Below are positions 1 to 64,000 of a stretch of DNA of 64,000 nucleotides, piece by piece. The position numbers and the translations under genes were made by a program. Numbering within the stretch: the first letter of the stretch is position 1; every line of letters starts with the position of its first letter. Below the pieces are notes generated by a model. It had not been told where the DNA came from. It made no database searches and saw only the letters and a program-made list of their open reading frames with translations. The stretch lies in contig NW_017265162.1 in NCBI RefSeq assembly GCF_001638985.1, forward strand, positions 434,001 to 498,000, given 5' to 3'. This stretch comes from Phycomyces blakesleeanus NRRL 1555(-) (lineage: Eukaryota > Mucoromycota > Mucoromycetes > Mucorales > Phycomycetaceae).

Positions 1-418
1 ATATATTTGCATTTCTCTGTTGGTGGCAAAGGCTGCTTTTCAAGTAAGTTAATTATTGAGATATATTTATATCTATATATCTATATATGATTACCTTTTG
101 TTTCTTTATTCTGTTTTGTGATCTGGCAGGCAGTTTAACATACAATCTCTATTCAAAAATGGCTACTTGGATTTAAAGCAATAGCAACCAAGAAAAGAAC
201 CTTTTCTTTGTTTAATTTTTATTTGTTTAAATATTAGTTTGTTTATTAAACTAAGGTTCAGGGCATCCTACATTTGGTAATGTTAATTATGATATTCATA
301 ATATATATATATATAGTTGCAAGCATTTCTTTAAATTATAAGCAACCTTTACATATATGTTCTCTACAATGCGAGAAGGGCTTGTAAACTATATATTTCT
401 ATTTCTATTTCTACACAA
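1..418. other. AT-rich left edge, no gene seen
   Basis: Very AT-rich sequence with short TA repeats. I see no open frame, splice-supported exon or RNA gene here. It ends where the left arm of the large inverted repeat begins. Confidence 0.6.
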
Positions 419-919
419 CAGTTGTTCCAATGCCAAAGGGCGGCCAATAAAAACAATAAAAAAAGGCGGTTTTTATTCTCTCAAAGGATGGGTCTCTTTT
501 CCCTAAAGTTCGCCATCCTTAACAAGCTTTATTCATTGGGTGTTGATTTAAATATGCTCCTCATTCAAGCAATTTTTTTTTTAAGAAAAAGCATTTAAAG
601 AGTGCTGTACAAAGGCACAAAAGTAATTGGAAGGGATAATTCGAAAACACTACCCACTTTCTTGAATAATTTTTTGAACATTTGTACGAGGTTGAATGGC
701 TCAGAAAAAGGAGAAGCTAATATTTGTCCAGTTTTTCAAGAGTAATTTGCCCACTATTTACAAATAATTTGACCCGATTTCTGGTCAAAACAGTCATAAG
801 GCTCTTTACTTAGCCATTCAGAAAGATGTTTGTAGAATACTCGAAGGAAATTTTGGCAATGTTCAATAGGAAAATATCTGCTTCTTTCAATGACCTTCAA
901 AGTAATTTTCGCGTCGCTT
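419..919 (+). repeat. Left arm of a ~0.5-kb inverted repeat
   Basis: Reads as the reverse complement of 1421-1947 almost base for base. Matching landmarks are GTTGTTCCAAYGCC at the outer end and GCGTCGCT at the inner end. The few differences seen are single substitutions, plus about 27 bases missing from this arm in the A/T-rich stretch near 450-465. Similarity stops sharply at about 919, where the roughly 500-base unique spacer begins. It has no convincing coding content; the small open frames inside are by-products of the repeat. Confidence 0.9.
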
Positions 920-1420
920 AGTCAAATAAAAATAAAAGCAAAATGTAGAGTATCCAGCACCAGCAATAAAAGCAATAGCTATTATAACTATTCACCAATA
1001 ATGCGGATTGTAATTTACTATTGTATCCAGTACTCATTGGCATTAAACAAAAATTTCCATTACCGGACCCCAGAATTTAACCAGGAACGATATAGAGAAT
1101 TGGTTTTGTGAATAACTATGAAACAACACTGACTTGTTTATAATTCGGTCCATAATATGTAGCATAAGTTTTAGATCGGTATATCATTTACATGTCATGG
1201 TATTATAATCTACATGTGTACACACAAGATTTTAAGCGCGAAATAGTGCCTTTTTTTTCTTTTTGATTTAGTAAAATTCCTATTTTAATTTAGTGGCTAC
1301 TGTTTGTAATTTCAGTACATCACTGGGGGCGGTATGAATATTACAAAAGAGGACTGTGAAGCCTGGGTCTACTGCAGCTTCAGTTTCTTTAAATATTACC
1401 AAACTAGAAGCAACAAATTG

Positions 1421-1947
1421 AGCGACGCGAAAATTACTTTGAAGGTCATTGAAAGAAGCAGATATTTTCTTATTGAACATTGCCAAAATTTCCTTCGAGT
1501 ATTCTACAAACATCTTTCTGAATGGCTAAGTAAAGAGCCTTATGACTGTTTTGACCAGAAATCGGGTCAAATTATTTGTAAATAGTGGGCAAATTACTCT
1601 TGAAAAACTGGACAAATATTAGCTTCTCCTTTTTCTGAGCCATTCAATCTCGTACAAATGTCCAAAAAATTATTCAAGAAAGTGGGTAGTGTTTTCGAAT
1701 TATCCCTTCCAATTACTTTTGTGCCTTTGTACAGCACTCTTTAAATGCTTTTTCTTAAAAAAAAATTGCTTGAATGAGGAGCATATTTAAATCAACACCC
1801 AATGAATAAAGCTTGTTAAGGATGGCGAACTTTAGGGAAAAGAGACCCATCCTTTGAGAGAATAAAAACCGCCTTTTTTTTATTTTTTAAAAAAAACCCC
1901 GTCCTTTGATTGTTTTTATTGGCCGCCCTTTGGCGTTGGAACAACTG
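1421..1947 (-). repeat. Right arm of the ~0.5-kb inverted repeat
   Basis: Inverted partner of 419-919, separated from it by a spacer of about 500 bases (920-1420) with no similar partner. The arms appear about 98% identical outside one 27-base indel, judged by eye. The shape (long arms, single-copy centre) suits a foldback-type transposon, a palindromic duplication, or a hairpin-RNA source. No transposase frame lies in the spacer. Confidence 0.9.
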
Positions 1948-2292
1948 TATATATAGAAATATATAGATAGAAGTGTATTTATATATATATTTGTTCGCCC
2001 TTAATCCCCTTTGTTGGGACCACGTCAAAGATTGCCCTAAACGGTACCTTTCTGGGTGGGACCTTATTTTTAGTCTTTTTTCTTTTTTTGCACTCTACCA
2101 TGAATAGAATAAAATGAAGTCAAAGCTAAAAGGCAAACCAAGATCTTCTTTCTTTCCTTTCTTTCTTTCTTTCTTTCCTTTCATTTCTTTTCCTTCTCAC
2201 TCTTTGCCTCTTTACACTGCAATCAATACTACAACCCTTCACACACAATTTAGATAAATCAAATCAAATCAAATCTAAAACCGAAAAAAAAT
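1948..2292. other. Spacer and leader before the N/Q-rich gene
   Basis: Holds a C/T tract (CTTT repeats at about 2145-2190) and A-rich sequence directly before the start codon at 2293. This is plausibly the promoter and 5' leader of the downstream gene. No frame or RNA recognised. Confidence 0.4.
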
Positions 2293-4252
2293 ATGTCTGT
2301 GAATAACGTGACTGTTGACCTTGCTCGACTCTCTTTTGACACCCCAGAGTCAGCCTACCTTTTGTCTACGCCTCTTCTGTCTGGCAGTCCAGCAGGAGAC
2401 CATTCTTCAGCCGCCAGTCGCTCTACAGCAGATGTATCACCATCTATCCGGGTTATCAGAGGTAAATATCACTTATTCACATCAATTAAGAAAAGACGTA
2501 TTTCCTGTCTCGTCGTCTCTCTGTCTCTCTGTCCGTCTCTTTATATATCTGCAACTATTCGGTGTATGATATATAGACGTATCGATACATTCATTGTCGC
2601 TCTACACAAACATATGAACGCACATACATCTAGACAGAGAGGCAGAGAATAAGGAAAAGGGAGAGGGGAGATGTGTTTATGTGTGTGTGGGGATGAAAGG
2701 GCAAAGGGAGACGAGGGCAATAGAAATAAAAATAAAAATAAAAGTTGGGGGTGGTTCAAATGAACTTATGCCTAACTTGGCTAATTAGAACAAACACCGC
2801 GCGGTAGAAATCGCAACCGCCAAATCGTACCTAGTGATGATGAAGAGGACGATGAAGAGGAAGAAGGCAATGAACAAGGAAGTTCTGATGATGAAAGAGG
2901 AAGACGCGGTAATGCGCTCAGCCCTCTTCCAAGCCGTAACAAACCTACCTCTGGCGTGTCCACACCTTCAAAACCCGGCCGCAAGACTCAACCCCTTCCC
3001 AGTGATGATGAAGACAGTGAAGGTAATTAAAAAGATAACCAATACATACACATGAGAATTTATACATCTATAAATATATATCTTTTAAAAAAAATGAATG
3101 AATGAATTATGTTTTTTTTTTTGGATTTTGGTTGACTTTAATTTCATTTACAGATGAAGATGACAGTGAGTCGGAGAAGAGAGGCCCTCGTTCAGGCCAG
3201 GCTCAGCAGCAGCAGCAGCAGGCGATCTATCGCTTGAACGGGACAGGTTCCAGCCCGACCGTATACGGAGAACGTGGGTCTGCAGCACGGCCTCCGTTGC
3301 ACCAACGCCACTCGGACAGCAGTTCCAACAGCAACCAGTCTATTGGCAACAACGGTGGCGGTGGTGGTTACATGATGGGTCAAGATGATTACAACAACAA
3401 TCTCAACCTCAACAATAATAACCTCAGCCTTAACAACAACCTTAACCTTAACAATAGTAACAATAGCCTCAACCTGAACGGCAACGGCAACAACTACCAG
3501 CAAGATGTGCAGTATTATGGCAACGGTGAGGAGTTTATAGACGATGAGGACAATGAAGTACTGGGCCAACACATGCGCCACCCCCAAGCTTTTGGTGCTC
3601 CAGAGGGTAGTCATCTCCAACAACTCCAACAGATGCAGCAATACCACCAGGCCCAGTTGGCCCAATTCCAGTACCACCATCAGCAGCAGCAACCGCAACC
3701 TTCAAAATCCGCCTCTCACCTGCGGCCACACTCCCAAAACAACTATCAGCAGCAGCGAGTCTCGATGTCAGGCATGGATCTTCTCAAGCAACTCGAGCAA
3801 GAAAAGGCTGATCTCAAGCGACAGAAGCCCAAGCTTAACACATCCGATGTCAAGATTGAAGGCCTCCTGGGCCGTCTTCCCGAACCAGGATCACATAACA
3901 TCTCATTCCAGCAAATCCAGCAACAGCAGAATGGGATGCGCAAGTCTCGATCAGGCCAGCGTCCAGTATCCTCATATGGATACCTCGACATGCCTCAGCA
4001 ACACCAACCCTCGTCTCGTTCTCCTTCTCCCTCATCTGGTCGCAACCAGATGATGTACAGTCCACAACCAGGTTATGTTGCAGCTGGTAATGCATATCAA
4101 TACGGATACCTTCCACCCACCGGTGTTCCATATGACTATTTATCTACCTCTCCCAATGGAGCAGCCTATCCTCGCGCACCAACACCAACTGGTGGTCAAC
4201 AACCTATATATCAGCAGTACGCAGCTCCTTATCAACAACAGCCACAGGTACA

Positions 4253-4283
<31 letters not shown>

Positions 4284-4469
4284 CAACAACAACAACAACA
4301 GGTACAGCAACAACAGGTACAGGTACAACAACAGCAACAACAGCAACAACAGCAGCAACAGCAGCAACAGTACATCAATGCTCCTAGAGGAACCCTGCAA
4401 GATAGTCAACTTAATGCCAACCGTCGTTCTGGCTCCCTTGAAGCTGCCGTCGCTACCAACATGCCATAA
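2293..4469 (+). CDS. Acidic, N/Q-rich low-complexity protein (3 exons)
   Basis: Exons 2293-2461, 2789-3022 and 3154-4469 join in frame (phase 1 at both introns, GTAAAT and GTAATT donors) to give 572 residues. I do not recognise the family. The N-terminal 57 residues are the only ordinary-looking part. Exon 2 is rich in Asp, Glu and Ser (for example SDDEEDDEEEEG), and the acidic serine clusters recur at both sides of the second intron (SDDEDSEG, DEDDSESE), resembling casein-kinase-2 sites. Exon 3 has an Asn/Leu stretch (about residues 220-255), a short charged helix-like segment (LLKQLEQEKADLKRQKPK) and a long Gln tract near residues 500-540 encoded by mixed CAG/CAA. The composition suggests a disordered scaffold or transcription/RNA cofactor; that is inference. 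The ATG at 2293 is the first in the open frame. Confidence 0.75.
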
Positions 4470-5402
4470 AAAAACAATTTTTTCCTTCCATTTATCCGTT
4501 CATCTGTTCACCTACCTATCCATCTATACATCCTTACATACATATAACACAACACAATCAATTAACTTCAATTGCTCTTCTTTATCATCTTCTTCTTCTT
4601 CTTCTTTATCTACCTATCTATTTCTTCTTTCTTCTAACCACTACATACACCTCACCACCATATTTTTTTTGTTTCTTTTCTTTATTTCACCTACAACTAT
4701 TGTAACTGACAAACTATTGCAAGAATGATAAAACAAAACAAACAAAAAAAGACATCTATACACACCACCTCTTTCTCTTGATTCCATCTCAATACACATA
4801 TATTTTTTTCTATATAATTATTGACAAAAAATAAAAATGTTAAAAAAAAATTATAATAATTTCTTTTTAAATATATATATATATATATCAAAAGTCTCAA
4901 GAATTTCTTTTTTTTTTATTACTATTTTTATTAGTGTAATTATTAACATACGCACATACGCACATACATACGCACATACATACAAAACAACACTAACAAA
5001 AATCAAGCAGAAAATGTTTGAATAAATAATATCAGAAAAGAGGGGTACAAAAGGGGAAGGGAGAAAGGAAAGGGAACAAAAAGGGGAGTAGTGAATGAAA
5101 CTATTGAATAAATCAATAGATCAATTTAAATATTAAAAATAAATAAATAAAGATATATATATATACAAAAGGAGGTGAATTTATTATTGTTGTCAGTGTT
5201 ATTTTTATCAACATCCTTAACACAACGAGAGATAGAGAGTGTGAATATTTAGTAAAGAATTTGCTCCCCCCAATAAAAATCAAAGGAAAGCAAAGCACAG
5301 CAAAGAAATGATATAAATGTGTCTGTAAAGGAGGTCTTTCTTTCTAAGAAAAAAAAAGAAAAGAAAAGAAAAAAGAGGGGAATTCTCAAGAACCATAAAG
5401 AA
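4470..5402. other. Convergent 3' spacer
   Basis: Lies between the stop codons of the N/Q-rich gene (+) and the copper-fist gene (-). It is AT-rich, with pyrimidine tracts at 4560-4680, a CATACGCA minisatellite at about 4948-4985 and purine tracts at 5040-5100 and 5350-5385. Probably the two 3' UTRs. No gene seen. Confidence 0.5.
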
Positions 5403-6913
5403 TTAAGGGTGAATAGCATAAAGCATTTCATCTAGACAGGAACCAAAGACTTGCTGGCATCCACAACCACACGATTCTAATAATGCGCTTGGCTGATCAC
5501 ATACTACAGGTTCACAAATTGCTGCAATAGACAGACGTCTTCTTGCAGAAATATCTGCTCCAAATCCAGTGTAAGGGTCCCGAGATGTCTTCATGGCACG
5601 AGAAGGATGAGCATCACACCCAGGACATGCACAAGAGTCTCCACATCTACAAGTCACTACACGGGTCCGCTTTCCTTCTGGGTTTATCTTTTCTATTGAA
5701 CAACATGGTGTCGGAACATCAATTGGTTCAATATCTGGCTTTGTCTTTACTGATGTTGGTGGTAATGATGATGGTGACGGTGATGGTGACGGTGACGGTG
5801 AAGAAGAGGAAGAAGAAGAAGAGGAAGAAGAAGAAGAGTTACATTGGTCTGTGGTGAGTTTGGCTGTGGTGGATAGATTGGTGGGATGTGTTGATGTTGT
5901 ATTGGTTTGAGAGGTGGCTTTACTGGAGCAACATGGCCTTGGGACCGCAGAAACTCTCTTGTTTGCCAGATTGTCCAAGATGTCAAAGCCATTTAATTCG
6001 GTTGATGTGGTGGGTGTAATTGGTGGCGATATGCTTGGTGACAATGGTAAGGATGCTAATAATTGAATATGGACGGGTTTGATGGCGGTTATGTTGTTAT
6101 CGTTGTTGGTATTGCTACTACAGCACTTCTTGGGTATTTTGGGTTTTAGTGTGTCCTGCTGGCTTGGCTTTGGTGCAATTGGACGCAGTGCCAAATGTTG
6201 TTCCTGAAGCTTTAATGTTTTCAACTCTATAAAATAAATATATTTATATAGTGTTTTTGTTTTAAATTTCTATAACCAATCATTTACCATTGCCTGTTTT
6301 TCGTTTAGCTTTGATGGCAGGTATAGTATTTACTAGGTGAACAAGACAAGCTGTCAATTAAATGGCCTGTTTTCTTTCTTCTTTATATTATTTTCATTAT
6401 TTGTATTATGTAATATAGAAAAATGAAGAGTTAATGTATTCTTATCCTCATATTTATTTCATTCTTTTTTTTTACCTGTAGTATCAGCACAATTACACTT
6501 GACATGTAACTGCCTGACCACTCGTAATTCTCGACATTTTTGACATTGAGTCATTGGTCTTCCTTTCTTCTTGATTTCAATAAGAGGACGATCGACATGA
6601 TTACAGTGGGATGCTCGATGTCCCTTTGTAACAAGGATTAGACTTTTTTTTATATATTGTATTGTATTTTTTTGGCCTGATTCTTAGGAGACTTTGCTTA
6701 CTTTGATACAGGTTGCTAAAGAACAACAATACAAGAAAATTGACTTGAAATGAGTATAAGAAAAGAAGAAAGAAAGAAAGAAAAAAAGGTCAAAGATAAT
6801 ATAACACACGATAAGCCTTTTTGGTTTTATATTATCATTATTTTGAATAAGAAATAAAATTATGTATATGATGACTATTTACCGCATGACCATTTCTTGC
6901 CGTCTGCTAACAT
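5403..6913 (-). CDS. Copper-fist transcription factor (Ace1/Mac1/Cuf1 type)
   Basis: Exons 6883-6913, 6702-6715, 6476-6623, 6288-6332 and 5403-6226 give 353 residues. The N terminus is a complete copper-fist DNA-binding domain split over the first three exons: KKWSCATCIKGHRASHCNH, then RPLIEIKKKGRP and CQKCRELR, with the zinc Cys/His ligands and the GRP minor-groove motif intact. A basic segment (KAKRKTG) follows. The C-terminal part holds three separate Pro/Lys-Cys-Cys-Ser motifs and one CRCGDSCACPGCDAH, which fits the CxCxxxCxCxxCxxH copper-sensing motif known from Mac1-type regulators. That points to a nuclear copper-responsive activator of uptake or detoxification genes; the direction of its response cannot be told from sequence. 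The second exon is only 14 bases but is required to complete the finger. It shares a 1.2-kb divergent spacer with the transporter at 8134. Confidence 0.92.
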
Positions 6914-8133
6914 ACTTTATAGGAATGAATTGAACTGAATTGAATTTCTACACAACTTGGCTCTCTCCTTATTTTCCCAGTCAATTTTTTTTTCTTTCTT
7001 TCTTTCTTTCAACCCCTACCCATTTTTCTCTCTTTCTCTCTCTCTCTAATTTTTTTAGATTTTCCCCTCTTAACCTTTTTGTTATTTTATTTATATAGCC
7101 ATAAACTAAAAAAAGAAAGCTAGACAGTGTGGTTTTGCCGCCTTAACTCCTGAGGATCAATTACGTCTGTATATTGCAAGTCACTCCGTCAATTCGGCGT
7201 GAGAATTTGAAGCCATAACTACAAATTGTGTGCTCCCAGCCTTCTTTCTTCCATCTGTGTTTAAAATACTCCAAAGCACCTCACAAATATGGTGTTTTTT
7301 GTGCTATATGAATGTAACACAGATTCCTATATATGTATTACTTTTACTAAAGTCACGATATGCTTATTCATATCACTTTTGTAGCATAATTTGCATATAT
7401 ATATTGAAATAAGAATTGTCTGTAGAAGGCTTGGTTATACGTTTGGCTTATACTTACAGCGCCCTACTTTTTGTTTTTGTTTACAAATTGCCTATTAATA
7501 TATGAGCTGTAAGAGATATATATACACACACACATACACACAGTGAGAGGTTTTATTGAATGAATGGTATATACTAGTCTAACAAATGTTAATTTAAACA
7601 TTTTTATTGGTGAATTAAAGTCGTGTGTTTTAATATGTGTCGTAGTTTAAATGCTCAACGAGAGACAAAGACAGAGAAAACATTTTTGTGTCGAATAGAT
7701 TATATGCCTAGAGGTTCTCTTTTTGTGTTACTTGAAAACATATATATTTTTGTATATAAAACATACACAGATATAATTTTATAATGATTATTGGTAAGAA
7801 AGGATCAAATGGTCCCATGTGGAAAATTGAGATCTGAAAAAGCTTAATGATCCGATGCTATCTGACGTTTCTTTTTTGTCTTTTTCTCCACATTAAACGC
7901 TTACTCATTTCCTCTCCCGCATCAATGGGTATCCAATGAGAAACGCATCAGACTAACCCGCATCGTAAAAAGGGATAGACAAAAATAAATAAAAAATAAA
8001 AAAATAAAAAAGCTATAACATTTATTTATTGAAGTTAGTCATTCCGACTCTTTTTCTTCCTCGGATATTTATTCTCACATTCTCCTTTTTCTCTTGCTCA
8101 CTACTACTTCTTGGGTCTTCTTTTGCCACAACC
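6914..8133. other. Divergent promoter region, copper-fist gene and transporter
   Basis: AT-rich, with pyrimidine tracts (about 6990-7050) and an A-rich leader before 8134. It should contain promoters for both flanking genes. I found no convincing copper-response element, tRNA or additional exon. Confidence 0.4.
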
Positions 8134-9861
8134 ATGCAATTGAGACACCTTAAACACGAGAAGGACTCTTCGTCTTCAATCGACAGAGAGTCAGTTCATG
8201 ATCTTCCACTAGGTAAAAACTAAAATAAAGAAAAATAAAAAAAAATTAAGAGGCTTATGATCAATTGTCACATTGTTATAGCTATTAGTGAGCATGAGGT
8301 CAGTTTTAGTCACGGTGTTGAGCGTGAGGCGCAGGGATCTAGCTATCTAGCTTACTTTAACGTTGTCTGTGTGGTGGCCGGAACTGGTGCCCTGGGGTTA
8401 CCCTACGCCCTGCGACAGGGTGGCTGGATTGGTAAGTAGTTTATTGTAATTTAAACATTCATGATTAAATCCTTGATTTTTTTATTTTTTATTTTTTATA
8501 ATATATAATAAAATAATTTATTTATTTATTTATTTACTTGCTTACTTATACAAAATTTTGATCATTTTACTAGGCATTTTGATTATTGCCCTCAGTTGGC
8601 TTTTCTCCACATGTATGTTATATATATATATATATATTATATTATATATTTAGCTACTTTTACTGCTAATCTTCTCTTGGTATAAAATTTTACACGTCAA
8701 GCTTATTTATCTTTTTGTGGCTAGACTCTGGCGTAATTCTCATCAGATGCCTGTACTATAATGGTCATACTCGACTATCCTCTTACCAGGAAGTAGCCGA
8801 GGCCGCATTTGGTAAAATTGGAGGCTGGATTGCTTTCTTTTTCACAGCCATCACTTTGATCGGTGTACCTGTGCTTTACTTGCTCTTGGCCGGCCAGAAT
8901 CTCCACACTGTCTTGATCGGAACCTCTGCGGAACTTACTTTTCCTATCTGGGTAATCATCTGCGCCGCTGCTGTTGCTGTCCCATTTGTCTTTTTCAAAT
9001 CCATGAAAGAAGTCGGCTTCCTAAGTGCATTCGGCATGTTGGCCACCGTTATTGTGGTCCTGATTGTCGTCGTCACTGCTGCCAGAGACAGACCCAATGT
9101 AGTTAATGTTCACCATGATCCTGTCATCTGGGACCAATTCCCAATCGCTTTGAGTTCGATTGCCTTTAGTTTTGGTAAATATATATATATATATAAATTA
9201 TAGATTATTTTCTTTAAAAGAAAAAAAAACAGTACTGACAAAAATCCTTATTATTATAGGTGGTAATCCAGTCTATGCTCACGTCGAGGCTGGTATGAGA
9301 CAGCCAAAGCAATGGGGTCGCGTCGTAGCTGCTGGTCTCACTACTTGTGTCGGCCTCTATTTCCTCACTGCTATACCAGGCTACTTCGTCTACGGCGACC
9401 AAGCCCTGTCTCCGATCTACAACAACCTCCCCCAAGGACCCGAAAAGACCGCTTCCGCAATCATCATTACCGCGCATGTCTTACTCGCCTGCCCTATTCT
9501 TATCACATCTTTTGCTCTCGATCTCGAAAAGCTCTGCGGCATTTCGTCCTTCCACCATTCGCGCGTCGTCGAATCATTGCTTCGATTTGCTCTCCGTAGT
9601 TGTATGATCGTTGTGATCACTGTCATTGCTATCTATGTGCCCTTCTTTGGTGACTTTATGTCGCTCTTGGGTGCATTTTCCAACTGCGCTCTCATTCTTA
9701 TCTTCCCTGTAATGTTCTATTTCAAGCTGACCGGTCTGCGCAACAAGTCCTGGTATGAGCTCATTCTCGGCTTTTTCACCGTACTCTTGGGTATTGTTGG
9801 TCTGATCTTTGGTACCATCTCGGCTGTCAAGGCCTTGAAAGATGATTTCAGCCAGCAATAA
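8134..9861 (+). CDS. AAAP-family amino-acid transporter (Avt-like)
   Basis: Five exons (8134-8212, 8282-8431, 8574-8612, 8725-9174, 9260-9861), all introns in phase 1, give 439 residues. After a short polar cytosolic N terminus (about residues 1-45), the first membrane helix carries the family hallmark FNVVCVVAGTGALGLPYALR, followed by roughly ten more hydrophobic segments including PVYAHVEAGMRQP in the middle and a C-terminal helix pair. This is the transmembrane amino-acid transporter (Aa_trans) family, which in fungi includes the vacuolar Avt transporters; substrate and membrane cannot be decided here. Length is normal for the family. The ATG at 8134 is the first ATG in the open frame. Confidence 0.9.
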
Positions 9862-10332
9862 TAAAATCACATTCGCTTTCCTACCCCTCCACTAACCCAA
9901 CCTAACACAACACAACACAACACCTTCTCACACCCTCCAGCCACCATTCTTCTTATTCTTGTTACTCTTTCTTGGTGTGGTTCAATCCAGATATTAATGT
10001 ACTAAATTAATGGGCCTTTTATTATTCTTTACTACTTTATTTTAGTTATATTTATACTATTTCATAACACCTTTATTTCTTTATTTCTATATACATTATC
10101 TTTTTTTATATCCCATATTTGTATTATCATTTGCTCTTCTTTATCTATTTATCTATCCATTCTTCTTTATATTGCTCTATTTTATTATTTAATGACTATA
10201 AAAATCTCCTCTATTTAATACCACCTGCGTAATAGGTTGGTTGTAAACATTCTTTATCACAAGAGCCGATTTTCACTTTGATAGTCATTGGGAGTACAAA
10301 GAAAAGAAAGAACAAAACTTTATCTTAGCTCA

Positions 10333-10363
<31 letters not shown>

Positions 10364-10989
10364 GATCCTCAATATCTTGCCTTCCACAACTTCCATGACC
10401 ACCTAAAAATGTAGTGTGTGTCTGTAGATCTGAGTTACAAGGCTAACCGCCTCACACATCCTTAAGCCAGCTAATTAGAGTACCTTTCTCTCTGTGTACA
10501 AAATATATAAATATAAATATAAATTTAAATCTAAATCTAAATCTAATTATATATAGATATAGATACAGATAAAATATTAGCGTACGGATAATAGACTAGT
10601 ATGTTAATGATCTATTATTATTGATATTATATATATATGGATCTGGTCTATAATAGACAAAGATTCTTTTTATCTAAAATTAAGTGAATGAACCACAACC
10701 ATCAAATGTGACCTCATTTTACAACCCTTTCTTTAATTCTCTGACCGCCACTCGCCCCCCTCTCCATGATCCCTTTTGTTCCACTTTAGCCCTCTTGTGT
10801 TTTGGGCTGGGGTATGCTACTGTACTTTACCTTTCTTTAATATACGTACACGCGCACAACCACAAACCTACTATATAGATATATAGATATATATAAGTAG
10901 ATAGATAGATAGATAGATAGAAAGAAAGAAAGAAAGGAAGGAAGAAAAGAAAAGAAAAATACATAGATAATACAAAATTATAATTCATC
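9862..10989. other. Intergenic spacer with GT repeat
   Basis: Contains the transporter 3' UTR (CAACACAACA repeats at about 9905-9920), a (GT)n run at about 10337-10362, TAAATC repeats near 10525-10545 and (GATA)n/(GAAA)n just before the next start. No gene recognised. Confidence 0.45.
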
Positions 10990-11846
10990 ATGCTTCCTCC
11001 TTTCACAAAGCGTGACATGCCTCCTCGTCAAGTCCTTACCACAGACCGCACAAAACATCGTCGCAACAGCAATTACTCCATCCAACTACCATCATCCGAC
11101 TCGCTAAGCCTCGAGATGGGTCATTCGGGTTCTTCCCGTAGAGAAAAGTCTATGTGGGCCGTAAAAGACAAGGTTCTCGAACCTCATCAGTTTTTTCTCT
11201 CGACCACCTTTCAAAACTGCAAGCGTCAGTTACGCCAGGCACGCTGGCAGAAACTGCTGATGGCCGTCATCATTGGTTTTTTCATCTTGACATATTGGCT
11301 TGGTTTATTGAGCTCGAATGTCAAAGACGTGACTTTAGAGGAACAAGATCAAATCCCTATTCCATCCCAGACGCGCGATCAGCTAATTCTCTATCGCATC
11401 GTTGGTAACGATCTTCCTCCCCGACACAAGGAAGGCCAGACCCTTTCAAACCTACGCTTTATTCTCGAACACGAACCGGCATTCCCAAATACCCGTAAAT
11501 TATTTGTGCTCAACCGTATTTCAGACCCTCAGAATGAAGCAACCATCATCAGGCTGTTGAACGAATACGGAGTAGAGTATATTCGGATCCCATTTGAAGA
11601 AAAGGTATATGAAAACATCGACTTTCGGCTCGAGGATTTCCCCGAGCCAGACTATCTCCACTCGGATGACTATAGACGCTTTTCAAAAGTCAAGAAATTG
11701 CGTGCCCTGGATTATACCTATCATGATAAGAATTTATACGCCATGAATAATGTAAGTTTGTTTTTTTTACTGTTGTTGTTGTTTGAGGAGCAGGAGTTCT
11801 TTACACTTCTTGTGTTGGATCTTCCCACCTCTCGGCCCCCTTTATT

Positions 11847-11887
<41 letters not shown>

Positions 11888-14060
11888 GGCTGGTTATCTG
11901 ATGTGAACAGTAGAATGGAGGAAGAAATACGGCAATTGAACATGCACAGAGTATACCAAATGCAAAATGGGTAATGCCTTTTGATGGAAATTGCTTTTTA
12001 AGCAACAACGGATTCGCAGAGATAAAGTCCCAGTTGGACCGATTTGGTGGAGACATCAAATACTTTGTTGTGCCCATGACTCGACTCCTCAACAACACAG
12101 TCTTGCTCGACAATACAGAGGATCGACCAAAGGCCCCAGAAGAACCCCAGATTATCTTTCGCTATGATGCTACTGAAGAATATAATCTTAATATGCGATA
12201 TGGTCGACGTAGTAAGGTATGTAAAGAAAAAAAATTAATTAATTAATTAATTAGAATATCATTTACACTTGTATTACAAGAATTAGAGGGGAATTTTTTG
12301 TCTTTTAAAAAGAAGAAAAAATTACGGTGAATTCCCAACAAAAGAATTAAAGAAGATAGAGATAACGGAATATTCATATAAATACTTTATAACAATAGCT
12401 TGAATTACTGTGGCGTCTGGGCGCATTGGAGAACCGTCGCCTGAATAGACCTACGGTACCTTGGGAATCGAGTGAAAGACCTTATAGTAAAGACAAGGGG
12501 AATTTCCGTACCATTGGATGGGTCTTTCGGCTGTTTTCTGGAAATCCTCAACAAGAAGAAAACAAAAAAGAGGCTTCATCAATCCGTGGATTTAACCGTC
12601 TTTTGGCTATCCAGTCTTCACTCGACAGTTTGGACGAGTCTATTGCTCGTCGTACATTTCGCCAAGACAAGCTGTTTGTGTTTGATGAAAAGGACATGGC
12701 GAAGGTGAGATATCATTACTGGGCTAATGAGCCTGATGTGGTTGCTGTTGTCGATCGTCTACAAGAACAAGCCGCGACTATGTTGCATTTTACTCAGCAG
12801 CAACTTGATCCTATGTCTGCTGCTGCTGCTGCTACTGCTGCTGACCCGCTGCAGCGCATGGATCCCCAAACAAACGATGATCAATTTCTGGCCTCGTTAC
12901 CTAAAGAAGCTGGAATAGAGTACCTCGGACCACTCACTCACAACGTTACTGTACTTACATTGGCTAGCTATTTTCTTGGGGATGACCAGTATGGAAGATG
13001 TGCTGCAAACCTGATCCGAGTCCATTTTTTGAATGAATATGCGGTAGAGGATGAGGATGCCTACAGTGGTGCCCGTGAAGAACCGGACACTAGCCACCTG
13101 CTAGACTTTTTGTCAGATCAAGGCTATTCGTTCCCCAGCCTCAATCGAATTCCTCAGATAATCCGCAAGCATAACAGTAACCGGATCTTCAAGACCTCTG
13201 ACCTGACCAAAACAGATGTCTCATCACTGCTGGATAGCATGCGTATCTTGCGTCGGATGCAGCTATTGACACACAAGGAATATATCAATCTTCAGGCCAT
13301 CACAGCCGAGTTTCTCGAGTACCATATCACTTCTCCGACTGGTATTCATCTGGCTCAAATGGCAGATCATCGTGGAGTGTTTTATGACCTCCAGGTCACT
13401 GCATTGTCTGCGTTTGCCAATGATGTTCGCTTATTCTTGCGGGTTGCCAACAGATGTCGAATGCGTATAGGAAAGCAGTTTACGCCCGAAGGAAACCAGC
13501 CTTTCCAGAAGAGCACAGCACAAGCACGTCTCCAACAGCAGCTTTCGTCGGATTCTTTTAATATGGAAGACAAAGACCCATCCTTGGCCTCTGCTCTCAG
13601 TTGGCGTGTGTCTCTTCATTATGAAACTCTGAATTTGCAATACTGGACCGTACTGGCCAAGGGTATTCAGAATGCAGGTGTAGCCAAAGACGTCTGGCAC
13701 TATACTGCAAAACATCAGGAAACGCTGTCCCACACTGTTGTGTCGCATTTGAAGCGCAATTATGGCATATTGGACAGTCTTTCTCCTGTAGATGAAGCAT
13801 TTGCTCGGGCACGCTTAAGACCACTTGCATACATGGCCGAATCTGCATTTGGTAACAGCTTTGCCTCTGGAAAGTTGATTCTCACGGAAAAACAAAAGGA
13901 AGACCAGAACTGGATCAAAAATCATGTTAGAGCATTTGGTGCACGGTATTTGACAGATGTGGATCCTCAGGGTATTTTGGAAGATATGGTCAGAGAAGAT
14001 GAACTCAAGGGACGAATGGGAATCCCTCCATTCTGGATGTTGGCGACTTTGAGCTCCTAA
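10990..14060 (+). CDS. Type II membrane protein: glycosyltransferase-like + alginate-lyase-like fusion
   Basis: Exons 10990-11751, 11914-12216 and 12399-14060, all phase 0, give 908 residues. The protein has a basic cytosolic tail, one hydrophobic anchor (about residues 90-111) and then a luminal part. The first luminal domain starts with LYRIVGNDLPPRH (about 133) and includes KNLYAMNN joined to NGGRNTAIEHA and then WVMPFDGNCF (about 270-280). I recall this motif set from an uncharacterised glycosyltransferase-like family. The second domain (about residues 445-860) follows the alginate lyase fold (Alginate_lyase/PL5 type) in order: LGDDQYGRCAANLIRVHFLN, HITSPTGIHLAQ, DHRGVFYDLQVTAL, PEGNQPFQ and SLHYETLNLQYW. 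The usual Asn-His catalytic pair seems to read Asp-His, so activity is uncertain. A Golgi role in making or trimming uronic-acid wall polymers is inference. Confidence 0.8.
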
Positions 14061-14193
14061 AAACACACACACACAAAACAAACCCAAATTACACACAGAT
14101 GAAGCAAGTGAGTTGAGATGAAGTCTGCTTTTTTCCTCATTAGATGTCCGGTTTCCTTTCTTTCTTTTTCTTTTTCTTTTCTTTTTACTACTC

Positions 14194-14230
<37 letters not shown>

Positions 14231-14456
14231 CTTTCTTAATTGCTTGTTTCTTCCTCTTCCTCTTTTAAAAAACAAGTCGACATTACTTCTTTACTCCTTT
14301 ACTTTTTTTGTTTTTTTTTTCTTGTTCCTGTTTTTATATATTCTTTTTTTTGCATGTCCTTTTATTTGTAATTCTTGTTTATTTTTCTTAGTTCATAAAA
14401 AGAAGTATCGCCTTGACTGGACTCTAGGCATGAAAGTATGTAAAAATAATAATAAC

Positions 14457-14490
<34 letters not shown>

Positions 14491-14743
14491 TGAGGTAGAT
14501 GAATTTGTGTGTAGGTTTAAAGTTAGAAAATAACGAAAGAAATAAGATAGAAAGAAAAGAAAGGGGGTTCTTCTTCTTTGGTTCCTTGATTGTTTGTTTT
14601 GTTTCTTTGGTTGATTCATTGGATTGTTGATCTTGTTGGTTTGTTTGCTATGCTGGGTGAGGAGTTTTTGTTGGTCGGTTGGTCGGTTGGTTGGTTGGTT
14701 GGTTGGTTGGCTGGTTGGTTGGCTGGCTGGCTGGCTGGCTGGC
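14061..14743. other. Convergent 3' spacer with several microsatellites
   Basis: Between the stops of the fusion gene (+) and psf3 (-). It holds (CTA)n at 14190-14226, (AAT)n at about 14445-14490 and a TTGG/CTGG run at about 14675-14741 that is G-rich on this strand. Presumably 3' UTRs; no gene seen. Confidence 0.5.
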
Positions 14744-15845
14744 TTAAGATGCTCGGAGGTTAATGTCGACTTGCTTGAGTTTGTGCAAAGATCGGTTCTG
14801 CCATTGACGTAAAAGATTTGCACTCTCAAGTCCTGACTTGTACACTACACAAATGGTTCGTTCATCTTGGCCTTTTTTGCTCCCCTTTTTTTTCTTGTAA
14901 AACATATATATATTTGATACTTGCATTCTTTCTCTGTCTCGTCCAACTTTTGACTGAATTCTTGGCCAGCGCCAGCAGCGCTTGTTTGAGAATGGTCCAT
15001 GATCTCTCTCAATCTTGCCTTGTATGTCTTTTGTATACATACATGTGTGTGTGTATTTAATTTTTTTTGTTGATATATACATGACATCGAATTGCATCAA
15101 ATATTTTACCTTTTGCATCAAAGGCCCCAATGTATCATCTACTACTGTATCAACTAATTTAGTGCCAAATACATAGAAATAAGGACATGCTGACTGCAAA
15201 TCCACGTTTGTTGGACTGGCATTGAGATTATTGCGTACTCGTCTGCCAAAAAAGCTCGGGATCTCCAAAGCAATCAGATTCCTAATCACCATCATCAGCA
15301 AAGCTAAACGGAAAACAAAAGCAAAAACTCAAACTCAAAAAGCGATCTCAAGCATCACTCACTCATTCGTTGTAGGAAGTCTATAAAATGACCGATTAGT
15401 TTTTTTTAGATGATCTTATTTTTATTTTTGACTATAAAATTACAGCAAAAAAAACCTACGTTAATTGAGCCATGGGTTTAGCCATCCAAAATGGAAGCTC
15501 AAGTTGTGTTGCTTTTTTGACCTTTATTTTTCAATATGAATACATACAATATTAATAATAATAATAATGTCAATAAGAAGGCAGTTTATCAATTTAATAT
15601 GTCTCCGTGCAACATACCTCAATGCCATGCCCAGACAGATTCACTTTTGCACCCAAATCATGGTTTAATGTACAAGGTATTTTCTATACACACACACACA
15701 ATGAATCAACACATTGTATTCACATTTATGTGCATTTATATATTTAAATATGTGTGTGGTGTTGGTGTGCATTGTTTAAAATGGCTTTTATTACAATATG
15801 TTCTGCCAAGATGGAATCAATGTCATAGTATTCGTTATTCTCCAT
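14744..15845 (-). CDS. psf3: DNA replication complex GINS subunit Psf3
   Basis: Seven exons (15795-15845, 15618-15683, 15460-15521, 15363-15380, 15110-15281, 14921-15027, 14744-14822) join in frame to 184 residues, close to the usual Psf3 length. Recognised by motif order: NEYYDIDSILAE at the N terminus, IPCTL, TQLELPFWMAK, ALEIPSFF, then SPTNVDLQ followed by CPYFYVFG, and KARLREIMDHSQ with KLDETE. Psf3 is one of four subunits of the GINS tetramer, which with Cdc45 and MCM2-7 forms the CMG replicative helicase in the nucleus. No single frame shows the gene, because the coding pieces are 18 to 172 bases long. The 18-base exon 4 and the acceptor of the last exon (GAGAG, poor pyrimidine tract) are the least certain parts. 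Confidence 0.85.
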
Positions 15846-16187
15846 TTTGACCCAAAGAGGAACAAACAAGACGCCAAGTCAGCGCGTCCCATTTTTTTTA
15901 AGAAATATAAAATAAAATAAAATAAAATAAAATAAAAGCGCGTCTTGAGGAATAATGTGGAAAAAGAAAAAAAAATTAAAAAAAAATAAAAGAAAAGAAA
16001 ACTATAAGGAAGCTGTATGAATAAATTAAAAAAGAAAAAGAAAAAAAGGCCAATGAAATATAATACTTGTTTGTAAAATGTTAAATGATTAAATAAGAAT
16101 GGATAATAAAGAAGTACAAGAAGAATAATATGAATAAGAAGTGTCTTGTGTATGTGTGTATGTGCTTTTTTTTGTTTTTTTTTATGA
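15846..16187. other. Spacer between psf3 and the SH3-SAM-PH-CH gene
   Basis: Holds an (AAAAT)n run at about 15906-15938 and A-rich sequence. It contains the psf3 promoter on the minus strand and the 3' end of the next minus-strand gene. Nothing else seen. Confidence 0.4.
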
Positions 16188-19100
16188 TCAAAATATAATC
16201 GGTTCGTGTTCTTCTTCAAACATCGAGCGCCGTAAAGCTTGTTCGGCTCTGTTGGCTGTTGCAAGTCTCTGGTCTAGCATTCCAGATTCTGACCAACCGG
16301 GTGTTTTCTCTGCTGGTTCGTTGGTTGCAACGCTACTAAAGTCATTGTTCTCTGCCCATAGTTTAATGGCATCAAGCATGTCCATAATTTTTCTTTCGTT
16401 TCCACCAAATACATCTATAGTCATAGATAGGTAAATTTACAACAATGATGATTAATTTTAATTAATTTATATAGATAGATCAATTAATTGATTAATTGAT
16501 TAATTGATTAATTAATCGATTGATTACTTGATTACTTAATTAATTATAGACTATTATTATTATTCTGCTGGCTCTTATGTGTCTCGATCCAACAAGTACA
16601 TCATTTTCTTACCTTTGATAGTGTAACGTCCGTCAACAACAACGCCCTCACGTCCCATAAATTTAAAGGCTGCTACAATGGTATCGAGCATCTGCATGCT
16701 TACAGATCCACCCTTTTGTGTAGGTGCCCTCCGAACAACTTTGTGGCTCAGGGACTCGAGTAAGAGCACAAGTGCATCTCCATTACGGAAGGCGCTAGTC
16801 AATTCCACCACATGCTTGCCAGCAGGCAAGTGCTGATTGACCCACTCAATGTACTGTGCCCGAGTCCATGGTTTGGGGAAATCGGTTGCTGAGAATGACG
16901 AGTGCGATGAACTTTTATCGCTTGATGAAGAGACTCGGAGTTGTCGATGATGAGGGTCAATAAGATCTTCATCTTCGTCACCTAATACTGCCACTTTTTC
17001 TTGCTTGGTTTCGGATTTGCTTTCGGGTCTATATTTCTGGTAGAGATCTGGTACCTCGGGAATCTCACCCCCGCTCAGGTGGTGTGGGTACACTGTTACT
17101 CCAGACTCGCGAGTTTGACGGTATTGCAGTCCAACAGATGGATCGTCTTCAATCGCCATGGGTCCCAAGGTTGTTTCTTCCTCTTCCTCTAGCATTTCCA
17201 TCTTAGCATCTTGCTTAGGCTTCTGTGGTTTATACATAATAACTGAAGGTGGACGAGGCCTCATTCTACGCGCAACGTCAAGTGGAATGGTAGAAACATG
17301 GTTCGAAGACATGACAGGTGCTGCAAAATAAAGAAGTTATAAACAGTTGCTCCTTTTATTTTATTTTATTTTATTTTATTTTCTTGGTATTTTGGTGTAT
17401 TATTTCAACTTACCACTCAAGTCACGGGTAATAGTAGCCTTCATCAGCATTTGGATCCATGCACGCATAGAATCTTTGGCATCTGTGTAGAAAAAGAATG
17501 TTCGTTCTCGCTCGTGTTGTGCTTTAAAGCTGTACTTTCCAGCATGTATAGTTGCATCGACAATGATTCGGTATCCTCTCAAATTAATTATGCCTTTCAT
17601 ACGTACATCCTGACAAAATGAAAATAAGAGGAAACAAACAAACGAACATTTATTATTAATATTTTTATACATATATATATATGACAAGCGCATTTACCTT
17701 TGGTCCCTTGAAGTAAAACAGATTGGCACCTTTGAGTACAAACCAACGTTTGTTCCAAGTTCTGTAGCGATCGGACTGTTTGTAAAGCCACCCTTCATGC
17801 TCAGGCACTTTAGAATTACCATCGAGCGATGGTCGTCCAGCGACAAGCGGATCGACTGAAAGAGCAAAATCAGCCTGCTTGTCATGCTTACTTGAAATTG
17901 ACTGAATTTTGTATATACAACATTTTAGGTTTGGTTATTTTTTCTTGTTAATATATAGATATGCAAATAGTGTTTGTCAAACAAATAAAAGAATAATACT
18001 TACGTGAATCGAGAAAGATCGTGAAGTATTGGGTGAACCATGAGAAGGAGTACTTTTGGAGGGTGTAGGGAAGACACCGACATCAAAGGGGTCTGTTCTA
18101 GCCTTGTTCATTGAATTGAGACGTGATGCGGGATGTTTTCCAAACAGATCTAGAGGTCTTTCATGACTTCGGACAGTTCCGGAAGAAACACTAGATTTTT
18201 TTGAGGAGGTGGTGTTGAAAGTATTGGTGCGACTGACATTTGAGCCTGAGTTCATGCTTTGGAAAGAGGGTGGCCTGACGCCTTCTCCGGACTGGAAAAG
18301 AGGTGAGAGGCGATGATTGTTGGAATCAGAGTCCCCCATGGCGCCGGCCAGCGGCGGAAGAGGTGCCTTGCGAGGATACTGATACAAACCATCACTTTCT
18401 GAAGAGTTGCTTTGAGAGAGATTGTTTGGGTACGCGCTCGGAGCTGCAGGTGGAAGAGAAGGTGGAAGAGAGTGTGGGGGTGGGGGTGGAGGTGGGATGT
18501 TTCCTGTAGACAGAGAGGTTCTCGGCAGCGGTTGGGGTTGTAAAGAAGAAGAGGACGGAGAGGAAGTTGAGGAAGACATTGCGGGTCCGTTCTGTAGGAA
18601 TTTATTAGTATTACTGTTATATTTTTTGGGTCTTTTGTTTTATTTGATCTTGACTATCGGCTTACAAGGCTAGTGGACTCGTGGGTTTCTCCAATTGATT
18701 GTTTGTTTTTTAGCTTATTGATTGCGTTCATAACTTTGTAGCGCTTTCCATAGGTGGTAATCCCAAGCTCTTTTAGTGAATCGATGGTTAAATCCAGCAG
18801 GATGTCACCAGTGATTTCCTGTTCTGGAATCGAAAAAAAAGGCAATCAGTGTCACTTGTCGCCTCTTTGAATTTATGAACAATAAAGACGGATTAGATTG
18901 TTTTACCTATAAAGAGATCAGCCACCATGCCTAGGCCAACCACGATAAGCCAGTTCGCAACCTGTTCCACATCCCAGTCTTCTAATTTTTCGTCAAAGGT
19001 TAGTGCTATTGATGATGATGCTGCTGGTACTGCTGGTACTGCTGGTGCTGCTGCTGGGATGGTTGGTAGTCGACCTGCAGATTCGTCTGGTAAACTCGGG

Positions 19101-19667
19101 CGTCGTATGTTGGAATTAGTTGGTGCTGAGCGGGAAGATACAAGGGCAGGTGGATAATTTTGTTCTATTGGGATTTTTGGGGTTGGTAGACTTGGTTCAA
19201 ATAAGCCGTCCATATCAAATGCCGAACTTGTTTTGTTGCTCTGATTGCTTCCGGTGGATGTATGCCGAGACGAGCTAGATACTCCGGAATTACTTGAAGG
19301 AGCGTGTAGCGTTTTTGGTTTGTTTGGTGAGGTGTAGCTCATTGGAAAAAGTCCAACTTCACCATTCGGGTTACGGCCCTATAAAGAATAGTAAACAGTG
19401 TAAGCTTTACTTTATAAAAAAATTGAGGTTTTGTTGTTTTTGTCATTGTTCCTGCTGTAACTGTAATATTGACGTTGGTCATGGCCTTGGACATTGTATT
19501 ATTTATGGCCAATAATAAATAAATAATAATTTTACCTGCCACCAGCCATCATGGTACTTTTCATCTCTCTCGAGAACTTGAATGGGTTCTCCGATTCCGA
19601 ATGCAATTTCGTCTTCATTTTCGGCTTCAAAATTATGAACGGCATAGACGATCTCGTAGTTCGTCAT
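16188..19667 (-). CDS. Boi/Pob1-like polarity scaffold, SH3-SAM-PH-CH
   Basis: Nine exons (19536-19667, 18907-19378, 18666-18823, 18004-18591, 17892-17901, 17698-17855, 17414-17609, 16613-17320, 16188-16414) give 882 residues. Domains in order: SH3 (about 3-62; WWQGRNPNGEVGLFP), SAM (about 178-245; DWDVEQVANWL and LKELGITTYGKRYKV), a Pro/Ser-rich disordered linker with polyproline, PH (about 475-570; EGWLYKQSDRYRTWNKRW), and a calponin-homology domain (about 722-835; QYIEWVNQHLP, AFRNGDALVLLLESL, DVFGGNERKIMDML). SH3-SAM-PH is the layout of S. cerevisiae Boi1/Boi2 and S. pombe Pob1, cortical scaffolds for Rho/Cdc42 signalling and exocytosis; the C-terminal CH domain is an addition relative to those. 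The 10-base exon at 17892-17901 is needed to restore frame before the PH exon. Confidence 0.85.
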
Positions 19668-22600
19668 ACTCTTCTTATTTCAGTAACAAGTTCAATGGTT
19701 ATAAGAAGTAATTGTGAGGTCAATTAGCGTCGTGATGCCCTGGAAGGGATCCGGTGGTAATTAGAGGTTTGGTTGTGTGAAGAAGGAGTCAAGCCACCAA
19801 GGAGCGGAAAGGAATGAGTAGAGTGAGGTTGACACGAGAAATAGAGGAATTTTGTCAAAGACGAAGGGCAAACTTAATAGGAATGAGAAGCAAACTACTG
19901 TGCATGGCGGAGTGTGGCATGTAGTTACACAGTTATGAGCACCTTTCCTTTTCTTCGCCTACTCCACCTGCAATACACCATACTCAACTTGTAAGATAAA
20001 GAACAATAACAGACTGATGATAATGACCTAGATACAAGGTACTTTGAGATCCTAAGAGTTCAGAAATCAGTATCTCTTGCCAAGGAAACGTAATTTAATG
20101 TCTGTAGTGTAATGGTGTGGATCAAACAAGATAGTTAAACGTATGACCAAACACTGATGTAGATGAAGCATCACCTTCGGTTTTATTTCTGGTTATAGAA
20201 TAATTGTTACTTTCAGATTATAGATTGGTTAGTTATATTGGGCTTTTTTTAAGAGGAATATATAAGGGGATTCGATCTCTAAGTACCATGGATTTTTGTT
20301 TAAAAAAAATTACTACCAGAATTTTCTTTCTATGTCATAGAGTGTAATATGTATACAATATAATCTATACTATAATCTGTGCTACTCTCTAGTTTTGGTG
20401 CCGCCAAATACATTCATTAACCATGCTCTTTGTTTCATGTGACTAACAGCATAGAATACATTCCGGCCAACTCGCGCCACATTTCACATTAAAATTGACT
20501 GTACAAGCCACCACTTTTTGATCGTGATACTGCATATACAATCCCACCTTGCTTTTGCACATGAAATTCTTTAAGAAGGGTTTAGGGTAAGATGAGCTAA
20601 AGAGAAATCATATGTATAGATGTTATCCTTTAAGGTTGTACGCTCTTACTCGACCGAATACTAATCAATGTCTGACATTGTCAAACATAGTCTTTTTTTA
20701 TTCTTCTTTTATAATTAAATGTGTACAGAGGTCTTGTAACTTTACCTTTATGCATTACAAAGAAAAGGCTTTTGTAACATTAAACTATCAGAATATGCAA
20801 AAAAAAAATCTGTGCGTTGTATTCAAGAACACTTTGTATATCAAAAAGGAGAGAAAGGGAAAAAGAGACTTTAGTCTGTACTCCATTACCCTTCCACAGG
20901 CTTATATTGTCGATCTTTAATTCATATCGAGCAAGGAAAGAAGAAGAATAAAGAAAAGGCTTGACAATAATATCTGGTTTAACTGGTGTAATTCACGCAA
21001 GATGAGTTTACTTTCCATTTACACTGTGATATTACGGGATAATCATTTTCCAATCGTCCCAAAAAAAAAAGTCAATTGGATTTAGCTCAACTGGGTGGGA
21101 ACATACGGCTACAGGCTATTCGCTGTAATTTGCTTTGTGTTGCTTAGAAAGCATTACAGGAGTTCCAACGTTGCATTCTAACCAAGTTGTATTTCTTGAA
21201 ATCCTAAAATGACATTAATGACCATTTTACACATGTTAAGCCTCTCTTTACTGCAGTAAGAAGAGAAAATGCATTTCTTCTTTCTATATTGATTTTCACA
21301 CAATCCACAAAAATTGGGAGTAGGTCCGTAGTAAGAATTACCTTGCACAAACTATATAAAGTTGGAACAATAAGAACCAAATTCAATCGTCTCTCTCAAA
21401 AAATTCAGAATCCATTTCTCTTGTGCTATAAAAAAAAGCTTTGTATATCTTAACATGCATGATATGTTCAAGTGTATCAATTCATTACGATACTTGTTTA
21501 CAAATCTATTAACAAGCATAGACTATATCTTTTCCTTTCGATTATTCTTTTCATTTCTTTTATTACATTGGTTTTACTCTACAATATATACAGTCAATGA
21601 TATGTATTTATTTTGTCCTGTTATTTGAATATCAAGCGCACGGTCCACATGCCATTGTGGGGTCTATCTAGAGATAAAGCATACTAATGTTCTTTAATGT
21701 TCTTTTCTCCACAAGAATACCTTTTTATAAAGGATTGTGTCTATGGTACATTATATGATATAGTAACAAGACATTAAATCCCAATCCGACATGATAGACA
21801 AAATGTAATGAACATGTAACCATTGAATATTTGTAATATATCTTGTTGACCTTTGTCGTGTATTTAATTATCTATAGAGTTTTCACGGCTATTGGGTACT
21901 ATAGTCAAAGCTTTAAAGTGAACCAGACGTGCTTACATTGTATGGTTGTCTGCATATGCAACCACGTGTTACTGTCATGATTACACACTACTTAGTAATG
22001 CAGTAGAGGACCCCCTTGATATAACAGCTCCCTTTAATAAACTAACCTATATCAGCAAATTCGGTGTACACGGGATACTGAATTAAACAGTTAAATAGTA
22101 TAAAATCAGCTTGTTATTTCTATCAAATAATAAGAGTAATATTAAGTCAAAACAGAGAATATTGCCTGTGTATATTTTCCTTTTATCTTTTATTCTACTT
22201 TATTTTTTCTATGAAGAAAAAAACTATATATTAACATTATTTAGGGCTAATTAGATGGCGTGCTACTATTTATCATAAAGATGTGAATTGTTTAAACAGC
22301 CAATAACACGCTTCTTTTTCTTTTATGTCTAGGGGACGATAGAAAGGTATGCTCAGTAACGTTTTTATTGGTAGTAATATTATTAGTATTAGTATTAGTA
22401 TTAGTATTAGTAGTAACAGAACAAATACTTTATGTTATTTAATACTTGCGAAAGTCTCATGGTAAAGGTAGGCCGTATTATTTATAAAATAGAAATAATA
22501 CGATTATTTTATTTTATTTTATTTTATTTTATTTTATTTTATTTTATTTTATTTTATTTTATTTTTACAACAATATGGCTTATTTGGATTTAAATACCAA

Positions 22601-23310
22601 AGTCTTGGGTGCTGAGCGCACATGAACGCTAGAGTAGATTTTGAATGATAGAAAGAAATTGAAGTATTTTTGATTTTGTAATTCACAAAATTGTCAGAAT
22701 TACAAGTATTATACTTTTCTGTTATTTACAATAATTTGTGTTATTCTAATATCCTAAATAGAGAATCTAACTTTCTTTTTAGGAGAAATCTGCGTACCTT
22801 TGAAAATTTAACTCACAAAAAAGGGCATTTTGAGGGTGAGTATTGGAATTCTTTCTTTTTTCCCTTTTTATTTATTTTTCATTTCTGATAATTTTGATAA
22901 GTTCATCCAAAAATGTAAAAATATAGTAAAACATATTTGTAAGACGCACAATTCGAGAAAATAGGGCGCATTTTTGGGATAATTTTTTAAAAGCTTTTTT
23001 TTATATATTTAAACAAGTTGAGCATACATTATATATATATAATATTGCAAAAACGTTTAATGAGTTAATAACCTAAGAATACTTTTCTGTACTGTTTATT
23101 TGAAAAAGAAGATTCATTCATAAAGGTTAGTAACTCTTTAAAAATACGCCTTGTATTATTGAATTGAGCGCCTTACAGATCTCTTATTGCCACCAAGAGA
23201 GCAATATATCAGTAGCTTGGAATTTTAATTGAAGGTAGATCATCATTATAATTCATCAGAATACGAAATGCTGTCCTTCAACCTTTCTTTTCAAAGCTTG
23301 TGACAGAAAC
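19668..23310. other. Long gene-poor spacer
   Basis: The first few hundred bases must hold the promoter of the minus-strand scaffold gene. The rest is AT-rich with no frame I can support. An (ATTTT)n run lies at about 22506-22566 and a TTAGTA run at about 22380-22410. A 60-codon minus-strand frame at 21204-21386 looks like a protein scrap but I cannot assign it. Possibly old transposon debris. Confidence 0.4.
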
Positions 23311-24340
23311 ATGAAACGTAAACATAAAGATGACTCATCTGAGAATTCAGCAAAAGAAAAAAGGTTTTAAAGAGTAAGTAGCGAACGTATACATTGCTGA
23401 TGAAAAGAAGCATACGTTATTTTCTGGAAATCCTCGCCTGCAAGTCCTCTGAATTTTATTGTCGTGGGTTAATGGTGAACCAAGAATAAAATCGCTTGCC
23501 TAGTATATTTACAGCCAAAAACTAAAGAAAAAATTATCATGGCCGTCATCTATTGGAAAGACAGATGCTCTCAAGGTAATCAAAGAATTTCCTTTTACCA
23601 CGTCGTTGAACAGAAAGCAATTCAATTCTTTACGAGAACAAGTCCTTATATCTATTAACAGTGATCAAACCCTAATATTTGAAAGGAATCTGCAAAAGAT
23701 TCAACCGCATAAGACGACAGCTTTAAACTTTGTCAGTACCATTAGATCAAGGATAAAAGATAGTACTTTTTGCCGTTTCAAGTATATCGATAAACGTGGA
23801 TATCGCTTTATTTTATATTCTACCTATTTATTCGTTTTAAATAAAATCGGTTCAAATCGACGCTCAAGCATTTTGGAGACTAGCGAAAGAATCTGGAATT
23901 GAAGACTATCCTAAAGGCTCCAAGAACGAGGAAATTTCTAATTTTTATTACAAGCTTTTCGGTTTCCCCATAATTGGTTTTCGAGCCAGAGAGAGTCTTT
24001 CTAATGACAAAAAAGCATTCAAGTAAACCATTAACAATGACTTTTAATAGTATTTCAACATTAAACGATTAATATTAGGAACGTTGTATATTCTGATGGC
24101 TATTCAATATCATTTCTATTCTCAAGACCCACAAAGAAAAGCAATTCCAATGCCTCCCAAAAAAAAAACCTGTCGGATTTTCGGAATGAAATCAAAGATG
24201 AATGTCAAGTCTGGGGCTTGGACCATGGGACAGTAGTATTGCAGTGCAAGGAAAGCGTTTTCAAGGTTATTTGGAATTAGGATGTGATGGCTGCAAAGAA
24301 CAATGGCGCTTGCTTGTCCCCGTTCCAGCGTCCTCCGGCG
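23311..24340 (+). pseudogene. Decayed coding remnant, family not recognised
   Basis: An ATG at 23311 opens a short basic frame (MKRKHKDDSSENSAKEK). It can be spliced to a second piece after TTTACAG near 23513 that stays open to about 23902 (KTDALKVIKEFPFTTSLNRK and onwards). At about 23850 the protein-like reading shifts to another frame (AFWRLAKESGIEDYPKGSK, then FYYKLFGFPIIGF) with no splice site that would join them. A third fragment near 24180-24290 reads EIKDECQVWGLDHGTVVLQ before a stop. The pieces look like one gene broken by a frameshift and stops. It might be a transposon-derived gene; I cannot name it. Confidence 0.35.
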
Positions 24341-25123
24341 TCAGAACAATTACAATGAGTGTGTGTTATTGATATAACTCTTTAACACACCCTTACAGGT
24401 AGATTTAGCGATCATTTAATAGATTCATTCCATTTCTCTGATTTCAATTTTTATTTTTATTTTATCTAAAATAGGTAAGCAAACTTTTTAAACTACTACT
24501 GTAATTCGTCCAAAAAAAATTAACATCATCTAACCTAATTGTGCGCCTTGTATAGTGTGTTTTACTGTAAGAAATCTTTACGGAATCGCACGAACCAATG
24601 GGAAGTGTACCTGACAAATTGTCTCAAACAAATGAAGAAGAAAAAGGCAAAAATAACAAATAACAACAACAACAACAACAACAACAACAAAATTATCATA
24701 ATTCTTAAGATTACTAATAAATCTTATTATTACTGTTATTACTGCTATTATTATATTATTATTGTTATTATTGTTTTTGGTAAAATATGTATTTAGAAAT
24801 TATATTCAAAATAAGCATTTGAGATACATTATTCACAAGAAAAAGAAAAGAAACGAAAAGAAAGTGAAATATCAATAAACTACTTCTTTAGATATTAATG
24901 TAAAGAAGTGTGTAGATTAAATAATTGAATAATTAAATAAAATAAAAAAGTAAGAAAATAAAATAAAAATAAAAATAAAAATAAAATTGTGTTGACCTTT
25001 ACGCTAGCTTGATATACATTTGTGGTTCCTGACCCAGGATGGTGGATCAGTGTAGCCATTAGGAGAGCGGCTGTAGCTAGTCATGTGATCTTTACCCGAC
25101 TTTGCTCACGCGCCATTCTTCTC

Positions 25124-25168
<45 letters not shown>

Positions 25169-25223
25169 CTTTGCTTTTCTTCTCCTTCTTATCAGACTAG
25201 TCGTCCATTCTTCCGAGAATCCC
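24341..25223. other. Promoter/leader region of the MAPKKK gene
   Basis: AT-rich with (CAA)n at about 24664-24690 and (AAAAT)n near 24960-24985. A (TC)n run at about 25127-25164 lies 60 bases before the start codon. The TC tract is probably in the core promoter or 5' leader. Confidence 0.45.
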
Positions 25224-28200
25224 ATGAAGACCCCTGTAAGGACAGTTCGGTGGATCGAAGGCGACAATTCAACACAAAATACCGAAACTCAGAGCAATTC
25301 CCAAATCCCCTCTGGAAGAGATCCCTTGCAATCTTACCTTTCAGTCCACAATCATCCATCAGCTCCAATCACTCCAGAGATGACAGTCGACGATGACTTG
25401 GAAGCCGACGAAAATGAAAATGAAAAACGGTCTAACCCAGCTTGGCCATTTGTATTTCCCCACAATTTTGCATTGACCCCACCCACTGTATCTTTAGATT
25501 CTCGTCTAGATGACGATGAAGGTGCTGAAGACAGTGATTATGATTACGACGACGAAGACGAAGACGAAGACGAAAATGCATTCAACCAACTCTACGCCCG
25601 CAATAAGTCTCTTTCCACTGCTCCACCCGAGATTGTTCATGAGCGTTTAGAATGGCAACAAATGCTTCAATCTGTCTTGATGGGCGAAGTTATAAAATCT
25701 GAAAAGAAAAGACTCTTGAGCACAGACCAATTCCAACTCCAGAAACCAATCGAAGAAATATGGCTCTCCTTGAGAGCTCTTTTACGTAACCGTGGAATCA
25801 ACGAAGAACAGAAATATTTACAGGAGAGCAGAAAAGAGATTGACAGTGTGATCGATAGGGTAAACAAGTTTAAGGTTGATGACACAAGTGACCAATCGCC
25901 ACTAGTCCAAGTAGCAGAAACTCTTAAAAGCGTCGATCGTATGGAGTCTTTATACGCTACCCGAGCCGACACAATGGCAGCACATCCCAAATATGGAGAA
26001 CCAGCTTTTCAAGTAAGGCTCGATGCTCTAAATGCCTGGTATACCATTACCCGTAGTCTTCAGATGCAACTCAAGATCCTCAGGGACTGGACAGGCTCAG
26101 AAGACCTTCAGATCGCAAGAAAACAAGTTGATCTCGACGACACATCTCCAATGTCTTCCTTCCTTCATGTCAGACGTCACAATGATCCATCTTTTCTTGA
26201 GCGTATCTTAAAGGAGTCTGCTCTTCAAGACACTTTTGACAAACGTACCTTATCTGCCCTTAATTGTCTTTTGTTGAAATCAAAACAAACAATGGTAGAG
26301 AATAGCAGTCTTTTCCAGGAAATGAACATGCCGCCATTTATTGCCCAGTTACGTCAACTTGCCCATTTTCCTATTTCGCTCGTAGAAGAAGCCCTCAAAC
26401 TACGCCTGGAATACAAAGACCGTCTCAGCGAAACTCCAAGTCAAATGGTAGATGCGATGATGGAAGATTATCGTGGACTACTCGCACTCGCATGTCGAGT
26501 CAAGCGCCAACATGAGGAACTTATATCTCCTGCTCCAGGGTGGGAGTTTAAGGACTCTGAGTGTCTTGATTTAGCATATAACAATGTTCTTATGGAATCG
26601 CTTCGATTCTACTTCAAACTTATTGCCTGGAAACTCGACATTGAAAAGGAAAATAGTCTGAGGATTTGTGAAGTTATGGAGAAGGAATGGGAGTTTCTTT
26701 TGAGTACGATTTGCTGTGTCGTTAATGAAGCCTTTGATGAGTGCGCTGAACATTTCTGGTAAGTATTCAATTACAAAAAAAACGTGTGTTTCATGTCTCA
26801 GTCATGAGAAAGAATCTTATTTTCAATAGCCATTTGACAGAACGTCAGTTGGCTGATGTGATGGAGGACTACATCACAAGCCTTGAGGCTCCACTCGAAA
26901 CTCTCGATAATGGCGTCGAATCTGGCTACACAAAAATTCTGCACACTATGCGTATGCGTGCTAGAAAACTCCTCCAGTTTTCAAAGCAAGTATCTAAAAA
27001 AAATTAATGGTGTGGATAATCAAATAGATGGCTTGTTCTGACTGTTTTTATAGATTTTTTATGAGCCAGTTCGAGAATTCTGCAGAGTACTTGGTCGAGA
27101 CTGAGAGCTCTGATGATTTTTCTCATTGTCTTGTAAGCACTGGGCATTTCCTTGCTTATACAGGCACTTTTGAGGAAGATCGAGTATATGTAATTGCTTC
27201 TCCATCCCTTTATGGCCGCGAGCACCAGATTCAACCCATTTTACATTCTCAGTTTTCCCACGAAAAAAGTCCTTTAGGAACCCCAGGACCCGGGATGAAT
27301 AAGTTAACAGAAGAGTTTGGAGATTACATAATTCTCTTGTCCCCTTGGCAAAATATCATTTGGACTGGAGAGATCGTCAATGTCCCTATCCCATCTATTC
27401 CGGTTGGTCTCAAAGCACGTCGTGCACGGTTGATTACAGGAGATGCCAGATTCTTAAGTATTGCCAAGACATCCTTTGGAGAAGCTGTCAAGACCTCTGG
27501 AGTCCAGGTTATTCATGAACAGCGAGCACATCTTCCAAAACTCAATAGACAGTTGGCCAAAATCAAGTCAACCGTATTTAAACTTGCTCAAGTTACTATT
27601 TCGAGCGTGTGCACCATCAGACAAAAAACTCTATCATTTGGATGTCAAGAATTAATTGAAGAGTGTTTTAGCTTTGCAAGTGATTTTGGCGTCCGAAGTG
27701 CAAAGTTTCTTGACATGTCAGCTCGCCTTCAGCTGGATCTCAAACTAGTTCAGTTAGCTAACAGCTGGATTTGCTTTATTACTGACGACTGTATACCGAC
27801 AGACCGTAAAACTTTCAGATGGGCTGTGGCTGCTCTTGAGTTTGGTCATTTTATGACTCGTGGTGCAAGCATTCTGTCTCTGAATGAAAATGAATTCGCT
27901 ACTCTTCAAAGCAAGGTTGCGCACTGCATTGCACTACTTATATCCCACTTTGATGTACTTGGCACTAGATGGACACATGAACTCAAAGAAGAACAGCAAA
28001 GGAAACGAGGTGCAGCTACGAAACGGACATCGTATAGTATCAATAAACGAACAGATAGTAAAGAATCTATCATGACAAGCTCAACATTTGGATCTGCTGC
28101 CGACAACACAATGCTAGCCAACAGTGTTATTTATATCAGAGATGCGTGGATGCAAAAGATCATTGATATTGAAACAAAGCGAACAGAGAATGAGCAGGAA

Positions 28201-30006
28201 TGCAAACTTGTTGGTAAAGTCTTGGACGACCAAAAGCCTGAAGACCAGTCCCTTGTCTTTCTTGCACCATCATCCTCCAATCTCTCTTTCAGGTGGCAGC
28301 AAGGACGGTTTATCGGCGCAGGCACCTTTGGATCAGTTTATCTTGCGATTAATCTCGATACATCCAGTGTAATGGCTGTTAAAGAGATCAGGTTCCCTGA
28401 CTCTAGTTCACTTTCGGCACTCCACAAGGCAATTAAAGAAGAAATGAAGGTGATGGAAATGCTAAACCATCGAAATATTGTACAATATTATGGAATGGTA
28501 AGCTGTTTGTTATCTAAAATGTGATACAGGTACTAATATTCAAATAGGAAGTACATCGTGATAGAGTTTTCATATTTATGGAATATTGTGAGAACGGAAG
28601 TTTAGGCACTCTTCTAGAAAATGGTGGTCGTATCGAAGATGAGCTATATATTGTCAGTTATGCCCACCAGCTGCTTAGTGGACTGGCATATTTGCATGGA
28701 AACAATGTAGTCCATCGTGATATAAAGCCTGATAGTAAGTCTGGTGTTACAATAAGAGAATATGAATTATGTGAACTCACGGATTTTTTACTATTAGATA
28801 TTCTTATAGATTACCAAGGCCAATTAAAGCTGACTGATTTTGGTGCTTCCAAGATTCTTGCCCAAGGACAAAAGACAATGGGAAAGACTACAGTAAACAT
28901 GAATGCGAATAGTTTAGCTGGTACTCCTATGTACATGGTAAGAAATCATGTACACCCATCCCGCTTCTATATTAAATATGGCTTTCATTCACTAATTTTT
29001 TTATTTTTATGTTTTTTTTTTAAAAAAAAAGGCACCCGAGGTTATTACAGGTGGTGATACTGGTCGTAAAGGATCTATGGATATTTGGTCTCTTGGATGC
29101 TGTATCGTACAAATGGCAACTGGCCGACGCCCTTGGAGCACATTAGAAAACGAATGGTCTGTCATGTATCATGTCGTTACTGGTCATCCGCCTTTGCCGG
29201 ATGTATCCCAATTATCTACCCTTGGTATTGATTTTCTGAAAAAGTGTTTTACTCGTAACCCAAATAAGCGCCCTTCTGCTGACGAGCTACTCTCTCACCC
29301 ATGGATTGTTGAATATCTCGACACAAATAATGGAGAAGACCAGCAACTTCCGGAAGACGAATACGTAGACAACATAGGCACTGGACATTCAATGCACAAC
29401 TCTGTGGATGTCTTTGAACGCCAGATGAGCGATAATGGACTACAGCGCTCCATTAAATCAATACACACATTCTCTGAGCCTGTCCTTGTCAGAAGTATCC
29501 TTAACACATTTTCAGGGGACCTCATCAGTGGTACTGAGATGACTACAGAAGAGGCACAGTCCTACTTTAGAACCCTTGCAGATGTATCCGAAGTTAGCGA
29601 AGACCCGATCATTAGCTCAAATCGTTCTGTTGATTCATTCCCTCGATCCTTACCGCGCTCCATCAGTAGCACTGGGATTACTGCAGAAGACACGCAATCT
29701 TACTTTAGGAAACTTACAGATGTATCCGAAACTAGTGAAGAACCAATTATTAGCTCTAATCGTTCTGTTGATTCATTCCCTCGCTCCTTACCACGCTCCA
29801 TCAATAGCACGGGAATTACTGCAGAAGACACACAATCATACTTTAGGGAATTTGCAGATGTATCCGAAGCTAGTGCAGAACCGATTATTAGCTCAAATCG
29901 TTCTGTCGACTCATTCCCTGGATCCTTACCACGCTCCGTCGGTGGTAGTTTAAGAAGTCTAGGCGATGAAGATGATATCTTCAACAGACCTCTTTCCCCG
30001 ACGTGA
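25224..30006 (+). CDS. MAP kinase kinase kinase, Ssk2/Ssk22/Wis4 type
   Basis: Exons 25224-26758, 26830-26985, 27054-28497, 28548-28734, 28798-28937 and 29032-30006 give 1478 residues. The long N-terminal region contains the conserved ERLEWQQMLQSVLMGEV segment typical of Ssk2/Wis4/Win1 kinases after an acidic stretch. The kinase domain (about 975-1255) has the Gly loop GRFIGAGTFGSVY, VAIK-type MAVKEIRFP, HRDIKP split across exons 4 and 5, DFGASK and the GTPMYM|APEV activation segment. Such kinases phosphorylate a Pbs2-type MAPKK in the osmotic/stress (HOG/Sty1) pathway. The second intron appears to use a GC donor (GCAAGT at 26986), because the nearby GT donor would break frame. The tail after the kinase carries about three 46-residue repeats. 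Length is normal for the family. Confidence 0.93.
29530..29950 (+). repeat. Three in-frame ~138-base repeats in the MAPKKK tail
   Basis: Each copy encodes about 46 residues with the shared core EDTQSYFRKLTDVSE followed by PIISSNRSVDSFPRSLPRS. Copies 2 and 3 are the most alike at both DNA and protein level. They lie just C-terminal to the kinase domain and keep frame, so copy number can change without truncating the protein. Confidence 0.85.
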
Positions 30007-32023
30007 TAAATCAAGAAAAAAAATCAAGGCCAAAAAAAAGATATCGAGAAAAAAAAACAAGAAACCTCATAAGCGTCAAGACTTATGTACTTTTCTTTAC
30101 CTGTACAGCGGACACTTTGCCATCGAATATTACTCAATCTCGGCATCATATATTATTTTCTTGTCCTCAACACATACTTGAGCTGTTTCGTCCTTTTGAT
30201 ATTATTGCATTCTCCTAACCCAATATTGTACTCTCTATCTCTCTCTCTGTTTCTCTCCCTCTGTTTCTCTCTCTGTTTCTCTCGTGCCATACTTTCTACT
30301 ATCTTTTAATGTACTGTAAATGAACATTTATAACATTTCAATTTAGTTTTATACAACAGTAATAATATATATTTGTATTGACCCAAGAGTAAATAAATTA
30401 ACTGTCTACAGAATATTTACAACACCAAGAATGAACATCATATATATATAAGATCATTTCCATCTGTTACTTTGATATTTACTTTGCTTTACGTTTATTT
30501 TATATATATATATATATATAGGAGAGACATTAACTTCTGAAAGTTATTCTTCTTTTGCTCCTTATATGAAAAAGTTATACACTTATGACTGTAATGCCCT
30601 TTAGTTTTTTTTTAAAATTTAGACAACCTTTATTCTCTAGAAAAAGCCAATACACTACCTTGTGGTCTGTTTTAAACCTAAAGACGAACAATGCACTTGG
30701 CCACATCTCTCGTAGCATACGAATCTGAGGCTTACAGGTAGACTATTCCTTTAGAGAACCATGTATTTAATTCCCTGCTCTCAACGCATTAACAATCACA
30801 CTAAAGAAGGTTAGCCTTAACCTTTTGTTAACCGCATAAATTATTAACATATTGAACCTGCCTCCGCGGTTCTTCACTAAGAGCATCTTTAGTAGTATCT
30901 TTTAAATTCCGTTTTTTCCTTAATTAAAGGCTATTAGAAAAATCATCTTCAGCAGTAGCATTTCTAACAGCAGGTATCTTATTGCCCCATTATTTTTATG
31001 ACCTTAAGTATGGAGACACATGCTCAATTCTAAAACAATGATTTTGCGTTTTAATTGTTTTTTTTAAATCGAATAATATTATATAACAACGCTTAGAAAA
31101 ACCTCCGAAAATTATAATACTACAAAGTTGATTATCTTTAAAGCATTTAGCTCGTATTTTTTTATATTATAGATTAGTGGCAAAGGTAAATGTCTAATAA
31201 AATGGTCCTAGAAATAAAAAGATGAATAAAATTACTAGTGAAAAAGACTATATTTGATCGTGTAATATTCAAATGTTCATTTTTTAATGTACCTGAGATT
31301 TGACCCTCCATTTTTGGACCGTGTTCAAGCGTTTGTGTGGCTTGTCAACGTTTAATATATTGAAATGGGAGATGCCTCTGTTGTGGATGGTCTAATGCCA
31401 TTTACGGAAAGTAAAAGCCGTCACTGCTCCCATAGATCTTCCATAGTACTAAATTCAAACTCGCCGTAGGAGGAAATAAGGAGATGTCTTATTCAAACTC
31501 TTCGTAGGAGAAAATAAAGATACTTATTTATTAGGAAGAATGCTGGCTTTATTGAGATGTATTTCGTAGTGGCAATATATGGTAGAGTCCAAAAAGGCTT
31601 ATGTCATATCATTCTATCAGTGACCCTCGTCACAGTACAACATGATAAATTTCAGAAGTTCCATCTATTTCAATCTTCTATTTTATTGGTCGTAATGTTA
31701 TAGAGTACCAAGACTTTGCACTACCCGGTTGTTGGATTTATCTTACTCTATTAATTAATTTGCTCAAGAAAATATGATGTGTGAGAATGTTCCGCTTGAA
31801 TATTTACACGACTTTGATAATAATCTTGTTTGAATTTGGGCAAATCCAGTCTTTGTATTTTAAAGGAAAAAATTATGAATATATAAATCTATAGTATTAA
31901 CATCTATATTTTTATGTTGGCTTTGATCACTCTAAACCAAGCCGGCTTGGAATTATTGTTTTTGGGTTTCTTGCTTTTTTTGGTCGAAATGTGATGGGGA
32001 TATGTAGTTTTGGTGTGTCCTCT
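30007..32023. other. Convergent spacer between MAPKKK and mitochondrial Hsp70
   Basis: Begins with the kinase 3' UTR (CT-rich, 30230-30290). It also holds a TA run near 30502-30520 and a near-duplicate of about 35 bases at 31452 and 31490 (core TTCAAACTC, CGTAGGAG). No coding or RNA gene is supported across about 2 kb. Confidence 0.45.
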
Positions 32024-34390
<2,367 letters not shown>

Positions 34391-34716
34391 GGTGTAAGAG
34401 GAAGAGGTGAAGCAAAGAAACTTGACAAGACAAGTATTAAATTGCCGGGGTAGCCCGCCTAACGGGAACGTCTGAGTATTCATTGAATCAGCGCGCCGTC
34501 GAAAAATTTTCCGTTCAAACGGCTGAGTCATAGACAAAAACCAACTCTGTCCATTCAATCGTCATTGCCTCTTTTTTTTGTCTGGCTTCAAAACCCTCCA
34601 TTTGTTTCCCACAACTGTAACAATAAAAATAAAAAAGGCTGTAGGTAATTTTATGAATTGAACAAAACAATATGTAAAATGAAGTATAGAAAAAAAATAG
34701 TATAAGTGATTTTAAT
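34391..34716. other. Hsp70 promoter / PNP 3' end
   Basis: Short spacer upstream of the Hsp70 start on the minus strand and downstream of the phosphorylase stop. GAA/TTC-like blocks occur around 34500-34517 and could be part of a heat-shock element, but the spacing is not a clean match. Confidence 0.3.
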
Positions 34717-35734
34717 TTAGATAAGATCAGCAAACTTCTTGACCAATTTCTGAAGGTCAACAGCTCTCAGGGCACTGGTCTCCAGAACTTCTTCATGGTT
34801 AGCCTTATAGCCCTCAATGTCAATCTCGGTATCCTCCTCGGTAGACAATCCCAACTCGACTAGAACCTCCTTCTTAGCATCCTTTCCGCGTGCAACTACC
34901 ACAGCGTTGGTAACCAAACTGATACCGAGAACCTTTATACCACAGTGGCGGGCAACGATGGCTTCGGGCACAGTCGACATACCTACCACATCAGCACCAA
35001 TTGAAGCCAAGTAACGGGCCTCGACACGGGTCTCATAACTAGGACCAGCCACGAATGCATAGACACCTTCACGGATATCATCTTGCTTGATGCCAATCTC
35101 GAGGGCAGCCTTGAAGGCAATCTTACGGAGATTGTAGGTATAGGTGTCCGAAACAGGGGGGAAACGAGGACCAAAGGAATCAAAGTTATGCCCGATCAAA
35201 GGGTTGTTTCCGGCCAGACCAGGCAAGGACAGATGGTCATTGAGGATCATAAGATCACCAACCTTGTGTTCAGGGTTGAGGGATCCGCAAGCATTGGTCA
35301 CAACTAAGGTCTCTACACCCAACAGCTTCATCACGCGCACGGGTAAGGTGCACTGCTGAAGATTGTGTCCCTCGTAAAAGTGGAATCGACCACACATGAA
35401 TACGGTTGGTTTACGGGACTCTCCCAGGTGTCCAAATACCAATTTACCCGCATGACCCACAACTACCAACAAAAAGAACAGAGACGAAAACCTGTGTCTT
35501 AGCTGCAAGATTCCTTATCTCGAGGATTTAATCACTATAATTACCAGTGCTAGAGACAAAGCCGGGAATTGTCTCATATGGGAACTCAACCTTGGTTGAT
35601 TGGTCAATTGTGTCAACCAAACCGCCGAGTCCGGAACCACAAATGATACCAAATTTAACGGTCTGAAACTCTTTGGGAACCAAATTCTTCAGGTAATTGG
35701 CACTGGTTTCATAGGTTTCTTGGGTGATGGTCAT
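34717..35734 (-). CDS. PNP1: Purine nucleoside phosphorylase
   Basis: Two exons, 35545-35734 and 34717-35462, give 311 residues. It belongs to the trimeric PNP family, which cleaves inosine and guanosine with phosphate to base and ribose-1-phosphate in purine salvage. Visible motifs are CGSGLGGLVDTI near the N terminus (phosphate loop), VVGHAGKLVFGHLGE across the splice junction, FMCGRFHFYEGH (active-site RxHxYEG), TNACGSLNP and VVGMSTVPEAIVARHCG (substrate-site Met/Glu region). All key residues appear present and the length is normal. The start ATG at 35734 precedes the family's usual N-terminal helix. It lies 327 bases upstream of the Hsp70 start, on the same strand. Confidence 0.96.
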
Positions 35735-36485
35735 TGTGAGGAATGGAGATGGGTAGAGTAAAGAGACGAGAAAGAAAGAAAAAACAAGGTTTGTGGGTAA
35801 GAAGAAAGAGACGCGTTGACCCTTTTTGTGGTTTTGTGCTGTAACTCCCTATTTTATTTTGCTATATAAATAAAAAAATAGCTCCTGCGGAGCCATCAAA
35901 GGAGTGTCATTTGTACCTGTATATATGCGAGTATATGTGTGTGTGTGTTGCGTGTGACTTTTTGTGGCTGTCCAATGGCATGTCTATCATTAACAGGACA
36001 AGCGTTTATGGTCCTACAAATCAAGGTATCTGCATTCGACTGTCCTACTGATTATACATTACCACAGAATGTTAAGATAGCAGCTAGTCTGGGATAGCCC
36101 TCAAATATACCCACCGTGGACTTTTACTACTTTGAACATTAAGCACAATGTTAACCGCTAGAAAATACTAATTGCACTGAACTAAACATCAAAATAAAAG
36201 GTAAAAATAAAAGGCATGAAAGTTTTAATGTTTAATAAAAAAAAAGTATATTTTACTAGGTATTGTAATATGGCTTTCAAGGTTCCTAAAGATACGGCCA
36301 AAATATATATGCTTTTACACAAAAATAAGGTGTAGATTAATCAAAACAGCTGGATACATATTGTAGTGGCACAAACTTAGTAGCAGACATGGGTGCACTT
36401 TATTTTATTCTTATTCTTACTCTTTCTCTCTCTCTCTTCCTTCTTTATCACACATGTCTTTCTTATCAAATCACAATAAACAGCG
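35735..36485. other. PNP promoter region up to transposon edge
   Basis: AT-rich, with a (GT)n/TATA-like stretch near 35920-35950 and a CT tract (36418-36442) just before the transposon terminus. No gene seen. Confidence 0.4.
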
Positions 36486-36556
36486 ATCCTAGGGAGACGA
36501 CATTTTCAGGATGGGAGACGACGTTTTGACTTTACCGGACTAATTGATTGTGACTA
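36486..36556 (+). repeat. Left terminal repeat of the Mutator-like element
   Basis: Contains two tandem copies of the GGGAGACGACRTTTT unit, then TTTACCGGACTA. Matches the reverse complement of the right end once the inserted LTR is removed from the right end. Confidence 0.8.
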
Positions 36557-36803
36557 TCTGTCCGGGGCCCGATGTCTTCTCTCCAATCCTTCAGGGCAAA
36601 ACGGTGTGTCCTGAAATTCTTAATTCAATATTTGATTATAAAACCTTCTTTTCTATTATTTACTCATCTCGTAAGAACTTACTAATCAAATGTATTAGAG
36701 AATAATGTTTTTCTCGGAGATATCAAAGACATTACTTTGCTCATTGCAGATTAGCAATTAGAAATCATGATGTTAATAAGTACTTTCTAGAATTTACTTC
36801 AAT

Positions 36804-39800
36804 ATGAACCCTATCAATAAAGAAATCCGTTTTTTTAATGGAAAAGAACATTTTCCTGTCCAACAACCTCTCCCCATCCCACCAGTTAATGGTTATAATG
36901 ACGTGCAGCTGGCAATTGCAAAGATGCAAGAATATGCCCTCGCCAACAACTTCGCACTTGTCATCAAAGATGGTAAACCAACTCGAGTTTACTTGAAGTG
37001 TTCTAAGGGTGGTCACTATAAAAACACCCGAAAGATTGACGACAACGACCGTAAGAAAATTCCTTCTAGTGGAATGATTGGGTGCCCGTATCTCCTTAAG
37101 GTATCCTACAAGAAGGCAGCCAAAGGATATTTTCTCTTGAAGGCCACTCATGAGATCGAAGCCTTCCACAACCATCCCCTTGACGATGAATGTATGGAGT
37201 CTATTTTGAAGGGCAGACTCTCAAGAGTTACAACAGAAGATTCTATCATGATAACAAAGCTTATCGAGACAAATACCAAGACTCGTGAGATTCAAAAAGC
37301 AATCAATGACGAAGCATACCCTGGCCATAAGTTGTACGTTAAAGACATTGATAACATGAAGGCAGCATATGCTCGTGTTTCTGCTCCTACTCTTCAGGAT
37401 GATGGAACAAAGCTCATCAAAGCTATGGAGTCGAAGGGTTACCAAGTTCGCTATGAGACTAATAAGAGTGGGTGCCTCGAGAGAATCCTGTTTAGTCACC
37501 CCAAAATTTTGGAAAGAGCCCAGAAACTCTCCGAAGTTATGGTGGTGGATGCAACATACTCGACAAACAACTTGGGAATGCCTCTTATTTGCATCGAGGG
37601 TGTTCACAACCTTGGAGGGGAAACCTTAAAATCTTTTCCAATTGCATTTGCCTGGGTCTCCAATGAGCAAACCGGTTCTTACGTTTGGTTTTTGGAACAA
37701 ATCAAGGCACTTGTTTTTGAGAACAAGCAATCAACCACTCTGTTTGTAACAGACAAGTGTTCTGCTTTAATGAATGCACTTGACACTGTTTTCCCAGAAA
37801 ACAAGAAGCTTTTGTGCTACTGGCATATGCTGAACAGTTTGGAGAAAGCTTTCTCTGGGAAAACGAAGTCCGTAGCCGAGAAAGAAGAGCTTATGGATCA
37901 TGTAAGCCGCATGATCCATAGTAGAACTAAGGTGGAGTTCAACTTGGCTCTCCTAAAGTTTAACGACGCTTGTGCTGGGCTAGAAGTAGATGATGGCAAG
38001 GCCAGAGCACCGGCATCAACCTACTTCTCCGAAAGGTGGTTGAATTGCAAAGATAAGTGGGCAGGGTATATCACTAGCAAGCTTATGCATTTCGGGTGTA
38101 CCACCACTCAGCGAGTAGAAAGTGCTCATCAAGCTTTTAAGAGAGGCATCTCTGCTATTTCTTCTCTGGGGTTGGCCTTTGAGAGTGTGGCCAAATACAT
38201 TGAAAGGCTAGAGATGGATTTCCGAGCAACAAGGATAAGAGAAACGAACACGATCGATGTTCTTGTTGGACGAAACCAATGTCTCTCAAACCTCTTCATG
38301 AAGGTGTCAAAGCGAGCGTTGCTTGTACTTGACCAGGAGCTCCGTTTACCAGAAGATGATGAGAAGTGCTATTGCATGAACAAAGTCCAATATGGCCTAC
38401 CTTGTCACCATACCCTACCAGTAGAAAGGGATCTTAAAATCTCTGATCTACCAGATAGATGGGTTATTGATGCTAGAAAGGAAGACAAGGCATGGAATCA
38501 GTCAAATATGCAAGTTCCTGTCATCGAAAAACCCGAGGAGTGGATGAGTGAAATCATTAAGCTTGAAGCTTTATTCCGCTCTTGCGAAGGCAGCCAGCAA
38601 GTTGCTGATCTTTTAAAAAAAGTGAAAAAAGCTGTAAATGACTTTGATGGCAAAAATGGTCATTCTCCTATCAAACTGCAAGCGCCAGAGAACGTCAAGT
38701 ATCCAGGAAGACGCAAAGGCAGCAGACGTCCTAAATACTTGCCAAAGGACTTTGGTCGCCCAATGTGGAGAAAGACAAGTATCTTGGCTGGAACTGTAAG
38801 TTTCGTGATTTACTTATATTAAACATAGGACAAAACTAATTATCTTAATGGAATTATAGGCCGGGATTAAGGCAATGTACCGACGAAAGGTTACAAAGAT
38901 GGTTGAAAAGAGTTTATCTGGCCTTAAGGTCACAAGAAAACAAAACAAAAATATTAAAAAAATCAAAAAAGAGCCTCTCGACTCAGGTAAGATGCGTTTT
39001 TAATTTAAAATTTAATTGAGTTTATGAGAAGAACTCTTGTCTTATATATACACAACTTTCTTAGTCAATGCTACCAAAAACAAAACAAAACAAATTGAAA
39101 AGGAGCCTCTCGACCCAGGTAAAATGCGCTATTATTTTACAATGTGATTGAATTCATTAAAAGTAATCTAATACTAATACTAATATTCGTTTTAGTCGAT
39201 GCCACCAAAAACAAAACAAAACAAGTAAAACAATAGCCTCTCGACCTAGGTAATATTCTTTCTTATTTTACAGTGTAATTGAATCCATAAAGAGAAATAT
39301 CGTCTTATACTTATATACTTTTTAGTCGATGCCCCCCAAAAAAATGGGTTCAAAAGACCCGCCACCGCCTTAGAAGATTACCAGTATGATAATCGCACCT
39401 CTGTTGGCAAGAGGGTCAAATTCCAGCCCGGTTTTCCTGTCTCTCATGAGATAATCGATGATGTCAAGGGTGGGTTTAGCCCTACTGCTGACGGATGGTG
39501 TGGTTTTCGAGTCCTTGCCCACTTGATCTACAAAGATCAAAATAAGTTTCCACTTGTAAAAAGGGATATGCTAGCCGCCCTGCCGAAATACAAAACATTG
39601 TACGCAAATACTTTTGGCACTGACACAAGCCAACTAGAAAAAATTATTCAACATGGTTCTCAACTCGATTATAGCAACACCAGCAACACCAACACCAACA
39701 CCAACACCAACTTCATCCCAGTATGTTCAGATGCCAGTATGTGGTTTAACACACCCGACTGTGCTCAACTAGCTGCGGACACATATACACGACCAGTCTG

Positions 39801-40125
39801 CGTCTGCTCAGACAGCCCCAACACCCCCTCAACAACCTTTCTTCCATTCGCCCTTCCCAACAACAAAACCAAACAACGACAACCTCTGATTTTTAATCAT
39901 GTTAACAGTAATCACTGGACAACAGTTGACCTTTCCCATAATATCTCTAGAAAATTGCCAACCGTTCCCGAATTATTTTTTTTAGGTTATGCCAGGAATA
40001 AGATTGATGATAACTTTGATACTTACTGGAATAAGCTCAAAGAATTTAATAAGCATGACCGCAGAAATGCTATGCTCTCTCTCCATTCACAGCGAGATGA
40101 ACCAATTGATCTTACTCCAAAATAA
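36804..40125 (+). CDS. MULE transposase with C-terminal OTU cysteine peptidase
   Basis: Exons 36804-38795, 38860-38986, 39065-39118 and 39326-40125 join in frame to 990 residues. Order: FAR1/WRKY-GCM1-like zinc DNA-binding region (about 29-130; CSKGGHYKN, GCPYLLK, HNHPL), MULE catalytic core (Asp in MVVDATYSTN near 247, Asp in LFVTDKCSALM near 316, then CYWHM), SWIM zinc finger (about 522-538; CYCMNKVQYGLPCHH), a Lys-rich linker encoded by small repeated exons, and an OTU-type peptidase (about 725-990; DGWCGFR with the nucleophile Cys near 783, NHW with the His near 921). A fourth 54-base module at 39196-39249 has perfect splice signals and keeps phase but contains TAG at 39234; skipping it gives the fusion, including it ends the protein before the peptidase. 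The transposase mobilises the element; the peptidase role is unknown. Both long domains lack stops, so decay is slight. Confidence 0.85.
38987..39325 (+). repeat. Tandem intron-exon modules in the transposase linker
   Basis: Three units of about 130 bases, each an intron starting GTAA and ending TTAG followed by an exon starting TCGATGCC or TCAATGCT. Exons at 39065-39118 and 39196-39249 are both 54 bases and nearly the same (both contain ACAAAACAAAACAA and CCTCTCGACC). The third unit leads into the OTU exon with TCGATGCC. They appear to have arisen by tandem duplication of one intron plus mini-exon. Confidence 0.8.
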
Positions 40126-42600
40126 TTTCTTTTCAATATTCTTTTCTATTTTTTTACTCTTTTAATTATACTTTATTACCTATATTTTATTAGCTAGACA
40201 ATCTTTTTTAAATCTTTATAAATCTTATCAATTTGTTTCTTTGCGTCAACATAAGCTATCTATCACTTGTGGGTTAAATGACTCTCCGCTCTGTTTTTTC
40301 CTAGAGATCATTCGTGGGAAGTACTTTACCCTTCAAGTTACACTTATATCCAGCGAATTAAAAAGCATAAATGTCGGATGGTGTTACACAGATCGAGCCA
40401 AACTATCTTCAAATATGTTATATTATGCATTTACATCTATCTATTTCATCAATTCAAGCGCTGGCTCTCTATAACTTTGGATCCAAGTAGTATATAGATA
40501 TATGTATGTATGTTAGGAGTTTTAGTTGAATTGAAAAGGTCGATCATGAGAAAACTAACGTAATATCTCAAAAATTTGCATTTTTTCAATAAAATAAAAT
40601 ATTGTATTTGTTGTGGTGGTTGAAGTTGAAGAAGTTTTTAAGAGGAAGAATTGAAGATTTGAGATTAGGAACAAAGATTCGTGAGAACTTGTGTAGATTT
40701 TGTTTATTGAGAAAAGATTTTGTATCAAAGTTTGACCAGGTTCCTACACTGAACTACTACTGCTATTTATATTATTTTGGATCGGGAAAATTATATGACT
40801 GGGGTCAGGTAATCGATTCTATCTGAGCCTTAATCAGAGCAACGTGATCTTGGGATAATTAATGTATGGTTTATTATATAAATGTGTGTAGTCCCAATGA
40901 AGTATTAACATCGAAAGTAAATGTGTTTATGAGTTATAATTATGCTTTTAATAATCTACCGATGTATCCCATATTATGGTGATATCATCATATGAAATAT
41001 AATCACTATCATGCATACTAAACCTGTGTGTTAAATAATAAAGTAATCGGTAGACACCTTTGACTGGAATAGCTGAGGCCTTATATTATTTCCTTCAGAC
41101 TTATTCTCAATTACAGCAGTAGTCAATACTCATTTACAACAGTATTTGCTTATAGAATTACTTTTTTCTCATTTGTTTTCTATGAAACTTTTACTGAATT
41201 CATATATTATCTGAATATATGTAATTAAAAACTTTTTTTGGTCCTTTATAAATATTTTTTAATTTTTTGTATTTTTGATAAAATATCTCGTGTACATGTT
41301 GTGAGGAAATGATAGAAAGAGTTTTTACAGAAGAAATAAAAATAAAAAATAAAAACATGAATTTTGTAAAAATATATTAGCTTAACTGCTATGTAAACTT
41401 TCTTAGGCATAAAATGCTTCATTACCTTTATATCTATTATGAAAGTTTTTGAAAAAAAATACAAATTATATGGATTATAATCTGTGGTGATCCAGACACT
41501 CAGATGTTGGATTTATCACATATAAGAACATATTCATATTGGGATAGCATAGTAGCTATTATCTTGTCAGTATAAAATATATATAAATGATTAAGTAATC
41601 AGCCCAATAATTATTACAGTTAGTACTGTAGATAATATCTTAAAGATTGTTAAGATAATTATATCATACTGCTGGGTAAACTGTGTCAGATTGATATGGA
41701 GCTAATTTAGTAAGAAGTCCTAAAGCTCTAATATAAAAGAGAAAAGAATAACTAAGAGCTAAAAAAGTACAATTTATGACTTGATATCATAATTGTAACA
41801 CTGACACTAGTTAAGCAGTAAACACACTCTAATAACCAAATATAATAAAGGAAGAAAGCCTTAAGAAACTAAGACATAATGACAAGAGCAGATTGTGTTT
41901 TCTTATAAAAAGGGACACTTTTTATTTATGAATAAAGACAACTGATATACAGTCTCAAAGTATTTCTATACGTCTCTATTATCAAATATTTTATTTTTCT
42001 ATTGTTTCATACCTGAAATACCACATAATCTTTTTCACTTAAATCACATAAAATGAAAATATATGATTTATACCTCAAGTTAAATCGTGAAAATATTACT
42101 CATTAGCAACAGTAAGTATGTGATTTGTTAATGGGACCCAAATATATCGTATATCTTACAAATACTTGACTCTAGCTACCATTTTTATGCAATAATTTTA
42201 TACTATTTTTGCTTTTTTACCATATAAAATATATAAGAATTACAAAAAAAGTAAGCATATTAGTGTCTAGTTATTAATAATAATTCTAATTGACTTGGAA
42301 TTTGTCTAAGATATGTTTTTTAAATGTAAACTATATTTGTTTTATAATTATTAGATACATTTTTTAAAATATGCGAAATTTATTAATATTATATTTATCC
42401 TCAGATGTTTTTGCGACTCATTTTTTCTTTTTTGAAGAAGATTTAGCAGTTTTTATTAGTTTTTATCTTAAATAAATATCAAAAAGAGATAATATTTATT
42501 ACATTAAAAAATATAATAACCTTATTATAGTATTTAATAAAGAAATTCAAATTATAAAGGCTTTATTTTTAACAGACGAGATATGAAAAGTCTTGACTTT
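40126..42600. other. Non-coding interior of the transposon
   Basis: About 2.5 kb, strongly AT-rich, with no frame or splice-supported exon I can defend. The region is unlike the genic spacers in lacking pyrimidine-tract microsatellites. It may include older nested insertions, but I could not set borders. Confidence 0.5.
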
Positions 42601-42757
42601 TGGGAGACGATGTTTCCAGGTGAGAGACGACATTTTGACTAGATTCTAAACTCAGCCATATAAAGATGGGAGACAACCTTTTGGTCAAAGTATAAACTCC
42701 GACAAATAGGTGTGGGAGACGATGTTTTCAGGGTGGGAGACAACATTTTTTTATTAG
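42601..42757 (+). repeat. Internal array of terminal-repeat units
   Basis: Five copies of the GGGAGACRAYRTTTT unit in the same orientation as the left end of the element, arranged as pair, single, pair. The pairs have the same spacing and linking bases (TTTYCAGG) as the terminal pair. Confidence 0.85.
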
Positions 42758-43002
42758 GGTATACTGTCTTAAAGTAGCATGATAGGCATTCATTTTATTA
42801 TTATATATATATATAAAATAATGCATGAATATATTGTATATATATATGTATAAAATTATATACTTACTATGATGCTTTTACATTTAGCCAAATTCATTAT
42901 CTTGTCTTGCATTAAAGTATCTTTATTATGATAAGTATGAATCCTTAGGGACCAGATGTAGTTATTTGATGCCGGAAAGCAAGTCATGATTTGTAGTCCG
43001 GT

Positions 43003-43405
43003 TGTTATGTATGAGGTAAAAATAAGATATAAAATAAAACAAGTGCAGACGAGAGTACGGTGAGACTTTGTTTTATTAGAAGAAGTAAAAGAATCAGAAA
43101 AGAGATGCTGTTCTATTGCTATTAGTATTGTGCGTTTATATAGACATTGTATTTAGCTTGGTGATGATATGATGATATCATGTAATGTCTGTTTCTCTAC
43201 CATTATCTTCTATGATTTAGTTCTTATGTTTTTAGTGTTATTGACTAGAGTCTTAGTATTTGTCTTAGTATGTTCTTTACGTAATTTCCTTGTATAAAGG
43301 AAGGTATATCTTTTAGTATCGTTACTAGTTGTCGGTAACTCAATGTACGTATTTATTGAGTGTCTGTACTTTTAATTTAAATCTACGATTATGTTGGATA
43401 CAACA
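43003..43405. mobile_element. Solo LTR inserted in the transposon's right end
   Basis: A 403-base segment beginning TGTTATGTATGAGG and ending GGATACAACA, so it has the TGTT...AACA termini of LTR retrotransposons. It is flanked on both sides by CCGGT (42998-43002 and 43406-43410), a 5-base target-site duplication. Removing the LTR and one CCGGT restores a right terminus that matches the left terminus through TTTACCGGACTA. No internal retroelement genes are present, so it is a solo LTR. Its transcription direction was not determined. Confidence 0.85.
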
Positions 43406-43477
43406 CCGGTAAAATCAAAATGTTGTCTCCAACCTGAAAACGTCATCTCCCATCTGGAAACGTCGTCCCCCTAGGAT
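43406..43477 (-). repeat. Right terminal repeat of the Mutator-like element
   Basis: Inverted copy of the left end with three instead of two GGGAGACGAC-type units. Its inner continuation (TAGTCCGGT, ending at 43002) lies on the far side of the solo LTR. Confidence 0.8.
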
Positions 43478-43667
43478 TAGTGAATTAGTATAAATATCAA
43501 TAGCAACTGTTCATAATAAAATCATCTTTTATCTACTATATTATTTTGTCTGTTTGATTGTACTTCTTTAAGTATACTTCCTTATTATCAAGTATACTTC
43601 TTTGCCTGTTTTATATTGCTTGGAAATTGCTTTGTTTACTTTGCGCAGTCTAACAAAAATATGAATT

Positions 43668-43750
43668 GGAGAGATGGCCGAGTTGGTCTAAGGCGTCACG
43701 TTAAGGCCGTGATCTCTTCGGAGGCGTGGGTTCGAATCCCACTCTCTTCA
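43668..43750 (+). tRNA. tRNA-Leu (anticodon AAG)
   Basis: An 83-base gene folds as a class II tRNA. The 7-bp acceptor stem pairs GGAGAGA with TCTCTTC (one G-U), followed by discriminator A. The D arm is GCCGAGTTGGTCTAAGGC. The anticodon stem TCACG/CGTGA encloses loop TTAAGGC with AAG at positions 34-36. A long variable arm and the T arm GTGGGTTCGAATCCCAC follow. There is no intron. T runs shortly downstream (43756-43767) can serve as an RNA polymerase III terminator. It reads CUU and, after A34-to-inosine editing, CUC. Confidence 0.95.
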
Positions 43751-46490
43751 ATACCTTTTACTTTTTTACGTGAGTTGAATTTTTGTCGTGCCCTGTCGGA
43801 CATTATTTTGATGAATCCGTAAAATCTGAAGATAGTTAACTGCAGTACTTCTTTATGCGCAGTAATATCTTCCTGAGCATTAACCGCAGTATAATGACTA
43901 TTTCTTTAATTAAATATAAATAATAACTACTGCGGATAATGCGCAGTATTAGTTTAGAAAACTATATAAGACAATTCAATTCATATTAATAAAAGGTATC
44001 TTTTATCCTCTCTTTGATTTTACGTATACTCCTTGATCCCCAGTGGGTTTGACCTTTTGACTTTGTTATAGTAAAAGGAAGACCAACCCAGATCGGGAAC
44101 GACAGCCCTAATACTTGTTTGTTAATTAGGTCAACTATTACATTGTCTTCAATTCTCAACTGAATATACCTTTCGATTCCTTTTTTTTTAAAAAAAAAAA
44201 GTTGTAGTCGTAGTTAGAGTATGCGAGAGTATTGTCTATAGATTATATATTGTTATTATATCAAAGCTAGATTTAACTGATTTATTAATTATTATTTTTT
44301 ATTGTTTTGCTGTTGCATAAACTGTATAGCCTTTTCAGTATAATAGATGAATGAAAAAGCAAATTAACAGTAATATTTCTATTATTTTTATTTTTATTAT
44401 TAAAGTATTATAATAAGAAGATGTTCTCGAGATATCTTTTTAAAAAAGAGGAGTTTGTTAGTATTATATTATCCGAATAAAAAAAAACCAAAATACTTGA
44501 TATCCAGCTACTTACTAATCATGTTTCATAGCTTACTATACAATCATAAACACGTACACGTACACGTACATGTACACGCACATAAACATAAGCGTAAGCG
44601 TAAGCATCTATACATACACCAACACATGATTTACCTTATCAATTTTTTTTGTTGTTGTTGTTGCTTTTTTAAACAAGCGATATAGATTAATATATTTCTG
44701 ACTGTAATTCCGCTAGAACCTCCCTTGCAAAGAATATACTGAACTACCAAGCATTTCAAGTCAGCGTTTAATATTATTATTATTTTTATAAAAATTCAAA
44801 ATGATATACAATATGCATTTACTAAAAGCAATTAGCTTTACACACACACACACGGTAAATATATTGCGATAAAGTCTATTAAAATTTGATCATATCTGAT
44901 TTCTTTTAACTGTTACTCTTATTGTTATTTTCTGACTTTACTTTATAGTGTACCACGATGTACAGAGGGCGATCCATTCAAGCATGACAGTGTAACTAGG
45001 AGATAAAGGCTTTTTTCTTTTTTCTCTTTTGGCGTTGATACTCAATGCAATTTTTTTTTTAAAAAAATAATAATAAATAAATGAAATCGAATTATCCAAT
45101 CGGATCCAAAATATACCGTGTTCGATTGTCAATATCAGAAACGAGACACGATTTATACATCTATTTATTTATTTATTTATCTATCTACTTATCTACTTAT
45201 CTATTTATCTTTAATGCTGCTATGGATTCACAAAGACCAACAGAATATTAAGTAATGATATGTAAGTCCAGCCAACTGTTTTATAGTCATATTTGTGTTT
45301 GTAATATTTAGAAACAAAGAATAAAGTACTAGAGATTGGTTGTTCAGGACTTCAAAATGCCTGCATAGAAACACATATTTTTGAAACTACAAAATAAAAT
45401 AAATTAATATAAATATATATTGATATTTTTGGGATTAAAATGCCAATTGAAAGTAAAGTTACTGTCTTTGCCAAGAAAAATAATTGCATTTTGCTATTTT
45501 TATATACATACATTTTCATAAACTTAATGACTATACTACCCTAATATTCCAATAGAATCTGTATAAGCTAAACAGCCATTAGAGTGCACTATTGCAAGTC
45601 ATAGAACTCACAAAACATAGACAAATCTAAAGAAGAAGGAGAAAGGTATTAAAATATCTTCTAAGCGAATATTCAAGCATAATTCTACGCCTAATAAATA
45701 TATCACAGTACAACAGTCAAAGATTAAAACAATTACGGAATTTATGAATTACATAATCGGTATTTTGAGGTCTCTTTCTTTTCATTCTTGGTACCCAGTA
45801 TTCGTAACAATTTATGTACACACAAAAGGAAAAAGGAAAAAGAAAATGGGATTGTTGTACACAAGATATATGTTCAACCATCAAGAAGAAGAAGAAGAAA
45901 AAAAGACCAGAACCAAAAAGTTGGAGACAGCCTTTTAAGCCGGATACCGAAATACAAAGTGTAACGAATTTCAGGTATATTTTTGAATTTACTTTTATAA
46001 GAAATTTGTTAGCAGTAGCCGCACAAAGAGTCAGGTGCAACGTTATGCACTACCCACCCTTTTGTCCTTAGCCCTTTTTTTTCTGGTCTTTGCCACACTT
46101 CTGTCCCTCCCCCCACAATTTTTTTCTCCTTCTTCTTCTCCTGCCCCCCAAAAAACCTCTCCTGACTTGTGTACCAGTTGCATATATTGATTGCACAGAC
46201 GTATGCCATGTCATGCTATGTCATGTCATGCCAGATGAACAAGCGAGCACAAAATATATATATTTTTTTTTAAAAAAAAGTTTAAAGATTTCCTGTTGCG
46301 AAAAATAAAATATTTTATACAGTCGCACGCCAAATGGCAACTATTGACAGCTAAGCTTATTCAGTAATACAGATCGACATGTTAAAATTCTATGCTACCT
46401 CTATGCTACTTCTTTTCTTATTCTTTTTCTTGTATGCTTTTGTTGACAATATATAGATATAGATATAGATATAGATATAGATATAGATAT

Positions 46491-46523
<33 letters not shown>

Positions 46524-46848
46524 GTATTGTATTTTATTGGATATGTAGTACACTCTGTGCTTGTTTTGTATGAGGGTGTATGGGTGTGGGTGAGATTTTA
46601 CATGGTTTGAAAGAAAAAGGTTAGATAGTAATAGTAATAGTAATAGTAATAATAATAATAATAATAATATAAAAGTATGATTCCGGATAAAAGGAATTCA
46701 AACAATAAAAGGAGGATAATAGTAGTAAAGGGTGTACGATAATAATAATAGTAATAGTAATAATAGTGATAATAATAATAAAAGGGTTGATGTAAAGAAA
46801 GTTTTTTTTTAAAAGAAAAAAAGGCAGAAAAATATATTATGAAACTTT
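43751..46848. other. Long spacer between tRNA-Leu and the Ndt80-like gene
   Basis: AT-rich with no supportable gene. It includes a cluster of GCAGTA/TACTGC motifs (43833-43953), a GTACAC minisatellite at about 44553-44580, (TTTA)n near 45160-45215, a (GATATA)n run at 46450-46500, (TAG/TAA)n tracts at 46628-46668 and 46738-46780, and several T-run/A-run palindromes. A TATATAAG box at 43961 followed by AATAAAAG could be LTR debris, but no borders are evident. Its end is the 3' region of the minus-strand factor. Confidence 0.45.
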
Positions 46849-49278
46849 CTATACACTCTGTTGGTTTACAAGGTTAGGCACGGCATTGTATTTTCTTGGT
46901 CCGTAAGGGGTTGTTGGTGTTGTGGGGGAAAATGCGCTTGTCTGGGATGCGGCAGAAGAGAGAGTCGGGGTGCCGTGGGGGAAATATGAGTTTTGGGGGT
47001 GGTCATGGGCAGGAGACTGTACAGACCCTGAAGAGTGGAACCGGTTACGAGTCCATTCGGCTGTAGTAGAGTCCATTGGGATCTGAATATTCAGGTTGCT
47101 GTTGTGGTGAGCCTGAGCCTGAGCCTGAGAAAGGTGGGACATTTTTGAATTATCGTGATCATTATTGTTTGAGTTTGGGTTGTTTCCTTGGTGATGGTGG
47201 TGTTGTTGTTGTTGTTGTTGTTGCTGCTGCTGCTGCTGCTGCTGTTGTTGTTGGTGATGTTGTTGGTGGTGTTGGTGTTGGTTGACATACTCGCCAGGGT
47301 ACATGTCGGGAGAAGAAGAGTCTTGAGGTGTTTCAGGCATGGAATGAACCATATATGGATGAGATGCCTGGGAAGGGTGAGGATGAGGCTGTTGTTGATT
47401 CTGGTGTTGAGAATGGGGATGTTGTTGCTGCTGTTGTTGGTGGGGATAGGGAGATGGAGTGCTTGGGTGGTGAGATGGGGTATGAGGACCATTGTTCATC
47501 ATCACACCATTATGAGGAAGAGGAGGCGCAAAATGAGGATAGTTGGAATAGTAAGGGTAGCCGCCAGCAGATGAGTTGTATTCAGCAGGCATCATTCCGG
47601 GGGGTGTCATCGGAGGTCTCGGGAAAGGTGTGGTGAATCTTTGCTGTTGCTCATCGGACTGGGATTGTGGCGAGAGTTGGGGACCGTCGTTACTTACTGG
47701 ACCTGTTCCAGCGGTTGCTGATGCTGTTGACTGAATAGAGTTGTGTCTCTCCTGGCTATCGGCGTAATGGCCCGGGCTACGACCACGGACTACAAGTGGG
47801 GCTGACTGACACGACGCGATTTTGATTTTTTGGCCATCGTCTGCTGTCAAGGCATACATATCCACCAGACACACATAGTATTGCTGGGCTGCTCTTCTCT
47901 TGCCGTTATTTGCAGTCGCAGTCTTAAACTGGATACGTTCAAAAGTCGCAATGTTCTGGTTGGCTCCAACTGTGCTCATGCCAAGGTTTCCGCCGGCCGT
48001 GATGGCCTTGGCCTCAGGCTTGATTTGTGGGCCCTTGTCGCGCTTTGGGGTGTGTTGGATTAGCTCGATTTCCTTTTCGCTGTTTGAGACGCGAGCAGAG
48101 ATACCGAGGTAGAAACGCTCAATTTGGCTAAAAGTTCCGTCTTCCTTTTGTACAAGGCACTGCGGCTCGGTGTCGGCGTAGTAATGGTTGAGTCCCTGAA
48201 TGGAAAACGCTCCACTAACTTGGAAGTAGTTGCGGCGGTAGCAAGTCCAGTCGTTGTAGAACAGGAAAAATCCTCTGTCCATCTTTGCCTGGATACGAGG
48301 AACCATTCTAGATAATGATAATAGTAATGATGGTGTTAGTTATTATTATTATTATTATTATTAACTTGATACTTGTTTATTTGTAGTTGTAGCTTTAAGC
48401 CTTACTATTATTGATACCACTACCACTAGTAATAATAGCTACAAATCGTATATATTGCAAAACTTACAATGTGGTTCGGTCCAAAGCATAAAGATTGTCG
48501 AAAGGTTTGGTGGAGCTAAAAACCGGGCCGGCTTCGGCGGGACACAAGGAATCGTTCCGAGATCTTTTTCTTGCAAGAGCGATGGGGGGATAAGGTCCGG
48601 CGTGGAAAGATGATGTTGCGTAGGATTGTCGTGACATCTTTGTAGGAGATGGCAGGACATCATGGCTCACGGAGTTTGGACGGGGAGTCCCAGGTTGAGA
48701 AAGAGCCATCATACTGCAATAAAAGCAACCAAAAATAAGAATAATTATAAATATCATGTTTCAAATATATATATACATAATTAAGGTTTATATTATATTA
48801 TATATTATAATATAATTGATGCCTTACCCAGGAAGTCTTGGATCAGATTCAACTCTGTTGGGAGGGACATAGCCTGATGTGATAGGTAGATACTGATGAC
48901 TACAAGCCGAGAAATATTAGCAAAAAAATTATTACAATACCATAAACTATAGTATATTGTGTTGCCACCTATTTTCATATGACACTGCAAAGGGGCGATT
49001 TTTTTTGATGGGGGTCGCACCAGTTGCACGAAATATCAACAGGAACGCATAATTGACAGCAATAGTTGTATTTGTGTATATACTTACATTGGTGGATGCA
49101 TGGGGCTTGCCTGGGCAAAGGAGTGGCTGTAAGGATGTCCCATGGTTGGGAGTGGCGAATACTGTTGCATCGAGTGAGGGGCGCCAGATACGATTGCTGG
49201 GCCATCTGATTGTGGTGGACCTTGCTGCAGAGGAGATTGAGAAATTTGCCACTCTTTGGCTTCGTGAGAGGGGTTCAT
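46849..49278 (-). CDS. Ndt80/PhoG-like DNA-binding transcription factor
   Basis: Exons 49088-49278, 48828-48899, 48468-48713 and 46849-48307 give 655 residues. The Ndt80/PhoG DNA-binding domain spans roughly residues 145-350, with FFLFYNDWTCYRRNYFQVS, FYLGISARVSNSEKEIELIQ, QHTPKRDKGPQ and the C-terminal strand region IASCQSAPLVVRGRSPGHY. This is the p53-like Ig-fold family of meiosis regulator Ndt80 and Neurospora VIB-1; in filamentous fungi members control secretion, sporulation or cell death, so the exact role is open. The N-terminal 140 residues are Pro/Ser/His-rich, and the C-terminal half is disordered with long Gln and His runs (encoded near 47195-47275) and a Pro-rich stretch. The start at 49278 lies after a GA-rich leader. 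Confidence 0.93.
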
Positions 49279-50125
49279 GGTTTTGTGTAATAGTTGAATA
49301 GAGTAGAAACAAGAAAGAGAAAGAGAGAAAGAGAGAAAGAGAAGAGAGAGAAGAGAGAGAAGAATTAGAAGCATAGGATGGAAATCTTATATGGCCACAA
49401 AGTGATATCGGGAACTGAAAAGACCAATAATAAGGTTGAGGGGCAGAGAGAGAGAGAAAGAGAGAGAGAGAACCCGTTTGGACAGAGACTTTGCTTCTAC
49501 AGTGAGAGATCAAGGCCTTGAAAGAAGTCTGCACAACCCATTTAATTTTTTGTTTCTACCTTTCTCTCTATATTTTTCTTGTATTTCCGCTTCTCCAGAG
49601 ATCTGCACCAAGTGAAACAAAGCGACTTTCTTTGTGTACCTTTCTGCTATTTCACCTTGACTGCAGAGAATACACTACAGTATCAAAAGGGCGGGGCCAT
49701 CTCTTCTGAGTCTGGAAGCAATTTAGGCTCTGTGAAACATTTTAATATATAATTTTTGATTTATTTTTATTTTTATTTTTTAAATATATACAACACACTA
49801 TACTAACACTTATTAATATATATATATATTATATTATATATATATAAATTTAAAGATTTTATAGATGTATAGATGCTCACTTTATTTCTTTTTTGTTCTA
49901 GTCCTGATGGTCAATAGATGGTTATTGATCATTTCTGATCCTAAACACACCAGGGACTCAGTTTTTACTTAGTTATTCAAACAAACTTAAATTAGTAACC
50001 ATAGTAACCATATAAATAAGTAAATAAATATATCTTAATAGATTACAATAGTTGATTGACTGCAATGATTATATAAATCACAATATAAAAAGACAACGAA
50101 ATCATATATAAAAGAAAAAAAATCC
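49279..50125. other. Promoter/leader of the Ndt80-like gene and spacer
   Basis: Minus-strand leader contains TC/GA tracts (49308-49360 and 49446-49470). The remainder is AT-rich with TA runs near 49815-49850. No gene seen. Confidence 0.4.
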
Positions 50126-50254
50126 TTATTTTTCCCATAGATACCATGCGGCGTTTATTTGGTCGGCGCACCCATGTATCACATTTGTTTGAGCTAAAGT
50201 AAAGTGAACGCACGCGCCAAACAAAGCAATACCAACCCAACTTGGTAAAGCCAT
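50126..50254 (-). CDS. Putative 42-residue single-pass membrane protein
   Basis: An intact frame from ATG at 50254 to TAA encodes 42 residues: a hydrophobic helix (LPSWVGIALFGACVHFTLAQ) followed by a short polar tail ending in INAAWYLWEK. The Trp/Tyr-rich tail and the amphipathic layout look like a real small organelle-membrane subunit or microprotein rather than chance. It is not recognised. It could also be the last exon of a longer gene, since the frame stays open upstream of the ATG. Confidence 0.45.
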   Translation of the reverse strand: MALPSWVGIALFGACVHFTLAQTNVIHGCADQINAAWYLWEK

Positions 50255-51830
50255 AGTTCTCCGCTTAGTAAGAGATCTTGTCTCAGCCTCTCGGGCTTTC
50301 AAATTTCCATACACACAGAAAAGACAAAAAAAACTCCCTCTCTCTCCCTTCATTGCTTGTGAATCGATGAAATATTTTTATATATAAAGAATATATAAAT
50401 ATCAGCGTATACCGTCTGTGCGTACCTCGTACAGCGCTTTGAACCCTATGTAACCATTGGAACAGAAGAATTTTTTTTCTTCTGGTCGTTGTTGTTGCAA
50501 TTGATAGACCTTGTTTTATTTTCACCTTTTATATATATAATATATAAAGAAGCAATAACAGTCAACAGCAGCAATAATAGCATTTAACCAAAATGCGCGT
50601 GACGATTATATATATAGTCTCTTTTTTTAAAAAAATTAAATCTTTCAATAGTTTTAAGAATCGCGCGCTGATTTTTACCGTCTTCCCCGAAAGAAAGAAG
50701 ATAGTAATAGTAATATAGATATCTATATACACTGATATAAATATATAAAAGTAGATATATAATTTGGTACTAATCGCACTCAAAGGCTTGTTCAAAGATA
50801 TCTCTTAATATCAGTATCATTAATTAGAAATCTGAATATAAATATAATAATTTAATTCTATGCAAGCAAGGATTATAGGAGTTTTTTTTTTTTTTTTTAC
50901 TAATTTCTCTGCACCAAACTAATGGATTCTTTCTTTTTGCCCTAATAATTTCAATATTAATTTTTATATATATATATTTTAAAAAAATTGCTGAATTTGT
51001 TTTTGATGACCTGTGATTTTCTCAAGATTTCAAGGCTATTTTCTATTTTTCATAGCTATTATAATATCGATTAAATAGAGCTGATGCAATCTGTATTAAT
51101 ATTGATGTTCATCGTTGCTTAGATCTTTAATGATTTTCTTTTTACGTGTTTATTTCCATAGTATCAACTTTATGTATTTTATGTATTTTATATAATCTCG
51201 TAATATAGAGACAATTTATACATGTACTATTCTGAGCCTTCTTTATTTTTTATTTTTTTATTTATTTATTTATTTATTTTAAATACTCAGAAAAGAGAAG
51301 CGCCGTTAAGCTATTTCCATTTGGAGCAAAAAGTCTTCTCATCTCATTGGAATCTCAGTCAAAATGATTTCTATAGGTGGGACGAAAAGTACCAGGCCTT
51401 TTTTTTTTCTTTTTTTTTTGTTCCGTCGTTACCCTTCATCACCCCACCCACACACGCTCACATCTACATCAACACTTACATCTACACTTACCCACAACTC
51501 ATAAGCCTTTTCTTGTATGTCAATTTACACCAAATACTACAATAAGCTACATTATACTACACTACATTGTTGTCATGGAAACATACCTTTTTTTGTTAAT
51601 ACTTTTTTATCAATATTTTCTATTACTTGAACCAATGGCGTCATTGAAAACCATCTTTACTACAAATATACTATATATCATCACAAGACCTCCCCTTCCC
51701 ACTCCCACTCCCACCTCCCCCCAAAATTATATATATATGTAAATATACATATACATACACATATATACTTGTATAAAAACCATACTCAAGGCTGTATTTG
51801 GCAATAAATGTGTATATATTTATATAAATA
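50255..51830. other. AT-rich spacer upstream of the small ORF
   Basis: No frame I can support. It contains TA runs (50960-50975), a long T run (50882-50899), (TTTA)n near 51255-51280 and, at 51420-51500, a CA-rich stretch with repeated CACATCTACA. The 3' UTR of the Got1 gene lies at its right end. Confidence 0.45.
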
Positions 51831-52545
51831 TTAGAAAACTATTCTTGCAAGTTTAGGACCAATAAAAGGCAACTGTTTCAAAACGCCAAAGATAGTGGGG
51901 AACGAATTACTATTGAGAGAAAGAAAAACAAAACAAAAAACCAAAAAAAAAGAGAAAATATGAGTAACATTAACCCACATTATATATCTGCTTATCTATA
52001 TATTTATCTTTACTAAATTTATTATGTTGATCCTTTATTGTGTTCTATTTCTCTCTTTCGTTTCTACGTTTATTTTTACCTAAATAATTTCAGGCACCCA
52101 CAGAGTTCAAGCAGAAATCCGATCAAAGGAAACTTGACTAGGATCAAAAAAATTCCGCTTAAAAATAAAATCGATCCAAGCCATCTATCGGATCGTCTAA
52201 AATATTCAAATGCTCCTCTGGGACCAATCGTCGTTATAATCCCCAGTACAATCATTAACTATTTTTTTTTAAAAAAAAAGCACCACTAAAGTATTAGAAA
52301 CTTCTCTCTTTTTTTTTAAAGAAAGAAAAGAAAAAAAAAAACCTATTTCTTGCTTACATTTCCGCAGGCCATCAGCGCAACATCAAGCATGAGCATTACT
52401 CCCATTGCCATGAACAATGCACCACATCCTGTCAAGCCTACTCCAATTTCTAACAACCAAAAAATAAATCACAAGTGTAAAGTTATAGACAGATTCAGGT
52501 TTGACTAAAAATCATGCTATTACTCTGTGTATCGTTTAACCACAT
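51831..52545 (-). CDS. GOT1: Golgi transport protein Got1
   Basis: Four exons (52524-52545, 52358-52449, 52080-52258, 51831-51909) give 123 residues, near the usual ~140. The sequence opens MWLNDTQKIGVGLTGCGALF, the strongly conserved start of Got1/GOLT1, and continues with GVMLMLDVALMACGN, then GPRGAFEYFRR, FLSGIFLILVKFPLIG and LKQLPFIGPKL. Four hydrophobic segments are visible. Got1 is a small tetraspanning membrane protein of early Golgi/ER vesicles, supporting COPII-vesicle function and fusion. The first coding exon is only 22 bases and no single frame exceeds 60 codons, so a simple frame scan misses the gene. Confidence 0.93.
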
Positions 52546-55065
52546 CTGTATATAATAATAATAGTAATAAAAAGAAACCAAAAAAAAAAAACAAAAACAA
52601 AAATTGTTTGTGCGTTTGTGCGTCTACGTCTACGTGTACGCGTGTGTTGCGTGTAATATTAATTTTCGGTATTATTTATTTATCTGTGCATGCATACTTT
52701 CATGTATGTAGACAATTAAAAACAAATAAAGCAAAACCAAAAAAAAAAGTTCAAGTGTTGGCTCTTATTGGCCTGTGTTTTCAACTATCAAATAAAATTG
52801 CATTACATTGAGGATAGATGTTTTGAATGGTTACTTTAATAATAATAATTATATTGACAATTAGATTAACCAATATCCAGGGGTTTGAATGATAATGAGC
52901 TCCTAACAATTTTACATACTTTAGCATTGGTAAATAAATAAGTAAAAATTACGCTTTTATATATAAAGAAAGAAAAAAAGTAACTGCTGCAGATGCTCGA
53001 ATATCTAATTTTTAAAAGGTGCGGAGCATATGTTTTACAAATCCATATACATATAAGTAAATATTGTACTCGGAAAATTTAAAACTTAATAAGTATGGGA
53101 ATGTTTTCTTATGTTAGTAAATATTGCAAGACAGTTACTTTTCTGGCTGCATTTAAATACTGTGTATGTCCTAATGGCGTACATTAAATAATCATCTTTC
53201 TATTTATTCGGGGATAATAGCTGGCAATGAATAAACAATACTAATGGAAAAAGTCTGTATGACCTTCCAAAAATAATATGCGGGGTTCTTAATGAGTATG
53301 TCGCTCAATAAAAATTAAAAAAGTGGGATCTCGTTCAAAATATTTCTTCTTTTTGTTAAATGTAATAAAATTCTGCTTATTCCTCCCTCATCGTAAATAA
53401 ACAGCTTGGTTCCTTGCTACACTTCACAGCAAACATAACGTTTTCTTAAGCATAATTTAATACGATTAATTCTTAGGACAATATTTAGGGTGAATAATAC
53501 GTTTGGATTTGCCTCTATCCCATGAGATTTCATATACACTATATCTTCACTAATGTCTCGCACATAAAAAAAAAGTATAGGCAGATGAAGATTGATTTTA
53601 TTGATTGCAGCTCGTTTTGAACATTCTTTTATATATATATATATATAAATCTGTATGTGTATCAGTAAACGCAAATAGCCAAAAGAAAAAAAGTTTAGGC
53701 ACTTATTTTCTTTCTCTCTTGTACTTTTATAAATAAAGATCCAGCCAGTAAGGTCTAATATAGGAAGAAAGGAACTCCCTCTAAAGAACATGTTGAGGAG
53801 GAGCCATGTAATTCTTGCTATTGCCATAAAAGGCTCCATATTGCTTGTTTGCAGCACATTTTGTTTTTAAGATAAATATATGATAATAGTAGGTAGTAAT
53901 GGCACTTGGAAGTTACCGTGAATGACACAAGTTAAGAGCATAAACTAATCGCTCTGTAATTGGAATAGCAGGTTCAGTCCAGAGAGTTTAGGATCGGTGA
54001 TAGTGCGCCACTGTGAATTTTAATTACAAGAATGACTATTTTCCCGTAGTGGTGGTTTATCCTATAGAATCCTCTGTTTGCGTGATTTTCACTATCTTTC
54101 TTTTTTATCTCTATTTATAATTCTATAGGACTATCAAGTACCCAGGGCATTGTTCAGTTGATTACATGACGTAGATTATGTAGTGTTTACTTTTTCTCTA
54201 TTTATTTACGTATATCATCCAGTTGGGTGTACAGCTATTTGTATATCTCTATCTATGTATATCTATTAATTAAAAGAAGGTTAAAAAATGAAAGCACTAA
54301 TTAGGTTTATCAAGATGGGAAAAAATCATTTAATTATAGAACAACTCACTTTCGTAATAATGATAATCATCTTTCTCTTTTAGAAGCAAAGAACAAAAAG
54401 GAAGCTCTTTATACATCACTCCCTACTTTTCTTCTTCTTTTGGTTTATCTACCACCACAATATTAAATGTTTAATCCGAACACCGGAAAGTCAAACCCTC
54501 TTTCCACCCCCTTCTTCTTCTTCTTCTTTGTTCACTTAATACTGTGCATAGTGTTACCTTGCCATTTAATATACACATCTATTTATCTATTTAGAACTTG
54601 TGTAATATGAAAAAGAGTCTGGTGAGCCGAGACTTGTTGTCTATACACAAAGAGGAGCTTTTCAACTTTGTTGTATCGTGGTATGGATCACAGATAACAA
54701 TAGAAAGTAAAATAGACCAAAGAATTTCAAGCACTTTTACACCTCTCCCTATTGTATGTTATGTATTCTTCTATGCACTCATCAATCAACCAATCGATTC
54801 ACCCATATATTTTATCTTATTTGATCTTATTTCTTGTGTATCTAGAAAATACCTTTTTCTTCTTCGTTTTTGCTTCTTGTTGGACAAAGTTTGACTTTTT
54901 TAGTTTACTTTTGTATAGCTTAAATGCATTAATTCCGTGTAACACGGCGTTTTGAAAATGAAAGTGAAACATAAATATATTGTACATCTTGCGTTACCAT
55001 AGCAACCCGATGTGTAGTTTTTTTTTAAATAGTCTAAATAGCATCTTATTTTCTTTATTGTTTTA
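52546..55065. other. Spacer between Got1 and Bfr2 genes
   Basis: About 2.5 kb of AT-rich sequence containing the Got1 promoter (minus strand) and the Bfr2 3' end. A 146-codon minus-strand frame at 53417-53857 is interrupted in character by a TA run and resembles no family. CTT/TTC tracts lie near 54430 and 54508-54528. No other gene seen. Confidence 0.45.
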
Positions 55066-57396
55066 TTATGCTGTGATTGCATCTGTACTGTCAATTGTGT
55101 TTTTGCGTTGTCCAAGCAAAGAAGAATAGAGTTCATCTGTCATCTCCTCATGCCAGGTACCAGCTGGTATCGGAGCCATGAAGTTTTGGAGCTTCTCATG
55201 AACATTAAATCTAAGACAGCCACAAAACATATAAGCATTTCATTTTGTTGACAGGATGGACCCTAATTCAAAAATAATAATCATGGACTTACCGTAGTTT
55301 TCGGCCCTTGCTTGCCTTGTGATCTACAACCTTGTTCTTCTTCTTTATATCAGCCTGTTTGCGAGCAGCCCATCGCATACCCATTGCAATAGGATCCTCT
55401 GTATCAATCATACGGGACTCAATCAATTCACGAAGCTGTTGCTGGTAGAAATCATTGTCGTCAAAGATCTCGGGATCATAAGCGTTCAAGTGACGATCGA
55501 CCTTTTCTCCACTCTGCTCTTCTTCTATCGGCTCAGGCTAAAATATTTTAGATTGTTAGTAATATATATATATATTTGACCACATTAACACTAAACTAAT
55601 TAGTAGAAATCTCTACAAACCTTGCCAAGAATTTTGTATTCTGCTCTTTGAAGTTGTGTTCGCTTCACCAAAGTTTCTGAGTCGGCAAGGGTATTATCGA
55701 TTTGTGTCATGATGCTCTAAAGCACACACACAATAAGCTTTACTAAATATACATATAATTTTATATATCTATCTAGAAACTTACTTGATCAAACGCTTTG
55801 AACTTTTTGTTTAAACGGGCACTTGATGCAGCTTGCACCTTGTTACCCCATTTCTCCAAAGTGGAGTTACGGAAGGGAACAAATCTAAAAAAAAATGTTA
55901 ATGTTTTGCTATTTTTTCTTACTGTTTGGTATATTTAATATAATTCATTAACCTACACGTCATTAATCTGTGAAATATCCTGCCAGAGCTTCTCAATATA
56001 TTCATCATCATCATCATCAAGGTGTCTCTTCCTGCTGTTCCAATCACACTCGTCAAGGTCAACTGTGCCATTATCCGACAGCAAACTTGTACGCAGATCC
56101 ATAATTTCATCAATGACTTCTCTCAAAACTTCCTTGGCACTATCAAGATCGCCTTCAATACCCTCTTCCTTTGCCAAAATTTCAGGCCATGTATCATGCT
56201 AAAAAACCAAAAAACAACAACAAAATAAAAGCATTACTAAAGACCATTCAAAAATAACAAGAACAACAATTTACTACATATTTGCAGACAGGCCGTACCT
56301 GAGGAAGCTGATTGGCGATCTCTACAAGCTTTTGAGCACGAATGCGACTCTCAAGGAAGTTATCCCACAATTGCTGATAAAACAAAATAAAAACAAAATT
56401 ATAAGATGTATGTATGTACGTATGAATTAATTAATTATGTACTTGATCCATAATTATCATTTTTATGATTTAGTAATAAACTGAAAAAAAGGGTGTCTTA
56501 CCAATTGCTGTTTAACATGTTGACCTTTTTCAATATCACTTTGTGCACTTTTTGACATTTGCGAAATCATCTCCCTAAAATAAAGCAATAAGTTTCTCTC
56601 TCTCTCTCTCTCTCTTACTCTATTTTTTATCTATTCTTCTCTTTTTCCTTTAATTCTTTAATAATTCATTTTAAAGCTTACTTTTCATCCTCTTCGATTT
56701 TACGGAGTTCATCCTTGATTCCGGTATTTTCTTCCTGTTCTCCCTCATCCTCATCCTCATCGCTGTCGTCTTCAACCTCACCAAAGGCCTCAACTTCTTC
56801 ACGATCTTCACCGTCATTATCGTCCTCGCTACCGCTTATGGCATCCTCATCTGCAGATTCCTGGTCTTCACCAGATACACCCTGCCATTCGTTGTCAGAC
56901 TGTTCTTCTTCGTCATTAGAAGAGTAAATGTCTTTACGGCTGGCTCTCTTTCCGGAGTAGCGGGGATCGTCCATTAAGAATTGCTGGTTTCTAAGGGAAC
57001 TTTTGCCTACTTTCAAGTAGTGATCCCGGGTTCCTTTTTCTTTTTCTTCATCAACTTCGGCATCGCTTTCTTGGTTAACTCGGTCATTCAAAGGTCCGTC
57101 GAGATCTTCGGGATCATAATCTACAGTAAAGAATGATGTGGTGTTGGCGGGAATTGTACGCAAATAAAAATTTCTTGAAACGTTGTATTGACGGTTTTCA
57201 AGAGAACAGGGGAGAAAGAGGGTAATGCTTACCCTTTGGTGCAGTTGTGTCAAGATCAGCAATTTGATCTGCGAGCGATTTCTCTGTAATAATTATTTAC
57301 AATTTTTCTTATATTAATAAAATATTAAAAATATATGTATACAGAGGAGAGAAGGATGTTTAATTGGTCATGTTAAATTAGCTTACTAGGTGCCAT
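55066..57396 (-). CDS. BFR2: Ribosome biogenesis protein Bfr2/AATF
   Basis: Ten exons (57387-57396, 57233-57283, 56682-57120, 56502-56574, 56299-56373, 55957-56198, 55785-55884, 55621-55716, 55293-55537, 55066-55210) join in frame to 491 residues. The N-terminal third is acidic ([13 protein letters not shown], then long Asp/Glu/Ser runs around 95-160). The AATF central domain follows ([39 protein letters not shown]), then [19 protein letters not shown], and the C-terminal TRAUB domain ([56 protein letters not shown]). AATF/Bfr2 is a nucleolar factor of the small-subunit processome. The first coding exon is only 10 bases. Confidence 0.95.
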
Positions 57397-59830
57397 AGTC
57401 TTGAAGTGTATAATAGTAGATTACAGGCAATTTTTTTGATTCAGCTTCATACAGCATCAAAAGTGGCTTTGATGTGACAGCTTCTCATTTGTGATAGGAT
57501 TTAAAACACCGAAACAATGGCCACTGCCAAAAAATAGAAAAAATAAGAAAAATCTTAAAGTCATTACTATTGTTTTTTCTTTGTTTTTAGTCAAAGAAAT
57601 TTTCAGTTGTATATTTAGTTTAATAAAGTAAATGATACAAAAAATACAAAAGTATAACTAAGGACTTTGAGAAGATATACTTGAATTGGCTGTTTCAAAA
57701 TTTGTTTTATCATGCATTTTTTAAAGAAGTATAATCTGAACTTTAATTCTGAGATTCAAAATGCCAGATGCTTAAATAAAATAAAAGGGTATTGATTGAG
57801 ATATTTTCTTGAAGCAGAACAACAGTAAGAATTGCGTTTAGTATTAATATTGTTAAGAGTACTTGATTATTATGTTTTTTTTTGACAGTTCGAGCGAGTC
57901 AGGGTGAGTTGTCCTGGGAATAAACATTATTAATGGAAACTGATCTGCAAGTTTATGCTATGATACTAATGTCGAATTAATGCTGACAAAAATAAATCAA
58001 ATGAAATGAAAATGAAATAGAAAAATCACATTCTTTTTATTCTTTTTATTTTATGATCCAATAAACATTTTTGCTTTCTATTCTCTTAATATAAAGTTGA
58101 AATGCTTGGAAGCTGAATCGTGATTTATAATAGAGAAAAGACTATAGATATATATACATCATGAAATAGAAATAGGAATAGAATAAAGTAAGTGTACATT
58201 AATTACTATGATTATTATGAATTTTCTAGTAAATTTTAGAGTCAAATCTTCTCATTACCAACTTACATATAATTATTCTTCCTTTTATTCTTGTTCGTTT
58301 GACTGACATAATTACACATGGATCTTGCCTATTATTCTCTCTCTTTTTTTAAAAAGAAAACACTATAGGATCTTTGTTGGGGGTAAAAAGGAAATCAGGT
58401 TAGCCAACGTGGGTTAATTTGTACTCGTGAAACCAAATTTTCTCGCGACCCAATCTTCCATTTACAGATTTTTCTTTGCTTGTTTAATGGTCAAATTGGA
58501 CAGTGATCCGAGCACAAATCCTTTTAAGAAATAAAGAGTAAAATAAAAATCAGAAAATACACATATAGCTTGTACCGTTTTTTATTTACTACCTTGTACT
58601 AGGCCCACAAATTTTAATTTTTTGCTTTATTGCTTCCATAATCCTACAAGCACATAAAGCTCCAAATGAAATTAAATTGGATTCAGTAGTAGAACTCGAC
58701 TCACCAAAGGTTTTTCCGTACGCACAGCAATGGTTTTACTTATTACTATTGTTATCTCTCTTTATCTCTCACTCACTTCACCCCTCCTACTTCTTTTTTT
58801 GTTTGGTATTTGCAAAGTACCTCACTTGCTCACGTGATTACTCAACAATTGAAAAAGTTGTCCAACAAAAAACCAACGAAGAAAATATTAAGATTCTGGA
58901 GTCTTACAATACCTGCAATTAAGCTGGGGAGCAGCATTGTTTGTTTGTTTGTTCTTAGACTTTTAGGATAATAATATTTGAATTGTACTGCAGTGTGTTT
59001 AGTTGGGGTATATAGATCAGTAAATCTACTATTTATTAGTATTACAAGTAGTTGTACTTTATTGACAAAGTCATAGTATTAATATAGATGTCTCCATATA
59101 TTAAGCTTCTGTGTTTGTCTAAATTTGTTACACTGAAAAGTCTTGAATCGCATTATTATTCGTATTCTTACTCACCAACAAAATTGGCGTTATGCAGTAA
59201 GAAGGACAAAAATATCCAACTTAGGGTTGTTTTATTGCTCTCAAACAAGAAATATTGCCCCAGGATTATTGTAGAAAAAGAAAAAGAAAAAGAAAAAATT
59301 AGTTAATTTACTGCTATTCTTAATAATAGTAAAAACCGGAAATAGTTCCAACTTGGAGGATTAGGTCGGGCTAAGTGTAACTGAAACCAGTTAAGAAAAA
59401 ACAAGTACAAAATGCACATGAAAATCGAGAAAGATGTCTTGGAGAAAGATAAAAGAAGAGGAGACATAGAGGTCTAGCATAGGTTATACATTAGTCATAA
59501 AATCCTGATCGGCGGCCCTCGGATCGCAGTTTTAGCTTTTAGCTCAATCTCATCGTCTCATGCTAGACAACCACAATAAAATAAAATAAAATAAAATAAA
59601 ATAAAATAAAATAGTTCGTAGACTCAAATAACCAACCAAGAGGATTATAGTGGCACCACATAAATGAATTAAGCAAACCAAGAAACGCTTATCACTATAA
59701 CATATATAACATATATATATATATATATACCTATTTCTTTACTCGTTTGTCAGTTATCTTTCATTACTTTCATTTACACTCACTTTCCCCCTCACACTCA
59801 CTCCTACCAACCAACCAACCAACCAACCAA
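57397..59830. other. Spacer between Bfr2 and the WS/DGAT-like gene
   Basis: About 2.4 kb, AT-rich. A possible minus-strand mini-gene near 58450-58735 was considered and not accepted. An (AAAAT)n run lies at about 59577-59612, a TA run at 59708-59730, and a (CCAA)n run directly abuts the start codon at 59831. No other gene seen. Confidence 0.4.
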
Positions 59831-61276
59831 ATGTCAAAAAACGACCAGAAACTGGCCGGTTTCGATAATATATGGCTTCAATTGGATCATCCTCAGCGAC
59901 TCATGAATGTCTTCAGTCTTTGGGTATTCAAGCATGAACTCGAAGTTGAAGCAGTCAGCGAAAGCCTGGAAAAGCTCTGCAAAGAATACCCTCGATTTAC
60001 CGAAATACCAATCAACGGCAGCTCATTTCACACCGCAACTTGGGCAAAAGCTGATCCCTGGTGCCCAGTCATGAACATCAAAAGACACACCCTCGAAAAA
60101 CCTACAGAAGAATGTCTCAAGGCCTACATGAGCGAAGAAATTATCAAACCATTCGACCCCGAAAGACCATTATGGCAACTGCACATGATTTCTGGACTGG
60201 AGAACGGCAAGGCTGCTGTGTACTGGAAAGCACATCACGCCTTATCCGACGGCGAAGGATTTATCAGAAGTTTACTTGCTGTAACCTCGTTTGGCGGCAA
60301 AGAAGATCAGCCAAAGCTTGTAACTCACGCCAGAAAAACCAACCTGTTGACCAAGTCTGCACCAGTGTACCCCATTACCGATCACACTCTGTCGGTTCAA
60401 CTCATCAAAGACATGGCCAATTTCCTCATTCTCTGGCTCTCATTCTGGCTTCATGTCATATTCGTAAAGCTGTACTCGATCTGGATTATTGTGGAGCACG
60501 ATGTCCGTATGGGCTTGGTGTGCCTTTTGCCCCTTCATCGTCACGATCTCTACTATTCTGGAATCCAAAAAAACCAAAAAGAAATCTCCTGGTCTGAATC
60601 GATTACTCTCGATGATGTCCGAATCGTCCGAGAGGCCTTCCACGGAACAGTCAATGACATAATGATCGTAGTAGTAACAAGAGCCATCAAGTCCTATATC
60701 GAATCCTTTGGCACACGCAAAGACAACTATGCTAGAATGCTGATTCCTCTGTCTCTTCGCCAACCCGACGACTGGAGTACTCGTAATGTGGTCAGTGGAA
60801 CATGGGGCTGGTTCTCGATGAAGGATCTCGACACACGTTCATTAGTAAAACAAGTCCAGCGAGAAATGACAGCCATCAAGACCTCCTATTTCCCTACAGC
60901 CTATTATCAGTTTATGCAGAGCGTCATGGGCTCTATCCCTGGTATTCTCCCTCCTCTTCAAGTCGTAGACTTGTACGCAGACATTCCTCATGCCGTATTC
61001 ACCAATGTACCCGGCCCAACAACCCCTATCACATTTGGTGGCCAACAAGTCGAAGAATTCCGTCTCTGCAGCCCACTTTCTGGAAAAGGAAGTCTTGGTA
61101 TCGGCCTTTCATCATACTGTGGAAAGCTCGCCATTACCACCCAGTCCGACAGTCACCCCGAATACCCTCATCTTGCAGATAGTATTTGCAAGCGATTTGT
61201 GAAAGAGTTTGACCTTCTTCTTGCGGAGGCCAAAGATGAGTTGGCCCGTAAGCCCGAACTCAAACCTATTTCATAG
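59831..61276 (+). CDS. Wax ester synthase / diacylglycerol acyltransferase-like (WS/DGAT) protein
   Basis: A single uninterrupted frame gives 481 residues. It opens KLAGFDNIWLQLDHPQRLMN (family N-terminal FLxxExxxxPM-like region), carries the catalytic HHxxxDG motif as WKAHHALSDGEG near residue 134, then TVNDIMIVVVTRAIKSYI (conserved ND motif), and FTNVPGPTTPITFGGQQV in the C-terminal half. This is the WS/DGAT O-acyltransferase family, which transfers acyl-CoA to long-chain alcohols or diacylglycerol to make wax esters or triacylglycerol. A long hydrophobic segment (about 200-235) may anchor it to ER or lipid droplets. It has no introns, while every other long gene here has several. The ATG at 59831 is preferred because the upstream open frame is low-complexity leader. 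Confidence 0.9.
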   Translation: MSKNDQKLAGFDNIWLQLDHPQRLMNVFSLWVFKHELEVEAVSESLEKLCKEYPRFTEIPINGSSFHTATWAKADPWCPVMNIKRHTLEKPTEECLKAYMSEEIIKPFDPERPLWQLHMISGLENGKAAVYWKAHHALSDGEGFIRSLLAVTSFGGKEDQPKLVTHARKTNLLTKSAPVYPITDHTLSVQLIKDMANFLILWLSFWLHVIFVKLYSIWIIVEHDVRMGLVCLLPLHRHDLYYSGIQKNQKEISWSESITLDDVRIVREAFHGTVNDIMIVVVTRAIKSYIESFGTRKDNYARMLIPLSLRQPDDWSTRNVVSGTWGWFSMKDLDTRSLVKQVQREMTAIKTSYFPTAYYQFMQSVMGSIPGILPPLQVVDLYADIPHAVFTNVPGPTTPITFGGQQVEEFRLCSPLSGKGSLGIGLSSYCGKLAITTQSDSHPEYPHLADSICKRFVKEFDLLLAEAKDELARKPELKPIS

Positions 61277-61976
61277 AAACTATACGCATTAATTATTTAA
61301 CCATCATACATTTTTTAATATATATAATATATATATATATGTACATATATTATATTATATATATAAAATAAATAAACATCCTGAGAATTTTCATTTTATT
61401 ATTATTATTATTAAAGAAATATACAAATACAAAATAATCAGATATCTCTGTATAATATCAACAATACTGATAGAAAAAAATTGAGAGAAAAAGAGAAAGG
61501 GTATGATATGGTTTGTAAGGAATGGTAAAGATATATATATATATATAAAGGCTAATATATATATCCCGGCCGAAATATAAGACCAAAAAAGCAGACTGAG
61601 TATAACTTTGATTCTAACCGAAAGTGGTTAAAATATAGTAGATAGTTATAAAGCAAAAAGTTTATTTAAAAGAAAGTGTATATATAAAGAGTGCGAATGC
61701 GAGAGCAAGTAAATGAGTAAATGAGTAAAGTGAGTGGGGTGAATAAAGTGAATGGAGTGAGTAAGATGAATAGAGTGAGTGGAGTGAGTAGAATGAGTGA
61801 AGTGGGTGAAGTGGATGAAGTGGATGAATGGAGTGAGTGGAATGAGTGCTTGTATATATATAAAGAAAGGTAGAGAAATAGAGGGAAAGCGAGAGAGCAA
61901 AAAATGAATAAATAGATAAGTAATTAAGTAAGTAAGGAAAGATGTCAAGAGGTAAATAGGTAAAGAAGAAGCATTA
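61277..61976. other. 3' spacer with a GAGTG-type minisatellite
   Basis: After the acyltransferase stop there are TA palindromic runs (61318-61365) and then, at about 61725-61845, a degenerate tandem array of 10-15-base units built on GAGTGAGTGGAGTGA. The minus-strand His/Thr-rich reading across the array is a repeat artefact. No gene supported. Confidence 0.5.
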
Positions 61977-62597
61977 TTATGTTTTTATGTTATGGGCAAA
62001 GTATTGGTAAAGATTGGCATAGTGTGTTTTGCATCGACGAAGACCACTCGTTTCTCCAGAAAGAGAATGACGGGTATTCCCCAATTGGCTTTCAAAGAAA
62101 GGTGTGTATGAACTACTGCTTCTGCTGCTGCTATTACTTTCACTGATACTATCATCATTGGGTTGGGCAGATTCTGTCTTGTCGTTTGTCGAGTTAGAGA
62201 TAGACTGTCTTGGGATTGTCTCTGAAGTGTGCAAAGTACTAATGGCCGATTGAGACGAGCTGCGAGTGTTTGATGATAATAACAGTGCAGAATGTCTTTG
62301 AGCAATAGGCTTTATCTGGGTCAAGCTTTGTCGATGCCACATATTCCATGTCATTCGGTTGACTCTAAAGCCGACCTTTATGTATTTGTTGAACTTGGAA
62401 ATAGCTAATTATATGGAGGCTGTTAGTATATATAGAGTTTTTTGTTCACGTATTAAAGAAATAAAGATGTCTTTTCTCTCTCTCTGTCTGTTTCTACCTG
62501 GCCACAAGAAGAGTAGTCTTCCACGTTGGTTTGGAATCCGAAGTCGTAGGTATCGAGTAGGTATGTTGTATCTGCTGTCAACAATCGTAATCTTCAT
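61977..62597 (-). CDS. Small Ser-rich protein, possibly AreA GATA-like domain family
   Basis: The well-supported part is the 3' exon (61977 to about 62404), which reads KFNKYIKVGFRVNRMTWNMW and then a Ser/Thr/Asn-rich tail ending NLYQYFAHNIKT. The Phe-x-Lys...Arg-x-x-x-Thr-Trp-x-x-Trp pattern resembles the short region found in AreA GATA-like (DUF1752) proteins, which are common in Mucorales; this is a weak pattern match from memory. One complete model uses exons 62498-62597 and 61977-62404 (175 residues). An alternative reads the first exon in another frame (TTYLLDTYDFGFQTN) and joins at 62393. I cannot choose between them. Confidence 0.4.
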
Positions 62598-63802
62598 TTC
62601 AAAATAAAGTAAAATAAAACATAAAAGAGTTCTAAAGAAAGCATAAAAAGCTATGCGATTCTTTTTTTTTATATATGTTTAATTGATGGGGGCTTAAATT
62701 CTACAAATGCTCTTTTTTTTTGGGGTTAGGATTCATATGTAACAGTGCAGGGCTGTAGAACAACCTATACATGTCTCCCACAGCTATGATTGCATCAATG
62801 TTTCCCTAAATAGGAGCTACAAACTTGACCGTTTAATGTAAGCTTTTTTGTCTCTAAGTCACAATCATCTTTACAACCCCACATAGTAAAAAGACTGGAA
62901 TTCAAAAAATGAATTAAATAATGATACTATAATCAATTAAACTCTTGCAGAAAATAATAAAACAAATCGTATATGTGTTAGATATGCTGTCCAACAAAAA
63001 ATAAAGCAAGTGTATTGGGGTATATTTGGTATTCCATGTTTCATAGCACAAAGCAGGCGTCTTACTCCTTCAAATGACAAATATTAATAATAGCATATGA
63101 ATTCTATTGATCCATTGATCTATTGATATATTGACACCAAAAAACCAAATATCTTAATACCCCCCCTCATGTCTATAAAAGATCATTATTACTCCTTTTT
63201 AACGTTCTAATAAAAATAAATAGGCAGAAGAATTTGAATACTATAAAACCAATCCTTAATAAAATTATATACAAGTTCAGTACAAATATTTGAAAAGAAG
63301 AAGAAGAAAAAAAAAGTCTCGGTACTTTTGTAATGATGAAACCCAAAAGAACAAGTTATCTCTGCTAGGGTCTCAATTACCATGCTCAAAAGGCTTGATT
63401 GGATCAGAACCCAAGACATACGTACATACGTATATGCATACATAAAACCAAAACAATTCTTGTACCAAAGAGCCACGGACTTATTGCTATGATTTTTAAA
63501 TAAAATAAAAAAATTAATAATAATAAGAGCATGGAGTTATACTGCCACACACACCTTTTTACTCATTCGTCCCGTTTCCGAGCCAGCCCAGATAGCGATA
63601 CCAACAAACACAAGTAAGACATGTAGAATTCCGATAGCAAAAATAACGAAAGAAGAAGAAGAGAGGGAGACTGAACAGTTCCTCGGATACCTTTCTCTCT
63701 CTCTCTCTATCTTTATTTGAACACAACACTCTTGAATCTAGAGCAATTACAAAATAAGCAAAATATATATACATATATATATATATTGAAGCACACATAT
63801 CA
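62598..63802. other. AT-rich spacer
   Basis: No supported gene. A minus-strand stretch at about 63545-63640 encodes a hydrophobic helix-like sequence ending before a GTGTGT donor-like site, but no start exon could be found. TC tract at 63695-63709 and TA run at 63760-63785. Confidence 0.4.
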
Positions 63803-63982
63803 ATGCCGGCAGACGATATTAGCCTAAGTGCCTCCTGGACAGACCTTGGAGAAGCTCTTAGAGAGAGTGCATCCGAGATCAGTCCTGCAGCACTTATCTC
63901 CGAATACGAAAATAATCCTTTGTTCGTAAATGATGAACATGTATGGCATAATAAACTTTTAGAAGATCCTCATTTGGAATAG
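63803..63982 (+). CDS. Putative 59-residue acidic protein
   Basis: An intact frame from ATG at 63803 to TAG encodes 59 residues: MPADDISLSASWTDLGEALR, then a Glu/Asn-rich part ending LLEDPHLE. It is acidic, lacks a membrane segment and is not recognised. A TA-rich promoter-like stretch lies just upstream. It may be complete, or the first exon of a gene that runs out of the window. Confidence 0.45.
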   Translation: MPADDISLSASWTDLGEALRESASEISPAALISEYENNPLFVNDEHVWHNKLLEDPHLE

Positions 63983-64000
63983 ACTAACATAAATATATAT

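What the first reader, a model, noticed from the sequence alone, without database searches (positions are those of the whole stretch)
36486..43477. 7-kb Mutator-like element whose transposase carries an OTU peptidase
A FAR1-MULE-SWIM transposase fused to an OTU cysteine peptidase recalls the plant Kaonashi MULEs that carry a ULP1-like SUMO protease, but uses a different peptidase class. The peptidase might strip ubiquitin from the transposase or from host silencing factors. Both active-site motifs appear intact.
Basis: partly seen in the sequence, partly recalled or inferred. Interest (0 to 1): 0.9.

Follow-up and report, generated by a model that had tools for sequence, protein, structure and literature searches.

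The report
Jumping gene with built-in ubiquitin remover
A DNA transposon family in the fungus Phycomyces carries a gene that joins its cut-and-paste enzyme to an OTU-type peptidase domain, predicted to strip ubiquitin tags and likely to protect the enzyme from being destroyed by the host; the pairing recurs in many copies and in one protein not encoded by this genome, which makes ubiquitin control of jumping genes testable.

Summary
The finding holds, with corrections. The window lies in Phycomyces blakesleeanus. The element spans 36481-43482 (7002 bp); 1494 bp of that are three nested solo LTRs with one copy each of their target repeats. Its five-exon gene joins a MULE transposase to a C-terminal OTU-type peptidase, but this copy has a premature stop in exon 4. 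Five sibling loci and one copy of a second family read open through the fusion. Four of six copies checked have perfect 9-bp target duplications; the window copy has none. The OTU call rests on profile matches (viral OTU, OTUD5) and on predicted models whose listed PDB matches are OTU-type; Pfam alone misses the window domain. Catalytic Cys and His are kept in all 54 loci checked from three divergent MULE lineages; dN/dS is 0.07-0.23 between diverged subfamilies. A 983-aa protein not encoded by this genome has the same architecture. The peptidase module was swapped between subfamilies (silent-site difference 0.09 against 0.73 for the transposase). Repeated linker exons carry a SUMO-consensus-like motif, and families A and B end in a DLT tail resembling a SUMO-interacting motif. 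Deubiquitinase activity, substrate and any SUMO role are untested. I saw no report of OTU in MULEs in the papers searched.

The parts
36481..43482 (+). whole Mutator-like element, 7002 bp, termini CAGCGATCCTAGG...CCTAGGATTAGTG; no target duplication at this copy
   Evidence: termini shared with sibling copies, four of which have perfect 9-bp target duplications
36481..36527 (+). left terminal inverted repeat with the GGGAGACGACGTTTT unit
   Evidence: inverted repeats I7 and I8; 100 bases from 36486 have 40 scored matches in the genome
43437..43482 (-). right terminal inverted repeat
   Evidence: inverted repeats I7 and I8; 11 matches of the last 100 bases
36804..38795 (+). exon 1: MULE transposase (DDE core; SWIM-like CxCx9CxH, pattern recalled)
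   Evidence: PF10551 E 3.4e-21, PF21056 E 2.7e-10; gene model
38860..38986 (+). exon 2, linker (first KxEPLD motif)
   Evidence: GT..AG splice model
39065..39118 (+). exon 3, 54-nt linker module
39196..39249 (+). exon 4, 54-nt linker module; holds the premature in-frame stop of this copy
38956..39342 (+). 131-bp tandem repeat, three copies, each spanning a linker exon end and its intron
   Evidence: Tandem Repeats Finder, score 372
39326..40125 (+). exon 5: OTU-type peptidase domain and C-terminal tail
39415..40122 (+). peptidase region used for alignment A1; Cys codon 39499-39501, His codon 39913-39915
   Evidence: Cys and His kept in 58 of 58 rows of other loci, 54 distinct
40102..40122 (+). 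C-terminal PIDLTPK, resembling a SUMO-interacting motif (recalled pattern)
   Evidence: D[LF]T tail in 36 of 39 family A/B rows
40609..41141 (.). nested solo LTR, target duplication GTATT
41483..42025 (.). nested solo LTR, target duplication TAATC
43003..43405 (.). nested solo LTR, target duplication CCGGT

Best explanation
This is a Mutator-like DNA transposon of the fungus Phycomyces blakesleeanus whose gene joins a MULE transposase to a C-terminal domain that matches OTU cysteine peptidases, predicted to be a deubiquitinase and likely to act in cis, trimming ubiquitin off its own transposase so that it would escape proteasomal clearance long enough to transpose. Shown by the calls: the fused gene (open in sibling copies), the terminal inverted repeats, the 9-bp target duplications at sibling copies, the OTU match by profile and predicted model, conserved Cys and His, low dN/dS, and recurrence in three MULE lineages plus one protein not encoded by this genome. 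Inferred: peptidase activity, ubiquitin as substrate, action in cis, and the protective outcome. More speculative: the KxEPLD linker repeats are SUMO acceptor sites and the DLT tail binds SUMO, so the peptidase would oppose SUMO-targeted ubiquitin ligases. The window copy itself is an interrupted member of a family with intact copies.
Against: No enzymatic, expression or transposition data. The Asn/Asp that usually follows the catalytic His by two (recalled) is Thr in the A and B rows and Leu or Phe in the C rows, so activity is not assured. Pfam's OTU model misses the window domain; its best E among 21 members is 0.008 (C65: 0.0034), and a C protein with E 0.049 scores 14.6 bits against a cut-off of 23.3. 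Psi-K-x-E counts in family B and P0025 linkers are no higher than in shuffles, family C has none and its copies end without the DLT tail, and both motif patterns were chosen after seeing the sequences.
Confidence: 0.45

Rival explanations
1. The OTU acts in trans: the transposase carries it to chromatin, where it deubiquitinates histones, silencing factors or DNA-repair proteins near the element, easing expression or repair of the donor site.
For: The finding's own suggestion; Bao et al. 2010 (PMC2836005, passages) propose that OTU/Ulp1 domains of transposases may act on repair factors. The fusion to a transposase would localise the activity.
Against: Nothing in the sequence points to a particular host substrate.
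Confidence: 0.27
2. The OTU is a catalytically weak or dead ubiquitin-binding or structural module that helps assemble or localise the transposase.
For: The usual third triad residue is missing (contexts); Pfam scores are weak.
Against: Cys and His kept in all 54 distinct loci, including decayed copies whose neighbouring residues have changed.
Confidence: 0.15
3. The peptidase cleaves the transposase precursor itself at the repeated linker, separating transposase from peptidase like a viral polyprotein protease.
For: Repeated linker motif between the domains in families A and B; some viral OTU-type enzymes also process polyproteins (recalled).
Against: The linker repeat KQEPLD does not look like a ubiquitin-like Gly-Gly site; I saw no such repeat in the family C linker of L070.
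Confidence: 0.07
4. The OTU is a captured host gene fragment carried as neutral cargo, as in transduplication by plant MULEs.
For: MULE-borne C48 genes in plants are thought to have spread by transduplication (PMC6117577 passages).
Against: Constant position, shared splice architecture in A and B, low dN/dS, three lineages and one protein not of this genome. The Pfam OTU model finds only 2 places in the genome, neither among these loci.
Confidence: 0.04

Closest known systems
Kaonashi (KI) MULEs of plants
   Same: Mutator-like elements that carry a peptidase of the ubiquitin-like-modifier kind (PMC6117577 passages)
   Different: Kaonashi carry a C48/ULP1 peptidase; this one has an OTU-type domain, in a fungus, fused to the transposase C-terminus
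Ginger1 transposons
   Same: transposase with a C-terminal OTU or Ulp1 domain (PMC2836005 passages)
   Different: Ginger1 uses a Gypsy-integrase-like DDE domain; this is a MULE transposase with 9-bp target duplications
OTU/VTD-bearing Helitrons (Helentrons)
   Same: transposon-encoded deubiquitinase-class domains, OTU among them; neither viral nor transposon OTUs tested for activity, as that paper says (PMC9741609 passages)
   Different: RepHel rolling-circle protein, no DDE transposase
OTUD5/DUBA, VCPIP1 and nairovirus OTU deubiquitinases
   Same: closest solved structures by profile and predicted fold
   Different: 8-22% identity in the structural alignments; the usual Asn/Asp after the catalytic His (recalled) is not found here

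Membership tests
Mutator-like elements (MULE) | MULE DDE transposase domain | tested here: met
   PF10551 E 3.4e-21, 76 bits against cut-off 27.6
Mutator-like elements (MULE) | terminal inverted repeats and target-site duplications of about 9 bp (length recalled) | tested here: met
   perfect 9 of 9 at 4 of 6 copies; window copy and L041 3 of 9
   PF03101 E 0.11, below cut-off; E 6e-4, still below cut-off, in P0025
OTU deubiquitinases | OTU fold | tested here: met
OTU deubiquitinases | catalytic Cys and His | tested here: met
   58 of 58 rows, 54 distinct loci
OTU deubiquitinases | third catalytic residue | tested here: inconclusive
   Asn/Asp two after His absent (Thr in A and B; Leu or Phe in C; contexts); A20-type OTUs place the acid elsewhere (recalled), not resolved here
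OTU deubiquitinases | cleaves ubiquitin | not testable with these tools
   needs an enzyme assay
Kaonashi MULEs | C48/ULP1 peptidase domain | tested here: not met
   no Peptidase_C48 among Pfam matches at E<=1; OTU-type instead
Ginger1 | Gypsy-integrase-like transposase | tested here: not met
   transposase matches PF10551 MULE; no integrase family among the 4 Pfam matches at E<=1

The most novel reading that the evidence does not exclude
A transposase that is its own SUMO-guided deubiquitinase: repeated psi-K-x-E linker exons are SUMO acceptors, the IDLT tail holds SUMO, and the OTU removes the ubiquitin that SUMO-targeted ubiquitin ligases would add, so the element defeats the STUbL/Cdc48 route for clearing DNA-bound protein complexes.
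Probability: 0.2. Interest if true: 0.88.

Novelty: new variant of a known kind. Interest (0 to 1): 0.66.

Why it matters
Peptidases of the ubiquitin/SUMO class recur in unrelated transposons (Ulp1 in MULEs and Ginger1, OTU in Ginger1 and Helitrons, VTD in Helitrons; passages), yet Hermanns et al. [quoted passage not shown] Here the peptidase is fused to the transposase itself, is conserved across three lineages in a laboratory fungus, and several copies read open, so a two-domain protein can be assayed directly for both transposition and deubiquitination. If active, it would make the older suggestion that ubiquitin controls transposition testable with a single active-site change.

Tried and rejected
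Pfam on the window domain: no OTU/C65 hit; 7 and 8 of 21 members of A1 hit OTU and C65, best E 0.008 and 0.0034. PF02338 across the genome found only 2 places, neither among these loci. Single-protein searches with the OTU regions of families A and C found only Phycomyces (1 protein from 284 candidates; 1 from 314); the alignment search gave 26 proteins, 25 named Phycomyces and P0025 (the 7994 candidates sharing most words were scored). I checked that P0025 is not simply another Phycomyces copy. The first structure model of the family A peptidase was poor (mean pLDDT 51.6), so weight is put on the family C model. The invariant columns are biased because members had been picked by an active-site pattern; they were replaced, which uses BLAST rows. 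A first tail scan used a wrong pattern and was redone (42 rows, 3 off-target, 36 of the other 39 with the tail, 9 of these in a shifted frame of decayed copies). A first peptidase comparison used a wrong reading frame and was not used. Family B and P0025 linkers show no excess of psi-K-x-E over shuffles, and family C has none. Neutral gene capture rejected. Papers: ten searches gave no paper in which I saw OTU in a MULE; of the papers opened I saw passages only (in one search none of the terms occurred). Muszewska et al. 2017 on fungal transposons is not held and might report it.

Full report
What is there. The window lies at C29:434001-498000 of a 53.5-Mb assembly. A protein search identified it as Phycomyces blakesleeanus NRRL 1555(-): the hit's contig length (1515579) equals that of C11, which holds the sibling copy L041. 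Open reading frame 36804-38822 is a MULE transposase (PF10551 E 3.4e-21, PF21056 E 2.7e-10; FAR1 only E 0.11). Further 3', frame 39283-40125 holds a second domain with DGWCGFR and NHW motifs. A five-exon model with GT..AG introns joins them into one gene, with one in-frame stop in exon 4 of this copy. A looser splice search finds 4 open paths for the window copy through other splice sites; I do not count them as a model.

Intact siblings. Splicing by script gives stop-free fused genes of about 1000 aa in L042, L043 and L044 and in L006 and L008 (L005, also open there, is the same locus as L042). L041 gave none, nor did L003 and L007; for L002 (the L041 locus) and L004 that script found no start, so they were not tested by it. 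Family B (transposase about 42% identical) is open across a five-exon fusion in L065, placed by hand (the automatic search found no path there).

Element boundaries. The reported inverted repeat (36486/43477) is internal by five bases: at C31, C7, C1:2811k and C1:1271k perfect 9-bp direct repeats flank CAGxx...TAGxx (4 of 6 copies; the window copy and L041 show 3 of 9). The window element is 36481-43482. Against L041 it carries three insertions, each with TG..CA ends and a 5-bp target duplication, i.e. solo LTRs of 533, 543 and 403 bp. The first belongs to an abundant family (43 matches; 540 candidates, 40 scored); the other two were not searched.

Copies and association. The transposase has 69 matching stretches in the genome, the peptidase 139. 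I merged coordinates copied by hand: 69 of 93 rows (the other 24 being mostly family A/B copies) and 48 rows, picked by me as not obviously in those lists, as an 'other' class that includes some family-B-like copies; one search did not list all its 166 matches. Result: an OTU stretch lies within 5 kb downstream on the same strand in 41 of 42 family A, 15 of 17 B, 32 of 55 C and 18 of 48 other MULE loci; 105 of 114 merged OTU stretches have a MULE upstream. Counts are lower bounds because only the best candidates were scored.

Active site and selection. In BLAST rows not chosen by motif, Cys and His are present in 58 of 58 (33 A, 10 B, 15 C; four repeat other loci, so 54 distinct), although neighbouring residues vary in some copies. 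The residue two after His is Thr in the A and B rows and Leu or Phe in C, not the usual Asn/Asp (recalled). Pairwise NG86 dN/dS is 0.20 and 0.23 for OTU between diverged A subfamilies and 0.07-0.19 between diverged C copies where dS is finite; diverged transposases give 0.07-0.09 with dS above 2, so near saturation. Recently separated pairs are noisy (OTU 0.24, 0.35, 0.46, 0.85, 2.12; transposase 0.13), and five OTU and two transposase pairs with saturated dS give no value.

Module exchange. The window and L043 differ at 73% of silent sites in the transposase but 9% in the peptidase (pS). Nucleotide identity is 61-73% up to about 39080 and 94-100% from 39281 to 40680; at finer grain it rises at about 39200-39260, introns included, inside the zone of 131-bp tandem repeats made of linker exon plus intron (38956-39342). 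So the peptidase module most likely moved between subfamilies by recombination or conversion there.

Beyond this genome. A search with the C-terminal part (580 residues of the lead sequence) of families A, B and C gave 26 proteins from 7994 scored candidates: 25 named Phycomyces and P0025, 983 aa on a 3037-bp contig of unnamed source, 36% identical to L043 along the fusion, with a MULE domain, CxC..CxH, GDGHCGYRA and NTHW. It is not in this assembly: the best matching stretches there are 28-44% identical. Its organism is unknown.

Possible SUMO link. The class A linkers repeat K[QK]EPLD, with 2 psi-K-x-E each in three linkers tested; 1-3% of shuffles reach this. B and P0025 have 1 each, as in shuffles (50% and 44% reach it); C has none. 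Thirty-six of 39 A/B rows keep a D[LF]T tail before the stop, 9 of them in a shifted frame. P0025 ends ELIPVLSSDEE. Shuffles of the A, B and P0025 tails match my SIM pattern in 0.3-2.3% of cases; the L042 tail itself does not match it. Patterns are recalled and were chosen after seeing the sequences, so this is a lead.

Mechanism. The most economical reading is a cis-acting deubiquitinase that protects its transposase; trans action on chromatin or repair factors is the main rival. Activity itself is untested. Hermanns et al. [quoted passage not shown] Bao et al. 2010 (passages) report OTU in Ginger1 and Helitron and Ulp1 in Mutator, and name no OTU in Mutator in the passages seen.

Novelty. 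OTU on a transposase (Ginger1) and a modifier peptidase on a MULE (Kaonashi) are both known; the combination OTU plus MULE, its spread over three lineages and its swapping are what I did not see in ten searches of an open-licence library. A relevant survey of fungal transposons was not held. UniProt-type names already mark several of the Phycomyces proteins as OTU-domain proteins, so the domain itself is not unannotated.

Noticed in passing
window 40609-41141, 41483-42025, 43003-43405: Three solo LTRs nested in one element, each with 5-bp target duplications; the first is a high-copy family with some same-strand pairs about 5.6 kb apart, suggesting full-length LTR elements elsewhere.
   Followed up: partly
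window 36481-43482 and L041: Two closely similar copies (97% or more over the gene) both lack target duplications although four other copies have perfect 9-bp ones; chimeric ends or flank loss not resolved.
   Followed up: no
P0027 (Phycomyces protein): A protein named homeodomain-like transcription factor contains a piece of this OTU module; gene-model artefact or real fusion not decided.
   Followed up: no
L061-L064, L070: Family C MULEs (about 30% identical to family A) share the OTU module but not the KxEPLD linker or DLT tail; 23 of 55 had no OTU call downstream.
   Followed up: partly
window 43667-43751: tRNA-Leu (AAG) gene 185 bp beyond the element's right end.
   Followed up: no
window 32545-34308 + and 32764-33933 -: A long open frame lies antisense to a frame that looks like HSP70 (recalled resemblance, not searched).
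   Followed up: no
window 46849-48306 -: Frame resembling a velvet-family regulator (recalled resemblance, not searched).
   Followed up: no
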